Shown here one piece after another: positions 1 through 64,000 of a stretch of DNA of 64,000 bases (position 1 is its first letter; every line of letters begins with the position of its first letter). A program made the translations under genes and the position numbers. Source of the DNA: Psychrobacter sp. P11G3 (GTDB taxonomy: Bacteria > Pseudomonadota > Gammaproteobacteria > Pseudomonadales > Moraxellaceae); NCBI RefSeq assembly GCF_001435845.1, contig NZ_CM003596.1:868001-932000 (forward strand). The letters are read 5' to 3'. Below the pieces are notes generated by a model. That model had not been told where the DNA came from, searched no databases, and worked only from the letters and a program-made list of their open reading frames with translations.

Positions 1-1743
<1,743 letters not shown>

Positions 1744-1927
1744 ACAACACCCAAGTGGTTTGTATACAAGTCTAATTAATCTATCTTGTATAGCTCAGGC
1801 TATAGAAACAGACAGAACATTTCGATATCACCTTTAACCTTGATTCAGTTAGGTTACAAGTTGATCGACAACAAGCTCAAACTTGATGTCAATAAAAACA
1901 ACAACAGACTCATATCTAACCCCCTTT
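1744..1927 (+). other. 23S-5S internal transcribed spacer
   Basis: This is an AT-rich spacer between the 23S and 5S genes. No tRNA gene is seen in it. It would be removed during processing of the rRNA precursor. Confidence 0.7.
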
Positions 1928-2040
1928 GCTGACGACAATAGCGCGATGGCCCCACCTGATCCCTTCCCGAACTCAGAAGTGAAACATCGTAGCGCCAATG
2001 GTAGTGTGGTTCGCCCATGTGAGAGTAGGTCATCGTCAGC
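1928..2040 (+). rRNA. rrf: 5S ribosomal RNA
   Basis: The conserved core ccacctgatcccttcccgaac and the gtagtgtgg...gagagtaggtcatcgtcagc tail are typical of bacterial 5S rRNA. The two ends are complementary over eight bases (gctgacga with tcgtcagc), forming helix I. The length of about 113-115 nt fits the Moraxellaceae. Confidence 0.96.
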
Positions 2041-2057
2041 TCTCTATTCTAGATAAA
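2034..2057 (+). repeat. 5S tail direct repeat, copy 1
   Basis: This 24-base stretch holds the last seven bases of 5S rRNA and the bases that follow. It recurs exactly at 2247-2270. See the finding on a duplicated rrn end. Confidence 0.85.
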
Positions 2058-2090
2058 TCCCCCGACATTAGCTTGTCGGGGGATTTTCTT
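2055..2090 (+). terminator. rRNA operon terminator
   Basis: A perfect 13-bp stem (aaatcccccgaca with tgtcgggggattt) with a six-base loop is followed by a T-rich tract. It lies just after 5S rRNA, where the rrn operon should end. Confidence 0.93.
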
Positions 2091-2246
2091 TGTGTCTATC
2101 TTTTATTTCTAGTGACTTACGTAACAATGCCTATTTAAGGGTGAGCAAGGAGTAACGACTGTCTGGGAGAAAGTCGTCCGTAGCGCAAGACGGAAGGCTA
2201 TGCCTGTAGATAGCTCTTGCTTTGCCTTAATGGCGCTTTTCTCGTT

Positions 2247-2270
2247 CGTCAGCTCTCTATTCTAGATAAA
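2247..2270 (+). repeat. 5S tail direct repeat, copy 2
   Basis: An exact second copy of the 24 bases at 2034-2057, but without a 5S gene in front of it. It is followed by a different terminator. It suggests that the ends of two rrn operons have been joined here by recombination or duplication. Confidence 0.85.
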
Positions 2271-2300
2271 GCCCCCAATGCTCACGCGATGAGGGCTTTT
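2270..2300 (+). terminator. second terminator-like hairpin
   Basis: Stem agccc(c)c...g(a)gggct with one mismatch, followed by a T-rich tract. It sits after the second copy of the 5S tail and is probably the terminator of another rrn operon version or a back-up terminator. The sequence from 2091 to 2246 holds no convincing gene; a stretch at 2145-2235 contains several short inverted repeats and could fold, but I do not recognise an RNA family. Confidence 0.65.
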
Positions 2301-2419
2301 CTTCGTCTGTAGATTGGTGCTGAAAAGCTACTAGTAATTGAGTTCATGAACTTTCCCTATGATAGTCAAATAAGACTCTTATACGAAAAATTTGTCTAGA
2401 AAATATATAAAATAACAGA

Positions 2420-4138
2420 TCATGATACATGTTTCTTGTCGAATATAAATACGTTGTGATGAATTGCTTCATTAGTCTTTTGAATATTAAATGTTTTCTT
2501 ATCTTCAGGTAATCGTAGTACTTTTGGTAGTCGTGCTATTGCCATTTTTTCATTAGCAATGGCATAGTGACGATAGTATTCATTTAAGATTTCATTGCAG
2601 TCAAATTCTACGTAAACAATATTATCATTATGTTTTTTAGCTAAATTTATTATGGACAGAAAAAACTCATTTTTCGCTTCATTTTTTGAATGTTCCACAT
2701 CTTCTAAAGTATAATTTGGTGGGAAACCGACCTTTATTTTTTGCCAAATACTACCATTTTCCTTAGTTTCAAGATAAAATTTTAATTTTTCTTCTAATTG
2801 ATTCAACTTTATCAGGTTCTGTTCAGTACTATCGAAAGCTTCCTTAACAATTGCAATTATTTCTTTAGAAGCATTAGTGAAATTTTTAATCTCAAATTTT
2901 TTATCCTCTAATGAATCATAAATCGTATCTAGAAAATATTTGAAACTAATTAGCCTGGCAATCATAATTTCTACATTAGAAGAGTATGTAGCGATAGGTC
3001 TTAATTGAAAGTTTTGGAGATTATCTATAAGTTTATTAAAAATTTTAGTCAAATAATAAAATAAATAGTATCGATCATCACTATCAGTGACTGCATTATT
3101 AATTATATTAGGTAATTTATTCAAAATCGAAATTGTGATTTGGTGCTCATAGTCATTCATACGCTTACTGATATGATACTCTGTCTCTTCGCCGTCTTTT
3201 TTCAATTCTTTTTTGAGTAGAGGTATAATTTGTGTCTTACAGAGATGTTGTGCTTCTGCTATAAATTTGATGATTGTGTCTGATACACCAGCATCCAAAG
3301 TGTATAGTCGACTTGTACAGTATTTAACGTGTCGTATATAACGTTCTTCATCTATAAGCTCTTTTCTAATGACAACGTGTGTCAGATATACAAATAAATC
3401 ATTACTACCGCCATCTTCATGTAAAAAACGTTTAATAGAATAAGGATTTTGTCTTGATTTGTCGGCAATACCTATTAAAAACCAGTAACGCTCACTTTCA
3501 ATGACAAAGAACTTTTTACGCTTTGCCTCTCTTTTTATAATATCGGGTAATTTGTCTTGTTCCTGAAAGTCTATATCAGTAGAATCCCATGCGCGAAAGT
3601 CTCGCCCCTGAATCTTTTGCTTAATAAATACTTCTTTAAAGTATGTTTTTACGATATCAGTATTTAAGTGCCTTATACCAGGTTGTACTATAAGATTTAC
3701 ATTATCGATCCAAAATGCTAAATCGTACAAAAATGCTTTTTTTATACTTTCACGACTTTTTTGGTCTAAAATATGATCACCTATATCAATACGGTTAAGA
3801 TAATCGATCATCGCCTCTACTTTATCAGCAAGTTCAATAGCATCATATGAATCCGGCTTGGACTCAATAAATTTCAACATCTGTATAGCAATTGCTTTTA
3901 GCTCTCGATGACGAATTGCTGTTTTAGATAACAAACTTCTCAAATCATCTGGAATAATATAAGTAAAATTTGGGCTAATGTTCCTTTTTGATAATATTTT
4001 TTCGTACACACTTTTACGACTGGGTATATCGAGCTGCGGCAAAATACTGATAAGAATGGTTTTCCAGTTACCACCTAATGCTGGGTCTATCGATTTTAAT
4101 TGATAAACTTGGTATTCTGAGAGCTCATACACATACAT
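2420..4138 (-). CDS. uncharacterised protein, AT-rich orphan
   Basis: A 572-residue protein that I do not recognise. It is long, highly charged and rich in Lys, Ile, Asn and Glu, with no signal peptide and no obvious membrane segment, so a cytoplasmic protein is likely. Long helical, heptad-like stretches appear from about residue 330 to 500. I see no Walker, nuclease or protease motif. A good ribosome-binding site (aaggaaa about 8 bases before the ATG) supports the start. The gene is clearly richer in A+T than its neighbours and stands alone between an rRNA operon and an OsmC gene, which suggests horizontal gain next to a conserved rRNA site. Function is unknown. Confidence 0.8.
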   Translation of the reverse strand: MYVYELSEYQVYQLKSIDPALGGNWKTILISILPQLDIPSRKSVYEKILSKRNISPNFTYIIPDDLRSLLSKTAIRHRELKAIAIQMLKFIESKPDSYDAIELADKVEAMIDYLNRIDIGDHILDQKSRESIKKAFLYDLAFWIDNVNLIVQPGIRHLNTDIVKTYFKEVFIKQKIQGRDFRAWDSTDIDFQEQDKLPDIIKREAKRKKFFVIESERYWFLIGIADKSRQNPYSIKRFLHEDGGSNDLFVYLTHVVIRKELIDEERYIRHVKYCTSRLYTLDAGVSDTIIKFIAEAQHLCKTQIIPLLKKELKKDGEETEYHISKRMNDYEHQITISILNKLPNIINNAVTDSDDRYYLFYYLTKIFNKLIDNLQNFQLRPIATYSSNVEIMIARLISFKYFLDTIYDSLEDKKFEIKNFTNASKEIIAIVKEAFDSTEQNLIKLNQLEEKLKFYLETKENGSIWQKIKVGFPPNYTLEDVEHSKNEAKNEFFLSIINLAKKHNDNIVYVEFDCNEILNEYYRHYAIANEKMAIARLPKVLRLPEDKKTFNIQKTNEAIHHNVFIFDKKHVS

Positions 4139-4259
4139 ATTACTATTTCCTTTACAGAACTAATGTTTGCACAAATGCTCGCTATCTTATCATCTATCAA
4201 ATAACTATCACAGCATCTTTATTTCTCAGGGAGCTAGTTTAATAAACTAAGGCAAGATT

Positions 4260-4673
4260 ATGACCACCTCAAAAGTAACCTACCAAGGCAATTTACGCAC
4301 CCAAGCTATCCATTTGCAGTCGAATAATCAAATTATCACTGATGCGCCGACGGACAATCATGGTAAGGGCGAAGCGTTTTCACCGACGGATTTGCTAGCG
4401 ACCAGTTTGGGCAGTTGTATCTTAACAATTATTGGCATCAAAGCCGAAGCGATGGATATCGATATTTCAGGTACGACCGCAGAGGTCACCAAAGTCATGG
4501 CTGCCAAACCAAGGCGTGTGAGTGAAATACATGTCGTGGTCAATTTTTCAAAAGCATTGGACGAGAGCACCCTAAAGCGATTTTATAAAACTGCGTTGAC
4601 CTGCCCAGTAGGCAATAGCTTGGATCCTGCGATTACTCAAAATCTAGTATTTAACAATGGCACAGAAGCCTAA
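4260..4673 (+). CDS. OsmC family protein
   Basis: A 137-residue cytoplasmic protein of the OsmC/Ohr/YhfA fold. Family members reduce organic or fatty-acid hydroperoxides using two reactive cysteines. Both are visible: Cys53 in SLGSC and Cys115 in LTCPVGN. The PTDLLATSLGSC block after a KGEAFSP segment is characteristic of the OsmC rather than the Ohr branch. Length is typical. An aaggcaag site lies a few bases upstream of the ATG. The next gene starts one base after its stop (or overlaps it), so the two are probably co-transcribed, which fits a joint role in redox defence. Exact substrate unknown. Confidence 0.9.
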   Translation: MTTSKVTYQGNLRTQAIHLQSNNQIITDAPTDNHGKGEAFSPTDLLATSLGSCILTIIGIKAEAMDIDISGTTAEVTKVMAAKPRRVSEIHVVVNFSKALDESTLKRFYKTALTCPVGNSLDPAITQNLVFNNGTEA

Positions 4674-4674
4674 T

Positions 4675-5139
4675 ATGTCCACTAAGACTTTACTCATCGT
4701 CGCTCATGCGCCATCGCCTAATACTCAGAAATTGGCGCAGGCAGCTTATGACGGTGCCAATCATCCTGATATAGATATCACTGTCATTTTGAAATCACCG
4801 CAGGATACGCAGCCTGAAGACGTGTTGGCTGCTGATGCGTTACTGCTAGGTACGACCGAAAATCTGGCGTATATGGCAGGGCTGACCAAGGACTTTTTTG
4901 ATCGTTGCTACTATCCAGTGCTAGAAGAAAAGCAAGGCATGCCATTTGCGGTATATATACGCGCAGGGCATGATGGTACAGGTACCAAGCTCGCGCTCAA
5001 AACGATTACAACGGGGTTACGTTGGTCATGGATTCAAGAGGCGTTGATACTACAAGGCGATTGGCAAGATAGCTTTGCTGAGCAAGTAGAAGAGCTTGCT
5101 ATGACGCTTGCCGCTGGGGTAGAGGCGGGTATCTACTAG
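4675..5139 (+). CDS. flavodoxin-fold NAD(P)H reductase-like protein
   Basis: A protein of 154 residues from the ATG at 4675. An in-frame ATG at 4657 would add six residues and overlap the OsmC gene by 17 bases; the later start follows the OsmC stop closely and begins directly at the MSTKTLLIVAHAPSPNTQ beta strand, so I prefer it. The N-terminal strand followed by SPNTQKLA resembles the FMN-phosphate loop of flavodoxins, and GTTENLAYMAGLTKDFFDR matches the second flavin loop of the NADPH-dependent FMN reductase family. It probably binds FMN and transfers electrons in the cytoplasm. The partner is unknown; co-location with OsmC suggests oxidative-stress work. Confidence 0.8.
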   Translation: MSTKTLLIVAHAPSPNTQKLAQAAYDGANHPDIDITVILKSPQDTQPEDVLAADALLLGTTENLAYMAGLTKDFFDRCYYPVLEEKQGMPFAVYIRAGHDGTGTKLALKTITTGLRWSWIQEALILQGDWQDSFAEQVEELAMTLAAGVEAGIY

Positions 5140-5232
5140 TTGTGAGTTGTTTGGTAGTCACTAGGGCAATATAGACAGTGCTTGTTAATATACTGCTATC
5201 AATACTGAGAGCATAATAGACGGTTTGGGAGG

Positions 5233-5928
5233 ATGGTGATGCATGACGATAATCTGGAGAGTGATAATCCAAATAATAAAGTAGATATTTCTGCATTGCC
5301 GTTTTCTCAAGCGTGTGAAAATAATAAACAGCCTATTCTAGAAGTACTTCAAACGGAGCTACAAGGCTTTAGTCATGTATTAGAAGTTGGCTCTGGAACG
5401 GGGCAGCATAGTGTTTACTTTGCGCCTAATCTGCCCGAGATACAGTGGCAAACTAGCGATGTCACTAGTAATCACCGTCATATCATTGCTTGGCACAATG
5501 CGTATCCTGCACCCAATCTATATTCACCATTAGCGTTTGATTTGGCGCATGACTCAGTACCTGTTAGTAGTCATTTAGATAGTGGTCATTTAAATAGCAG
5601 TTATGTAGACAAACCTTATGATGTGATATTTACGGCCAATACTTTGCATATTATTAGCTGGGCTTTGGTCGAGCGATTAATTGCATTGGCTGGTGATGCG
5701 TTACCTGTGGACGGTAAGTTGATTGTCTATGGCCCATTTAACGAAAATGGCAAATATACCAGTGAAGGTAATCAGCGATTTGATGCGATGTTGAGAGCAG
5801 GTAATCCTGATAGTGGCATTCGCGATAAAGAAGATGTCGTTAGTTTAGCAAATGCTCATCATTTACAACTTTCTAAAACGTATGCGATGCCTGCTAATAA
5901 TCAACTACTGGTATTTCAGAAGCGCTAA
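5233..5928 (+). CDS. DUF938 class I SAM methyltransferase
   Basis: A 231-residue protein of the DUF938 (METTL26-like) group of SAM-dependent methyltransferases. Motif I is visible as VLEVGSGTGQH near residues 48-58. Other family blocks are the IQWQTSDV strand end with its acidic residue, PYDVIFTANTLHIISW, and LIVYGPFNENGKYTSEGNQRFD. A short insertion rich in Ser, His and Asp (HDSVPVSSHLDSGHLNSS) lies about residues 110-130. Two in-frame ATGs (5233 and 5239) are possible starts; a gggagg site precedes the first. The natural substrate of this family is not established. It stands alone and ends at a shared terminator. Confidence 0.88.
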   Translation: MVMHDDNLESDNPNNKVDISALPFSQACENNKQPILEVLQTELQGFSHVLEVGSGTGQHSVYFAPNLPEIQWQTSDVTSNHRHIIAWHNAYPAPNLYSPLAFDLAHDSVPVSSHLDSGHLNSSYVDKPYDVIFTANTLHIISWALVERLIALAGDALPVDGKLIVYGPFNENGKYTSEGNQRFDAMLRAGNPDSGIRDKEDVVSLANAHHLQLSKTYAMPANNQLLVFQKR

Positions 5929-5960
5929 TTTTTTAAAGCGTTAGCAAAAACTGAATAAAT

Positions 5961-6010
5961 AAAAAGACACCTTAATGGATCATTATTAGATCTTATTAAG
6001 GTGTCTTTTT
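5961..6010. terminator. bidirectional terminator
   Basis: Perfect 16-bp inverted repeat (aaaaagacaccttaat with attaaggtgtcttttt) between two convergent genes, with T tracts on both strands. It should end the DUF938 gene on the plus strand and the hydrolase gene on the minus strand. Confidence 0.9.
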
Positions 6011-6056
6011 GTTTGGGATTGCTTATATTATTACTTATTCAACTTGTGCTGCTAGG

Positions 6057-6848
6057 TTATTTATATTCTTCTGCTAAAAAATCCAAGTAGCGTTTCCAAG
6101 AGCGCTGATCGGCGCGAGCGTCATATCTATCGCTGCCAAATACGCTAAAGGCATGTGGCGCACCGCTGTAGGTAACCATTTCGTGAGGGACTTTGGCTGC
6201 TTCTAATGTCTTGCCCAAAGTGGCAAAGCTCTCAAGCGAGACAGATTGGTCAGCAGAACCGTGAAATACTAGGATTTCCCCCGTAGTGTTGTCATAACTT
6301 TGACCGGTTGGAATATCAAAGGCACCGTGGAAGGGTACAAAGGCTTTTTGCTCAAAACCTGAGCGTGCTAGCTCTAACGCGGCCGTACCGCCGAAACAAT
6401 AACCCATGGTCGTGCCTTTGCGCACATCATTGCCTTGTAGTTGTCCTGCCGTTAATGCCCCTGCCAATATGCGACGCATTTTATTACGGTCATCATATAG
6501 CTCCCCAGTTAGGCGTTTGTTTTCTTCGATAGAAGTAGGGCGAATGCCTTGTCCAAACATATCGGCCGCCAATACGTTGTAGCCTTCAGCCGCTAACATA
6601 TCAGCACGTTTGCGCTCATAGTCAGTTAGACCATCCCAATCATGAATTAATAAGATAAAAGGTGCGTTTGGCTTATCTGCCTTGGCGTAATAGCCTTCGT
6701 ACGCTTTATCATCGACCGTATAGGTCACGTTTTTGGTCGTGATAGCAGCAGCCGTTTGACTGAACGTTAATGCCATTAGACCCATTGACGCGCCTACTAG
6801 CAATGAGTGATAAGGTTTTTTAGTTGGGGAGCTTAGAGTTGGTAACAT
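6057..6848 (-). CDS. dienelactone hydrolase family protein, exported
   Basis: An alpha/beta hydrolase of about 263 residues related to dienelactone hydrolase. The Cys nucleophile sits in GYCFGG, the acid in HGSADQS and the His in GAPHAFS, the family triad. The reading frame extends 28 codons further upstream to 6932, but the start at 6848 gives MLPTLSSPTKKPYHSLLVG followed by a hydrophobic stretch and TAAA, which looks like a signal peptide. I therefore prefer 6848 and infer periplasmic location. The substrate is unknown: similar proteins are often general esterases, and no aromatic degradation genes lie nearby. Confidence 0.87.
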   Translation of the reverse strand: MLPTLSSPTKKPYHSLLVGASMGLMALTFSQTAAAITTKNVTYTVDDKAYEGYYAKADKPNAPFILLIHDWDGLTDYERKRADMLAAEGYNVLAADMFGQGIRPTSIEENKRLTGELYDDRNKMRRILAGALTAGQLQGNDVRKGTTMGYCFGGTAALELARSGFEQKAFVPFHGAFDIPTGQSYDNTTGEILVFHGSADQSVSLESFATLGKTLEAAKVPHEMVTYSGAPHAFSVFGSDRYDARADQRSWKRYLDFLAEEYK

Positions 6849-6932
6849 GGTAGGTAGCCTTATAGTTATATAAGAAATAGTCGCATCGTCAAACCCATAT
6901 AAACCCGCTACATCGTCATCCTCGCTAACCAT

Positions 6933-7408
6933 ACCAATGTATAACTTGCGCTCGGTTCTCTTGTATCGAAATTATCTGAATCCAATGATATAAAAAAGAT
7001 AAATATAAGGCTAAAACCCTGCCAATTTATTTATCAATAGTCTCTAGTACTGCATAAAAAGCATACCTTAAAGAATAACTACATTACAAGATTCTATTGT
7101 TAACGTTTATGCACCTTTAAAACTATCTAAAGTAGTTGGTTTATAGCGTCTATAGACCTTAACCAAACATCAACAAGGTTTACTATATACGCAACTATAT
7201 TTGACTTATTTTTTGGGTAGTATAAGTCCTAAGCCTATTATTCCTTTACGAATTTTAGTGCGGTATCAATTTAACGCTCGGCAATGCTGAAAACACAGAT
7301 AAATAAATGACAGATGAAGTCACCACTATCTCAAAGGATATCAAACCTGTGTAGGCACTCTTTTAGTGATTTAAAAGAGCACTCTCAATCTATTAGCTAG
7401 GACTTTTT
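6933..7408. other. katE upstream intergenic region
   Basis: This AT-rich 476-base spacer precedes katE and probably contains divergent promoters. A TTGACT at 7201-7206 is seen, but no -10 box at proper spacing was convincing. I found no OxyR-type or other clear operator by eye and no further gene. Confidence 0.5.
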
Positions 7409-9496
7409 ATGAATAATAATATCGATCATACGGACCCCGCCAAAGACATGAATACGGAACGTGGCAATGGTGGTGAAACCCATCAGCGCGCAGGTGACGA
7501 CACTAAAGTATTAACCACTCAACAAGGTGTGGCAATCGCTGATAACCAAAACTCTCTAAAAGCAGGTTCACGTGGACCGACGCTGTTAGAGGATTTTGTA
7601 TTACGTGAAAAAATCAATCATTTTGACCATGAGCGCATCCCTGAGCGTATCGTCCATGCTCGTGGTAGCGCAGCACATGGTTATTTTGAGCTGACAGAGT
7701 CACTAGAAGAATATACGACTGCCAAAGTGTTGACCGAAACAGGTAAGCAAACGCCATTATTTACGCGTTTCTCAACGGTAGCAGGTAACAAAGGTTCAAA
7801 AGATACGCCACGTGATGTGCGCGGTTTCGCTGTGAAAATGTATACGGAAGAAGGTAACTGGGACATCGTTGGTAACAACATGCCAATCTTCTTTATCCAA
7901 GATGCGATGAAGTTTCCAGATTTGATCCATGCGGTAAAACCAGAACCAGATCGTGGTTTCCCGCAAGCAGCTTCTGCTCATGATACGTTTTGGGATTTTG
8001 TCTCATTAAGTCCTGAAACCATGCACAATCTAATTTGGCTGATGAGTGATCGCGGTTTACCACGTAGCCTACGCATGATGGAAGGCTTTGGTATTCATAG
8101 CTATCGCTTAATCAATAAAGACGGTAAGAGTACCTTTGTACGTTTCCATTGGAAGCCAGTATTGGGCGTACAGTCAACCACATGGGATGAGGCAGTGAAA
8201 ATCTCAGGTGCTGATCCTGACTATCATCGCCGCGACTTGTTTGAGTCAATCAACAACGGTGACTATCCTGAGTGGGAGTTTGGCGTACAGTTATTTACTG
8301 AAGAAGAAGCCAACGAATTCCCATTTGACCATCTCGATGCGACCAAACTGATTCCAGAAGAATTGGTGCCAGTGAAAGTCGTGGGTAAGATGGTATTGAA
8401 CCGCTATCCAGATAATTTCTTTGCAGAGACTGAGCAAGTAGCATTCTGCCCATCGCATCTGCCACCGGGTGTTGATTTCAGTAATGACCCATTATTACAA
8501 GGTCGTTTGTTCAGTTATCTAGACACTCAGCTATCACGTCTAGGCTCGCCAAACTTTGCCCAGATTCCTATTAATGCGCCAAAATGTCCGTTTGCTAACA
8601 ATCAGCAAGATGGTCATATGCAGATGCAAGTGCCAAAGACGCGTGTACTCTATGAGCCACAAAGCCTAGATCCAACTCGTCCTCGTGAAAGCGCTAAACG
8701 TGGCTTTAACTCATTCCATGAGCAACTAGATGATGGTGTAAAAGGCCGCGTACGTGACGAGAGCTTTGCCGATCATTATAGCCAGCCACGTATGTTCTAC
8801 CGTAGTCAGACAGCAACTGAGCAAGCCCATATTGCAACCGCTTATGCGTTTGAGCTAGGTAAAGTAGATACAGCCCATGTGCGTACGCGTATGCTTAGCC
8901 ATTTGATTCATATTGACGAAGACTTGGCCAATCGCGTAGCAACGGCACTGGGTATGGAACTACCAGAGCCAGCTGACGCAGCTGCACCGGTGCAAGACTT
9001 GGGAACCTCTAAAGCGGTACAAACTATTGGCCTAACGCCTGATAGCCTAAAAGGTCGTATGATTGGTATTTTGGTTGCAGAAGGTTCTAATAGTAGTGAA
9101 GTTAAGAAGTTCGAAGATGCTGCTAAAGCGCAAGGTGCTAGCGTCAAGATTGTAGCGCCTAACAAAGAAGTCGTATTGGATGATGGTACACGCATACAAG
9201 CTGATGAGCGCCTTGCTGGTGGTCCGTCAGTGATGTTTGATGCCGTCGTTAGTATCATCATGCCTGACCAAGCTAAAAAGCTCGCAAAAGACAGCTCAGC
9301 ATTAGATTGGTTTAACGATGCGTACAATCATTGCAAAGCCATCGCATATTGCGGTGCGACTGATGAATTTATCTTAAGTAAACTACCAGTTGAAAAAGAT
9401 GAGTTTGTGACGCCATTGGCTGAGCTAGATGCCTTTATCAGCAATGCTAAGTCTCGTCTATGGGAACGTGAGCCAAAGGTTCGTGATCTTGCATAG
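7409..9496 (+). CDS. katE: large-subunit catalase (HPII type)
   Basis: Monofunctional haem catalase of 695 residues, which splits hydrogen peroxide to water and oxygen. It belongs to the large-subunit clade 2: an extended N-terminus, the catalase core (about 55-540) and a C-terminal flavodoxin/GATase-like domain (about 548-690, starting [13 protein letters not shown]). The catalytic His83 lies in [10 protein letters not shown], the distal Asn in [16 protein letters not shown], and the haem-ligand Tyr in [14 protein letters not shown]. No signal peptide is seen, so it is cytoplasmic. An agga site lies 8 bases before the ATG. The gene stands alone and ends at a strong terminator. Confidence 0.97.
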
Positions 9497-9557
9497 TCGA
9501 TAAGTAGGTAATTTACGAATTATCTAAAATGATAAATAAGATACTAAATATCTCCTT

Positions 9558-9586
9558 AAACCCAGCCTAAGTGCTGGGTTTTTGCT
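9558..9586 (+). terminator. katE terminator
   Basis: Nine-base stem aaacccagc with gctgggttt, loop ctaagt, then a T run. It lies about 60 bases after the katE stop. Confidence 0.92.
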
Positions 9587-9611
9587 TTTTGCTAATAAAG
9601 TAAGAATTGTC

Positions 9612-9815
9612 ATGGCATGGATAGAACCGTACATCCGGTTATTAATAGTGAGTTGTCTATGGTTAGTTATTAGCCGCATCGTCTCTGTATGTCGCATTAC
9701 TCTTGTATATAGTCACAAGCGTTCACTCAAAGTCGTTTTATTTATCGTGACGGGCGCTATACTAAAGATTGGCTATAAAACTGAACAAAAGCCTCACAAT
9801 AATAATGACGAATGA
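9612..9815 (+). CDS. possible small membrane protein
   Basis: An open frame of 67 codons from the ATG at 9612 (MAWIEPYIRLLIVS...). It would encode two hydrophobic segments (about residues 8-20 and 38-50) separated by basic residues, and a polar tail. It ends 14 bases before the metallo-hydrolase gene, which would allow co-transcription. The frame begins next to the katE terminator and has only a weak ribosome-binding site. It may be a real small membrane protein or chance. No family is recognised. Confidence 0.3.
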   Translation: MAWIEPYIRLLIVSCLWLVISRIVSVCRITLVYSHKRSLKVVLFIVTGAILKIGYKTEQKPHNNNDE

Positions 9816-9829
9816 GGTAGGGAACACCA

Positions 9830-10618
9830 ATGAGTCTATGTGAAATTGTACGTTTAGAAGGATATATTCAAAGTAGTTATCTGGCATTATATCCAGATAA
9901 AATAATGCTGTTAGATGGTTGCTGCCGTGCTGATGTACCGATGGTGCTCGACTATATTAAGACAACGTTAAAACGACCCATCACCGACCTAAAAGTAGTA
10001 GTGGTCACGCATATGCATCCGGATCATGCAGGCGGTGCGAATAAATTTCGAGAAAAGACTGGCTGTCTGATTGTCTCAGCGGATGAAAAAAAGCAGTGGT
10101 ATAGCGGTATTGGCGGGCACACGATGCACTTCGTAGATATACATCTAGGATATTATGTGGCCAGACGTCAAGGTAAACCATTTAAAAACCTATATTACTC
10201 GGCAAGTCTGAAACCGGATATCACCGTCACAGATGGTGAGCTTGTGCCAAAGTTCGATGAATGGCAAGTATTAGAGACGCCAGGTCATACGGATCGTGAT
10301 TTATCATTGTTTCACCTGCCCAGTCGCGAAGTATACACTGCTGATTTAATCATTAAGTTGCGCCACAAGTTTGTAGCGCCATTTCCTGTCTATTACCCTA
10401 AAGACTATGTCCAATCGTTAAAAAAAATCAGGGCATTGCAACCGTCAATGGTGATGATGGCACATGGTCGAGAGCTGGCGATGAGTGAGGCAGAGTTTGA
10501 TGAGTTTATCGCTCATGCGCCCAAGCATCCACGTACCATCAAAGATACGATCAGACATAAACTACTATGGCGCAAGAGAGATAACTTTCGACTGTTTAAA
10601 CGCAAGCATAATAAATAG
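9830..10618 (+). CDS. metallo-beta-lactamase-fold hydrolase
   Basis: A 262-residue MBL-fold protein. The zinc-binding signature HMHPDHAGG is at residues 61-69; later ligands are His in LETPGHTDRDL, Asp in VYTADLI and His in VMMAHGREL. No signal peptide is seen, so it is likely cytoplasmic, which argues against a beta-lactamase role. Similar proteins include hydrolases of thioesters, lactones and phosphodiesters, and the substrate cannot be told from sequence. A gaggtaggg-type site precedes the ATG. It ends before a terminator shared with the tRNA-Lys genes. Confidence 0.9.
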   Translation: MSLCEIVRLEGYIQSSYLALYPDKIMLLDGCCRADVPMVLDYIKTTLKRPITDLKVVVVTHMHPDHAGGANKFREKTGCLIVSADEKKQWYSGIGGHTMHFVDIHLGYYVARRQGKPFKNLYYSASLKPDITVTDGELVPKFDEWQVLETPGHTDRDLSLFHLPSREVYTADLIIKLRHKFVAPFPVYYPKDYVQSLKKIRALQPSMVMMAHGRELAMSEAEFDEFIAHAPKHPRTIKDTIRHKLLWRKRDNFRLFKRKHNK

Positions 10619-10680
10619 AGGTATATAAAAGTTAAGAAACTAATAGCTAAAAAACAACGTTTAAAAAGCCCAGACGAAAA

Positions 10681-10713
10681 AAAGCCCAGTTACTAAGATA
10701 GTAACTGGGCTTT
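10681..10713. terminator. terminator for tRNA-Lys genes, also after MBL gene
   Basis: A perfect 13-bp stem (aaagcccagttac with gtaactgggcttt) has a 7-base loop. The longer run of A on its left side gives a seven-T tract on the minus strand, just after the tRNA-Lys genes. It may also end the plus-strand hydrolase gene. Confidence 0.9.
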
Positions 10714-10720
10714 CTAAATA

Positions 10721-10796
10721 TGGTGGGCTGTCCGCGACTCGAACGCGGGACCAATTGATTAAAAGTCAACTGCTCTACCAACTGAGCTAACAGCCC
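10721..10796 (-). tRNA. tRNA-Lys (TTT), copy 1
   Basis: A 76-nt cloverleaf read on the minus strand from gggctgttagctc to the encoded CCA. The anticodon loop reads acttttaat, giving anticodon TTT for lysine. The T arm contains gttcgagtc. It is identical to the copy at 10956-11031 and lies downstream of it in the same transcript. Confidence 0.97.
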
Positions 10797-10955
10797 TGAA
10801 GAGTATATAAAAAAGCGATGCTTTTTAACTCTGCAAGAGAAAATTCTAACTAAAGAACTTTCTAAAACTAAACATCTTAATGATGTCTTTTAAACTTATC
10901 TTTATCAGTCTACTACCGGATAGGGCAGAACGATTAATAAAGATTAAACTAAATA

Positions 10956-11031
10956 TGGTGGGCTGTCCGCGACTCGAACGCGGGACCAATTGATTAAAAG
11001 TCAACTGCTCTACCAACTGAGCTAACAGCCC
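10956..11031 (-). tRNA. tRNA-Lys (TTT), copy 2
   Basis: Same 76-nt sequence as the copy at 10721-10796, with anticodon TTT and encoded CCA. It is the promoter-proximal copy. The 159-base spacer between the copies has no gene. Confidence 0.97.
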
Positions 11032-11070
11032 TAACGTTTAAAGTGTTTGTATCCCTAAACGTGAGAGCAC

Positions 11071-11098
11071 ATTATATATATTATTATGACAATTACAA
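11071..11098 (-). promoter_or_regulatory. promoter of the tRNA-Lys genes
   Basis: On the minus strand, a -35 box TTGTAA (11093-11098), a 16-base spacer and a perfect -10 TATAAT (11071-11076) lie about 40 bases before the first tRNA. A GC-poor region surrounds them. Spacing to the tRNA is right for a short leader. Confidence 0.7.
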
Positions 11099-11225
11099 CC
11101 CCACATGATAAAAAAAGTGTAATTCTCTTATAAAATTGCCAATTTATTCCAGTTTATTTAAATTTTTGCCATTATATCGATATTGACTGCTCTATTTCTG
11201 GCTAAAGCGAGTCAATAATCGATTA

Positions 11226-13343
11226 TTAGTCTCGAGAAAGTGCTTCAACAGGATCTAATTTGGCAGCATTACGTGCTGGCAAGAATCCAAATACCACACC
11301 AATTAACGTCGAACAAACAAAAGCGGCAATAATAGAGGTTGATGAATAGATAACTTTGAAATTATCACCGCCCACACTATTAATCAGCTCACCAATGGCA
11401 AAGGCCAGTCCGATACCAATCAGTCCCCCTAAAATACAGACCAAAACGGCCTCAATGAGGAACTGCTGCATGATATCGCTCTGACGCGCGCCCACTGCCA
11501 TACGTACGCCAATCTCGTTGGTACGTTCGGTGACAGAGACTAGCATGATGTTCATGACCCCAATACCGCCGACGATCAATGAAATAACCGCGACTGATGA
11601 AATAAGCAGGGTCATCGTGCCCGTCGTCGACTCGATCGTTTGACGGATAGAGTCTGAATTGCGCAACTCAAAGTCATCTTTACCATGGCGACTCTCTATT
11701 AAGTCAGAGATGGCCGTCTCTGCGGCGCTAGAAGAGATACTGTCATCTAACAACGCTACAAAGCGGTCGATATTGGTACTACCCGTGACGCGCGACATCA
11801 CCGTCGTATAAGGCATATAGATAGTAGGCGTCGTCACACTGGGGCCAAAGCCACCATCACTCTCTTCGAGGACGCCAATCACGCGCCCAGGCACACTACC
11901 AACCAGTATCACTTCACCGATAGGATTATCAATATCTGAGAAAAAGGTCTGCTTAGCATTGTCATCGATGATGATATCTTGACTACGTAATGTGACGCTT
12001 TTTGCATCAAACCCTTGGCCCAATGCCAATGTCTCACCAGTGACGGTTAGATAGTCTTCGCCAACGCCGTTGACGGTAGCGTCCTCTTGTATACTACGAT
12101 AGCGCACGCTAGAGTTAGCATTTACCTGAGGGCTAACGCTGATAATATAGGGCTGATTGCCGACCGCTTCTGCATCTTCTGGCGTCAAATTGTCATCGTT
12201 ATAGCGGCGTCTAGGGTCGCCTCTAGGGTAGCCATCATTGACGGTAATGGTATTAGTACCTAACGAGCTGATATTGGCTAGGATTTGCTGCTGAGAGCCT
12301 TGTCCAAGACCTACGATAGATACAACCGCAGCGATACCGATGATAATGCCGAGCATAGTCAGTAGGGTACGCATCTTATGCGCACGCATGGCAAGCAAAG
12401 ACATTTTAAACGCTTCAAGCAGTCGATCAATAAAGCTACCAAAGGCACTTTTACGGTGCTCGCCAAGGATAGACTCTGGTTTTTTGTCGGTGTGCTTATA
12501 ATGCTCAGTTTGATAGTCAGCGATGACATAGCCGTCTTTTAGCTCAATCACACGCTCCGCTTGTGCCGCCAGCTTTGGATCATGAGTGACCATGATAATG
12601 GTATGACCTTGTGCGCTGAGGTCATGCAAAATCGCCATGACGTCTTCGCCAGATTTACTATCTAGGGCACCCGTTGGCTCATCTGCCAAGATCACGTCAC
12701 CACCATTCATCAGTGCACGAGCAACAGAAACGCGCTGTTGCTGTCCACCTGAGAGCTGATTGGGACGGTTGTTGACCTTATTGCCAAGGCCGAGGTCAGT
12801 TAGTAGCTTTTCAGCACGATTGGTGCGTGCCTCGGTATCCATGCCTGCATACACGGCAGGGACGGCGACGTTGTCTTTGGCACTAATATCACCAAGCAAA
12901 TGATAGCGCTGAAAAATAAAACCAAAATGCTCACGGCGCAGCTCAGCCAATTGATCGGCATCAAGCTTACGGGCAGATTGACCATAAATCTTATAATCGC
13001 CAGCAGTGGCTTGATCTAGACAGCCTAAGATATTCATCAAGGTGGACTTACCAGAGCCTGATTGTCCAATGATAGCAACCATCTCACCTTGATTGATGGT
13101 TAGATTGATGTCATGCAAGACACGAATGGTTTGCTCACCAGCAGGGAACTCTCTGATAATGCCAGACAACTCCATAATAGGCTTGCCTGGTGCAGGGTGA
13201 TTAACGGTATTGGTTTTTGCCGGATTATTTAAGTTATCTGAGTTGTTTGAAGGGGTAGCAGAAATGTGTGACCCTAAGTTTTGAGCCGTGCTACTTTCAG
13301 AGCTATCTTCAGTCGACGGTTTAGGAGATTGAGATATAGTCAT
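11226..13343 (-). CDS. macB: MacB efflux ABC transporter, ATPase-permease
   Basis: A 705-residue fused ATPase and permease of the MacB type, which with MacA and an outer-membrane TolC partner drives export of macrolides or other substrates from the periplasm. Order: ATPase (about 55-285) with Walker A GQSGSGKST at 93-101, signature LSGGQQQ near 197 and Walker B ILADEPTGALD near 218-228; a first membrane helix near 330; a large periplasmic domain; and three C-terminal membrane helices with the FtsX fold (about 580-700). The first 55 residues are an unusual Ser/Asn/Pro-rich extension before the usual IMELSGIIREF start. No TolC gene is in the window. Confidence 0.95.
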   Translation of the reverse strand: MTISQSPKPSTEDSSESSTAQNLGSHISATPSNNSDNLNNPAKTNTVNHPAPGKPIMELSGIIREFPAGEQTIRVLHDINLTINQGEMVAIIGQSGSGKSTLMNILGCLDQATAGDYKIYGQSARKLDADQLAELRREHFGFIFQRYHLLGDISAKDNVAVPAVYAGMDTEARTNRAEKLLTDLGLGNKVNNRPNQLSGGQQQRVSVARALMNGGDVILADEPTGALDSKSGEDVMAILHDLSAQGHTIIMVTHDPKLAAQAERVIELKDGYVIADYQTEHYKHTDKKPESILGEHRKSAFGSFIDRLLEAFKMSLLAMRAHKMRTLLTMLGIIIGIAAVVSIVGLGQGSQQQILANISSLGTNTITVNDGYPRGDPRRRYNDDNLTPEDAEAVGNQPYIISVSPQVNANSSVRYRSIQEDATVNGVGEDYLTVTGETLALGQGFDAKSVTLRSQDIIIDDNAKQTFFSDIDNPIGEVILVGSVPGRVIGVLEESDGGFGPSVTTPTIYMPYTTVMSRVTGSTNIDRFVALLDDSISSSAAETAISDLIESRHGKDDFELRNSDSIRQTIESTTGTMTLLISSVAVISLIVGGIGVMNIMLVSVTERTNEIGVRMAVGARQSDIMQQFLIEAVLVCILGGLIGIGLAFAIGELINSVGGDNFKVIYSSTSIIAAFVCSTLIGVVFGFLPARNAAKLDPVEALSRD

Positions 13344-13389
13344 AGCAGTGTCTTTAATAAAGGCTAATAAGCGTTATAGTGTTGTTATG

Positions 13390-13422
13390 AAAGGGCTGCT
13401 ATGTTTAACAAGCCCTTTTTTA
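13390..13422. terminator. hairpin between macA and macB
   Basis: An eight-base stem (aaagggct with agcccttt) with a 13-base loop. The six-T tract is on the plus strand, whereas macA-macB run on the minus strand and see only a short T run. It may dampen readthrough into macB or end antisense transcription. Confidence 0.4.
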
Positions 13423-13444
13423 TTCAACATAGTCAAAGAGCAAG

Positions 13445-14770
13445 TTACATTCGAGGTCCACCAGGGATACGGCCGCTACCTGATTTCTTACCGCTTTCTT
13501 CACTGATGATTACTTCTTCCCCTTCTTTCAAACCGCTTAAGATTTGCGCATTTACTCGGTTATCGATACCGACTTCTACAGTACGCTCTTCTACGGTTCC
13601 ATCCTCTTTTAGTACACGTACAAACTTGCCAGTGGCTGCTTTGCCTTTTTCTTTACCTTTAGATCGTTTTTCTTGTATCACTGTTGAAGGTACTAACAGG
13701 GCGTTTTTGGCTTCATTGACGATGATATAAATCTGCGCGGTCATATCAATGCGGAATAAGCGGTCAGGGTTCGGCACTTCTACGTAGCCGACATAATAGA
13801 TCGCAGCGTCTGTTGAGCTGGTGCTACTGATTTGCTCTGGGGCAGGCTCGATAGCAGTCAACGTTGCATCATACTGCTGATCTGGATTACCGATAATATT
13901 GAAATAAGCAGGCATACCAGCACTGACATTGATAACGTCAGCTTCCGAGATTTGCGCATTAATACGTACGGTCGATAAATCTGCTAGCGTCACCAATGTT
14001 GGTGCCGTTTGATTGGCGTTAACCGTAGTGCCTTGCTCAGTGGTAATAGAAACAACGGTACCTGATATCGGGGCGCGAATCGTGGTATAGCTCAAATCTT
14101 CTTCAGCAGTACTGACGTTGGTTCGTGATTTGCGTAATGCTGCTTGCTGACTGTTGATATTGGCTTCAGTGGTCGCAATTGCAGCTTTTGCTGTATCGAT
14201 AGCCGCACGCGCATTGGCAACGGCTGCTTTTGCGGTCTCAACACTGGTCGCTTGCGTGTCGTATTCTTGCTGCGAGATAGCATCGATAGCGACTAAGTCT
14301 TGCAAGCGTGCAAAATCAGACTGTGCTTGTTTGAGCTCAGACTGACGGCTGGCAAGATCGGCATAGGCACTTTTCAGACTGGCTTGTTTGCTTAACGATT
14401 CTGCTTGCGCACTTTGTAGCGCGGCTTCGCTTTGTTCAAGACTGGCTTGTTCATTGCTCAGGCTGTTCTTCTGAGTCACTTGATCAATCTGCGCAATCAA
14501 ATCGCCTTGTTTGACTTCGTCACCGACTTCAACGTACAGGCGTTTTACTTCACCAGATACCTGTGCCCCTACATCGACGGTATTTAACGCTTTTACTTTA
14601 CCAGACGCCATGACATTGTTTTCAATATCACCGACTTCAACGGTTGCGGTTAGGTAGTTAGGTGTGGTTTCTTCTGGTTTCAAAAAAGTATAGGCCAAAG
14701 CCCCTAATGCTACGATAATTAAGGTGATGACACCCCATTTTATAGCAGACTTTTTACTTATTTTGCGCAT
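13445..14770 (-). CDS. macA: MacA periplasmic adaptor protein
   Basis: A 441-residue membrane-fusion protein that links MacB to the outer-membrane channel. An N-terminal anchor helix (about residues 11-30, GVITLIIVALGALAYTF) is followed by the split lipoyl domain (VDVGAQVSGEVKRLYVEVGDEVKQGDLIAQID and TTIRAPISGTVVSI), a long Ala/Gln-rich coiled-coil hairpin (about 100-220), a beta-barrel and a C-terminal proximal domain. The tail GSGRIPGGPRM is Gly/Arg-rich, as seen in some MacA proteins. It lies 101 bases upstream of macB on the same strand and is the first gene of the operon. Whether the pump acts on macrolides, lipopeptides or other molecules cannot be told. Confidence 0.94.
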   Translation of the reverse strand: MRKISKKSAIKWGVITLIIVALGALAYTFLKPEETTPNYLTATVEVGDIENNVMASGKVKALNTVDVGAQVSGEVKRLYVEVGDEVKQGDLIAQIDQVTQKNSLSNEQASLEQSEAALQSAQAESLSKQASLKSAYADLASRQSELKQAQSDFARLQDLVAIDAISQQEYDTQATSVETAKAAVANARAAIDTAKAAIATTEANINSQQAALRKSRTNVSTAEEDLSYTTIRAPISGTVVSITTEQGTTVNANQTAPTLVTLADLSTVRINAQISEADVINVSAGMPAYFNIIGNPDQQYDATLTAIEPAPEQISSTSSTDAAIYYVGYVEVPNPDRLFRIDMTAQIYIIVNEAKNALLVPSTVIQEKRSKGKEKGKAATGKFVRVLKEDGTVEERTVEVGIDNRVNAQILSGLKEGEEVIISEESGKKSGSGRIPGGPRM

Positions 14771-15135
14771 GACAACAATCCAATCACAATTAAATCAAGT
14801 CTAGATATAGTAGAGACTTCATCTACAAAAGGGAATGGAAATTAGTTTACGAAAGGTTAAGGTAGCCAAGAATAGAGTTAGGTACAGAAAAGAGACGCTT
14901 ACTAACAATCAATAAAACGGAGATTATAGGAGAACAAGATAGGGTAGTAGAATCTGGATTTATAGCGTTTAAATGTATAAATCAGTAAGAAAAACGTATA
15001 AATCAGTAAGAAAAACGTATAAATCAGTAAGAAAAACGTATAAATCAGTAAGAAAAACGTATAAATCAGTAAGAGAAGAAGTGGATAACTTGTTAATAAG
15101 AGAAACAATAAAAGGTGGTGAGAAGCGGTTCAGTC
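14771..15135. other. macA-holA intergenic region
   Basis: This 365-base spacer lies between the 3' end of holA and the start of macA, both on the minus strand, so it should hold the macA promoter. Its most visible feature is the five-copy 21-bp array at 14975-15079. No perfect terminator for holA was found. Confidence 0.55.
14975..15079. repeat. 21-bp tandem repeat, five copies
   Basis: Five head-to-tail copies start at 14975, 14996, 15017, 15038 and 15059. Each begins gtataaatcagtaag and ends in a run of A and a C. The first four are identical and the last has two or three changes. Because 21 is a multiple of three, both strands show open frames through the array, but these look like repeat artefacts. 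Confidence 0.95.
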
Positions 15136-16236
15136 TTAGCGCATCGCAAATAAACGCTTACCTGCGAGCTCTAGTGCTGCTTGTAATAATAGCTCCCATG
15201 CTGGCTGACGAATAAGTCCTTTAATAGCTTGGTCACAGCGGTAAAGCAAGGCAGGCCATTCGCTCGTTTGTTGTTTTGACTGACGGCGGCAGGCTTGTTG
15301 ATACAATCCTTGTTTACTACGCCAAATGCCTAATGCTTGCGGGTCTTGACCATCCATAAGTTGAATGATTTGACGCATGTCTTTGCTAATAGCCCAGAGT
15401 ACTAAAGTAGTGGGCTCATCGGTCGACTTTAGCTGAAACATGATTTTGGCGACCTGCGTACTATTACCCGCGAGCATCGCATCAGATAAATCAAACACGC
15501 TAAATTGAGCATCGCTGACCAACGCTGCTTGTAGGTCTGCAATATCCAATGCCACATTATTCGCAGGTTGTGAAAAGCTATTAGATTGTTCGGTGCTATT
15601 GTCATTAGCACTATCTTCACTAGTACTGTTATTAGCAACTAGCTGCGGTGCAAACAGATAAGACAACCGCCATAGGGTTTGATAAGCACTTAGCAAATGA
15701 TGCTCAGTGTGTGACATGAGTAGCTGCCACGCTTCTTGAGACAGTCGTAAGCCAAACTTCTGAGCTTGTATTTGTAGTAGCTGTTGGCGCTGCTGCTCAT
15801 TGTATAAATTGCAATCGATGACATTGCCGTATTGCGCAAAAGGAGCAAACCATTTGCTGCTCTGGCTGCGTTTGTCTTGCTTAGGTGTGAGCCACAACAC
15901 ACTATGACCGTGTGTGCCAGCTTGTGCCTCGACCGCAAAATGTTCCAGCTCGGCGATAACTGCTTTGTCAGGTTTATGGTTACCCGTCACGATTAAGGCA
16001 CTGGCATCATCGAATAGAGACTGACTGCCAAGCTCTGACAGTACTTCTTGCCAGCTCTTGACGGAAATTAGCTCTATACGTTTGATTGCATAGTTCTGTG
16101 CGCGCCAGTGTGGACGCAGCGCATCTATTAACCATTGACTCAGCAGTGGCTCGTCACCGTGCGCCAGCCACAAGCCGGCTACCGCAACGGAAGGCTGCAG
16201 TAGTTTTGGATAGGCTTTTATGAAAGTATCTTGCAT
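15136..16236 (-). CDS. holA: DNA polymerase III delta subunit
   Basis: A 366-residue delta subunit of the DNA polymerase III clamp loader, which opens the beta clamp. The family N-terminus VAGLWLAHGDEPLLSQWLIDALR and the block SQSLFDDASALIVTGNHKPDK are clear. ALWAISKDMRQI near residues 268-280 and the C-terminal helical collar (TSEWPALLYRCDQAIKGL) fit too. A low-complexity Asn/Ser insertion (about 203-225) is unusual. The order leuS-lptE-holA is conserved in gammaproteobacteria and supports the call. It is the last gene of that minus-strand cluster. Confidence 0.93.
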   Translation of the reverse strand: MQDTFIKAYPKLLQPSVAVAGLWLAHGDEPLLSQWLIDALRPHWRAQNYAIKRIELISVKSWQEVLSELGSQSLFDDASALIVTGNHKPDKAVIAELEHFAVEAQAGTHGHSVLWLTPKQDKRSQSSKWFAPFAQYGNVIDCNLYNEQQRQQLLQIQAQKFGLRLSQEAWQLLMSHTEHHLLSAYQTLWRLSYLFAPQLVANNSTSEDSANDNSTEQSNSFSQPANNVALDIADLQAALVSDAQFSVFDLSDAMLAGNSTQVAKIMFQLKSTDEPTTLVLWAISKDMRQIIQLMDGQDPQALGIWRSKQGLYQQACRRQSKQQTSEWPALLYRCDQAIKGLIRQPAWELLLQAALELAGKRLFAMR

Positions 16237-16268
16237 AGCGTGGTGTTACACAGGTTGATGAGCAGGTA

Positions 16269-16366
16269 ATACCAATTCCAAAAATATGATCAGCAGTGTC
16301 AAGCTAGCCGAGTTTACTAGTACTTACGCTCGCTTAGTTTGCTACTCATTCTTCTAGAAATGGTAT
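16269..16366. repeat. possible intergenic element with inverted ends
   Basis: This 98-base part of the lptE-holA spacer starts ataccaattcc and ends aaatggtat, so the ends form an imperfect inverted repeat. Its middle (cgctcgcttagtttgctac) faintly recalls the elements at 49384 and 53493. It may be a small non-autonomous repeat of the genome. Confidence 0.35.
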
Positions 16367-16389
16367 CGTTTGATAATCAGAACGACTAA

Positions 16390-17106
16390 CTATTCCGGTT
16401 GTGGTACGACGACAACGGTTGGTGTCACACCTTTATTCATCTGCACAGATGGTTTGGCAGCAGGTGCGACTTTTGGAAGCGAGATTGCGACATACTGGTC
16501 AGTGATACGGCGAGCTAAAGTATCATAGAGCCAATCGCGAGTCTGATCGCCTTGCTGATCGTCAGTACTAACAGATGCTTCGTTGTACTGATAGCTTCGC
16601 TCGACTTGAATGGGGTTGCTCAGTGTTACAGGCTTACCATTTTCCATCGTTTGATAGCTGACATCTGCTGATAGTACCAAGCGAATCTCTGTTAATACGC
16701 CAACCAATTCGTAACGCTTAAAACGTACATTACGGATGTCGATAGCGGCAATAGACTCAGCCCCTGCCTGTTGGTTATTACGAGCAACTGCTTCCGAGCT
16801 CATATTATCAATAACGTCGACACCTAACGTCTTTAGGCGCCGCGTCAATGGTAGTTTCAGCGGGAATGAGGTGCGATTGTCTTCGATAATGACCGCTGTT
16901 TTTTCGACGTCAAGCAGCATCGCTGAGTCGTAGCCACGCAGCTGAAAGCCGCAGCCGCTAAGAGTTGCCGCTGCACCTACCACGGTGAACATTGGCAGCG
17001 TGGCAAGTAATACTGCTCCGAGCTTTTGGCCATGGGACTTTTTGTTAGCTAGGCTATGTGCGCTTAATTCTGGTTGCGCCTGCTCGGCTCGATGCTTGTA
17101 TGACAT
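16390..17106 (-). CDS. lptE: LPS-assembly lipoprotein LptE
   Basis: The outer-membrane lipoprotein that plugs and supports the LptD channel in lipopolysaccharide export. A hydrophobic segment ends in the lipobox LSGCGFQLRG; lipidation at that Cys is expected, and GFQLRG is the family hallmark. The frame extends five codons further upstream to 17121, but gagga lies 8 bases before the ATG at 17106, so I chose that start. The N-terminal tail before the hydrophobic segment is longer than usual. The C-terminal part ends in a Lys/Pro/Val-rich tail. It lies 66 bases after leuS and probably shares its transcript. Confidence 0.92.
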   Translation of the reverse strand: MSYKHRAEQAQPELSAHSLANKKSHGQKLGAVLLATLPMFTVVGAAATLSGCGFQLRGYDSAMLLDVEKTAVIIEDNRTSFPLKLPLTRRLKTLGVDVIDNMSSEAVARNNQQAGAESIAAIDIRNVRFKRYELVGVLTEIRLVLSADVSYQTMENGKPVTLSNPIQVERSYQYNEASVSTDDQQGDQTRDWLYDTLARRITDQYVAISLPKVAPAAKPSVQMNKGVTPTVVVVPQPE

Positions 17107-17172
17107 AAACGCTATCCTCATATGATAAGAAGGCTTAGAGCACTAAGCCTAAAATACTTAGCTCAAGATACC

Positions 17173-19860
17173 TCAGCCTACAACCACGATGTTAACCAGT
17201 TTGTTAGGAACGACGATTTCTTTTTTGATCTCGCCTGTGATGAATTTTGCCACGCTTTCCATGGTGCGAGCTTGCTCTTTTAGCTGCTCAGGATCGCTGT
17301 TCGGTGCGACATCCATCTTACCACGCATTTTACCATTGACCTGTACCACCATCGTGATCATGTCCTGTACCAGCGCACTTTCGTCCACGGTTGGGTAGTC
17401 CAACGTTAAAGTATCAAGACCCAACTGCTCAAGCAGATGCTCGCCAACGTGCGGCGCGTATACAGATAGCATAATCAGCAGATTGGTCAATGCTTCGTGT
17501 TTGACGTGTAGCTCTTGCTCATTACTCGCGTTAAAGCCAGTCAGCTCATTGGCAAGCTCCATCAGGCTTGATACTGGCGTGTTCAATGCCAGACGATCAC
17601 CCAAATCACTATCAATCTTAGCAATTGTTTCGTGCGTTTTACGGCGTAAGTTTTTGGCTTCTTTGCTTAGACCGTCTGTGTTCAATGTAGCACTGTTAAG
17701 CGTATCAATGCTGATATTAGCGGCTGTTAGCGCTTGCATGTGGTCGGTTGCAATGCGCCATACTTTTTTCACAAAGTTATAAGGGCCTTTTAGCGCGTCA
17801 TCTGACCATTCAAGCGTTTGATCCGCAGGCGCAGTAAATAGCGTATATAGACGAACCGTATCAGCACCATATTTATCAATGGTTAGCTGTGGATCTACGC
17901 CGTTGTTCTTTGACTTCGACATTTTTTCGATTTTACCAATCGTCACTGGCTGGCCGTCTGACTTCAAGATAGCTTTAATGGGTTGACCGCGTTCGTTGAA
18001 GTCAATATCGATATCTTCTGCAAAGTAGTAGGTCGTACTGCCATCCGCATTGACGCGGTAGAACGTACCAGCAAGCACCATGCCTTGGGTCATTAGATTG
18101 GCAAATGGCTCGTCGCCTGTGACTAAGTTTTCGTCGCGCATCAGCTTGTGGAAGAAGCGTGCATACAATAGATGCATCACCGCATGCTCGACACCGCCAA
18201 CGTATTGATCGACTGGCAACCATTTGTTAGCAGCAGACTTGTTGACCATGTTTTGTGCGTCATTTGGGCTAGCAAAACGTGCATAGTACCAGCTTGACTC
18301 TACGAATGTGTCAAAGGTATCGGTCTCACGCTCAGCAGGGTTGCCACATTTAGGACAAGTAGTATTAACAAATTCTGGTATATTTTTAAGTGGATTACCT
18401 CGACCATCAGGTACGACGTCGGTTGGCAATACAACTGGTAGGTCTTGCTCTTCAACAGGCACCGTACCACAATGCTCACAATTGATCATTGGGATAGGGC
18501 AGCCCCAATAGCGCTGGCGAGAAACCCCCCAATCACGTAGGCGATACTGGATCTTTTTCTTAGCCAGCTCTTTTGGCTCAAGCTTGGCTAGCATGGCTTC
18601 AAACGCTTGCTCAAAGTCTAGACCGTCAAACTCACCTGAATTAACCAAGGTATTGCGCTCGGTATAAGCAAGATTCACTTCACTATCGTTCGCTTTGGCA
18701 TCTGCTTTTAGCTCGTCAAAATAACCGTCAGGCACATTGATGACTCGCTTGATCGGTAGGTTGTACTTCACCGCAAATTCATAATCACGCTCATCATGAG
18801 CTGGTACCGCCATGACCGCACCTGAGCCGTAGCTCATCAGTACATAGTTAGCGACCCAAACTGGCACTTCCTCACCAGTTAGAGGATGAGTGACGGTTAG
18901 ACCTGTATCCATACCGATTTTTTCAGCTTTGGCCAAATCTGCTTCAGCTACTGAGCCTTTTTTACAAAGCGCACAGAATTGAGCGATTGCGTCATCTTGC
19001 TCAGAAGCATACTGTGCAAGTGGATGCTCTGCGGCAACAGCGACATAAGTCACACCCATCAACGTATCAGGACGAGTGGTGAACACATCTAAGGTGTTTT
19101 CTTCACCAGCAAGCTCATAAGGGAAGTGCACTTCCATACCAGCACTACGACCAATCCAGTTACGCTGCATGGTCAGGACTTCAGATGGCCAGTGACCTTC
19201 TAGTTGATCCAAATCATCCAATAGCTCATCAGCATAGTCAGTGATGTTGAAGTAATACATTGGGATGTCGCGTTTTTCGACCGCAGCACCACTACGCCAG
19301 CCTTTACCATCGATGACTTGCTCGTTTGCTAAGACAGTGTTGTCAACAGGATCCCAGTTGACCGTCGATAGCTTTTTGTAGACTAGGCCTTTTTTGTACA
19401 ATTGCAAAAATAACCACTGCTCCCACTGATAATACTCAGGGCTACAAGTAGCAAACTCACGTGACCAGTCAATAGACAGGCCTAGTAATTTAAGCTGCGC
19501 ACGCATACTGTCAATATTGGCAAATGTCCATGCCGCAGGTGGCGTTTGATTGGCAATTGCTGCGTTTTCAGCTGGCAAGCCAAAACCATCCCAGCCCATT
19601 GGCTGCATGACTTCATAGCCCTTGAGACGATAATAACGGCTCAATACGTCAGAAATCGTATAGTTACGTACGTGGCCCATATGCAGCTTGCCACTTGGAT
19701 AAGGGAACATCGACAGCATGTAACGACTTGGCTTGTCGCTTGGCTCATTGCTTACTTCAAAGCGCTTGTCAGTGGCCCATTTGGTTTGCTGCGCGGCTTC
19801 TATCGCTTGTGGGTTATAATAGTTGTTTTCTGTTTGGTCTGCTGTCACGGCATTGCTCAT
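17173..19860 (-). CDS. leuS: leucyl-tRNA synthetase
   Basis: Class I aminoacyl-tRNA synthetase of 895 residues that charges tRNA-Leu. The HIGH motif appears as HMGH (residues 60-63, within FPYPSGKLHMGHVRNY) and the KMSKS motif within KIEKMSKSKNNGVDP near residue 643. The CP1 editing domain lies between (about 220-440, with TTRPDTLMGVTYVAVAAEHPLA and the GSGAVMAVPAHDERD block). Two Cys pairs (CEHC and CPKC) resemble the zinc domain. Length matches bacterial LeuRS. It leads the leuS-lptE-holA cluster. Confidence 0.98.
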   Translation of the reverse strand: MSNAVTADQTENNYYNPQAIEAAQQTKWATDKRFEVSNEPSDKPSRYMLSMFPYPSGKLHMGHVRNYTISDVLSRYYRLKGYEVMQPMGWDGFGLPAENAAIANQTPPAAWTFANIDSMRAQLKLLGLSIDWSREFATCSPEYYQWEQWLFLQLYKKGLVYKKLSTVNWDPVDNTVLANEQVIDGKGWRSGAAVEKRDIPMYYFNITDYADELLDDLDQLEGHWPSEVLTMQRNWIGRSAGMEVHFPYELAGEENTLDVFTTRPDTLMGVTYVAVAAEHPLAQYASEQDDAIAQFCALCKKGSVAEADLAKAEKIGMDTGLTVTHPLTGEEVPVWVANYVLMSYGSGAVMAVPAHDERDYEFAVKYNLPIKRVINVPDGYFDELKADAKANDSEVNLAYTERNTLVNSGEFDGLDFEQAFEAMLAKLEPKELAKKKIQYRLRDWGVSRQRYWGCPIPMINCEHCGTVPVEEQDLPVVLPTDVVPDGRGNPLKNIPEFVNTTCPKCGNPAERETDTFDTFVESSWYYARFASPNDAQNMVNKSAANKWLPVDQYVGGVEHAVMHLLYARFFHKLMRDENLVTGDEPFANLMTQGMVLAGTFYRVNADGSTTYYFAEDIDIDFNERGQPIKAILKSDGQPVTIGKIEKMSKSKNNGVDPQLTIDKYGADTVRLYTLFTAPADQTLEWSDDALKGPYNFVKKVWRIATDHMQALTAANISIDTLNSATLNTDGLSKEAKNLRRKTHETIAKIDSDLGDRLALNTPVSSLMELANELTGFNASNEQELHVKHEALTNLLIMLSVYAPHVGEHLLEQLGLDTLTLDYPTVDESALVQDMITMVVQVNGKMRGKMDVAPNSDPEQLKEQARTMESVAKFITGEIKKEIVVPNKLVNIVVVG

Positions 19861-20071
19861 AGTCGGCTCGAAATTGGTTGATACTGATTTGTTTGATACT
19901 GATCAAAATAGGTGGAATTTGACAATGCCATAGCATAGCGTAATTTGGCGAAAATTGCGACGATATGATGCAGTTGCTTACTAGGTTTGACGATTAAAAG
20001 TAATGCATTCTCTATATCTAGTCAGCCTTAGGTATAATAGACAAATTAATGAATATTTATGAGGATTTATC

Positions 20072-20443
20072 ATGACCATCACCATTTACGGTATCAAGTC
20101 TTGTAGCACGATGAAAAAAGCGTTCACTAAGCTAGACGATTTAGATGTCAGCTATGATTTTCATGATTATAAGAAACAAGGTATCAATAAAGAAACAGTA
20201 CAGCGCTGGGTAAATGAGCTAGGTATCGAAAAAGTGCTCAATAAGCGTGGTACGACATGGCGCAAGCTAGACGACAGTCAAAAGCAAGCAGCTGATGCTA
20301 GTGTAGACACCGCGATAGGTTTACTCGTGGAAAACACCAGTATGATTAAACGTCCGATTGTAGAAGGTCAGTCGGCAGATAAAGATCAAGCAGTATTACT
20401 ATGCGGCTTCGATGAAACGGAGTTTGATAAAGTTTTTTCGTAA
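20072..20443 (+). CDS. YffB/ArsC-Spx family protein
   Basis: A 123-residue thioredoxin-fold protein of the ArsC/Spx/YffB family. The single N-terminal Cys11 sits in the IKSCSTMKKA loop and a later RP motif (MIKRPIVEG) closes the site. ArsC relatives reduce arsenate, but the YffB branch has no proven role and no ars genes are near, so I do not call it an arsenate reductase. A TATAAT box at 20033-20038 and a gagga site before the ATG suggest its own promoter. It is divergent from leuS. Confidence 0.85.
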   Translation: MTITIYGIKSCSTMKKAFTKLDDLDVSYDFHDYKKQGINKETVQRWVNELGIEKVLNKRGTTWRKLDDSQKQAADASVDTAIGLLVENTSMIKRPIVEGQSADKDQAVLLCGFDETEFDKVFS

Positions 20444-20494
20444 ATTTGAGCTATAAAAATTAAGCCAGTCTCATTATTAAAGATAAAACTGCAC

Positions 20495-20532
20495 AAAAAA
20501 GCCCGAGCGCTTATATCAACTCGGGCTTTTTT
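20495..20532. terminator. bidirectional terminator
   Basis: A perfect 13-bp stem (aaaaaagcccgag with ctcgggctttttt), 12-base loop, T tracts on both strands. It lies between the convergent yffB-like gene and argB and should serve both. Confidence 0.94.
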
Positions 20533-20569
20533 ACACTTAGCTTTTTTAATCTAGTATTGCTATATTTTT

Positions 20570-21490
<921 letters not shown>

Positions 21491-21558
21491 CTAAGGGCCG
21501 GTTTTAAATTGATTGTTTTTCTATTATGTCTAATGAGACAGTGATATGTTTTATGAGG

Positions 21559-23352
21559 CTACTCCGCAGGAATAGCAAGAATCTGTTCTGCTAGCGCTGC
21601 GTTAAATGGTCGGCATAAAGCGGCAAATGTTGCCTGAATATCTTTTAGGTCATCTATACTGTCACCCGCAAAGCGCGCGGTCAGGCTATTACTGGTATTT
21701 GATTGACGCAGTACGCCAAAGCCATGCGCAAAATCTAAACGCACACCATCGATACAGCTCAGCTTGGTTCCTACAGGTAATAATTCATGCCTCTGTTTTA
21801 ATGCTATTTGCGCCTTCGCAGTAGCGCAAGTACACGCTGATGACTTGCATGTTGTGGCGGGCAAGCAAGGGTTCTTTCGCTGCTGACTAGATGAAGAGTC
21901 AGTATGAGTAGACATATCTACTAGATGCTGCAAATAATGACAAAATCTCGTTAATTGCTCTACGAGAGAGCAGTCGGTAGTAGTCGTCTGCGGCATTGGC
22001 AAATAATGGTCAGCAGTACTGACTATAGTGGGCAAGCTTTGGATGATATCTGCTAGTGGTTTTTTATCATTAATATTATTATGAGTTTGGTCAAGCCAAT
22101 GTAGCAACCGTAATGCGGCATACATCGCATCATCATAAGGGATAAAGCGGCTGTCATTAAAGATGAAATGCCCTGATAATTCACCAGCGAAGACAATCTG
22201 ATTGTCAGGATGCTGTACTTGCTGGCGCATAAAGCTGCTGCCAGTCTTGCTAATCACAGGTGTAGTACCAAGCTCAGATAACAGTCTTGGTAAATGATGG
22301 GCGCACTTAATATCGAAAAGAACTTCAGATGCTAATAAAGAGTCGCTAAGAGAGTTAGGGTGCTCAGTAATAGCAATACGTGCCAATAAATAGAGCAAAT
22401 GATCGGGCGTAACTATTTTGCCGTTGTTATCAACGATCATTAAACGATCACCATCGCCATCAAACGCCAAGCCTATATCTGCTGCGTGCAAAACAACGGC
22501 TCGCTGCAATTCGTTTAGGCGGTTTGGTTCGGTAGGGTCTGGATTACCAAGGGGGAAATTACCATCTGGTGTATCATTGAGAAAAATAACATGTCGGCAA
22601 AAACGTTCAAACAAGCGTTGAGCAATACGCCCAGTTGCGCCATGCATACAGTCAATGACTATGACCAAATCAAGCTTATGAGTATTTCTCTGACTGGCCT
22701 CAGTTAACGAGTGATTATGCTGAAGCAGTTGATCAAATACCCGCTCAATAGCATCAATATAAACGCTTGCTACTTGATGAGTAGGTAGTTGCTCAAGCAA
22801 ATCAATTGATAATTTTGAGTCGTAGTTATTATCAATGTTTTCTGAATGCAAGATAGGGTTGTTAGCTTGATTATCGGGATAAGCGTGACAACTATGATGA
22901 GCGGTTAGCTGATGATAAAGCGTCTTTATTTCTGAGCTACTAGGGGACTTGTTATTCACCAACCATTTGATGCCTAGTATGTCTTTGGCAGAATGGCTCG
23001 CTGTTGCAACTATGCCATGGCCTTGATATTGCGCTGCCCAAAATGCCATCATCGGCGTAGTAACCAGACCTAGTTGAATTACACGTAAACTCTGCTGAGC
23101 TATTACAGTAGAGAGCGTACGTGCAATAGCCTCACTACCAATGCGCATATCATAACCAATAACGACAACATTCTGCTTAGTCTCAACAGAGGTACTAGCA
23201 TTGATATTTAGAGACGGTTGGCTATCTTGCGTATTATAGAGAGTAGCAAACGCATCGCCTAACGCTTGTATAAAACTGCTAGTAAAATACTGGTTGGCGC
23301 CGCGAATATCATAAGCACGGAATAAGGATTGTTGCGCCGCGAAAGGTGGCAT
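21559..23352 (-). CDS. phosphomannomutase/phosphoglucomutase, atypical
   Basis: A 597-residue alpha-D-phosphohexomutase of the AlgC/ManB family, which converts between hexose 1- and 6-phosphates for surface polysaccharide synthesis. The start LFRAYDIRG, the metal loop LAFDGDGDRLMIVD (about 294-307) and the sugar loop AGELSGHFIF (about 389) are normal. The catalytic phosphoserine loop reads ATASHSAKDILGIKW (Ser119), lacking the usual NPP that follows SH. The protein is over 100 residues longer than AlgC, with Asn/His-rich insertions near 145-185 and a Cys-rich one near 490-510 (CLPATTCKSSACTCAT). aaggag lies 8 bases before the ATG. It could be active with changed specificity. Confidence 0.88.
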   Translation of the reverse strand: MPPFAAQQSLFRAYDIRGANQYFTSSFIQALGDAFATLYNTQDSQPSLNINASTSVETKQNVVVIGYDMRIGSEAIARTLSTVIAQQSLRVIQLGLVTTPMMAFWAAQYQGHGIVATASHSAKDILGIKWLVNNKSPSSSEIKTLYHQLTAHHSCHAYPDNQANNPILHSENIDNNYDSKLSIDLLEQLPTHQVASVYIDAIERVFDQLLQHNHSLTEASQRNTHKLDLVIVIDCMHGATGRIAQRLFERFCRHVIFLNDTPDGNFPLGNPDPTEPNRLNELQRAVVLHAADIGLAFDGDGDRLMIVDNNGKIVTPDHLLYLLARIAITEHPNSLSDSLLASEVLFDIKCAHHLPRLLSELGTTPVISKTGSSFMRQQVQHPDNQIVFAGELSGHFIFNDSRFIPYDDAMYAALRLLHWLDQTHNNINDKKPLADIIQSLPTIVSTADHYLPMPQTTTTDCSLVEQLTRFCHYLQHLVDMSTHTDSSSSQQRKNPCLPATTCKSSACTCATAKAQIALKQRHELLPVGTKLSCIDGVRLDFAHGFGVLRQSNTSNSLTARFAGDSIDDLKDIQATFAALCRPFNAALAEQILAIPAE

Positions 23353-23489
23353 TGCTTATTCTCCTTATAACCGTGATAGATGTTCAATGATAAATAAAAA
23401 TGAATAGCGCAAGGTTTTAGATATAGCTTAAGCAAAACCTTAAACGCTATCTAAAAAGTTGTCAGAAAAATTGACCAAAAAAATAGCTA

Positions 23490-23954
23490 CTATTGGCGAC
23501 CTGAGTGTCCAAACCCGCCCGCACCGCGTACGCTTTCATCACTGAATTCTGCAACCACTTCAAACTCAGGACGCGCAACAGGTACCACGATGTACTGTGC
23601 CATACGCTCAGCTACATTAAGAACAAAGTCATCCCCACTGCGGTTCCAAATACTAACCATCAGCTCGCCTTGATAGTCGGCATCGATTAACCCAACCAAG
23701 TTACCCAAGACGATACCGTGCTTATGACCAAGACCTGAACGCGGTAAAATCATACCTGCATAGTTAGGGTCTTGGATATAAACCGCAAGGCCTGTGCCAA
23801 TTAAATGGGTTTCACCTGCTTGTATCGTTAATGGCTCATCGATACAAGCGCGCAAATCAATACCTGCACTGCCATCAGTGGCACGAGTTGGTAGAGAAAA
23901 CGCTTTATCTTCAGTAATTTTAGGGTTTACCACTTTAACTTGTACAGCTTGCAT
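23490..23954 (-). CDS. dut: dUTPase
   Basis: A 154-residue trimeric dUTP diphosphatase that cleaves dUTP to dUMP, keeping uracil out of DNA and feeding dTMP synthesis. All five motifs are visible: [48 protein letters not shown] and [10 protein letters not shown]. Length is typical. The region upstream of its start carries the eight-copy 8-bp array at 24076-24139, which could affect its promoter. Confidence 0.97.
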
Positions 23955-24075
23955 AACACACTCACTTAACGATTTGATGGTTTTTAAATTATGATTTTAA
24001 ACTAGGGCCCTGAACTAAGGTTTAAATAAATCTTATTCGAAATTTTTATACAAATAACAATTCTATATTTTAATT

Positions 24076-24139
24076 ATTCAGCAATTCAGCAATTCAGCAA
24101 TTCAGCAATTCAGCAATTCAGCAATTCAGCAATTCAGCA
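24076..24139. repeat. 8-bp tandem repeat, eight copies
   Basis: Eight exact copies of attcagca (starts at 24076, 24084, 24092, 24100, 24108, 24116, 24124 and 24132). The array lies 5 bases past the mgtE stop and about 120 bases upstream of the dut start codon. The unit is not a multiple of three and the copies are perfect, as in slipped-strand phase-variation tracts. Confidence 0.97.
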
Positions 24140-24144
24140 TTTAA

Positions 24145-25548
24145 CTAAAGTATCAATACGCTAGCCAATCCTAAAAAGGACATAAAGCCGACGATATCCG
24201 TGACGGTCGTTAAGATAACTGAAGCAGATAGAGCCGGGTCGATATTCATTCGTTTTAGCATCAGCGGTATACTGATCCCCGAGACATTAGCTGCAGTCAT
24301 GTTGATTGCAATGGCAAAACCGATGACGGCACTGATCTTAATATCATGAAACCATAACTGAGCAATAAACGCCATAATTATCGCCCAGATGATACCGTTT
24401 ATCGCACCTACCCACAGCTCTTTATTCAACAGCCAGACACGGTTCGAACCACCGATTTGACCCATCGCCATCCCGCGGATAACAACCGTCAGCGTTTGCG
24501 AGCCAGCAATACCGCCCATACTGGCGACTACTGGCATCAATATCGCTAGCGCCACGACTTGTGCTAGTACTTCTTCAAACTGTCCAATCACTGCTGCGGC
24601 CAATAAGGCAGTACATAAATTGATACCTAGCCAAACGCTACGGCTTTTAGCACTGGTTAGGATGGGGGCAAACAACTCTTCATCTTGGCTAACACCAGCA
24701 AGGTTTTTCATGGTGCTGTCTACATCATCTTGGATAATCTCCATGATGTCTTCACCGTTTAGTTGACCAACCAGCTCGCCATGGCTATTGATTACGGGGG
24801 CAAAGCGAATATCTTCTGAACGAAAAATCGCGGCGGCATCTTGAATATCCAAGCGATCATTAATTGTAATGGCGGTATCAATCAGCTCCGAGACCAATGT
24901 ATTTTGTTTATGCTTGATTAAATCTACTAGACTCAGTAGTCCCAGTAATTGCTGGCTTTGATCGACAACGAGCAGCTCTTGGCTCTCGTCATCGAGCAGG
25001 TCGTCGTTTTCACGCAGCCACTCTTGCACATCCGTCAAATAGATATCATCCCTTATCTGGATAATATCGGGATCCATATAGCTACCAACTTCCCAATCAG
25101 CATAAGTATCAAGCTTATTGACTTGAACCCGCGTCTCTTCGTCCAGCGTTGCCATAACCGAGGTACGTACGCTCTCAGTGACAGTATCCAAAATCTCAGA
25201 GATATCTTGAGCATCAAGGTCTTGGGTAAACAAGGATATTTCTTGAGAAGAAATGTTCTCCATCAATGGCTGGCGTGTATCGACATCTAGCTCGGCAAGC
25301 ACTTCACCTTTGATATGCTCTGGCACTTGCGCCCAAATCAACAGACGGTTTTGAGTTGGGAAGGATTCTAGTAGGTTGGCAATCTCATATTCGGACTGCT
25401 TTTCCAAAAACTCAGTAATGGCCTCGTATGCTTTATCAGCAACCAAGCCCTGCAGATACAGAAGCTTATATTCGGCACTATATTCGGCCGAATTATAGTC
25501 TCCTGACAGCATGGCAGTTCGTTCCTGATTGGGCGTCGGGGTAGGCAT
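24145..25548 (-). CDS. mgtE: magnesium transporter MgtE
   Basis: A 467-residue magnesium channel. The N-terminal helical domain (about 25-150) precedes two CBS domains (about 155-275) that sense intracellular magnesium; five membrane helices follow from about residue 300. The conserved MPVVASMGGIAGSQTLTVVIRGMA segment in the pore and the MTAANVSGISIPLMLKRMNIDPALSASVILTTVTDIVGF segment at the C-terminus are clear. A shorter start at Met13 (MLSGDYNSAEY) is possible, since the site before the first ATG is weak. No magnesium riboswitch was seen in the short upstream gap to rep. Confidence 0.95.
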   Translation of the reverse strand: MPTPTPNQERTAMLSGDYNSAEYSAEYKLLYLQGLVADKAYEAITEFLEKQSEYEIANLLESFPTQNRLLIWAQVPEHIKGEVLAELDVDTRQPLMENISSQEISLFTQDLDAQDISEILDTVTESVRTSVMATLDEETRVQVNKLDTYADWEVGSYMDPDIIQIRDDIYLTDVQEWLRENDDLLDDESQELLVVDQSQQLLGLLSLVDLIKHKQNTLVSELIDTAITINDRLDIQDAAAIFRSEDIRFAPVINSHGELVGQLNGEDIMEIIQDDVDSTMKNLAGVSQDEELFAPILTSAKSRSVWLGINLCTALLAAAVIGQFEEVLAQVVALAILMPVVASMGGIAGSQTLTVVIRGMAMGQIGGSNRVWLLNKELWVGAINGIIWAIIMAFIAQLWFHDIKISAVIGFAIAINMTAANVSGISIPLMLKRMNIDPALSASVILTTVTDIVGFMSFLGLASVLIL

Positions 25549-25698
25549 AAGTGTTCCAAGTTTTTACAGTCAATTTTTTACAGTATATAAAGAACAATAA
25601 CGATTATAACAATCGTTTTTTACGCAGTCTAAAGCGTGTTCTCTTGAGCGTTTTACTTAAGTGTTTATTACTCAGATGCTTAAATGTTTTGATTAAGA

Positions 25699-27732
25699 TT
25701 AACGCTTACCCAATAACGCTCGAATATTGGCCAGATATTCATCAGCGACGGCTTCTGGGTCTTTGGTCGCTTTTTTCTTTTTCGCTTTGGCAGGCCAGTC
25801 AATATGATCCTCAGGTAGCTCATCCAAAAATCTTGATTCTGAGGTAACGCGCATCTGACCACCAGCACGGCGTTGGGTCGCGAGCGTCAATGTCAGCTCA
25901 CGGCGTGCACGAGTAATGCCCACGTACATCAGACGGCGCTCTTCTTCGACTGTCTCACTCATAATAGAGTTGCGATGCGGTAGCATCTCTTCCTCAAGCC
26001 CCATGATATAAACAAAATCAAACTCCAAACCTTTTGCCGCATGTAAGGTCATCAAGTTGACTTTGTTAGTGTTCTCTTCTTCTTGTTGCTGTTCGAGCAT
26101 ATCAAGCAAAACCAGCTTACGAATGATGGTATCAATCGTGCGATCTTCGTCTTCTTCAGCGCGATTAATCAACGACTGAATACTGGTGTACAGCATATCA
26201 ATATTATCAATACGGTTTTTTTCTTGTTGCGGCGTTTTGGCATCGCTACGGACAAAATCAATGTAACCCGTCTCATCAATCATCTGGCGTACGATCGGCA
26301 CAGGGTCTGGGTGTTGATCCAGCTCACGCGTATAGTGCTCGATGAATTCACCAAACTCTTTTATCGTACCATAAGCCTTTGATGGCAATACATGAGTCAG
26401 ACCAGCGTGGGTACAAGATGCCAGTAACGATATGCTGTGCTCTTGCGCAAACAAACCGAGTTTTTCTAGCGTTGCTGGTCCCATACCGCGCTTAGGTGTA
26501 TTGATAATACGCAAGAATGCGCTGTCATCTTCGGGGTTCAAAATCAGGCGTAGATAGCCCATGATGTCTTTGATTTCACTACGCGCAAAGAATGATTGAC
26601 CGCCCGATAACTTATAGGGCACTTGTAGCTGGCGCAATTGTGCCTCTAGCATACGTGCCTGAAAGTTACTGCGGTAGAGTACTGCATACTGCTCCCACTC
26701 ATTACCAAAACGCAGCTTATGGGTGACGATTTCTTTGGCGACGCGCTCAGACTCATCGTCGTCATTACGGCAATTAATGATGCGGATTTTTTCGCCTTGA
26801 CCTTTATCTGACCACAGTTTTTTCTCAAATAAATGCTCGTTATTTAGAATAACGGCGTTGGCAGAGGTCAAAATACGCGTGGTTGAGCGGTAATTTTGCT
26901 CAAGCATAACGATTTTCAGTTTTGGAAAATCTTCTTTGAGCAGTGCCATGTTTTCGGGCTTTGCCCCGCGCCACGCATAGATAGATTGGTCATCATCGCC
27001 AACTACGGTAAAGCGACCTTGCGGTCCGACCAAGTATTTAATCATCTCATACTGCGCTGTATTGGTATCTTGATACTCATCGACCAATAGATAACGAATA
27101 CGGTTTTGCCATTTGTCTCGCAGCTCTCTGTTTTCACGTAATATCTTGGTTGGCAAGACAATCAAGTCATCAAAATCGACCGCATTATAAGCACGTAAGT
27201 TACGCTCATAAAGCGCATACAGCGTCGCAAAAATCATGTCTTCTGGATCGTCTAGCGTTTCCATCGCATTATCAGGCTCGACCAAGTCATTTTTCCAATC
27301 GGAAATCATTTTGATGGCTTTACCGACCAACTCGCGACTTTCAGCGCCACTCAAGTTGTCGCGCATCATCAGCTCCATCAAGAGGCGCTTACTGTCATCG
27401 CTATCCATGATAGAAAAATTGCCTTTTAGCGGGGTATGAATCAGCTCATAGCGCAAAAATTGTAGACCAAATTGGTGAAAGGTCGATACCGTTAACCCGC
27501 GCATTTTTTCGCTTGGTAGCAGTTTGCTAACTCGCGCCTTCATTTCACGTGCTGCTTTATTGGTAAAGGTCACGGCGGTGATACGCTCAGCTGGCATGTC
27601 ACACTCTTGGATTAGGTAAGCAATCTTACGAGTAATCACAGAGGTTTTACCGGAGCCAGCACCTGCAAGTACAAGTAATGGACCAGATACGTAGAGCATG
27701 GCTTCTTGTTGTTTGGGATTGAGTTGACTCAT
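25699..27732 (-). CDS. rep: ATP-dependent DNA helicase Rep
   Basis: A 677-residue superfamily 1 helicase that helps the replication fork past bound proteins. Motif I GAGSGKTSVITRKI (about 20-33), motif Ia TFTNKAAREMKAR, motif II LLVDEYQDTN (about 220), motif III VVGDDDQSIYAWRGA, motif IV LEQNYRSTTRI, motif V MTLHAAKGLEFDFVYIMG and motif VI ERRLMYVGITRAR are all present. Length and the short C-terminal tail fit Rep rather than UvrD. An aggt site lies just upstream of the ATG. Confidence 0.95.
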   Translation of the reverse strand: MSQLNPKQQEAMLYVSGPLLVLAGAGSGKTSVITRKIAYLIQECDMPAERITAVTFTNKAAREMKARVSKLLPSEKMRGLTVSTFHQFGLQFLRYELIHTPLKGNFSIMDSDDSKRLLMELMMRDNLSGAESRELVGKAIKMISDWKNDLVEPDNAMETLDDPEDMIFATLYALYERNLRAYNAVDFDDLIVLPTKILRENRELRDKWQNRIRYLLVDEYQDTNTAQYEMIKYLVGPQGRFTVVGDDDQSIYAWRGAKPENMALLKEDFPKLKIVMLEQNYRSTTRILTSANAVILNNEHLFEKKLWSDKGQGEKIRIINCRNDDDESERVAKEIVTHKLRFGNEWEQYAVLYRSNFQARMLEAQLRQLQVPYKLSGGQSFFARSEIKDIMGYLRLILNPEDDSAFLRIINTPKRGMGPATLEKLGLFAQEHSISLLASCTHAGLTHVLPSKAYGTIKEFGEFIEHYTRELDQHPDPVPIVRQMIDETGYIDFVRSDAKTPQQEKNRIDNIDMLYTSIQSLINRAEEDEDRTIDTIIRKLVLLDMLEQQQEEENTNKVNLMTLHAAKGLEFDFVYIMGLEEEMLPHRNSIMSETVEEERRLMYVGITRARRELTLTLATQRRAGGQMRVTSESRFLDELPEDHIDWPAKAKKKKATKDPEAVADEYLANIRALLGKR

Positions 27733-28161
27733 AACGTGACCTGTAAGACAAAAGCAAAAAAGAGGGTAGCGCTGATATGAAAAAGATAGATAAACGCAGC
27801 GCGCATCATCAAAATTCGTATCGTTGCGATATTTTAATAATCTTTATTATAAGAATAATAGAATTTAAGGTTTGATGATGGCATATCATAAAAATCTGGT
27901 GGGTCATTATAAAGCAAAAATACTCACTTTGGGGGAGGACTTGGGTGATGAAAGTGAGGTATTCAGACACTTGATTTTTGACAAATAGCGTGGCAGTGTT
28001 TGCTCGTAGCCAAAAGTACGGATTTGGGGTTAATATAAGGTAAGGTCTATATCATAATTCATAGTAAAAAAAACACATTTTTTTTACACAGAAAGTGACC
28101 GTTCAATACAGTTAAAAACTAGCTTTTAGGCACTGATATGCGTATAGTACGTAAATAATTT

Positions 28162-28393
28162 ATGCCAGTTGTCACGTCATTGTTGACCACGTGTAATGAG
28201 CTATTAAATCAATTAAGTAAGCAGTCAGATATGATATTGATTTAATACGTTGATCTTACGTTGTTAGAAGATGCGTTGGGCGACCAGCCTTTATCCGCGC
28301 GCATACCGGAATCTCTACAGTTGGTCACGTCTGACATCGTCGTCAATAAGCTTGATAATTGGTTGTTACCAGCAAAATACCTAACATGTGACT
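28162..28393 (+). pseudogene. possible remnant of a CobW/G3E GTPase gene
   Basis: A frame starting MPVVTSLLT and running to a stop at 28243, then on to DLTLLEDALGDQPL and PESLQLVTSDIVVNKLD. The second part resembles the region of CobW/YjiA-type G3E GTPases that precedes and includes the NKxD guanine-specificity motif (here NKLD), and the opening MPV...LLT recalls their N-terminus. The P loop and most of the protein are gone. The reading is by eye; it may be chance. Confidence 0.35.
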
Positions 28394-28453
28394 CAATGAC
28401 AGTTACTTAAACACAGTGACAGTTGCTGAAGTGCAGTGACAATTACTTAAATA
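28394..28453. repeat. 20-bp imperfect tandem repeat, three copies
   Basis: Three copies start at 28394, 28414 and 28434, each of the form ca(a/g)tgaca(g/a)ttrctkaa plus four variable bases. They end about 107 bases upstream of nuoA and may lie in its promoter or leader. Confidence 0.8.
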
Positions 28454-28560
28454 AAGTCACTTTGTGTTTTCGTCTGCGTTATACCTGTCGCAACATGGCC
28501 TAAGTGGGTCAGTGCTTGCGCTGTGTCTAACACTCGATTGGGTGAGGAGCACGTATTATC

Positions 28561-29184
28561 ATGTCTGCTTTTAATTGGTCAGCCATTGCTTTTATCTTAG
28601 CCGCCATTGGGCTAGTTGTCTTTATGCTGGTCGTACCGCGCTTACTTGGCGGTCGCTCTCAAGGCTCACAAAAGGAAGAAGTATTTGAAGCGGGTGTTGT
28701 CGGATCTGGCAACGCCCGTATTCGTTTGTCTGCCAAATTTTATTTGGTCGCAATCTTCTTTGTGATTTTTGATTTAGAGGCGCTATATCTCTACGCTTAT
28801 GCTGTGTCAGTACGCGAGGCGGGCTGGCTTGGCTTTGCCGCCGCTGGCACGTTTATCACTATTCTGATTATCGGTTTGATTTATGAGCTGAGCTTGGGTG
28901 CGATGAACTGGGCACCTGCTGACAAGCTACGCAAAAAAGCACGCTTATATGCGGCGCCTGCAGGCTTTAATTTAGCAGACATCACCAAGTTTGATGGTGC
29001 TCATGAGCTAATGGTCGATCCGACAGGTAAAGTGCCCGCGCAGTCATCCGGTCAAATCAATGTCTCAAACAATATTGAGACCAATCGTCGTCATCTACAA
29101 AACATCGATCATATTAATACCACGGGTAACGTTACTTCTGTGGATTTTTCGACGTCTGCTCAGCAGGACAAAACTGAACGTTAA
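28561..29184 (+). CDS. nuoA: NADH-quinone oxidoreductase subunit A
   Basis: A membrane subunit of complex I, which couples NADH oxidation and ubiquinone reduction to proton pumping. Three membrane helices (about 7-29, 62-84 and 91-112) and the conserved loop KEEVFEAGVVGSGNARIRLSAKFYLVAIFFVIFDLEALYLY mark NuoA. At 207 residues it is longer than usual: a polar C-terminal tail of about 65 residues (from ADITKFDGAH) follows. gaggag lies 11 bases before the ATG. It is the first gene of the nuo operon; nuoB follows after 175 bases. Confidence 0.96.
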   Translation: MSAFNWSAIAFILAAIGLVVFMLVVPRLLGGRSQGSQKEEVFEAGVVGSGNARIRLSAKFYLVAIFFVIFDLEALYLYAYAVSVREAGWLGFAAAGTFITILIIGLIYELSLGAMNWAPADKLRKKARLYAAPAGFNLADITKFDGAHELMVDPTGKVPAQSSGQINVSNNIETNRRHLQNIDHINTTGNVTSVDFSTSAQQDKTER

Positions 29185-29359
29185 TAGCAGTTGATGCTCA
29201 GCTTATAGCGTTTGCAAAGACGAGCAGCAAAGCATAAAGGCGTCAGTTCTGTTTGTATTAATGATCGCTGATGATTAGCCACTTATTTATCATAAAAGTT
29301 ATGGTGACAGCGTGAGCAAGATGATTGCCACGCCAAACCTAATATGAAGGTTGTATGTT

Positions 29360-30028
29360 ATGAAATACACATTAACAAAAGCCAACCCCGATGCAGATAC
29401 CTATCCTGCACAGACCAGTCAAACGGTCAACGATCCTATCGAAGATGAAGTGAATAAAAACGTCTTTATGGGTCGTCTCGAAGACCTCGTTCATTCAACA
29501 GCAAACTGGGGGCGTAAGAACTCACTTTGGCCATTTAACTTTGGTACTTCTTGCTGTTATGTTGAATACGCTACTACCTTAACCGCTGTTCATGATTTGT
29601 CACGTTTTGGGGCAGAGGTTATTCGTGCCTCGCCTCGTCAGGCGGACGTCATGATCGTCGCTGGTACTTGTTTTGTCAAAATGGCCCCTGTTATTCAGCG
29701 CCTATATGAGCAAATGCTTGAGCCAAAATGGGTTATCTCTATGGGTGCCTGTGCCAACTCGGGCGGCATGTACGATATCTACTCTGTTGTACAAGGCGTC
29801 GATAAGATTATCCCTGTTGATGTCTACGTGCCAGGTTGTCCGCCGCGTCCAGAAGCGCTTATTCAGGGTTTGATGTTGTTACAAGAATCTATTACTAAAG
29901 AGCGTCGCCCGTTAGGTATCCATGTCAATGAGCAAGGTGTCTATCAGCCGCAAATGACGCCTGAGCGTGACCGTAAGCAGGCAGATCGTATCGCTGTCAA
30001 AAACTTGCGTAGCCCAGACAGCATCTAA
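29360..30028 (+). CDS. nuoB: NADH-quinone oxidoreductase subunit B
   Basis: This peripheral-arm subunit carries the last iron-sulfur cluster, N2, which passes electrons to ubiquinone. Ligand cysteines are visible in [21 protein letters not shown] and [11 protein letters not shown]. The product of 222 residues starts [11 protein letters not shown], as in Moraxellaceae homologues; aagg lies 9 bases before this ATG. An in-frame TTG at 29351 is a less likely start. An array of four 20-bp repeats separates it from nuoCD. Confidence 0.97.
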
Positions 30029-30082
30029 GTTTCAAACAGCATTTAGACTTGTAGCAACAGTTTCAATATTTTATGCGCTTAT

Positions 30083-30162
30083 CATAGTTCGGTTATGATT
30101 AACATAGCTCAGTTATGGTTGACATAGTTCGGTTATGACTAACATAGTTCAGTTATGATTAA
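30083..30162. repeat. 20-bp tandem repeat, four copies
   Basis: Four near-identical copies start at 30083, 30103, 30123 and 30143, of the form catagytcrgttatgrytra. They fill most of the nuoB-nuoCD gap. They are inside the operon, so they are presumably transcribed. The unit contains no start codon with a good ribosome-binding site. Confidence 0.93.
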
Positions 30163-30180
30163 TGAAGGAATACATCATTC

Positions 30181-31956
30181 ATGGTCACGGTAGTCGAAAA
30201 CATAGATCCTAAGATCAAGCCCGTCCCAGCAGTCATCACAGAGCTGGAGCAAAAGTATGCTGGTAAATTTGTCGTGCAGCAGACTGTGGATGAGATTCCA
30301 ACGGTTTGGGTGGCGCGTGCTGATTTATTAGACATTCTCTTATTCTTGCGCAAACTGCCTAAGCCGTATGTCATGCTATTTGACTTATCAGCGATAGATG
30401 AGCGTTTACGCCAGCATCGCGCGGGTTTGCCTGACAGTGACTTTACGGTGTTTTATCACTTGATGTCGCTTGAGCGCAATAGTGATGTACGTATCAAGGT
30501 TGCGCTGAGCGAAGACGATGTCAATGTACCGAGCGCCACCAATATTTGGCCAAATGCCAACTGGTATGAGCGCGAAGTGTGGGACATGTTCGGTATCGTC
30601 TTTACAGGTCATCCGCATTTGACCCGTATTTTATTGCCAAAATACTGGGAAGGTCATCCACTGCGTAAAGAGTATCATGCGCGGGCGACTGAATTTACCC
30701 CGTATTTCTTGAATACCGCCAAGCAACAATACGAGCAAGAAAACCTACGTTTTGTCCCAGAAGAGTGGGGCATGAAGCGTTCAGGTCGTGATGAAGACTT
30801 TATGTTCTTGAACATCGGTCCTAACCATCCATCTGCTCACGGTGCCTTCCGTTTGGTATTACAGCTTGATGGTGAAGAAGTCGTCGACTGTATCCCTGAT
30901 ATCGGCTATCACCATCGCGGCGCAGAAAAAATGGCTGAGCGTCAAACATGGCACTCATTTATTCCTTATACCGACCGTATTGATTATCTCGGCGGTGTGA
31001 TGAATGAGCTGCCGTACATCATGTCGGTCGAAAAGCTTGCTGGAATTACTATTCCACCGCGCGCTGAAACCATCCGCGTAATGATGAGCGAGTTTTTCCG
31101 TATTACCAATAACTTACTATTTGTCGGTACGTTCATTCAGGATGCGGGCGGTATGACCCCAGTATTCTATATGTTTACCGATCGCCAAAAGGCCTATGAC
31201 GTTATCGAAGCCGTGACTGGCTATCGCATGCATCCCGCTTGGTTCCGTATCGGCGGTACAGCTGCTGATTTGCCACGTGGCTGGCAGCGCTTGGTGCGTG
31301 AGTTCTTAGATTGGATGCCAAAACGCTTGGACGAATATGTCAAAGCAGCATTGCAAAACAGCGTGCTCAAAGGCCGTACCCAAGGTGTTGCTCAATATAA
31401 TGCTAAGCAAGCACTTGCTTGGGGCGTGACTGGCGCTGGTCTGCGCGCGACAGGCGTTGACTTCGACTTGCGTAAAGCGCGTCCATACATGGGCTATGAG
31501 AATTACGATTTTGAAGTGCCAGTTGGCTACAATGGTGATGCGTATGATCGCTGTATGGTCAAAGTCGAAGAGATGCGTCAGTCATTGCGTATTATCCGTC
31601 AATGTATGGATAATATGCCACAAGGCCCTTACAAAGCGGATCATCCACTGGCCGTACCACCGCCGAAAGACCGTACGCTAAATGATATCGAAACGCTGAT
31701 TAATCACTTTATCTCAGTATCTTGGGGTCCTGTGATGCCAGCGGGCGAATGTACAACGATTGTTGAGGCGACTAAAGGTCTGAACAGCTATTACATCACC
31801 TCAGACAAGGCCACGATGAGCTATCGCACCCGTATTCGTACGCCGACATTTGCGCATTTGCAACAGATGCCATCGGTCATCAATGGCTCGCTGGTTTCTG
31901 ATGCCATTATGTACCTAGCATCGATTGATATTGTGATGGCGGATTGTGATCGTTAG
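30181..31956 (+). CDS. nuoC: NADH-quinone oxidoreductase subunits C and D, fused
   Basis: A 591-residue fused NuoC-NuoD protein, as in E. coli. The NuoC part (about 1-190) contains [25 protein letters not shown]; the NuoD part (about 205-591) contains [28 protein letters not shown] with the His pair that helps to form the quinone site, and [14 protein letters not shown]. It ends in the family sequence [11 protein letters not shown]. The tgaagg site before the ATG is close. It forms the quinone-binding part of the peripheral arm with NuoB. Confidence 0.97.
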
Positions 31957-32079
31957 AGCCGCTGCTTCAAAAGTATTTGTTCATCAATATATTATTGCCT
32001 GATGGCACACCAAAATGCTGTTACTTGTCAATATAACCACAGTTTTAATCAGACTGATATTGGCTTGTGATAGAGCAGG

Positions 32080-32613
32080 ATGAGTGAGGAAAGACAGAAG
32101 ATTATGAAAATTGTTTCCGACAAAATGCCAAAAGTAGATGTGGAAAGCATTCTCACCAGTGATGAAATCGCTGCCATTCATGAGTTTATGCACCATTACC
32201 CACAGGCGCGTGCTGCCTCGTTAGATGCACTAAAAATCGTGCAAAAGCGCAATGGCTGGGTCGATGATGCGCAAGCAAACGCCATTGCCAACATCTTAGA
32301 CATTCCGATGTCAGACATGGATGGGGTTGCGACTTTTTTTAACCGTATTTATCGCCAGCCTGTCGGTCGCCATGTGATTCTCATATGTGACTCTGTGGCG
32401 TGTTATTTGACAGGTTATGAGGCGTTGTCAGCTGAGATTAGATCACAGCTAGGTATTGAGTACGGTCAAACTACTGCTGATGGACGTTTTACCCTATTGC
32501 CAATTTGCTGCTTGGGCAACTGTGATAAGGGACCAGCGGTACTGATTGATGAAGACACTTACGGCCCTGTCCAGCCATCTGAGGTCGCGCAATTATTGGA
32601 GCTATACGCATGA
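32080..32613 (+). CDS. nuoE: NADH-quinone oxidoreductase subunit E
   Basis: This 177-residue thioredoxin-fold subunit of the NADH-oxidising module carries the [2Fe-2S] cluster N1a. The ligands are seen in [12 protein letters not shown] and [13 protein letters not shown]. An ATG at 32104 ([10 protein letters not shown]) is a possible later start, since neither site is strong. The stop overlaps the nuoF start by 4 bases (ATGA), a sign of translational coupling. Confidence 0.96.
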
Positions 32614-34034
32614 GTTTAACGATTTCAGAGCAAATTGCTCGTCGCGGTCAAGGCCAAGCGCCAAGCCAGCTAAATGCACAGCGTGTTCCAATCTATGGTG
32701 ATAAAGCGACAGCCACTAGCGAAACCAAGCCTTTGACGTGGCGTTTAGCGCATCATGATGCCGTGCTTGATTTAGCCACTTATGAGTCTCTAAAAGGCTT
32801 TACGGGTCTAAAAGAAGCCCTATCCAAATCGCCTAAAGACGTTGGCAATATGATTAAAGCGGCCAATGTTCGAGGACGCGGCGGTGCAGGTTTTAATGCT
32901 GGTCTTAAATGGTCGTTTATGTCACCGCCGGATGGTTTGCCGCGTTATCTCATCTGTAATGCTGATGAAATGGAGCCGGGCACATTCAAAGACCGTCTGC
33001 TCATGGAGCGTCTGCCGTTTCAGCTGATCGAAGGTATGCTAATTACCGCTCATGCGATTGGTGCCACTGACGGTTATATTTTTATCCGCGGTGAGTATAT
33101 CTTGGCCGCTGAGCGTTTGGTCGCTGCTATCGAAGAGTGCTTGGCCAACAATCTCATGGGCGATAATATTTTAGGCTCAGATTTTAGTTTTAATCTGCAT
33201 GTGCATACGGGCGCTGGACGTTATATCTGCGGTGAAGAAACAGCGTTAATCAACTGTTTAGAAGGACGCCGCGCTAACCCACGTACCAAACCACCGTTTC
33301 CGCAAATTTCTGGTGCATGGGGTCGTCCAACCGTTGTCAACAACGTTGAAACTCTGTGTAACATGCCAGCGATTTTGAATCATGGCGTTGAGTGGTATCA
33401 GTCGTTATCTGAAATCAAAGGCAAAAGCAAAACGCCGGGCACCAAACTATTTGGCTGCTCAGGATTGGTCAATGATCCAGGCCTTTGGGAATTACCGTTT
33501 GGTTATACGGCACGCGAAATCATTGAAGATTTAGCGGGTGGTATGAAAGATGGTAGAACACTGAAAGCTTGGCTACCGGGCGGCGCCTCGACTGACTTTT
33601 TGACCGCAGAACATTTGGATGTGGTGGTGGATTTTGACACCATTCAAAACGCTGGTAGCCGTATGGGTACTGGTCTGATTATGGTCGTCGATGAATCACA
33701 AGACATGGTGCCATTACTGCGCAACCTTGAGATTTTCTTTCAGCGTGAGTCGTGCGGTTGGTGTACACCATGCCGTGATGGTCTGCCATGGGGCGTTAAA
33801 CTGCTTACCGCCATCAATGATGGTGAAGGGCAAGTGGGCGATGTAGAAAAACTAGAGGGCCTCACGCGTGACTTATGGATTGGTAAAACATTCTGTGCGC
33901 ATGCCCCAGGTGCGATGGAACCACTAATGAGTGCGATTAAATATTTCCGTCCAGAGTTTGATCAAAAAATCGCGCAGGCGGTTGGTGTCGATGTTATTGA
34001 TGCTGCAGCCAACCAACAGCCAGTAGTGAAATAA
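32610..34034 (+). CDS. nuoF: NADH-quinone oxidoreductase subunit F
   Basis: This 474-residue flavoprotein oxidises NADH. The FMN/NADH site is visible in [19 protein letters not shown] and in [15 protein letters not shown]; the N3 [4Fe-4S] ligands lie in [12 protein letters not shown] and in [12 protein letters not shown]. Length is close to other NuoF proteins (about 445), with a short extension at the N-terminus. The start overlaps the nuoE stop, and nuoG follows after 10 bases with a ggagag site. Confidence 0.97.
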
Positions 34035-34044
34035 GGAGAGCGGC

Positions 34045-37000
34045 ATGGCAGTCATACATATTGATGGAACCACTGTCGAAGTAGATAGCGCAGACAACTT
34101 GCTACAAGCCTGCTTATCACTCGGCATTGATGTGCCGTATTTTTGTTATCATCCAGCCCTAGGCTCAGTAGGCTCGTGCCGTCAGTGCGCGGTTAAGCAA
34201 TTCCAGAATAAAGACGATATGGAAGCAGGTCGTGGTCGCCTCGTAATGTCATGTATGGTCGCTCCTGGCGATGATATGTACATCTCTGTGACTGACGATG
34301 AAGCCAAAGCATTCCGTAAGTCGATGGTTGAGCTACTCATGACCAACCATCCGCATGACTGTCCAACTTGTGAAGAGGGCGGACATTGTCATTTGCAGGA
34401 CATGACCTATATGTCAGGTCATAGCCGTCGTCGTTATCGCTTTACCAAACGCACGCATCATAACCAAGAGCTTGGTCCATTCATCGCCCATGAGATGAAC
34501 CGTTGTATCGCTTGCTATCGCTGTGTACGTTTTTATAAAGACTACGCGGGCGGCGAAGATTTGGGCGTTTATGGCTCAAACAATCGCGTTTACTTTGGCC
34601 GTGATAAAGACGGTCAGTTTGAAAGCGAATTTTCAGGCAACTTAACCGAAGTTTGCCCAACCGGTGTATTTACCGACAAGACTCACTCTGAGCGCTACAA
34701 CCGTAAATGGGACATGCAGTATGCGCCAAGCATCTGTCATGGTTGCTCAGCTGGTTGTAATATCTCACCGGGCGAGCGTTATGGTGAATTGCGCCGTATC
34801 GAAAACCGCTATAACGGCGAAGTAAACCGTTATTTCTTATGTGACCGTGGCCGTTTTGGTTATGGCTATGTGAATCGTGATGATCGTCCAACTCAAGCGC
34901 TTGAACGTATCAATGATAAGCATGTCAAAATCAATATTGACTACGCACTTGATGAAACCATCAAACGTATCAAAGATAAAAAAGTCATCGGGATTGGCTC
35001 ACCGCGTGCCAGTTTAGAAACTAACTTTGCGCTAAAAAATCTGGTCGGCTTTGATAACTTTTCAACAGGTCTGAACCATCAGCAGCAAGCACTGGTCAAT
35101 AAATGTATCGAAGTGCTCAGCACTGAAGGCATTTATAACCCTAGCATGACTGATATCGAAACGCATGATGCAGTGCTCGTATTAGGTGAAGATATCACGC
35201 AAACTTCATCACGTGTCGCGCTGTCAGTACGTCAAGCGGCAAAAAATGAAGGCTTGAAAATGGCAGCGGCGCTGCAAACGCAACCTTGGCTTGCTGAACC
35301 TGTTAAGCGTATTGCTCAAGATGCGCTAAGCCCAGTCTATGTCATCGATGTAACGCAAACTAAGCTAGAAGATATCAGTAAAGTAAGCGTAGTGGCGACA
35401 CCTGAAGACATCACTAAGCTTGGCTTCAAAGTTGCTGATGAAATTGCTAATTTCGCTGATGATTTAGCAGACATAGCAGATCCACAAGCAGCTGCACAAG
35501 ATGCTAATGCAAGTACTGAAACTGACGGTATGCAAGCGTTGGCGCAGCAAATTGCTTATGACCTGATTCAAGCTGATAAGCCGTTAGTTGTTTCGGGTAG
35601 CAGCTTGTCTTCTACCGCATTGATAGAAGCAGCAGCACAGATTACCCAAGCGTTGACCCAAAAACGTGCAGCAATTAAAGCGACTGAGCAGCAGCAGGTT
35701 GAGGCACATAATGCCAAAGTACAGGCAGCGCAAGCGAAAGCGGCTAATGACCAGCCTGAAGAAGACCAAGATTTATCTGCTAAGCCAAACAAACCTGAAA
35801 CGGGCGTGAATACAGAAGCGCAGGATGATGTCGAGCGTGAGCCTGCTGAAAACCTTGAATTAAAAGAAGTGAATAACAAGTATCAAGTACAAGCAGGTAT
35901 CTACCTAACGGTTCCTGATGCCAATAGCATAGGCGTTTGTATGCTTGGCGGTCAGTCAGTTGAAGAACTGCTAGCGACTGATTACGATGTGGTTGTGGTT
36001 GCAGAAAACCAGCTAACAGATGCGATTGATGCCAATAAATTGACGCAGCTACTGACTGATAAAACGGTCATTGCATTAGATCATCAGCTCCTTGATTGGC
36101 ATAAAGACGTCGATATTGTATTGCCAGCGGCGAGCTTTGCAGAAGCAGATGGTACATTGATATCAGCTGAAGGTCGTGCGCAGCGCTTCTTCCAAGTTTA
36201 CGATAACGAATACTACCATCCGATGAGCAGTATTAAAGAAGGCTGGCGCTGGATACATGCTGTGCATAGCAGCATTGAAGGTCGTGATGTCGACTGGACG
36301 CAGCTAGATGATGTCATTAATGCGTTGATCGTAACGCATCCTAAACTTGCAGGTATCAAAGGCGCTGCGCCTAATGCTGATTACCGTATAACGGGTCTGA
36401 AAATCGCGCGTCAACCGCGTCGTTATTCAGGTCGTACTGCTATGCGTGCGCCAATCTCAGTGCACGAGCCAATGCAGCCGAAAGATTTGGACACTGGTCT
36501 GACCTTCTCAATGGAAGGTTATAGCGGTAAAGAAACGCCAAGCTCGATGATTCCTTTTGCCAATACGGCAGGTTGGAATTCACCGCAAGCGTGGAACAAA
36601 TACCAAGACAAAGTCGGCGGTCATTTGAAAAATGGTGATCCAGGTGTGCGTTTGTTCGACCAGCTAGAGCGCCTAGCCACTCGTCAATATGTGGCGCCAG
36701 AAGCGATGTCTTCGAATACAACTGACTTGCAGCAAGGCCAAGCAAAACTGGTACCGATTCATAATATCTATGCCAGCTCAATGATGGCATCACGTAGCCC
36801 TATCGTCGCAGAGCAACTACCTGTTGCTGCATGGCGTATCGGTATAGATGATGCCAAAGACTGGAGTATCGCTGCTGGTGATTACTTGGCGATTGAGATT
36901 GACAAGCAACAAATCACCTTGCCAGTACAGCTGGTCGGTTATTTGGCAGAAGGCTGTATCGGTTACCCCGTTGGGCAGGTGAGTATCATTCACCCATCAA

Positions 37001-37125
37001 TGCCAGCATCGGTGCGTAAAGTAGATGCACCAGTAACGATGATGGGTAGCATGGCTAACGACATGATGAACAAAAACGATACTGCGCAAATAAACGCAGC
37101 GCCGACCACCACACAGGAGGTGTAA
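34045..37125 (+). CDS. nuoG: NADH-quinone oxidoreductase subunit G, with long insertion
   Basis: A 1026-residue iron-sulfur subunit, longer than E. coli NuoG by over 100 residues. The N-terminal ferredoxin-like domain holds the [2Fe-2S] ligands ([19 protein letters not shown]), then [12 protein letters not shown] and CIACYRC, followed by the N7-type [10 protein letters not shown] low-complexity, Ala/Gln/Glu-rich stretch (about residues 510-620) interrupts the molybdopterin-like fold. No molybdenum site is expected, as in other NuoG proteins. It ends just one base before the nuoH start codon. Confidence 0.96.
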
Positions 37126-37126
37126 T

Positions 37127-38170
37127 ATGCAAGTTACCCGTATTATCCCTGATGTGCCAAGCTTTTTGGCCAATAGCATGAGCTTTGATACTTGGTCTAT
37201 TCTGTTTTTGGTGGGTCAATCGCTAGTCATCTTTTTGGTCGTAGTATTGGTTGCCGCAATGATGATTATCTATGAGCGCCGCATGCTGGCCTTATGGCAA
37301 GATCGTTACGGTCCAAACCGTGTCGGGCCTTTTGGTTCGTTACAGTTAGTCGCCGATATGCTAAAGATCTTCTTTAAAGAAGATTGGACACCAAACTTTA
37401 CTGATAAGTTTATGTTCACCTTGGCACCTGCAGTCGCAATGTTTACTGCCTTGGCTTCATTCGCCATTATTCCTATCTCGCCAACGCTTGGCGTGGTTGA
37501 TTGGGATATCGGTATTCTGTTTTTCTTTGCCATGGCTGGTATTGCTGTCTATGCGGTGATGTTCGGTGGTTGGGCGTCTGCCAACAAATTCTCGCTACTC
37601 GGTGGTTTGCGCTCAGCTGCACAAACGATCAGTTACGAAGTGTTTTTAGGCTTGTCGTTGATGGGCGTTGTTGCGCTAACAGGCTCATTTAACTTGCGTG
37701 CTATTGTCGAAGCACAAGCAGACGGCTGGTATATCATCCCGCAGTTCTTTGGCTTTTTGACCTTTGTCGTGGCTGGTGTGGCCGTTACGCATAGACATCC
37801 ATTTGACCAACCAGAAGCAGAGCAAGAGCTGGCTGAAGGCTATCATGTCGAATATTCTGGCATGAAGTTCGGTATGTTCTTCATTGGTGAGTATGTCAAC
37901 GTTGTCTTAATTTCTGCCTTGATGACTTGCTTGTTCTTTGGCGGTTGGCTTGCGCCGTTCAATTTAGATATTCCATTTATTCCACCAGCTTTTTGGTTCA
38001 TGATTAAAACGCTGTTCTTTATGACCATGTTTGTTTTGGCTCGAGGCTCACTCATGCGTCCGCGTTATGATCAGGTGATGAACTTTGGCTGGAAAGTATG
38101 TCTGCCCGTAACCTTGATCAATCTGTTGATTACTGCTGCGGTCATTTTGATCTTTTCTCCAACGTTATAG
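37127..38170 (+). CDS. nuoH: NADH-quinone oxidoreductase subunit H
   Basis: A 347-residue membrane subunit with about eight helices that links the quinone site to the membrane arm. Conserved blocks: [22 protein letters not shown], the [13 protein letters not shown] segment, and the acidic loop [33 protein letters not shown]. The aggaggt site before the ATG overlaps the end of nuoG. Length is slightly above E. coli NuoH (325). Confidence 0.97.
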
Positions 38171-38228
38171 TCATTACTAGTAGCCATCACTGATGAACTA
38201 GGGTAAAGCTGATAAGGATAATAATCCC

Positions 38229-38777
38229 ATGTTTACTACCATAAAAAAGACCGTCATTGGTATATTTACCATTGTCCGCAGCATGTGGATGGTCAATAGT
38301 CATGCGCTCAGACCGCGTGACACCATCCTTTATCCTGAAGAGCCGGTACCTGTACCGCCGCGTTTTCGTGGACGTATTGTCCTAACGCGTGATCCTGATG
38401 GAGACGAGCGCTGTGTCGCTTGTAACTTGTGTGCGGTGGCATGTCCGGTAGGGTGTATCTCATTACAAAAAGCCGAGCGTGAAGATGGACGCTGGTATCC
38501 AGAGTTTTTCCGTATTAACTTCTCACGCTGTATTTTTTGTGGATTGTGTGAAGAGGCCTGTCCAACGACAGCGATTCAAATGACCCCAGATTTTGAGCTG
38601 GGTGAATATAAGCGCCAAGATTTGGTCTACGAAAAAGAGCATTTGCTCATTTCAGGACCAGGTAAATACCCTGATTATAACTATTATCGTGTGACAGGTA
38701 TGGCGGTAGCAGATAAACCAAAAGGCGCAGCACAAAATGAGTCTGCACCGATTGATCTAAGGAGCTTGCTACCATGA
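38229..38777 (+). CDS. nuoI: NADH-quinone oxidoreductase subunit I
   Basis: A 182-residue ferredoxin-type subunit with two [4Fe-4S] clusters (N6a, N6b). The two motifs are [15 protein letters not shown] and [12 protein letters not shown]. It carries electrons from NuoG to NuoB. Its stop overlaps the nuoJ start by 4 bases, so the two are translationally coupled. The gataagg site lies shortly before the ATG. Confidence 0.97.
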
Positions 38778-39517
38778 TGAATATTTTGAACCATCCTGAA
38801 CTGGCTGGGTTTTATTCGCTTGCAGCAGTGGCAGTATTTGCCAGTCTGCGCGTAGTGACTCAGGCCAATCCAGTGCATGCTATCTTATCGATGATTGTAT
38901 CGTTGCTGGCAATTGCTGGGATATTTTTTGTATTAGGTGCGCCGTTTGCGGGTGCGCTAGAGATTGTTGTTTATGCTGGTGCCATTATGGTGCTATTTGT
39001 CTTTGTCATTATGATGCTTAATTTGGGCATGAGCAATGACGAGCGCGAAGAGCGTTGGCTCGATGCCGGCACTTGGGCAATACCAACAGGATTGACGATA
39101 ATCATTGCCGTTGTGCTCTATGCGATGATTGGTCTCAATCACGATGAAGCGGTCATGATGGGTGGCACGACTATCTCTGCCAAAGCAGTCGGTACGGTGT
39201 TATTTACCAAATACATTATGTTGGTTGAAGTAGCAGCATTACTATTATTGGCAGCCTTGGTCGCCGCTTATCATTTAGGTAAAGAGACAGTCGACGATGA
39301 GGTCATCGGTAACGATAGCCAAAACTTCAAGCCAAGTGTAGGCAGTATCAAACAATACGACAATGATAGTACGCTTACACAGCATGATGGCGTAGAAATG
39401 GCTAAGCCTTATGAATATAAAGATGTTGACCCGCATGACTATGTTGGTATGAAGGTAGGCACGAGGGCAGGCAGTCAAGTAGGTGCGAATAAAGTTACGC
39501 GCAAGGAGTCAGACTAA
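38774..39517 (+). CDS. nuoJ: NADH-quinone oxidoreductase subunit J, with tail
   Basis: A membrane subunit of 247 residues with five helices. [18 protein letters not shown] and the [20 protein letters not shown] segment (pi-bulge helix TM3) are typical. A polar C-terminal tail of about 75 residues (from [13 protein letters not shown]) is longer than in E. coli (184 total). Its stop shares one base with the start of nuoK. Confidence 0.95.
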
Positions 39518-39924
39518 TGGTACTAGCAGCAAGCGTGGCACAAGATGTGTCAAACGTGCCGTTTGCCCATGAGGTGGCAGGCTTAGTACAGCCAGTTGCC
39601 GAGGCGCAAAATGTACTGGGTATGATACCCATGAGCCATGGACTGATTTTGGCAGGTATTTTATTTGCCATCGGTCTGTGCGGCGTCATGGTACGACGTA
39701 ACTTCCTGTTTATGCTAATGAGTCTTGAGATCATGATGAATGCGGCAGCACTAGCATTTGTAGTGGCAGGTAGTCGCTGGGTCGATCCAGACGGACAAAT
39801 TATGTTTATCTTTATTTTGACCTTGGCTGCGGCTGAAGCGTCAATTGGTCTGGCAATATTATTGCGTTTTTATCATCAGCGTGGGCATCTCGATGTCGAT
39901 AGCGCCAATGAGATGAAAGGATGA
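39517..39924 (+). CDS. nuoK: NADH-quinone oxidoreductase subunit K, N-terminally extended
   Basis: A small membrane subunit with three helices and buried Glu residues in the proton path ([14 protein letters not shown]). The usual protein starts [12 protein letters not shown], which here begins at residue 35. The longer start at 39517 has an aaggag site 9 bases upstream, whereas the internal ATG at 39619 has none, so the sequence favours a 34-residue polar extension. The short form would be about 101 residues, the normal size. Confidence 0.92.
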
Positions 39925-39928
39925 TGTC

Positions 39929-41803
39929 ATGAGTTTATTACCATTAACCTTTATATTCCCGCTCATTGGCTTTTTGATTTTAGCCTTTATGCGTGACAAA
40001 TTATCAGAGACGGTCGCAGCGATTGTTGGCGTAGGTAGCATGTTGCTATCAGCATTATGTACGCTGGTGGTTAGCTATACCTTTTTGACCACCAATCCAG
40101 CTGGAACGGTCGTACAGGTTCCGCTGTGGACATGGTTCCAAGTGGGCGACTTTGCGCCAAACTTTGGATTGAGCTTTGATGGCTTAGCACTGACTATGAC
40201 GGGCGTGATCACTGGCATTGGCTTTTTGATTCATATGTTTGCCGCTTGGTATATGAAAGGCGACACTGGCTTTGCCCGTTTCTTTAGCTATATGAACTTG
40301 TTCGTGGCCAGTATGCTTTTACTGGTGCTAGCAGACGACTTGTTTTTGCTTTATCTCGGTTGGGAAGGCGTAGGTATTTGTTCTTACCTATTAATTGGTT
40401 ATTATTACCACGACAGAGCCAACGGCCGCGCGGCGATGAAAGCCTTTACCGTTACGCGTGTCGGTGATGTGTTCTTAGCCTTTGGTTTGTTTCTATTATT
40501 CCGCGAGTTCGGTACGCTTAATATTCAAGAGATTATTACGCGCGCGCCAGAAGTATTCGATGTGAATAACCCAACGATGATGCTTACCACGATGATGTTG
40601 GTCGGCGGCGCGATGGGTAAATCAGCGCAGTTGCCACTACATACATGGCTTGCTGATGCGATGGCAGGTCCAACACCAGTATCGGCATTGATTCACGCAG
40701 CAACGATGGTCACAGCAGGCGTTTATTTGATCGCCCGTCTACATCCTTTGTTTGAGCTGACCCCAGGTATCTTATTGTATTGGGTTGGCGGCGTGGGTGC
40801 ATTGACTCTGGTCGTTGCTGGATTCTGTGCGCTGGCACAAACAGACATCAAACGTATCCTTGCGTATTCAACCATGAGTCAAATCGGCTATATGTTTTTG
40901 GCGCTTGGCGTTGGGGCATGGCAAGGCGCGATCTTCCATCTAATGACCCATGCTTTTTTCAAAGCATTACTGTTCTTATCGTCAGGTGCGGTTATCCTTG
41001 CGGTACATCATGAGCAAGATATCTTTAAGATGGGCGGCCTGCGCAAAAAGATCCCATTGGTGTTTTGGTGTTATATCGTCGGTGGCGGTGCACTCGCTGC
41101 CATACCTTGGGTTACCGTTGGTTTTTATTCTAAAGAAGCGATTCTTTGGGAAACTTATGCTACAGGTCACTTAGTACTATTTTATATGGGTGTATTCGGC
41201 GCATTCTTAACCGCGATTTATACATTCCGTATGATTTGGATTATCTTCTTTGGCGAAGAGAAAACCCATGCGCATAAGCTATCAGGGGTATCGTACTGGT
41301 TGCCTTTGACGGTATTGCTAGTGTTATCTACAGCCGTTGGTGCTTGGATTACACCGCCATTAGATGGTGTATTGCCAGAGAGCGTTGGTCATCTATTAGA
41401 AGTCGCAGGTCAAGCACATGCTAAGCACACCGCAGAATATATCGCGATGGGTGCCATGGCAGCAGGTTTAATATTGGCCGCACTGTTATATGTCGTCAAT
41501 AAAGGTCGCTTGCTCACTAGTTTTAAGCGCTCACGTATTGGTGGGGCGCTATATCACTGGTGCTACCATGGCCTAGGCTTCGATGCGCTATATGATGTGA
41601 TTTTCGTAAAACCCTTTTTGTTCATCGGCCGCTTATTAAAAGCCGACCCTATTGATAAAACGTGGTTGCTGTTACCTAAGCTGGCCTCAGCAGGTAATAA
41701 AGTATTGTCTGCGACGCAAACAGGGTCTCTTCGAGGTTATGCCACAAGCTTTGGCTTGGGTATGGCTGTATTGCTGGTGCTGGTAATGATGACGGTGGTG
41801 TAA
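39929..41803 (+). CDS. nuoL: NADH-quinone oxidoreductase subunit L
   Basis: A 624-residue antiporter-like proton-pumping subunit at the far end of the membrane arm. Visible blocks include LYLGWEGVGICSYLLIGYYYHDRANGRAAMKAFTVTRVGD with the key Glu, GKSAQLPLHTWLADAMAGPTPVSALIHAATMV with Lys, and LAYSTMSQIGYMFLALG. The long horizontal helix and last membrane segment are at the C-terminus. aaaggatg lies before the ATG. Confidence 0.98.
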   Translation: MSLLPLTFIFPLIGFLILAFMRDKLSETVAAIVGVGSMLLSALCTLVVSYTFLTTNPAGTVVQVPLWTWFQVGDFAPNFGLSFDGLALTMTGVITGIGFLIHMFAAWYMKGDTGFARFFSYMNLFVASMLLLVLADDLFLLYLGWEGVGICSYLLIGYYYHDRANGRAAMKAFTVTRVGDVFLAFGLFLLFREFGTLNIQEIITRAPEVFDVNNPTMMLTTMMLVGGAMGKSAQLPLHTWLADAMAGPTPVSALIHAATMVTAGVYLIARLHPLFELTPGILLYWVGGVGALTLVVAGFCALAQTDIKRILAYSTMSQIGYMFLALGVGAWQGAIFHLMTHAFFKALLFLSSGAVILAVHHEQDIFKMGGLRKKIPLVFWCYIVGGGALAAIPWVTVGFYSKEAILWETYATGHLVLFYMGVFGAFLTAIYTFRMIWIIFFGEEKTHAHKLSGVSYWLPLTVLLVLSTAVGAWITPPLDGVLPESVGHLLEVAGQAHAKHTAEYIAMGAMAAGLILAALLYVVNKGRLLTSFKRSRIGGALYHWCYHGLGFDALYDVIFVKPFLFIGRLLKADPIDKTWLLLPKLASAGNKVLSATQTGSLRGYATSFGLGMAVLLVLVMMTVV

Positions 41804-41805
41804 AG

Positions 41806-43431
41806 ATGATTGAGTTACAACAAACGTGGATGCTACCAGCATTAATCGCAATTCCCTTTATTGCAGGGTTGCTATGCTGGTTGGTAGAGCGATTTAATAA
41901 ACGTCTGCCGCGCTGGATTGCCTTGATCGGTATGATGTTGACCTTTGCTTTGTCATTAGTACTTTGGCAGCAAGGTGATTTTAGCGGTATGAGTAAGCAG
42001 GTCATTGCGCCAGATGCTGCAGTGCCTTGGGTAGCAGAGTTTAGTGTGCCGTGGATACCAAGTTTTGGTATTAGCTTTCACTTAGCGCTAGATGGTTTGT
42101 CACTGATGATGGTAGCCTTGACAGGCTTGCTTGGTGTGGCTGCCGTTGCCTGTTCGTGGAATGAGATTCAGCGCCGTGTTGGCTTTTTCCACCTAAACTT
42201 GCTATGGAGTTTGGGCGGCGTCATCGGTGTTTTCTTAGCCATTGACCTATTCTTATTCTTCTTCTTTTGGGAGATGATGCTGGTTCCGATATATTTCTTG
42301 ATCGCGATTTGGGGTCATGATGTAGTTGGCAAAACCAAAGAATACGCCGCAACCAAGTTCTTTATCTATACCCAAGCGTCTGGGCTTATCATGCTCATCG
42401 GTATTTTGGTATTGGTCATTATCAGCTACGCCCAAAAAGGGGTAGTAAGCTTTAACTATAATGACTTGCTCGGTACGTCACTTGGCGGCTGGGAATATCC
42501 AATCATGCTGTGCTTTTTCATTGGCTTTGCGGTGAAGTTGCCAATCATTCCTTTCCACGGTTGGTTGCCAGATGCGCATGCGCAAGCACCAACGGCAGGT
42601 TCAGTGGATTTGGCAGGTGTACTAATTAAGACTGCTGCATATGGCTTGATTCGTTTTGTGTTGCCGCTATTTCCAGCAGCGTCACAAGAGTTTGCGCCGA
42701 TAGCGATTACCCTAGGTACAATTGGTATCTTTTACGGTGCATGGCTTGCATTTATGCAGACTGACATGAAGCGTTTGCTGGCGTATACCAGTATCTCGCA
42801 CATGGGTTTTGTGGTACTGGCAATCTATGCTGGTACATTACTCAGCTTACAAGGTCTGATGATTCAGATGCTTGCTCATGGCTTGAGTTCAGCCGCACTA
42901 TTCATCATGGCAGGACAGCTATATGAGCGTCTGCATACACGCGATTTGACTTTGATGGGTGGTATGTGGGGACAGTTCCGCTACTACGCACCGATATTGA
43001 TGTTCTTCTGTGCTGCGCTGCTAGGTATTCCTGGTACGGGTAACTTCATTGGCGAGTTCATGATTTTATTTGGCTCATTTGCTCAGTATCCAGTATTCGT
43101 TATTTTTGCAACATTCAGTTTGGTATTAGCAGGTCTTTACTCGTTGATTTTGATTCATCGCGCACTATTTGGTGAAAACAATATCGCCGCATTGGCAGAG
43201 CGAGAGACTAAGTCACATGGCTTACCGACACGTAAACTAAAAGATTTGGGCAAGCGCGAGCTGTCATTACTACTGATGTTAGCCGCTGGTTTGGTATGGC
43301 TAGGACTTTACCCACAGCCATTTCTTGATACCTCAAGTCACGCTATGCAGTGGATCAATAACGCATATATATACAGTCAAGTGACACAGGTAGATGCGTC
43401 GCAGCTACTTGATGTAATGGAGGCACGTTAA
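41806..43431 (+). CDS. nuoM: NADH-quinone oxidoreductase subunit M
   Basis: A 541-residue antiporter-like subunit. Conserved blocks are FFFFWEMMLVPIYFLIAIWG with its Glu, VKLPIIPFHGWLPDAHAQAPTAGSVDLAGVLIKTAAYGLIRF with Lys, and LLAYTSISHMGFVVLAI. It begins three bases after the nuoL stop and ends three bases before nuoN, as expected in a tight operon. Length is typical (509-540). Confidence 0.98.
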   Translation: MIELQQTWMLPALIAIPFIAGLLCWLVERFNKRLPRWIALIGMMLTFALSLVLWQQGDFSGMSKQVIAPDAAVPWVAEFSVPWIPSFGISFHLALDGLSLMMVALTGLLGVAAVACSWNEIQRRVGFFHLNLLWSLGGVIGVFLAIDLFLFFFFWEMMLVPIYFLIAIWGHDVVGKTKEYAATKFFIYTQASGLIMLIGILVLVIISYAQKGVVSFNYNDLLGTSLGGWEYPIMLCFFIGFAVKLPIIPFHGWLPDAHAQAPTAGSVDLAGVLIKTAAYGLIRFVLPLFPAASQEFAPIAITLGTIGIFYGAWLAFMQTDMKRLLAYTSISHMGFVVLAIYAGTLLSLQGLMIQMLAHGLSSAALFIMAGQLYERLHTRDLTLMGGMWGQFRYYAPILMFFCAALLGIPGTGNFIGEFMILFGSFAQYPVFVIFATFSLVLAGLYSLILIHRALFGENNIAALAERETKSHGLPTRKLKDLGKRELSLLLMLAAGLVWLGLYPQPFLDTSSHAMQWINNAYIYSQVTQVDASQLLDVMEAR

Positions 43432-43434
43432 GTC

Positions 43435-44913
43435 ATGAATGATATTACGATGAATGATTTGATAGGATTGTTGCCTTACGCGCCGATTATCGCCGTAGTG
43501 ATTACGGTACTGACGGTTATGATCGCGATTACCTTTAAACGCTCGCACATGGTCACTGGTACGATTACGGTGGCAGGCTTAAACATCGGTCTATTTACCC
43601 TTATCGGGCAAATGATCGGTGTGATTGACAGCGGATCTATCGCGCCAAACGCTGAGCAACTATTTGTTATAGATAACTTTGCTCAGTTTAATATGGTGGT
43701 GATTTTTATCTGTGCTTTGGCTTGCTGTACGCTGTCTTATGCGTATCTGGCCAACCTCAAAGATAACAAAGAAGAGCTGTACTTGCTCATGCTGCTATCG
43801 ACCATTGGTGCATTACTCATGGTAAGCGCGCAGCATATGGCGTCATTCTTTATGAGCCTAGAGATGCTGTCAGTACCACTATATGGTTTGCTCGCTTATA
43901 CTTATATGCGCAACCAGTCACTTGAGTCGGGACTGAAGTATTTGGTATTGTCGGCGACTGCATCAGCGACGTTGCTGATGGGTATGGCTTTTATCTATGC
44001 AGAAGTAGGCTCACTAGCATTTAAGCCAATCAGCATGGTGCTAGGCAATATCTTTGAGTCGCCACTACTGATATTAGGCGCGGCAATGATGATGTTTGGT
44101 ATCGCCTTTAAACTCTCGGCTGCTCCTTTCCATATGTGGACGCCAGATGTTTACGAAGGTGCTCCAGCGCCTATCGCTACCTTTTTAGCATCAGTATCAA
44201 AAGTGGCGATGATGGCACTGGCCGTACGTTTCTTAATCGATACCGCTTTGCTGGCATTGCCATCAGTGCAGATGCTATTAATGGTCATGGCAACTTTATC
44301 TATCTTGGTAGGTAACTTGTTGGCAGTACGTCAAACCAGCCTGAAACGTCTACTCGGTTACTCATCTATTGCCCATATGGGTTATGTGATGATCGTGATT
44401 GTTAGCATTGGCTCGGCCGCTGATAGTATCTCTAGTATGTATATGGCGGTTTATGCCTTTACCTCTATCGGTGCCTTTGGCGTAGTGACGTTGATGTCGA
44501 GTCCGTATCGCTTATCTGGTGAAGCCGATGAGTTGACGCATTATCAAGGGCTATTCTGGCGCCGTCCAGTATTGACTGCTGTCATGACTATCATGATGTT
44601 GTCATTGGCTGGTATTCCGTTGACGGCAGGCTTTATCACTAAGCTATTTGCTATCTTAGCTGCGGTACAAGGCACCAACTGGTTCTTGGCTGCGATGATT
44701 ATCTTAGGCAGTGCGATTGGTCTATTCTACTACTTACGTGTGTTACTCACGCTGTTCAAACGTCCTAAGCAGTTCATCGAGTTTGATGTGTCTGGGCAGT
44801 GGGGTATTCGTACCGGTGGTATTATGGTCATTGCTGTGACGGCGATTATTCTATTCTTTGGTATCTTGCCAAATAGTATGATTGAGTGGGCAAGTTTGGC
44901 TCGTATTTGGTAA
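43435..44913 (+). CDS. nuoN: NADH-quinone oxidoreductase subunit N
   Basis: A 492-residue antiporter-like subunit, last of the operon. FFMSLEMLSVPLYGLLAY with its Glu, GIAFKLSAAPFHMWTPDVYEGAPAPIATFLASVSKVA with Lys residues, and LLGYSSIAHMGYVMIVIV are clear. An alternative ATG at 43450 (MNDLIGLLPYAP) would shorten it by five residues. A strong terminator follows about 65 bases after the stop. Confidence 0.97.
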   Translation: MNDITMNDLIGLLPYAPIIAVVITVLTVMIAITFKRSHMVTGTITVAGLNIGLFTLIGQMIGVIDSGSIAPNAEQLFVIDNFAQFNMVVIFICALACCTLSYAYLANLKDNKEELYLLMLLSTIGALLMVSAQHMASFFMSLEMLSVPLYGLLAYTYMRNQSLESGLKYLVLSATASATLLMGMAFIYAEVGSLAFKPISMVLGNIFESPLLILGAAMMMFGIAFKLSAAPFHMWTPDVYEGAPAPIATFLASVSKVAMMALAVRFLIDTALLALPSVQMLLMVMATLSILVGNLLAVRQTSLKRLLGYSSIAHMGYVMIVIVSIGSAADSISSMYMAVYAFTSIGAFGVVTLMSSPYRLSGEADELTHYQGLFWRRPVLTAVMTIMMLSLAGIPLTAGFITKLFAILAAVQGTNWFLAAMIILGSAIGLFYYLRVLLTLFKRPKQFIEFDVSGQWGIRTGGIMVIAVTAIILFFGILPNSMIEWASLARIW

Positions 44914-44976
44914 TGTTGCTGAGTTAATACGGCAGATAAGTCGCTGCGATCTATCTGTTGTTACGGTTAAAAAACC

Positions 44977-45018
44977 AAGATGCGCCAGCTTTATGATAAG
45001 CTTGGCGCATCTTTTTTT
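44977..45018 (+). terminator. nuo operon terminator
   Basis: A strong 15-base stem (aagatgcgcc-agctt with aagcttggcgcatctt, one bulge) followed by seven T. It closes the nuo operon. Confidence 0.93.
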
Positions 45019-45107
45019 ATGCTTACCATTTTGGTATTTATCTTCTTTTGCCTATCAAAGGTATCTTATAAAAATACAGTTTAATAAAGTATAAGTGACG
45101 AATAATT

Positions 45108-45935
45108 ATGAGTGATAATATTCAAACCGTAACGGTGCTCAGTACAACCACATGGACGCCAAATTTATTTAGCTTTACCGTCAGTCGTCCCGATAGTTTT
45201 AAGTTTACAGCGGGGCAGTTTGTACGCTTGGGCGTCAATCCTAGTCAATTAAAATATTACCAGCAAACTGATGCAAGTGATGAAACTGCTGATACCGCAT
45301 TGAATGAAGATGTCTTTCGCGCGTATTCGATAGTCTCTTCGCCCTTTGATGAGGTGATAGAGTTTTTCTCTATCGTGATTCCTGATGGTGCATTTACCTC
45401 GCAATTGCAGCATTTACAAGTGGGTGATGAACTGCTGCTCAACACCATGCCATTTGGGTTTTTGACGTTAGCACGTTACCAAAAACCACTGCCAAAAGAC
45501 TTATGGTTGCTGGCAACAGGCACTGGTTTAGCACCGTTTTTGTCAATGCTACAAGATTTAAAGACATGGGAAGATTACGAGCACATTGTATTGGCTTATA
45601 GTGCCCGTTCGCTCGATGAACTTGCGTACGTTGAGAAAATCGAGAGCCTACAAGAAGACTTCGGTACACTGGTTGATAATCCAGCAAAGCTTATCTTTAT
45701 CCCAATCGTCACTCGTGAGCCTGTTGAAGGTGCATTGTCAGAGCGTCTGCCGAAGCTACTGCTAGAAGGTACGTTACAAGCGCGTGCGGGTATCGCATTA
45801 GATATTGATAGTACGCATGTCATGCTATGTGGCAACCCAGACATGGTAGAAGATACTAAAGAGGCATTAAAGACATTGGGACTGATAATGAATCGCCGCG
45901 GTGAGGGTAATATTGCCGTAGAGAACTACTGGTAG
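45108..45935 (+). CDS. fpr: ferredoxin/flavodoxin-NADP reductase
   Basis: A 275-residue FAD protein that moves electrons between NADPH and ferredoxin or flavodoxin. The FAD site RAYSIVSSP (with Arg-Tyr-Ser) is near residues 66-74; the NADPH site LATGTGLAPFLSMLQDL near 140; MLCGNPDMVEDTKEAL near 240; and the C-terminal ENYW is the usual end of the bacterial subclass I family. A polar insertion (QQTDASDETADTALNED) sits in the FAD domain. It is separated from nuoN and has its own terminator. Confidence 0.94.
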   Translation: MSDNIQTVTVLSTTTWTPNLFSFTVSRPDSFKFTAGQFVRLGVNPSQLKYYQQTDASDETADTALNEDVFRAYSIVSSPFDEVIEFFSIVIPDGAFTSQLQHLQVGDELLLNTMPFGFLTLARYQKPLPKDLWLLATGTGLAPFLSMLQDLKTWEDYEHIVLAYSARSLDELAYVEKIESLQEDFGTLVDNPAKLIFIPIVTREPVEGALSERLPKLLLEGTLQARAGIALDIDSTHVMLCGNPDMVEDTKEALKTLGLIMNRRGEGNIAVENYW

Positions 45936-45950
45936 TTGATGACTTTAATA

Positions 45951-46002
45951 AAAAAACGCTGCATCTACAAGGTCAATAACCTCTAAGATGCAGCGTTTTT
46001 TT
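45951..46002. terminator. terminator after fpr
   Basis: A 15-base stem (aaaaaacgctgcatct with agatgcagcgttttttt) with a 19-base loop and T tract. It should end fpr and also serves the convergent unknown gene on the minus strand. Confidence 0.9.
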
Positions 46003-46043
46003 ATGGGATGAACCATTGTCTTATGGGATAAAGCATTAGCGAC

Positions 46044-46850
46044 TTACTCTTGGCTTGGCTCAGTCGCATCGTCTACAGGGTTAATAGGGCCTTGCATCAA
46101 TTCAGGATCATCATCATCACCGATGATATCTTCGTTACTGCTGGCCGCCAGTAAATCACGATAGTTGATTTGAGCCTTCAAAATCATTTGCTCTTCTTCT
46201 AGCTCGCCATAATTTATCTGTACCTTATGCAAGGTACTCATGATTTTCTTGTTGTTTTTTAACCAACGATGGATATCGAGATAAATCACTTCGTCTTTTG
46301 CGCGAGCAATATTAACGTACGACAGAATAAAGCCCAAAGGGTCTTTTTTGAGGACGCTATGATAAAACCAAATCGCCAGTTTGACGCCTTGACGTTTAAT
46401 GAAAGATTCGCAGCGTAAGTTAAGTATGTCAGTATATGTCTGCTGACCAAATACAAATCGTTGCACATTGCGATCGAGTTGAACATGAATTAGGCTAAAG
46501 TTACTTGCTACCTCGGCATAGATGCCGCCTGCATTGACAGTGCAGTACAAACGAAACCAATCATCATGCATCTCGACGCGTAGCTCTAAAATGGCTTTTA
46601 CATTGTCGGTGACGAATGTTTGTAATGCATCGTTAACGTAAGTCTGTGCCACTGGTAATGACAACTCATCTTCGAACTTGTCCGTCGTCTTATTATAGAT
46701 ATCTTTAACCGATTGGGCGATACGCTCCCAACCACTGCCGAATGACTCGTCAAAACGATAGCCAATACTCTCGAAGAACTCATCAAAATTGTCTGAATTA
46801 TTCACGTTATCAAAGTCACTCAAACTTATTATCCTTATAGGGCGCGTCAT
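46044..46850 (-). CDS. uncharacterised protein
   Basis: A 268-residue soluble protein of unknown function. It starts MTRPIRIISLSDFDN, is rich in aromatic, acidic and Asn residues and has no signal peptide or membrane segment. Its acidic tail (SSNEDIIGDDDDPELMQG) is disordered. I see no known catalytic motif. It lies alone between fpr and a TonB-like gene; the neighbours do not suggest a role. The long, clean frame and the terminator on its 3' side make a real gene likely. Confidence 0.8.
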   Translation of the reverse strand: MTRPIRIISLSDFDNVNNSDNFDEFFESIGYRFDESFGSGWERIAQSVKDIYNKTTDKFEDELSLPVAQTYVNDALQTFVTDNVKAILELRVEMHDDWFRLYCTVNAGGIYAEVASNFSLIHVQLDRNVQRFVFGQQTYTDILNLRCESFIKRQGVKLAIWFYHSVLKKDPLGFILSYVNIARAKDEVIYLDIHRWLKNNKKIMSTLHKVQINYGELEEEQMILKAQINYRDLLAASSNEDIIGDDDDPELMQGPINPVDDATEPSQE

Positions 46851-47404
46851 TCAATCGGTGACGTAAAAATGGCTAAACAAACTTTGCAGGCTATCATTAA
46901 TTTGAACGAAAGCTAATCATCTATAATTTCTGAATATCTACGACCATTAGTAATTTTTATACTGATAGGTAGCAAAAGCGAAAAACTGACCTCTGATACT
47001 AGTGCACAGTAAATCTGCACTTATTGTGCTGCTTGATTATCTACTTTGTCTAATTAATACGATGCACAGTTCTGATTGTTGCAAAGTATCATGCTACTAA
47101 TTCTATTGTGCTAAAGCAGTATATAACAAATACAGTGGCTTCAAAATGAACACATGCGTTTTATAGCAATTCATTTGGTATAGACAGTGTTTCGTCTGCC
47201 TTATATATTCTCAAATGCATGTTTTTCAATCAGCGGATAAGGTTACCAATACTTTATGGCAGATGTCAAAATGCCGTCTCAGTGCTTATACTGGCGACAT
47301 AATTCTATGTCATGTTATGATAGCGCCAGTATAAATCATGCCTATCGTTACAACACTTGTTAAATAGTGCTTTGTACTGATGTGCTCACAAGCTGAGATT
47401 CATT
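46851..47404. other. intergenic region before TonB-like gene
   Basis: This 554-base AT-rich spacer separates two divergent genes. It has no convincing open frame. The clearest structure is the nested inverted repeat at 47287-47333. Confidence 0.55.
47287..47333. promoter_or_regulatory. nested inverted repeat, possible operator
   Basis: A perfect 10-base inverted repeat (tatactggcg with cgccagtata) frames a second palindrome (acataattctatgt). It lies about 70 bases before the TonB-like gene. Without a T tract it is not a typical terminator; a protein-binding site or small element remnant is possible. Confidence 0.4.
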
Positions 47405-48292
47405 GTGGCCTATATAAAAGACTCACAGAGCTATCATTTTTCCGCGCAAGCGCCCAAGCGTGATATAAGTTTGCCTGTTGCTATTGTTATTGCGGTGGCT
47501 ATTCATGTGCTGATTATTTTCGGGATTAGCTTTTCTATAGGAAAAGACCCAGCTGCTATGATGCAAGATGTGGCAAAGGTACTGACCGACAATATGCAGC
47601 GCAATGAAGATGCGCACTTTATTGCCAACTCTTCACAAGAGGGCGGCGGTACAATAGAAGAGCAGCTCAGACAAGAGAACAATCAGTTAAGTGCAATGTC
47701 TGCTGAGCAAATGAGTGAGACTCAAGACATCGTTAACTTACAGCGTAAAGTGCGTCAGCAGCGTTATCAAGAGAGTTATCTGCGCACGACGTTAAGTTGG
47801 CGTCAGGCTACTGTAGAGTCGGATAATGACAGCGAGCAAGCGCAAGATGATGCGATGGCGCAAGAAGAGCGGCTACGTAAGCAGATTGCAACCTTAGAAG
47901 CTCAGCTATCTCAGCGTCAGCAGGTCTATGCGACCAAATCCAAAGTCGTGACGATGGATAGCAACTCGACCACACGGGGTGCGGCAGCAGACTATATCAA
48001 TACATTCCGCGAGCATGTCGAGCGAGTGGGCAACTTGCATTATCCTGTGCAAGCGCGTGTCCAAGGCATTACGGGTGAAGTACGGCTTATGGTTATCATC
48101 AGTAACGACGGCAATATCAAAGCCATTCGACTGCTTGAAAGCTCGAACTCTACGATATTGGATGAAGCGGCCAAGCAGTCGGTACGACAAGCAGCACCCT
48201 TTGGTCAGTTCACCGAAGACATGAGCGATATTGTCGAGCTGCGCTTGATACGTACTTACCGCTATAGTGATACAGTCGAAGTAACGTACTAA
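47405..48292 (+). CDS. TonB family protein
   Basis: A 295-residue inner-membrane protein with the TonB plan: a cytoplasmic N-terminus, one membrane helix (about 24-44), a periplasmic Gln/Glu-rich coiled-coil (about 75-185) and a C-terminal TonB fold (about 205-293, with YPVQARVQGITGEVRLMVIISNDGNIKAIRLLESS). The middle is Gln/Glu-rich rather than Pro-rich as in classic TonB. ExbB/ExbD are not adjacent, so it may borrow them or act in another envelope role. The frame opens with GTG and no strong ribosome-binding site; the membrane helix needs this start. Confidence 0.88.
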   Translation: MAYIKDSQSYHFSAQAPKRDISLPVAIVIAVAIHVLIIFGISFSIGKDPAAMMQDVAKVLTDNMQRNEDAHFIANSSQEGGGTIEEQLRQENNQLSAMSAEQMSETQDIVNLQRKVRQQRYQESYLRTTLSWRQATVESDNDSEQAQDDAMAQEERLRKQIATLEAQLSQRQQVYATKSKVVTMDSNSTTRGAAADYINTFREHVERVGNLHYPVQARVQGITGEVRLMVIISNDGNIKAIRLLESSNSTILDEAAKQSVRQAAPFGQFTEDMSDIVELRLIRTYRYSDTVEVTY

Positions 48293-48471
48293 GTAAGGTT
48301 AACGTATTTAAGCACTAAGAAGACCGATGCTAAGAAAAAAGCTACTGAAAATAAAGTTGCTGAAAAAATGTCACCGAAGATACAATTGTTAAGAATAACG
48401 CTTAACGCACTATTTTTTATCATTACAGATACCCAAGTTCATAACACACAGCTATAAAATAAAGAGTCAGT

Positions 48472-49362
48472 ATGGAATTTTTAGGTTTTACCGTAGATGT
48501 CGCTACCTTAACGAGCAACGCCCTAGAGCTGGTCATCAAAGTCGCTTTAGCAATACTTATATTTATTGTGGGACGTTGGCTTGCCAAAAAGGCAGTTGCT
48601 TTTTCTGATCGATTGATGACGCGTAGTCACTTAGATGCGACAGTTGCTAGCTTTTTAAGCCGTCTATTGTATGGCGTGCTACTGGTCGTAGTAATCTTGG
48701 CTGCCCTTAGCAAAGTCGGTGTACAGACTACATCTGTCGTCGCAATCTTAGGTGGTGCTGCTGTTGCCGTTGGTTTGTCACTAAAAGACCAGCTGTCAAA
48801 TTTTGCCGCTGGTATTATGATTGTGACGTTCCGCCCTTTTGTACGCGGTGATTATGTACAGATATTGGGTCACACAGGGACGGTCAGAGAAATCAACCTC
48901 ATTAATACGCACCTGACCACCACTACCAATCACGATATTATTATTCCGAACGGTGATATCACCACTAGTGCGACTATCAACTATAGCTCACTGCCTAATC
49001 GCCGTGTTGATATTACCCTTGGTATTGGTTATGACGCTGACATCAAAACTGCCAAAGATATTATGATCAAACTGGCTACTGATAATCCGTTGTCATTCGC
49101 TGATCCAGCGCCTATTGTGCGCGTTACTAACTTGGGCGACAACTCAGTTGATCTGACGCTTAATGTTTGGACTACCAACGATGACTGGTGGAGCATGCAG
49201 TGCGACTTACTAGAGCAGTTCAAATACGCTCTTGATGACAACAAAATTGATATTCCATTCCCGCAGCGCAGTGTACATGTTAAAGGGTTGGATATGTTGA
49301 TGGGCAACAAAGACCAGACACCAGCGCCATTGTCTTCTTTAGACAAAGATAATAATGCCTAG
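48472..49362 (+). CDS. small-conductance mechanosensitive channel
   Basis: A 296-residue MscS-type channel that opens under membrane tension to release solutes. Three N-terminal membrane helices are present (about 17-36, 64-83, 90-110). The pore helix VGLSLKDQLSNFAAGIMIVTFRPFVRGDYVQI and the beta-domain segment GTVREINLINTHLTTTTNHDIIIPNGDI are characteristic. Length matches E. coli MscS (286). It faces ybeY across a spacer that contains a repeat element. Confidence 0.95.
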   Translation: MEFLGFTVDVATLTSNALELVIKVALAILIFIVGRWLAKKAVAFSDRLMTRSHLDATVASFLSRLLYGVLLVVVILAALSKVGVQTTSVVAILGGAAVAVGLSLKDQLSNFAAGIMIVTFRPFVRGDYVQILGHTGTVREINLINTHLTTTTNHDIIIPNGDITTSATINYSSLPNRRVDITLGIGYDADIKTAKDIMIKLATDNPLSFADPAPIVRVTNLGDNSVDLTLNVWTTNDDWWSMQCDLLEQFKYALDDNKIDIPFPQRSVHVKGLDMLMGNKDQTPAPLSSLDKDNNA

Positions 49363-49383
49363 AATGTGAAGCCTGTGAATTAA

Positions 49384-49492
49384 TATAGCTAATCCTCTAT
49401 AAATTGGATACGGTGTCAGTCTCGCTTAGCCTATTACTTATAGTACTTTTACTTGGCTTTTTTGTATCCACATTACATTGAGTCGTCTATAG
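49384..49492. repeat. intergenic element A with inverted ends
   Basis: A 109-base element in the mscS-ybeY gap. Its left end tatagctaatcctctataaa recurs at 53493 and is imperfectly complementary to its right end (gtatcca...gtctatag). See element B at 53493-53599. It has no open frame, so it resembles a miniature, non-autonomous repeat. Confidence 0.6.
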
Positions 49493-49523
49493 TTTAAGCA
49501 AAATTAACAATCAGCTATCACGA

Positions 49524-50123
49524 TCATAAATAAGGATTTGGCAGCGCAAGATTTTTTAGAATGGCAATCTCAAACGTTTCCATCTCATCTTGTTCAGCTT
49601 GTCCAAGCTCATGATCAAAACCTAGTAGGTGTAGCACGCCATGCACTAACAAATGGCTGATGTGCTGCGCCACTGTTTTGTCCTGTTCAGCCGCTTCACG
49701 TACCATCACTTCATGACAGATAATTAGCTCTCCAAGAGGCAATGTTGGCATCAGCTCAATGACGGCCGCAGGTAATTCGCTTGGATAAGACAAAATATTG
49801 GTCGCATAGTCCTTGCCGCGTGCTTCTAGATTTAGAGCACGACCTTCGACGTCATCAGTGATATATATATCCAATGTTTTAGACTTTTCCTGCCAAAGCT
49901 CAGGATCAATATCTGCAAAATAGGATAAGGTCAGACCATTATTAATACGACCATCTATATAATCTAAAGTCGCCATCATGACTGACAGTAAATGCTCGCG
50001 ATTATAAAAAGTATCTAATATTTCATCTTCAATACTGTCGGTCGCACTGATATCAAGTGCTGCTAAGCTAGCATGGTTGCTAGCAATCTTGTCATCGAAA
50101 TTAGTATTGTCAGGTTGGCTCAT
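49524..50123 (-). CDS. ybeY: endoribonuclease YbeY
   Basis: A 199-residue metal-dependent RNase that matures the 3' end of 16S rRNA and helps ribosome quality control. The zinc motif HGVLHLLGFDH (residues 161-171) is complete. LNLEARGKDYATNILSYP matches the family's substrate-groove segment. The N-terminus is about 30 residues longer than in E. coli. It lies downstream of phoH on the same strand, the usual order, though with a terminator between. Confidence 0.95.
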   Translation of the reverse strand: MSQPDNTNFDDKIASNHASLAALDISATDSIEDEILDTFYNREHLLSVMMATLDYIDGRINNGLTLSYFADIDPELWQEKSKTLDIYITDDVEGRALNLEARGKDYATNILSYPSELPAAVIELMPTLPLGELIICHEVMVREAAEQDKTVAQHISHLLVHGVLHLLGFDHELGQAEQDEMETFEIAILKNLALPNPYL

Positions 50124-50439
50124 ATTGCTGTCCTTTTTATTATAAATAAATGCGTTTTTAAGGCTGCATCGTCTACGTTGTTTATTTGTCAGTTTTTTAT
50201 CATAAAAGTAGCTTAATTATTATCTCTCATTGCTAAGTTTTTGACTAATAAATAGAGGCCTATGTATAGAATATATAGAGGCTACTATAGCTAAGTGACT
50301 GGTAGGCGACTAGTAGCGAAAAAGTTAAAGTCAATAAACTGTTGGTAAGAAAAAACCGGACTACTTTGAGTAATCCGGTTTTCTGATGCAAGATAAATGC
50401 TTATAGCAAATGACTGTAATTCAGTGATTAGCTTGATTA
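50124..50439. other. phoH-ybeY gap
   Basis: This gap of 316 bases holds the phoH terminator and an AT-rich stretch that may contain a promoter for ybeY. No gene was seen. Confidence 0.5.
50351..50383 (-). terminator. terminator after phoH
   Basis: Nine-base stem (aaaaccgga with tccggtttt) plus partial pairing of the loop arms. The T tract is on the minus strand, in line with phoH, and may separate phoH from ybeY. Confidence 0.8.
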
Positions 50440-51543
50440 TTAAAGATTGGCTGCTGCATTAGCGACGGCTTGTCTACGCTCTTGTTCTTTAATACGTTCA
50501 AACTTACGTTTTTCTTCTAACGCCATTTGCTCTTCATCAAATACATCATAGGCTTCAACAATTTGCTGTACCAATTGATGTCGTACCACGTCTTTTGAAT
50601 CAAACTTTGTGATATGAATCTCTTCGATATCCTTTAGAATATCCATTGCTTGGGCCAAGCCTGATTTGTGTCCACGTGGCAAATCCACCTGAGTAATGTC
50701 ACCAGTGATGACAGCACGTGAGCCAAAGCCCAAACGGGTCAAAAACATTTTCATCTGTTCAGGCGTGGTATTTTGCGCTTCATCGAGAATAACAAACGAG
50801 TTATTCAGAGTACGACCGCGCATATAGGCAAGCGGTGCCACTTCGATAATCTGACGCTCAATCATTTTACCGACTTTCTCAAAGCCTATCATCTCATAGA
50901 GTGCGTCATATAGCGGGCGTAAGTACGGATCGATCTTTTGGGTCAAATCACCTGGCAAAAAGCCCAGTTTTTCGCCAGCTTCTACCGCTGGACGCACTAG
51001 CAAAATACGCTCAATCTCATTACGCTCAAGCATATCGACGGCACACGCCACCGCTAGATACGTTTTACCTGTACCAGCTGGCCCAATACCAAATGACACG
51101 TCAGAGCTAAGGACGTTTTTTACATAGCGCTGTTGGTTGCCGCCACGCGGAACGATGCGACCCTTACGCGTACGTAAACTGATGGGCGTAAACTCGCTAG
51201 CCTCATCCAAGTCTTCATCATATTCCATATCATCGTGATCTTGTTCGTCTTCTTCGATGTCTTCATCACGAGAGAGGCTAGATTGGATGATGAGATGCAG
51301 CTCTTCTGCACTGATGTCTTTGGTGTTCTGTGCTTCATCTACCATTTTGTAGATAATACGTTCACCGCGTTCGACATTGGTCACATCGCCACTCAGGCAA
51401 AAATCGCCTTGGCGCTGCATGATTTTAATATCGAGGCGTTCTTGGATATATTTCATATGATTGTTATATTCGCCAAGCACGGTTTTTAGCTGTGCTGGGG
51501 TCAATGATTCAAACTTTATACGGCGGCTCATGGAATCAGTCAA
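50440..51543 (-). CDS. PhoH family ATPase (YbeZ type)
   Basis: A 367-residue P-loop ATPase that usually works with YbeY in RNA metabolism. The Walker A motif is GPAGTGKT at 154-161; the Walker B FVILDEAQNTTPEQMKMFLTRLG lies near 245; LVRPAVEAGEKLGFLPGDL and GDITQVDLP are family blocks. An acidic insertion (about residues 92-115) is unusual. The frame opens with TTG at 51543, which has aagga 8 bases upstream; an ATG four codons later (51531) is less well placed. Confidence 0.94.
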   Translation of the reverse strand: MTDSMSRRIKFESLTPAQLKTVLGEYNNHMKYIQERLDIKIMQRQGDFCLSGDVTNVERGERIIYKMVDEAQNTKDISAEELHLIIQSSLSRDEDIEEDEQDHDDMEYDEDLDEASEFTPISLRTRKGRIVPRGGNQQRYVKNVLSSDVSFGIGPAGTGKTYLAVACAVDMLERNEIERILLVRPAVEAGEKLGFLPGDLTQKIDPYLRPLYDALYEMIGFEKVGKMIERQIIEVAPLAYMRGRTLNNSFVILDEAQNTTPEQMKMFLTRLGFGSRAVITGDITQVDLPRGHKSGLAQAMDILKDIEEIHITKFDSKDVVRHQLVQQIVEAYDVFDEEQMALEEKRKFERIKEQERRQAVANAAANL

Positions 51544-52160
51544 GCGATTATCCTTTTATTGTGTACCCGACGCTATGGTTTGGTTTTAATTGCGTGGCGG
51601 GTTGCAGAGATAAAATAGTTAGTGGCGTTACAGTGTTTAGATGATAAAAAGATTATAGATGATAAAAATGACGGCGATATTATTGTTGTTTTTGTGGAAG
51701 GTAGTAAATGAAAGTAATGAAAGTAATGAAAGTAATGAAAAGTCTTGCCTTTATTATGGTAGAGAATTTTTAAATTTCAAGCCATACATCAGATAGATAG
51801 CGCTGTTTTTGTATGCGGATTGCAACTCTACAGCGATTTTCTATAGATTGATTCGATGTTGCTATCAGTTCTATATAATTCATCGCTACCCATCTTATGA
51901 TGGCGCTTTAATAAGATTGAAGTTTTTGAGTTTTATGAATATAAACCTCGTTTATGATGAGAGTAAAGAAACGATTTGTCTACGGTTAAGACCACGGCAG
52001 AATAGACAATTTGTGGTAATCTATGGGCGATACCATAGTTTGCTACAATCCATCTAATAACAGCAGCGACATGATAAAAATTATAAAATAACGTCAGTGA
52101 CGAGCGGCTATCTATCATTAGTAAATTGCTTGTCCAAAAAATTATACTAGGAAAATAACG
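51544..52160. other. phoH-ubiH intergenic region
   Basis: This 617-base spacer separates divergent phoH and ubiH and should hold their promoters. It contains a short 9-bp tandem run at 51703-51739. Overlapping frames on both strands between 51800 and 52166 have no good ribosome-binding site or recognisable similarity. Confidence 0.5.
51703..51739. repeat. 9-bp tandem repeat
   Basis: Three exact copies of agtaatgaa (51713, 51722, 51731) preceded by one imperfect 10-base copy. They lie upstream of phoH. Confidence 0.8.
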
Positions 52161-53489
52161 ATGCAAGATACTGATTCACATTTATCCAATTCTGACAGCA
52201 TACCTAAAAAGTTCGACAGCATCTCTAAAAACAAAGAAGCGATAACTGACCAGCAAGTGCTTATCGCAGGTGGTGGTCATGTTGGTTTGTCTTTTGCATT
52301 GCTATTGGCCCATCACGGTATTGCGAGCACCTTATTAGAAAAAAACAGCTATCCAACCATCAGTCCAACGGATGACAGTACTCGCAGCCATTATTTAGAC
52401 AGTCGCAATACAGCATTATCGCGGCGCACGGTACAGATATATCAAGAGATTGGACTGTGGGATGAGTTACAAAGCCATGCCTGCCGTATCGACACTGTAC
52501 AGATTAGTGAGCAAGGCAGTTTTGGGCGCGCGCAGCTGAATAAAGCAGAGGAAAAGGTCGAGTCATTTGGGCAAGTCATCGAAAACGCTTGGCTGGGTCG
52601 TAAACTTTTATTAGCCGCACAGCAAGCGCCATTGATTACCTTGATAGATAATGCCAATGTGACAACTGTCCAGCAGCAGGCCGATAGTGTGATACTTAGC
52701 TTTAATTACAACGATGAAGCCGAAAACGAGCAGCAGCTACGAGCTAGCGTATTAGTCGCTTGTGATGGGCGCGACTCTACAGTACGCCAATTACTAGATA
52801 TTGGTACAACTACGTATGACTATCAGCAAACGGCCATCGTCGGCGTAGTAGAGACAGATACGCCACACGAGCATGCAGCGATTGAGCGTTTTAGTCCAGC
52901 TGGCCCGCTTGCCGTGCTCCCACTGACTGACCCAGAGGGCGATGGCAACGATGAGTATCAACTAGGTTACAGGCGCTCTGTGGTATGGGTATGCCCAACA
53001 GGTGAAGAAACCAGATATCTGGAAGACGACGCCCATTTCTTGCAGACGTTACAACAAGCTTTCGGTCAACGCGCTGGCAAGTTCACCGCTGCTGGTCGCC
53101 GCGGCGCCTATCCATTGACCCGCGTACTAGCGAATAAACAAGTAGAAGGGCGCTGCGTCATTATGGGCAATGCCGCTCATACCTTACACCCTGTCGCTGG
53201 TCAAGGCTTTAATCTCTGTATGCGAGATGCACATGTGCTGGCACAAATGCTAAATGCACAAGTACTCAAAGGCGCAGATATTGGTGATGCACAGCTATTA
53301 AAACGTTATGAAAAAGCACGTCAAACTGACCAGAAGCGAGTGATTCGTTTTTGTGATGCGGTAGTACATGGCTTCACGCATCCTAACCCAGCGATTAAGC
53401 TGGCGCGAAATATGGCGCTATTGGCCTTTGATAAATTGCCAAATATCAAGCCATTAGTCGCCACTTATGCGATGGGTCTAAAATCATAG
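52161..53489 (+). CDS. ubiH: UbiH-type FAD-dependent hydroxylase
   Basis: A 442-residue flavoprotein monooxygenase of ubiquinone synthesis; UbiH hydroxylates the ring of the octaprenyl intermediate. The FAD-binding GGGHVGL is at residues 37-43, CDGRDSTVRQ near 204, and GNAAHTLHPVAGQGFNLCMRD near 340. FSPAGPLAVLPL, GRRGAYPLTRVLA and the C-terminal RNMALLAFDKLPNIKPLV resemble UbiH more than UbiI or UbiF. The first 30 residues are a polar extension. aggaaa lies before the ATG. A second family member follows. Confidence 0.92.
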   Translation: MQDTDSHLSNSDSIPKKFDSISKNKEAITDQQVLIAGGGHVGLSFALLLAHHGIASTLLEKNSYPTISPTDDSTRSHYLDSRNTALSRRTVQIYQEIGLWDELQSHACRIDTVQISEQGSFGRAQLNKAEEKVESFGQVIENAWLGRKLLLAAQQAPLITLIDNANVTTVQQQADSVILSFNYNDEAENEQQLRASVLVACDGRDSTVRQLLDIGTTTYDYQQTAIVGVVETDTPHEHAAIERFSPAGPLAVLPLTDPEGDGNDEYQLGYRRSVVWVCPTGEETRYLEDDAHFLQTLQQAFGQRAGKFTAAGRRGAYPLTRVLANKQVEGRCVIMGNAAHTLHPVAGQGFNLCMRDAHVLAQMLNAQVLKGADIGDAQLLKRYEKARQTDQKRVIRFCDAVVHGFTHPNPAIKLARNMALLAFDKLPNIKPLVATYAMGLKS

Positions 53490-53492
53490 CGC

Positions 53493-53599
53493 TATAGCTA
53501 ATCCTCTTTAAAAGAGTGACAGCGTTAACCTCGCTTGAAGTATTGCCTATACATCTGCACTCGGTTGCCTTGCCTCTCTTTTAAACTGAATCAACTATA
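53493..53599. repeat. intergenic element B with inverted ends
   Basis: A 107-base element between the two hydroxylase genes. It starts tatagctaatcctctttaaaag and ends cttttaaactgaatcaactata, an imperfect terminal inverted repeat. Its left end and an inner cctcgctt block match element A at 49384-49492. It has no open frame. Confidence 0.6.
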
Positions 53600-53655
53600 T
53601 GTAATTAAGATTGATAATCATCATTCTAATATTGAGCAATATTGAGAGACACCTT

Positions 53656-54939
53656 ATGAAAAACAACCATACGCTGATTATCGGTAGCGGTATCGTTGGG
53701 GCAACGCTTGCTCTAAAGCTGGCACAGGAAAAAATGCCAGTGACGTTGATCGATGCCCGTCCTGAGCGTGATGAGTCAGCTTGGCAACATGTACTCAGCA
53801 AACGTGATGCACGTGTCTATGCACTCAGTATGGCTAGTATTAATTTGCTTAAGGATATTGGCGCTTGGCAACATATTGCCGTCTCTAAGCGCAAAGCAGA
53901 TTACTCGCAAATGCAGGTATGGCAGCTAAATGGTATGGGTGAGTTATTATTTGGCGAAAGTGAAGATAGCAGCGCCGAGGATAGTAGTAGTAAAACTCAT
54001 GAATCTACGTTATTAGGTAGTATGGTAGAGCCTGCTGTTATCGAGTACGCATTATGGCAACGCTTGCACGAAGCTGATTTCAGTGACTATCTGACTCTCA
54101 TCGCTGGTCACAAAGTTGTCAATATGGACTGGCTGGGTGCGCAGCAAGGCTACCGTGTAACTCTAGACAATGGCGAAGCGATTGATACACGTCTATTAGT
54201 TGGTGCTGATGGGCGCGGTTCATTTGTCCGTCAGCAAGCAGGGATTGGCGTAGATACACTTGACTATAATCAAACCGCGATTTGCTGTGCGATTCAGACT
54301 GAGAGACCGCATCAGGCAACGGCACGTCAAGCTATGTTACCGACGGGTACACTGGCACTATTGCCATTAGCAGATATAACCGATGTTGATAAGGCAAGCC
54401 CGCAGCATTGGCAGTCGATCGTATGGACATTGCCGCGCAATCAGGCATTAGCATTGATAGAGGAAGAAGACCGTTTTATTGCTGATAAGTTAGCAGCTGC
54501 CAGCAATTACGAGCTGGGAGCGATTAATCAGATTGAGTCTATCGCTAGTTTTCCATTAGCGGCACAGCAAGCGAAAAGCTACGTCGCTGATAACTTGGTA
54601 CTTATTGGCGATGCAGCTCATGGCGTACATCCGCTGGCGGGTCAAGGGTTGAACCTCGGTATGCTGGACGTGCAAGTATTATGTGAGCAGCTAAAGCATG
54701 ACTTTACCCGTAGTGGCGGTACGCTTTGGGGAAGTAATCAAACGCTACGTCATTATGAGCGTTCGCGCCGTCCGCATAATAGCCTAATGATGCATAGCTT
54801 TTCTGCGCTTAATTGGCTATTTGCAGGGTCGCTTGCCCAATTGCGTCCTGTGCAGCAAATTCGTAATGAAGGCATGTACCGCGTCGGTAAAATAAAGCCA
54901 TTGATGCGTTTATTTGCGAAGCAGGCGAGTGGGGTGTAG
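53656..54939 (+). CDS. UbiI/UbiF-type FAD-dependent hydroxylase
   Basis: A second flavoprotein monooxygenase of the ubiquinone pathway, 427 residues from the ATG at 53656; the frame extends 15 codons further upstream but gagag precedes this ATG and the product begins MKNNHTLIIGSGIVGATLAL. FAD motif GSGIVG at residues 10-15, GADGRGSFVRQQAG near 190, and LIGDAAHGVHPLAGQGLNLGMLDVQVL near 317. The GSMVEPAVIEYALWQRL block and the C-terminal ALNWLFAGSL segment fit UbiI/UbiF. The ring position it acts on cannot be told from sequence. It ends 3 bases from the convergent LysO-like gene. Confidence 0.9.
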   Translation: MKNNHTLIIGSGIVGATLALKLAQEKMPVTLIDARPERDESAWQHVLSKRDARVYALSMASINLLKDIGAWQHIAVSKRKADYSQMQVWQLNGMGELLFGESEDSSAEDSSSKTHESTLLGSMVEPAVIEYALWQRLHEADFSDYLTLIAGHKVVNMDWLGAQQGYRVTLDNGEAIDTRLLVGADGRGSFVRQQAGIGVDTLDYNQTAICCAIQTERPHQATARQAMLPTGTLALLPLADITDVDKASPQHWQSIVWTLPRNQALALIEEEDRFIADKLAAASNYELGAINQIESIASFPLAAQQAKSYVADNLVLIGDAAHGVHPLAGQGLNLGMLDVQVLCEQLKHDFTRSGGTLWGSNQTLRHYERSRRPHNSLMMHSFSALNWLFAGSLAQLRPVQQIRNEGMYRVGKIKPLMRLFAKQASGV

Positions 54940-54942
54940 GAG

Positions 54943-55854
54943 CTACCCAAGCGTCGAAAAGAACACCATCAGCACTGGTGAGACAATATTGATCAAAAAC
55001 CCAAAGCTAATCGCTAGTGGCACGACTTTTAGACCACCTGACTGTTGAATGATAGGCAAGGTAAAGTCTAAGCTGGTCGCGCCGCCAAGCCCAACCGCGG
55101 CAGAAGGGTATTTGCGCATAAATACCGGAATAAAGATTAATGCAAAGAACTCACGTACCAAGTCATTAAACAACGCGACACTGCCCCAAACCGCGCCATA
55201 AGCATCGGTCATGACAATTGCTGACAGCGAGTACCAACCAAACCCTGACGATAGTGCTAAGCCTTTCGTCCATGACACATCCGTAAATAGTAGCGCGAAA
55301 ATAAGCCCGCCTGCCAATACCGCTAGCGTAAAGATGACACTCATTTCTACGCCGCGTTTATTGAGTAATACTTCTTTTAAGGTGATGCCCGAGCCTTTTA
55401 AGCCTATACCAACCAGTAAAATTAAAATCATCAGCATGACGGTCATAGAGTTTTCAGGCGGCATATAATCAGCAGGCAAGAAATAGCCAATCACCATCCC
55501 AATCACCACACAAACCACTTGCGCCAAGCTACCTCGAATGCTCACCCGATGCTCTTTAGATTTTACACTTGGTTTTTTGGCATGCCATGGACGCAGATGG
55601 TCAAACAGCATAAGCGCAAACAATCCTGAACCAATCGTCAGTATTGATAATACAGTGACATACAGCGCAATTTCACCCAGCTGATTACCCAGGCCTTCTA
55701 CCTGAGACAGCTCAATACCGATCAACGCTAGGATGATAAATACTAGATATGATAGACCTTTGTCGGCCAATTTTGTCATAGTAGGGTTAGACGGAATGGC
55801 AAAGCCAATAAACATTGGCATTAATACCAGAACAAGGGTGACTAGGCTTTCCAT
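54943..55854 (-). CDS. LysO family (DUF340) exporter
   Basis: A 303-residue membrane protein with eight or more helices. Its layout and the sequence ALSSGFGWYSLSAIVMTDAYGAVWGSVALFNDLVREF match the LysO (YbjE, DUF340) family; the E. coli member exports lysine. The conserved FGWYSL and NDLVREF segments are present. It is a single gene, convergent with the hydroxylase pair. Substrate specificity, lysine or a related amine, is inferred from the family only. Confidence 0.85.
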   Translation of the reverse strand: MESLVTLVLVLMPMFIGFAIPSNPTMTKLADKGLSYLVFIILALIGIELSQVEGLGNQLGEIALYVTVLSILTIGSGLFALMLFDHLRPWHAKKPSVKSKEHRVSIRGSLAQVVCVVIGMVIGYFLPADYMPPENSMTVMLMILILLVGIGLKGSGITLKEVLLNKRGVEMSVIFTLAVLAGGLIFALLFTDVSWTKGLALSSGFGWYSLSAIVMTDAYGAVWGSVALFNDLVREFFALIFIPVFMRKYPSAAVGLGGATSLDFTLPIIQQSGGLKVVPLAISFGFLINIVSPVLMVFFSTLG

Positions 55855-56119
55855 GATAAAGGGCTCGCAGCATTTTTAATAAGGCGTTTTTAAGAAGCTG
55901 AAGATTGTACCATATAAGGTTAACAGTATTGATATGAGCCACTGAGATTCATTGCAAATCATTGGTCGTTGTTGACTAAAATGGAAAAAACTGGACGCTT
56001 ATAATGATGATAATAAATATCTTTTTCGAAATGTTTGAACGTTTTTGAGTGCTTTGTAATTCTTTACCTTACAAACTTTTGTTGCTACATTAAAGTACTG
56101 AAAATATTTGGCTAGACCC

Positions 56120-58828
56120 ATGTCGCTATATCAGCTCAAAACTCAGTTTCAAAATCAACTACGCCCGATAAGTAATGCGCTGGTTGAGCAAAATATTACT
56201 GCTAATCAAGTGACAGTATCCGCTGTTTTATTAAGTATCGGTACTGCCTATATCATTGCCAAACCAACGGCTGAACAGCAGCGGCTGTGGCTTTTATTAC
56301 CATCATCATTGTTTGTACGTATGGCACTCAATGCCATCGATGGCATGATGGCGCGTGAGCATGGGCAGGCATCAACGCTAGGAGCAATGTTAAACGAGGT
56401 AGGTGATATGGTTGCCGATACGGCGCTATTAGCGAGCCTGACCCCTCATATTCTGACCCATTATATCAATGATAAAGAGCGGCAGACGTTAATAGCCAAT
56501 TTGCCAACGAACATATTAACTTCTCAACATCATATCATTGCTCTGATCGCCCTTAGTATTGGCACCGAGCTGTTAGGCGTTACTAGTAATACCATGTTAG
56601 GTGTTCGTGCTAATCAAGGGCCTTTGGGCAAAAGCGATCGTGCCTTCTTATTAGGTATGCTTGGTGCGTTTATGGGCATTAGAGTCAAAGCGCCAGTAAG
56701 TATTAAAGGGCAGATGGCTTTACCTGCTATCAGAATAAGTCAATTATTTATATTAACAGAGATAATGCTAGTAAAGACTTGTCTCAATCGACTACGTTAT
56801 ATGACAGAGTTATACTTGATGCACAACCCACCTCAGCTGCGATCCGTACTGGGTGAGTCAACAAACAACTCACTATCTCTTACTGTTGTTTTGCCAAATA
56901 CTTCTACTGATAACGCTCGCCCATTGGAGTTCAAAGAAATGCCAACCACAACCGTTGATAGTCAAAAATTCGAAGAACAGGCCAGTGTTGGTTTTGACTT
57001 GCCTGCATCTAAAATCATCAATGGTGAAAGCTGTTATAACGCTTACGACGGCACGGCTATTTATTATCGCTATTGGCTAACGATGCCTTTAGAAGACATG
57101 AAAAAATCAACTATCAAGCAAGCCAGTCAGCCGTTACGCCAAGTTATTTTATTGCACCGAGGGCATGAGCATTCGGGACGATTAGCAGAGCTGGGAGAGC
57201 AGTTTGCAACAGCTGGCTATCAGGTGTTTGCTTGGGATGCGCGCGGTAATGGGCGTTCAGGCGGCATCAAAGATCATGCTGAGAGCGTTACCGAGCTTGA
57301 GCGAGATTTAGAAAGTTTTGTACAACTGGTGATGGGGCGAACAGGCATTGCTATCGAAGATACATTGATTGTCGCTAGTAGTATCGGCGCGGTATTGGCA
57401 GCAGCATGGGTACATGATTATGCGCCTAATATTCGCGGGATGATACTTGGCACGCCTGCGCTCAGTATTCGTCTGTATCTGCCCTTTGCCATACCGTCAT
57501 TGAAGGTAGCACGTACGCTGGGCCTGATGTCCCGTGTCAGCAGCTATGTTAAAGCACAAGTACTGACCCATGATAAAGACGCGCAGCAGGCTTACAATGA
57601 TGATCCGTTAATATCCAACAGTATCTCGACCGACTTGCTCATCGATACCCATGCAACTGGTCAGCGTCTACTCGATGATGCTGGTGCTATCACCGTACCG
57701 ACGTTTGTCTTATGTGCGGGCAAGGATTATGTGGTCGATAAGCAGGCTGAGCGGAAATTCTATGAGGCGATTAATACACCGATCAAACGCTGGCAGCTGT
57801 ATCCAGACAGCTATCATGCAATTTTTCATGAGACAAATAAAGCCGATGTATTCGCGGACTGTATTGAGTTTGCTGAGCAAGTATTTAGCACACCAGTCCA
57901 AGCCCCTGATTTGAGTACCGCTCACTTAAACAGTGCCAGTAAGGATAAAGTGGATCGTTTGGCGATTAAACCATTCAATCCAAACTTTGCAATTACCCGT
58001 TTTGCGATGCAAAAGTTCGGTCATGTCAGCGATGCGATTGCCACAGGGCTGGAGCATGGATTTGATTCAGGTCATTCGCTGGATCATGTCTATTACAATA
58101 AGCCCAGCGGTCAGAATAAATTTGGACAGGCAGTCGATAAGTTTTATTTAAATAATATTGGCTGGCAAGGTATTCGTATTCGCCGCGAGCACATATTGGA
58201 ATTGGCACGCTTAGCACTCGCAGATATCGAAGATAAAAACCAAAGCAGCAATAAATCATACCAACCAAAACTGTTAGATATCGCTAGTGGACATGGTTTT
58301 TATGCATTTGATCTGCTGACAGAGTTTACAGATTTGTATGCTGAGCTGCGTGATTATGAAATACATAATATACAGGCATTGCAAGCAAAGGCGGAGCGTT
58401 TGGCCATGGTCAGTCGAGTCGTGACCAGTCAAAAGGACGCCTTTGATCCTGCCAGTTATATTGATGCAAATACAAATGATACTAGCGCCAATACTAAAAA
58501 ATCAGATCTCGCTATTGCCTCTGGGTTATTTGAACTATTCTCTGATAATACGCTACCAGCGACGGCTTTGGCAGGTATTTATGACAGTTTAAAATCAGGT
58601 GGTTATCTGATTTATACCAACCAACCTTGGCACCCTGAACAGGAATTTATCAGTAAAACACTAAACAATCACCGTGGCAGTAGTTGGGTGATGCGTTGCC
58701 GTTCGCAGGCGGAAATGGATCAATTGGTTGAGCGGGCAGGCTTTAAGAAAGTCAAAATGCGTATCGATCGCTTTGGTATCTTTACCGTCTCGTTAGCGCT
58801 TAAAACTGTATCAACTGATGACGAGTAA
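56120..58828 (+). CDS. fused CDP-alcohol phosphatidyltransferase, alpha/beta hydrolase and SAM methyltransferase
   Basis: A 902-residue protein with three domains, resembling E. coli YnbA joined to YnbC. Residues 1-230: CDP-alcohol phosphatidyltransferase, motif DGMMAR (74-79) with G88 and D96; but the two other usual metal-binding Asp positions are Asn (N71, N92). Residues about 310-600: alpha/beta hydrolase with Ser421 (ASSIG), Asp536 and His566 (SYHAIFHE). Residues about 640-902: class I methyltransferase with motif I LDIASGHGFY (719-728). I chose the ATG at 56120 over an in-frame TTG at 56108. The phosphatidyltransferase part would attach an alcohol to a phospholipid; the real substrates are unknown. 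Confidence 0.88.
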   Translation: MSLYQLKTQFQNQLRPISNALVEQNITANQVTVSAVLLSIGTAYIIAKPTAEQQRLWLLLPSSLFVRMALNAIDGMMAREHGQASTLGAMLNEVGDMVADTALLASLTPHILTHYINDKERQTLIANLPTNILTSQHHIIALIALSIGTELLGVTSNTMLGVRANQGPLGKSDRAFLLGMLGAFMGIRVKAPVSIKGQMALPAIRISQLFILTEIMLVKTCLNRLRYMTELYLMHNPPQLRSVLGESTNNSLSLTVVLPNTSTDNARPLEFKEMPTTTVDSQKFEEQASVGFDLPASKIINGESCYNAYDGTAIYYRYWLTMPLEDMKKSTIKQASQPLRQVILLHRGHEHSGRLAELGEQFATAGYQVFAWDARGNGRSGGIKDHAESVTELERDLESFVQLVMGRTGIAIEDTLIVASSIGAVLAAAWVHDYAPNIRGMILGTPALSIRLYLPFAIPSLKVARTLGLMSRVSSYVKAQVLTHDKDAQQAYNDDPLISNSISTDLLIDTHATGQRLLDDAGAITVPTFVLCAGKDYVVDKQAERKFYEAINTPIKRWQLYPDSYHAIFHETNKADVFADCIEFAEQVFSTPVQAPDLSTAHLNSASKDKVDRLAIKPFNPNFAITRFAMQKFGHVSDAIATGLEHGFDSGHSLDHVYYNKPSGQNKFGQAVDKFYLNNIGWQGIRIRREHILELARLALADIEDKNQSSNKSYQPKLLDIASGHGFYAFDLLTEFTDLYAELRDYEIHNIQALQAKAERLAMVSRVVTSQKDAFDPASYIDANTNDTSANTKKSDLAIASGLFELFSDNTLPATALAGIYDSLKSGGYLIYTNQPWHPEQEFISKTLNNHRGSSWVMRCRSQAEMDQLVERAGFKKVKMRIDRFGIFTVSLALKTVSTDDE

Positions 58829-58831
58829 TAG

Positions 58832-60022
58832 ATGAATAATCAGCAGGTTAAACCTTATGAGCGTGTTCAGCTGTTTTCAGGGGGCGGTTCACGTTTTGGT
58901 TATTATTTGGGCAGTTATGCAGCACTAGCAGCGCATGATTTGACGCCAGACATTATCGTTGGTACTTGCGGTGGGAGTTTGTCTGCTTACTTAGTACAAC
59001 TTGCGCCTGACCCCAAGGATTTGCAAGCGTCGATGTGCAGCCGTGAGTTGTATCATGTCATCACTGCCATCAGACATGTCGCGCCAGATGAAGCCAATAA
59101 ACGTCTAAAGCTGCGCTATATGACGAGCGCACTTAAGCGTTGGCGGTTATCAAAGCAAAGGGATAATGGACAAGGACAACGTCAAGCAGACAGCTACGAG
59201 CGACTGTTAAATGAGTTACAGCAGTTAGCGATGTTTCGTATCGATAACGAGCAGTATTGGCTAGATGAGCTGTCGCGGTTCGCTGCCAGTAATAATGATA
59301 GTGGCAATACTGATAAAGCAACGCCAGAGATAGCAATCATTGCTAGCCGCCTGTATCAAGCACCTGCTAAGGGGTTGTATAATGAGAAATTCGCACTGCA
59401 AGAGTTATTATTTGCGCCGCCGTGCTTAGCAAATTTACCAAATTTCGTATCAGGTCTGGCTGAAGAGCAAATAACGTCACCAGCGCATATATTTGCAAAC
59501 GGACGCATACACCCGTCTGTAAAGGTACAAACACAATGGGATTTTGCCCCAGTGATCCGCGCGTCTATGGCTGACATGTACTATCTACCGCCCACACATA
59601 TCACAGAGCTTGGCTGGTGCTTGGGAGGTGTGATCAATCTGACACCGATTGAGCTAGCCTGTCAGTTGGGTAACAGCGTATTTGCCGAGACCAAGGCAGG
59701 TTATGACGCATGGTTGGCTGCTCCCGCGATTCAGCGCGTTTTCGGTTTTGATCCCAATGAGCGATTAGAAGCAGTACACGGCTATCAACCAATGATAGAG
59801 CCATCGCATACTAATAATAATGACCGTCAGCTACATTGGTTACCATTTGCCGATAACGAGCAGCAGCTGGTAGGGCAAAATGTGCAAAAGCGTTTTAATA
59901 TAAAGCAAATGACTGTTGAGCTTATACACGCTGACTATGATGGTTTTGTGCAGCAAATGCAGGCGCAATGGCAATATGGCTATCAGCGTACGGCCAGTTA
60001 TATACAGCAGCATAAATTATGA
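58832..60022 (+). CDS. patatin-like protein, degenerate catalytic dyad
   Basis: A 396-residue patatin/phospholipase-like protein. The glycine-rich oxyanion motif SGGGSRFGYYLG (16-27) and the nucleophile elbow GTCGGSLSA (44-52, Ser49) are clear. The usual DGG that supplies the catalytic Asp is replaced: the matching segment reads WCLGGVINLTPIE, with Leu264. It may use another acid, or bind lipid without hydrolysis. The gene begins three bases after the fused protein and overlaps the next gene by 4 bases, so the three form an operon. Confidence 0.85.
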   Translation: MNNQQVKPYERVQLFSGGGSRFGYYLGSYAALAAHDLTPDIIVGTCGGSLSAYLVQLAPDPKDLQASMCSRELYHVITAIRHVAPDEANKRLKLRYMTSALKRWRLSKQRDNGQGQRQADSYERLLNELQQLAMFRIDNEQYWLDELSRFAASNNDSGNTDKATPEIAIIASRLYQAPAKGLYNEKFALQELLFAPPCLANLPNFVSGLAEEQITSPAHIFANGRIHPSVKVQTQWDFAPVIRASMADMYYLPPTHITELGWCLGGVINLTPIELACQLGNSVFAETKAGYDAWLAAPAIQRVFGFDPNERLEAVHGYQPMIEPSHTNNNDRQLHWLPFADNEQQLVGQNVQKRFNIKQMTVELIHADYDGFVQQMQAQWQYGYQRTASYIQQHKL

Positions 60023-60834
60023 AGACTCTCGTAGAAGATATCGCCGAAACCTATACGCCGCATATTATTATCGTTGGTGGGACAAGTGGCATTGGCTTAG
60101 CTTTGGCGTTGCATCATCAGATGCTTGGCTGGCAAGTAAGCGTTGTCGGAAGTAGCGCAGCAAAGATAGCCGATATCAACAGCCAGCATCCTGCTATCGT
60201 GACCTATGCATGCGACTTAACTGACTCGGGTCAAACGCAAAAGTTATTAGATGGTTTGTCAGGTGTCAGTTTCCAAAGGCTAATTTATAGTGCTGGCAGT
60301 TATACTAATGAGCGTGTCCATCAGTTGAACCAAGCCGACAGCGATCAAATGCTAGCAATTAATTTACAAGCATTTGAGCAAGTTTTTAGATGGGCAAGCA
60401 GCCAGTTAAAGCAGCAATATCAGGAGTTGGATTTGATTGGAAGTGAGAGACCTAGCCTTATTTGTATTGCCTCTATCGCAGGTACGATGGATTATCCTTA
60501 TGCCAGCCTTTATGCAAAAAGCAAACGCGCAATGATTGCTACAGCTAGTGCTTATCGAGCAGCACTTATACCTTATGATATCCAAGTGAACTGTATTGCC
60601 TCAGGCTATATTGATACCCAAGCATTGTGTGATTTAAACGATGGCGATGCTAGCCATAAGCCATTTATCATGAGCACGAAGACAGCGGTTCATCATATTA
60701 TGCAAGCGATTGACGATGATGTAGAACTGGCGATATTTCCACGCTCGATGCGCTATATCACGAGTGCCTTAAATCATTTACCTAAGCCTGTGCTCAATTG
60801 GATATTGCGGAGTAAACTGGATAAAGCCAGATAG
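60019..60834 (+). CDS. short-chain dehydrogenase/reductase
   Basis: A 271-residue NAD(P)-dependent oxidoreductase. The nucleotide-binding VGGTSGIG is at residues 19-26, the catalytic residues are Ser152, Tyr165 and Lys169 (YAKSK), and an Asn is in AINLQAFE. The start overlaps the patatin-like gene (ATGA), suggesting coupled translation. Its likely role is to oxidise or reduce a head-group or acyl intermediate made by the adjacent enzymes; this is inference. Confidence 0.9.
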   Translation: MKTLVEDIAETYTPHIIIVGGTSGIGLALALHHQMLGWQVSVVGSSAAKIADINSQHPAIVTYACDLTDSGQTQKLLDGLSGVSFQRLIYSAGSYTNERVHQLNQADSDQMLAINLQAFEQVFRWASSQLKQQYQELDLIGSERPSLICIASIAGTMDYPYASLYAKSKRAMIATASAYRAALIPYDIQVNCIASGYIDTQALCDLNDGDASHKPFIMSTKTAVHHIMQAIDDDVELAIFPRSMRYITSALNHLPKPVLNWILRSKLDKAR

Positions 60835-60855
60835 CATAGATGACTCTGCTATCTG
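60828..60855. terminator. hairpin between convergent genes
   Basis: A perfect nine-base stem (cagatagca with tgctatctg) overlaps the stop codon of the dehydrogenase gene. There is only a weak T tract, so it is a possible terminator. Confidence 0.45.
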
Positions 60856-60869
60856 TGCTTTGATTGTAT

Positions 60870-61778
60870 TTAACCAAACAACCAGTAGAGTAGGGTAAAT
60901 ACTGGCACTCCAATCAGCAAACTGTCTATCCGATCTAATACCCCACCATGACCAGCGAGCATCGTTCCGGTATCTTTTACCCCATGTTGGCGCTTAAAGG
61001 CTGATTCTAATAAGTCTCCAAATATACCGCTCACAGCTAAGCCATAGGCAGCTAATAGACAGACCCACCAATCAAAAGGAGTGAGCCAAAGACCTAATAC
61101 TGCTGCCAAGATTGCCGCAACTAAACTGCCAAAGATAGCACCTTCAATGCTTTTATTCGGGCTAATAGTCGGTGCTAGACCTCGTTTAAACAGCTTACGT
61201 CCAAGCAGTCGCCCACATAGGTATTGGGCAATATCATTAAACTGACTGGCGAATAATACGAAGAGTAAAACACCATGTTGTTCGCGTTGCCAGGTCAATT
61301 GCTGCAAGACAATAAGGCTAATGATGAGTGAGATGAATGCAACACTCAGTAGCAGGTCTAAGTAATTAAGCCGCGTATAGTGTTGAGTCGAGTTGAGAGA
61401 GGTTTTCGCTAGCAGGAAAGTACTTGGCTGTAAGCCTTGCGCTTGGAGTTTATGAATGAGTACGGCTTTACTGCGTAAACACCATAGACGTTTAATCTCG
61501 TAGCTACCGCGTAAACCAATTAATATAAAAAATAAAATGAGCAGCCATTGATAGGGATATACTTGCAAATGAGAACCTTGCGTATCGTTCTTTATTTTTG
61601 CAATCACATAGCAAGTGCAGAGCGCGGTTAGCATCAACCACCACGAGCGGGCTATTAGGTAGATTTTTGGCAAGCGTTTGCGCAGACGAGGTACGGCAAG
61701 CACACTCCAAGCCAAGCTGACAATTATCATCAGGGCAATCACAAACACAATATCAGAAGCCATACCGTGGACACTCAA
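60870..61778 (-). CDS. CdsA-like phosphatidate cytidylyltransferase
   Basis: A 302-residue membrane protein of the CdsA family, which makes CDP-diacylglycerol from phosphatidate and CTP. About eight membrane helices. The C-terminal signature reads [28 protein letters not shown], containing the family's KD and HGGxxDRxDS residues. It is close to the YnbB branch in E. coli, which lies beside ynbA and ynbC. The essential housekeeping cdsA is usually in the bamA-dxr-uppS region, so this is probably a dedicated second copy, serving the phosphatidyltransferase next door. Confidence 0.88.
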
Positions 61779-61884
61779 AGAAGAGGTAATATTTTAAGCC
61801 TATCCATAATGATAGCTTAAATGCTTCTTTAACTATAGTGTTAGATATCGCCCTTGATTGGTTTGGCTATTATCTGTCGTACGC

Positions 61885-63795
61885 TTAAATATGGTCAGTA
61901 ACAGGTATCGGATAACGCTCGTCTTCTATATTGTGAGAAAAGGAGTTAAGCGTAGCGTCTCTCCGTGGCAAAATGATACTGGTAAAAGGTGTTTCAGCTA
62001 AGTTAGGATAATCCTCACGGTAATGCCCACCGCGACTTTCAAAACGCTGATAAGCCGATTGAACAATCATCGTTGCTAACGCTAATTGCCTCACCAATTG
62101 AAAAATGGCAAGCTCACTGTCAGTAGTAGGAGCTTTACTACTCGTATCAGATAGCATGATCTCAGTATGTTCGATTGACTCTTGCCACTGCTCAATTTGT
62201 CGCAATGCTTGCTCTAATTTTTCATCGCTACGTGTGATGCCCATATTGGCTGTCAAAAGAGCTTTCAACGCTATAGTTATCTCTGCAATATCTACGTCAG
62301 AATGAAACGCCTTATCGACCTTATAAATTGGGAGTGATGACTGCTTGGAAGATAGCAAGATAACAAATTGTGTGTTTTCTAATGTCGGATATTGCCAAAT
62401 ATCGGCAGCCAACTGATGCAGTTCATAAGAGGCAGTCGTATGTGGCTGTGCCATTTTTTCTAAAGTTTCAGCCGTTTTCTCTAAAGCTTCTAAGTTCTTT
62501 AAGTTTTCCAATTTTGTTAAATAATGAGGTAAGTTGGCGGCGATGTTGCGACCAACCACCACACACTCCAACAATGAATTGCTTGCTAAACGGTTGGCCC
62601 CGTGCAGCCCTGTATAAGCAACTTCACCTGCTGCATACAGCCCTGCAATATCGGTCAATCCATTGGCATCAGTCACCACGCCGCCACAACTATAGTGGGC
62701 AGTCGGAGCGACCGGAATAGGGTCTGTCGTCATATCGATACCGAGTGCTAGCAGCGTCTGATAAATCTGTGGGAAATGCGCTTGTATAAATGCGGCTGGC
62801 AAGTGACTGACATCAAGATGTACATAGCCAAGTCCGTTACTACTAATCTGATTGGCTATTGCTCGAGCGACGATATCGCGTGGCGCCAATTCAGCGCGCT
62901 CATCAATGTCTAACATAAAGCGCGCACCAGTCTGTGGGCAATACAGTCGCCCACCTTCACCGCGTAACGCTTCAGATATCAAAAAGCTGCTGTCATCTAA
63001 TGCCAGACCCGTTGGGTGAAATTGAATAAATTCTAAATTTGCTAAGCGGCAACCTGCCTGCCATGCCATGATAACGCCATCACCGACACAAACGTTAGGT
63101 GCGCTGGCACGCTTAAATAGTTGGCCCAAGCCACCACTAGCGAGTACAACAGCCGCACTATAAATGGTGAGTTGGCGCTCATTGATATGATCAAAGACCA
63201 GCGCCCCTCGGCAATGTCTAATCTCGCTATCGTCCATGCTAAAAAAAGAGCTGCTAATCATAGGTGAAGTCAGTAACTCTAATGCTTCATGATAAGGCAA
63301 GATAGTGATATTGGCCGCAGTCTGTGCTTTGATGTTTAATGCGTCCATAACGTGTCGACCCGTTGCATCATCCGCATGAGCCACACGTCTACAGCCATGA
63401 CCGCCTTCTTTGGTCAAGTGTAAGTCACTGGTTTTTAAGACTGCAAAATCAGGTGTATTATCATTTTCTTTAATTAGAGTGGTTTGAGTAAATGGCACAC
63501 CTTGCTCGCATAGCCACTGCACCGCTTGCTGTCCTGCACCCAAGATACGGGCAGTATTGTCCGTCGCACACAATCCTGCGCCAGCGATTAAGGTATCAGC
63601 GACATGCTCAGTCACAGAGTCTGCTTTGTCTAAGCTAGCTGCGATACCACCTTGAGCGTAGTGACTTGAGCACACCTCAAGTGCCGCTTTGCTTAAAACA
63701 GTGATATTCAGCGATTTTGGCAGAGATAGCGCGGTGCTCAAACCTGCCAGACCAGCTCCAATAATAAGAACATCAGTTTTTATAATATTACTCAT
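61885..63795 (-). CDS. nadB: L-aspartate oxidase
   Basis: A 636-residue FAD enzyme oxidising L-aspartate to iminoaspartate, the first step of NAD synthesis. FAD motif GAGLAGLSTAL at 13-23, CSSHYAQGGIAA near 46, the HPTGLALDDSSFLISEALRGEGG block and AAGEVAYTGLHGANRLASNSLLE near 376. The frame runs 34 codons further upstream into the end of nadA, but aggag lies 10 bases before the ATG at 63795 and homologues start here. A long insertion (about 420-540), including repeated Leu/Glu residues, makes it larger than E. coli NadB (540). Confidence 0.95.
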   Translation of the reverse strand: MSNIIKTDVLIIGAGLAGLSTALSLPKSLNITVLSKAALEVCSSHYAQGGIAASLDKADSVTEHVADTLIAGAGLCATDNTARILGAGQQAVQWLCEQGVPFTQTTLIKENDNTPDFAVLKTSDLHLTKEGGHGCRRVAHADDATGRHVMDALNIKAQTAANITILPYHEALELLTSPMISSSFFSMDDSEIRHCRGALVFDHINERQLTIYSAAVVLASGGLGQLFKRASAPNVCVGDGVIMAWQAGCRLANLEFIQFHPTGLALDDSSFLISEALRGEGGRLYCPQTGARFMLDIDERAELAPRDIVARAIANQISSNGLGYVHLDVSHLPAAFIQAHFPQIYQTLLALGIDMTTDPIPVAPTAHYSCGGVVTDANGLTDIAGLYAAGEVAYTGLHGANRLASNSLLECVVVGRNIAANLPHYLTKLENLKNLEALEKTAETLEKMAQPHTTASYELHQLAADIWQYPTLENTQFVILLSSKQSSLPIYKVDKAFHSDVDIAEITIALKALLTANMGITRSDEKLEQALRQIEQWQESIEHTEIMLSDTSSKAPTTDSELAIFQLVRQLALATMIVQSAYQRFESRGGHYREDYPNLAETPFTSIILPRRDATLNSFSHNIEDERYPIPVTDHI

Positions 63796-63865
63796 ATCAC
63801 TGCTGCTCCTGTTATTTTTATAGCGAGTGGTGTTGGAACAATCAACTGAATGCGACTGACTCATG

Positions 63866-64000
63866 CTAGGCTGCCCCAACGTTAGCGAACAGCGCACGGT
63901 CTTTTACAATGTCGCCACTGGCGGCTACGCGTTGCTTTTGTGCTTCAGCAAAATCGAGCATCCGTTGTAATGGTTTTTTTGCTGCAGTCGCTAACTCAGG
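63866..64000 (-). CDS. nadA: quinolinate synthase, C-terminal end
   Basis: A partial gene running off the right edge. The last 44 residues read [22 protein letters not shown] and end in NVGAA. The [10 protein letters not shown] block matches the C-terminal end of NadA, which condenses iminoaspartate with dihydroxyacetone phosphate. It lies 70 bases upstream of nadB on the same strand, its partner in NAD synthesis. Confidence 0.8.

Follow-up and report, generated by a model that had tools for sequence, protein, structure and literature searches.

A cluster of four genes in the window, the 64,000-nucleotide stretch of Psychrobacter sp. P11G3 DNA that was analyzed, is the Psychrobacter version of a widespread, uncharacterised membrane-lipid pathway, that of the E. 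coli genes ynbA-D. The original prediction had put forward a dedicated lipid pathway like that of ynbABC, and this is supported by the homology to YnbA and YnbC and by the co-occurrence of the genes across genomes. We put at somewhat better than even, about 0.57, the probability that the cluster is the patatin-type variant, found in Psychrobacter, Moraxella, and Vibrio, of a Ynb phospholipid-tailoring pathway with the steps proposed below.

Arrangement of the cluster

Three tightly ordered genes on the plus strand (56120-60834) code for a YnbA-YnbC fusion, a patatin-like protein, and a short-chain dehydrogenase (SDR). The patatin gene starts 3 bases past the stop codon of the fusion and the start of the SDR gene overlaps the end of the patatin gene by 4 bases. 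As predicted, a CdsA-like gene on the minus strand converges on the SDR gene, with 35 bases between the two stop codons. The tight order of the predicted five-gene operon is also found, but the genes are three because the phosphotransferase, the hydrolase, and the methyltransferase are one fused frame. Since the gene order recurs in relatives, the arrangement is not due to chance. A terminator-like hairpin lies between the convergent genes (60833..60859, plus strand); it is a consensus match only, and seven such sites were found in 55800-61900 against 4.7 expected from shuffles. The four genes have a GC content of 43.6-46.7% and a GC3 of 40.8-43.8%. As these values resemble those of the neighbours, the idea that this copy was recently acquired from a foreign source was rejected. 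An anti-phage defence role was also rejected because the four proteins matched no family of the PADLOC defence models (E 0.01). A homologous cluster is carried on a Moraxella osloensis plasmid.

The YnbA-YnbC fusion

The fusion (902 aa, 56120..58828, plus strand), identified from its ORF, Pfam domains, and BLASTP, is a single open frame containing a CDP-alcohol phosphotransferase, an alpha/beta hydrolase, and a methyltransferase. The ATG at 56120 fits the N-terminus of YnbA, while a TTG upstream at 56108 would give 906 aa. In the 906-residue numbering, residues 5-230 are 35% identical to E. coli YnbA over 226 columns and residues 304-899 are 39.5% identical to E. coli YnbC over 607 columns (E 6.5e-155) by BLASTP. 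The helical phosphotransferase domain spans about 7-239 and is followed by a disordered linker at 243-297, a monoglyceride-lipase-like hydrolase at about 300-595, and a Methyltransf_20 domain at about 600-900. PF12146 and PF12147 are in one chain, as in YnbC, and the AlphaFold2 model of the fusion has a mean pLDDT of 83.8.

The predicted head-group transfer needs qualifying, since two of the four signature Asp residues of YnbA are absent. The signature NAIDGMMAREHGQASTLGAMLNEVGD (56330..56407, plus strand) replaces the first and third Asp by Asn and keeps the second and fourth, so that it reads NxxDGxxAR...GxxxNxxxD and departs from the canonical DxxDGxxAR...GxxxDxxxD. Asn is found at both positions in all 62 stand-alone YnbA rows; the three other family members of this genome have the canonical signature. 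A passage of PMC4634129 terms all eight residues of the canonical signature absolutely conserved. Judged from the residues, the Asn/Asn signature could reflect lost activity. Among the matches listed from the open-licence literature, no report fitted this divergent motif, which is weak evidence of absence.

The predicted trimming of acyl chains finds no support in the patatin, from which both canonical catalytic residues are missing. The hydrolase domain of YnbC has better support for such a role, being closest to monoglyceride lipases and having Ser, Asp, and His invariant in 12 aligned sequences. Below the curated cut-off, the NCBIfam matches of this domain include lysophospholipase L2.

The CdsA paralogue and YnbD

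The CdsA-like gene (60870..61763, minus strand; PF01148, E 4e-42) codes for a second CdsA paralogue with a YnbB-like role and position. Its start is taken as the ATG at 61763, as in relatives, with a TTG at 61778 as the alternative, and the protein keeps the C-terminal KD-G-HGG-DR-D region. That the window cdsA might be the only one in the genome, which would have told against a dedicated pathway, was rejected because the housekeeping cdsA lies elsewhere, adjoining uppS and dxr (G000:C1:1030318-1031082). Orthology with YnbB was assumed first and was then not borne out by BLASTP or by the tree, which tells slightly against the pathway proposed below. The paralogue scored 102 bits against YnbB and 78.6-105 bits against canonical CdsA proteins, and in the CdsA tree the patatin-type, the other YnbB, and the canonical proteins formed three groups whose joining was weakly supported (60/20). 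The tree used 80 of the 86 loci that have such a protein; duplicate entries, one fragment, and rows in which the trimming motif was missing were left out. L180, one of the 11 genome proteins intended as canonical controls, turned out to be the YnbB encoded in the ynb locus from which it comes. Thus, the suggested resemblance to ynbB is one of position and of being a second paralogue; sequence similarity does not place the protein nearer to YnbB than to canonical CdsA.

Naming ynbA, ynbB, and ynbC as the E. coli counterparts was right as to the YnbA and YnbC homologues but overlooked a fourth partner, ynbD. The YnbD homologue is an open frame unlinked to the cluster (G000:C1:1552237-1553868); it has a PAP2 domain by Pfam and an HCX5R motif that was read by eye, and no DSPc domain was matched by Pfam. 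In the 41 Psychrobacter genomes, YnbD was found in 14 of the 20 with ynbC, always as an open frame, and not in the other six, versus 3 of the 21 without ynbC, where all three were interrupted. YnbD is in two pieces in two of the four Moraxella-genus genomes with the cluster (G036 and G081) and therefore a broken YnbD is not limited to genomes without ynbC.

Co-occurrence of the genes and alternation of patatin with PlsC

The family set comprised 149 genomes, 31 with ynbC and 118 without. The co-occurrence called for by the original prediction was found: the patatin gene was present in 23 of the 31 genomes with ynbC and the SDR gene in 22, whereas both were absent from all 118 genomes without it. 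By coordinates, the patatin gene is directly 3' of ynbC in all 23. The cluster-type CdsA paralogue was present in all 20 Psychrobacter genomes with ynbC and in 2 of the 21 without; in G023 and G070 the paralogue and ynbC are on separate contigs. There are exceptions to the full set: P. coccoides has the fusion and the CdsA paralogue but neither patatin nor SDR, P. submarinus is without SDR, and Marinobacterium is without patatin. Homologues of YnbA-D, in whole or partial sets, recur together in loci of Pseudomonadota, Verrucomicrobiota, Planctomycetota, and Acidobacteriota, as judged by record titles.

Among 100 ynbC loci, a PlsC acyltransferase is present in 49, patatin in 24, and both in none; likewise, among the 149 family genomes, a Ynb-type PlsC is present in 10, patatin in 23, and both in none. 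PlsC in these loci is often accompanied by a small membrane protein, and patatin never occurs with PlsC or with that protein. Thus, patatin and SDR occupy the slot that PlsC holds in about half of the ynbC loci examined and are not simple additions, as they had been called. The YnbC proteins of the patatin type group together in a single, fully supported clade of 26 rows, which includes Marinobacterium and P. coccoides. This tree was made by a quick method with long branches flagged, among them Vibrio with Marinobacterium; four duplicate or partial loci were excluded beforehand, and L098, L101, L106, L123, and L124 were excluded because trimming failed. The patatin label needs only three changes on the tree and the exclusivity of PlsC and patatin therefore represents few independent events.

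The patatin-fold protein and the SDR

The patatin-fold protein (396 aa, 58832..60022, plus strand; PF01734, E 5e-14) does not have the Ser/Asp dyad of patatin-like phospholipases (GxSxG nucleophile and DG[GA] Asp). Cys46 replaces the nucleophilic Ser and Leu264 replaces the catalytic Asp. In all 181 patatin relatives the nucleophile position is Cys, the catalytic Asp is Leu, Met, Ile, or Phe, and Cys46, Gly47, Gly48, Ser245, and Asp248 are invariant; these 181 are close relatives, drawn from the best 120 of 368 and the best 120 of 449 matches, with some genes entered twice. The fold was confirmed by a structure match to solved patatins, using a model with a mean pLDDT of 72.6 in which five loops, besides the N-terminus, are below 50. 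By sequence, the stretchwise matches to PlpD were weak (independent E 11 and 0.023). Replacement of the dyad could mean that activity has been lost. No report matching a Cys-nucleophile patatin, or a patatin-SDR-CDP-alcohol cluster, was found in the open-licence literature, and this absence is weak evidence.

In the SDR (271 aa, 60019..60834, plus strand; PF00106, E 1e-26), Asn115, Ser152, Tyr165, and Lys169 are invariant in seven aligned sequences, that of the window included. The Asn-Ser-Tyr-Lys tetrad is a hallmark of short-chain dehydrogenases.

Proposed pathway and alternative explanations

From the observed gene content, gene order, and co-occurrence, the exclusivity of PlsC and patatin in the sets examined, the single patatin-type clade, and the active-site changes, we infer each reaction, the order of the reactions, and the product as follows. 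The CdsA paralogue would form, from phosphatidic acid, the CDP-diacylglycerol needed for a minor lipid, and the YnbA domain, with its rebuilt metal site, would transfer the phosphatidyl group to a polar acceptor that is possibly phosphorylated. YnbD, encoded elsewhere, would remove phosphate, the YnbC hydrolase domain would remove an acyl chain, the YnbC methyltransferase domain would cap the product, and the SDR would reduce or oxidize it. The patatin would fill the acyl-chain slot that is PlsC's in other lineages, acting, we propose, as a Cys-dependent acyl transferase and not as a Ser/Asp lipase. A more specific proposal, which we advance only tentatively and consider doubtful, is that the YnbA family is a CDP-lipid transferase with a remodelled two-Asn metal site, catalysing a reaction that departs from ordinary CDP-alcohol chemistry, that the acyl-tailoring PlsC was displaced in one clade by a Cys-nucleophile patatin acting as a thiol-dependent lipid transacylase, and that the product is an undescribed methylated phospholipid. 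Against the proposed pathway, the analysis turned up no lipid, reaction, or phenotype for any patatin-type strain, and among the matches listed the open-licence literature gave nothing useful on Psychrobacter lipidomics.

If patatin and SDR were passengers, the working unit would be YnbA-YnbC with the CdsA paralogue, and the patatin would be a degenerate, inactive phospholipase. The replacement of both dyad residues and the gene content of P. coccoides are in keeping with this, but the absence of patatin and SDR from the 118 genomes without ynbC, the invariable adjacency of patatin to ynbC, and the five residues invariant in 181 relatives, which is unlike decay, make it unlikely. A catabolic role, in which lysophospholipids and monoglycerides are remodelled or salvaged with YnbC and patatin as lipases, would suit the matches of the YnbC hydrolase to monoglyceride lipases and to lysophospholipase L2; however, salvage has no obvious place for a synthase that consumes CTP or for a CDP-alcohol phosphotransferase, and the lipase dyad is absent from the patatin. 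We regard this role as improbable.

Another explanation is that the cluster is an MPIase-like glycolipid route in which CDP-diacylglycerol from the CdsA paralogue gives a diacylglycerol-pyrophosphoryl sugar and the other genes tailor or recycle it. MPIase biosynthesis itself is marked by a GlcNAc-PP-DAG glycolipid as its product. The changed metal site of YnbA might suit a phosphate nucleophile. According to PMC6362211, overproduction of E. coli YnbB increased the glycolipid MPIase and YnbB did not complement cdsA, and the title of follow-up work calls YnbB dedicated to MPIase biosynthesis. This published link, being to a different product, counts against a Ynb phospholipid-tailoring pathway. 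On the other hand, deletion of ynbB did not change the MPIase level significantly (PMC6362211) and the published route does not need YnbA or YnbC. The cluster is also present in phyla that are not expected to have enterobacterial common-antigen genes. We thus consider an MPIase-like route unlikely and favour the patatin-type Ynb phospholipid-tailoring pathway.

The ynb lipid genes of E. coli K-12 are unsolved, and records from four or more phyla contain homologous loci. Comparison of the loci gives a fuller parts list, namely, YnbA-D, PlsC or patatin and SDR, and the small membrane protein, and reveals which parts stand in for each other. It also singles out two families with altered active sites, YnbA and the patatin, that are testable by single substitutions. 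The product, if found, would add a new lipid or modification to those known from bacterial membranes.

Comparison with known systems

Among the matches listed from the open-licence literature, including passages of PMC8609368, PMC7413402, and PMC12871917, no product is assigned to the ynb operon. As quoted in PMC12871917, ynbA is reportedly activated by BglJ-RcsB. Compared with RsPIPS-type CDP-alcohol phosphotransferases, the window YnbA has in common the PF01066 match, the helical domain, and the second and fourth Asp, but the first and third signature Asp are Asn. The cluster patatin differs from the PlpD-like bacterial patatins (PDB 5fqu/5fya) in having Cys for Ser at the nucleophile, and the Asp of their DGG is Leu, Met, Ile, or Phe in cluster-type patatins. 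The CdsA paralogue has PF01148 and the conserved C-terminal half in common with the same-genome CdsA of the uppS-cdsA-dxr locus, but the two are 29% identical in the alignment (28% for the paralogue and E. coli YnbB), and the 11 canonical CdsA rows group in a separate clade that does not include the window protein.

In the PlsC-type Ynb loci of Pseudomonas, Lysobacter, Rhizobium, Burkholderia, Verrucomicrobiota, and others, YnbA, YnbB, YnbC, and usually YnbD are clustered, and a PF01553 acyltransferase, often with the small membrane protein, stands in place of the window's patatin and SDR. The HX4D and PEGTR motifs of this acyltransferase are invariant in seven aligned sequences. The E. coli K-12 operon ynbABCD (NC_000913.3:1477621-1482201) is without patatin, SDR, and PlsC. 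It shares with the Psychrobacter cluster a YnbA that bears the Asn/Asn signature, a hydrolase-methyltransferase of the YnbC family, and a second CdsA paralogue. In the Psychrobacter genome, YnbA and YnbC are fused, YnbD is unlinked, patatin and SDR are present, and the gene for the CdsA paralogue is convergent, its product not being a clear orthologue of YnbB.

Anatomy of the cluster

The cluster lies in a 3.28 Mb genome and consists of a tight run of three + strand genes, from 56120 to 60834, for a fusion protein of 902 aa, a patatin-like protein and a short-chain dehydrogenase (SDR), and of a CdsA-like gene that is convergent on the opposite strand and ends 35 bases from the dehydrogenase stop. 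The fusion aligns over 226 columns with E. coli YnbA (35%) and over 607 columns with YnbC (39.5%), and its AlphaFold2 model (mean pLDDT 83.8) has confident domains on both sides of a disordered linker, 243-297. The closest relatives of its hydrolase domain, by profile (E 4e-32) and by fold, are monoglyceride lipases; O-methyltransferase structures come further down the fold list that these lipases head. The domains named in the original prediction are present, but it missed ynbD, the fourth gene of the E. coli operon, whose homologue is unlinked here. A second cdsA was found elsewhere in the genome, the housekeeping gene being separate and flanked by uppS and dxr. The genome (G000, contig C1) has an additional canonical CDP-alcohol phosphotransferase of about 212 aa (L164, G000:C1:2069957-2070274); its two stronger PF01066 proteins are presumably PgsA and PssA.

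Co-occurrence of the genes

Co-occurrence supports the proposal of a ynbABC-like pathway dedicated to phospholipids. The ynbC marker, PF12147, was found in 31 of 149 family genomes. The patatin (E < 1e-80; other patatins, which match only at E 1e-6 to 8e-4, are left out of the count) is in 23 of these 31 and in none of the 118 without ynbC, and the dehydrogenase (E <= 1e-40) is in 22 and none, respectively. By coordinates, all 23 patatins directly adjoin ynbC. Within the genus the cluster is patchy, ynbC being present in 20 of 41 genomes and absent from 21, and 20/20 genomes with ynbC, against 2/21 without, have the cluster-type CdsA paralogue (E < 1e-80). Linkage alone does not explain this last association because the two genes are on different contigs in genomes G023 and G070. 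The Fisher tests of co-occurrence ignore relatedness and are not readable as probabilities. In G111 and G136, also of the genus, the paralogue is present and PF12147 was not found.

Gene content was compared in 100 ynbC loci, the best 80 of 571 scan matches and 20 further genome stretches, with profiles made from the same loci and searched within about 10 kb of ynbC; the set includes at least four duplicates (L068 of L067, L140 of L064, L141 of L058, L145 of L065) and some stop at a contig end. In this set of 80 best of 571 plus 20, a PlsC-kind acyltransferase is near ynbC in 49 loci and a small membrane protein in 39; the patatin, near ynbC in 24, never shares a locus with either of them (0/100). 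The SDR profile occurs with PlsC only in L083, about 5.5 kb from ynbC. With YnbA, YnbB (the CdsA paralogue), YnbC and YnbD as A to D, the most frequent sets in these 100 loci (80 best of 571 plus 20) are A-B-C-D-PlsC-small protein (28), A-B-C-patatin-SDR (16), A-B-C-D-PlsC (15), A-B-C-D-small protein (8), A-B-C-D-patatin-SDR (7) and A-C-D (7).

Several loci have features of their own. The small membrane protein family (e.g. L117:13076-13519) lies near ynbD, and the one member scanned had no Pfam match. On the mobilizable Moraxella osloensis plasmid pNP7-2 (L159, NZ_CP024445.1:102662-108955) the order methyltransferase, patatin, SDR, cytidylyltransferase, PAP2 is preserved; a transposase separates the cytidylyltransferase from PAP2, and the frame that joins the YnbA and hydrolase portions is broken by a stop. 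In Vibrio xiamenensis the cluster is on two contigs (L067 and L068), identical over about 20 kb, either through recent duplication or as an artefact of the assembly. YnbA of Verrucomicrobiota and Planctomycetota (e.g. L073:7564-8235) has Leu for the signature Arg in nine rows, plus two Asn.

Possible origins of the CdsA paralogue and possible loss of YnbD

The CdsA paralogue corresponds in position to YnbB. It could be either an ancient YnbB or an independent duplicate of cdsA recruited for the same task, since its BLASTP scores are similar to E. coli YnbB (102 bits), to one YnbB from another genus of the family (108 bits) and to 11 canonical CdsA proteins (78.6 to 105 bits), and the fork that joins its group to the others in a tree is weak. 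That tree, of C-terminal halves (94 rows), has groups of canonical CdsA (11 rows, support 100/99), of most YnbB proteins (95/81) and of the Psychrobacter and Moraxella proteins of the patatin type (20 rows, 96/91), joined by a fork at 60/20; the Vibrio copy is unplaced.

E. coli ynbD encodes PAP2 and dual-specificity phosphatase domains. The homologue in the window's genome is an open frame of 547 aa at C1:1552237, with PAP2 found by Pfam and the phosphatase HCX5R motif read by eye. Its separation from the cluster is probably secondary because, unlike here, YnbD still adjoins the CdsA paralogue in the patatin-type loci of Moraxella and Vibrio xiamenensis. YnbD is in 14 of the 20 Psychrobacter genomes with ynbC, always as an open frame, and in 3 of the 21 without, always interrupted: the frame is stopped at codons 32 and 202 of 508 in G085 and once, late, in G140 (477 of 508), and in G088 the gene is spread over two frames that part close to the border between the domains (partial matches in G020 and G038 are counted only in the all-family figure). 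This pattern suggests that YnbD has no further use once the cluster is gone. Against such dependence, however, six Psychrobacter genomes have the cluster without YnbD, and YnbD is in two pieces in two of the four Moraxella genomes with the cluster (G036, G081). The flagged stops of Moraxella G025 and G089 are, by coordinates, at the C-terminal end.

A possible pathway

According to PMC6362211, overproduction of YnbB raised the glycolipid MPIase and YnbB could not replace CdsA; ynbB is reportedly dispensable for phosphoglyceride-linked enterobacterial common antigen (PMC8609368), and strains deficient in undecaprenyl-pyrophosphate phosphatase or PGP phosphatase were not complemented by YnbD (PMC7413402). 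From this literature and the cluster anatomy, the CdsA paralogue would activate phosphatidic acid, YnbA would carry out an unusual transfer, YnbD a dephosphorylation, and YnbC deacylation and methylation; acyl chains would be handled by PlsC or, in the window, by a putatively Cys-dependent patatin, alongside which the SDR may add a redox step. The order of steps and the product are guesses.

Comparison with the E. coli ynb genes

The Ynb-type PlsC profile (E <= 1e-15) matched 10 of the 149 family genomes, all of them outside the window's genus and lacking the patatin. Four of the family genomes (G039, G084, G090, G072) have this PlsC without a PF12147 match, each with a CdsA-like match within 1.1 kb; these genes are possible remnants. 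In the class sample of 369 genomes, PF12147 matched 16, of which 10, the window's own among them, were below E 1e-80, and the patatin (E <= 1e-15) was in the window's genome only. In one YnbC tree (93 rows), every patatin-type protein falls with Marinobacterium and P. coccoides in a fully supported clade of 26, neither of these two having such a patatin anywhere at E <= 1e-5; the copies of another genus of the family (g15) lie outside it with Pseudomonas and Gilliamella. The exclusivity of patatin and PlsC is clear in the sets examined, but few evolutionary events are behind it. The original prediction saw an expansion of the E. coli set; instead, a module was swapped in one clade, the patatin never occurring with Ynb-type PlsC in the sets examined. 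The cluster, which offers two testable enzymological oddities, is a so far undescribed variant, with a patatin/SDR module, of the known and uncharacterised ynb pathway.
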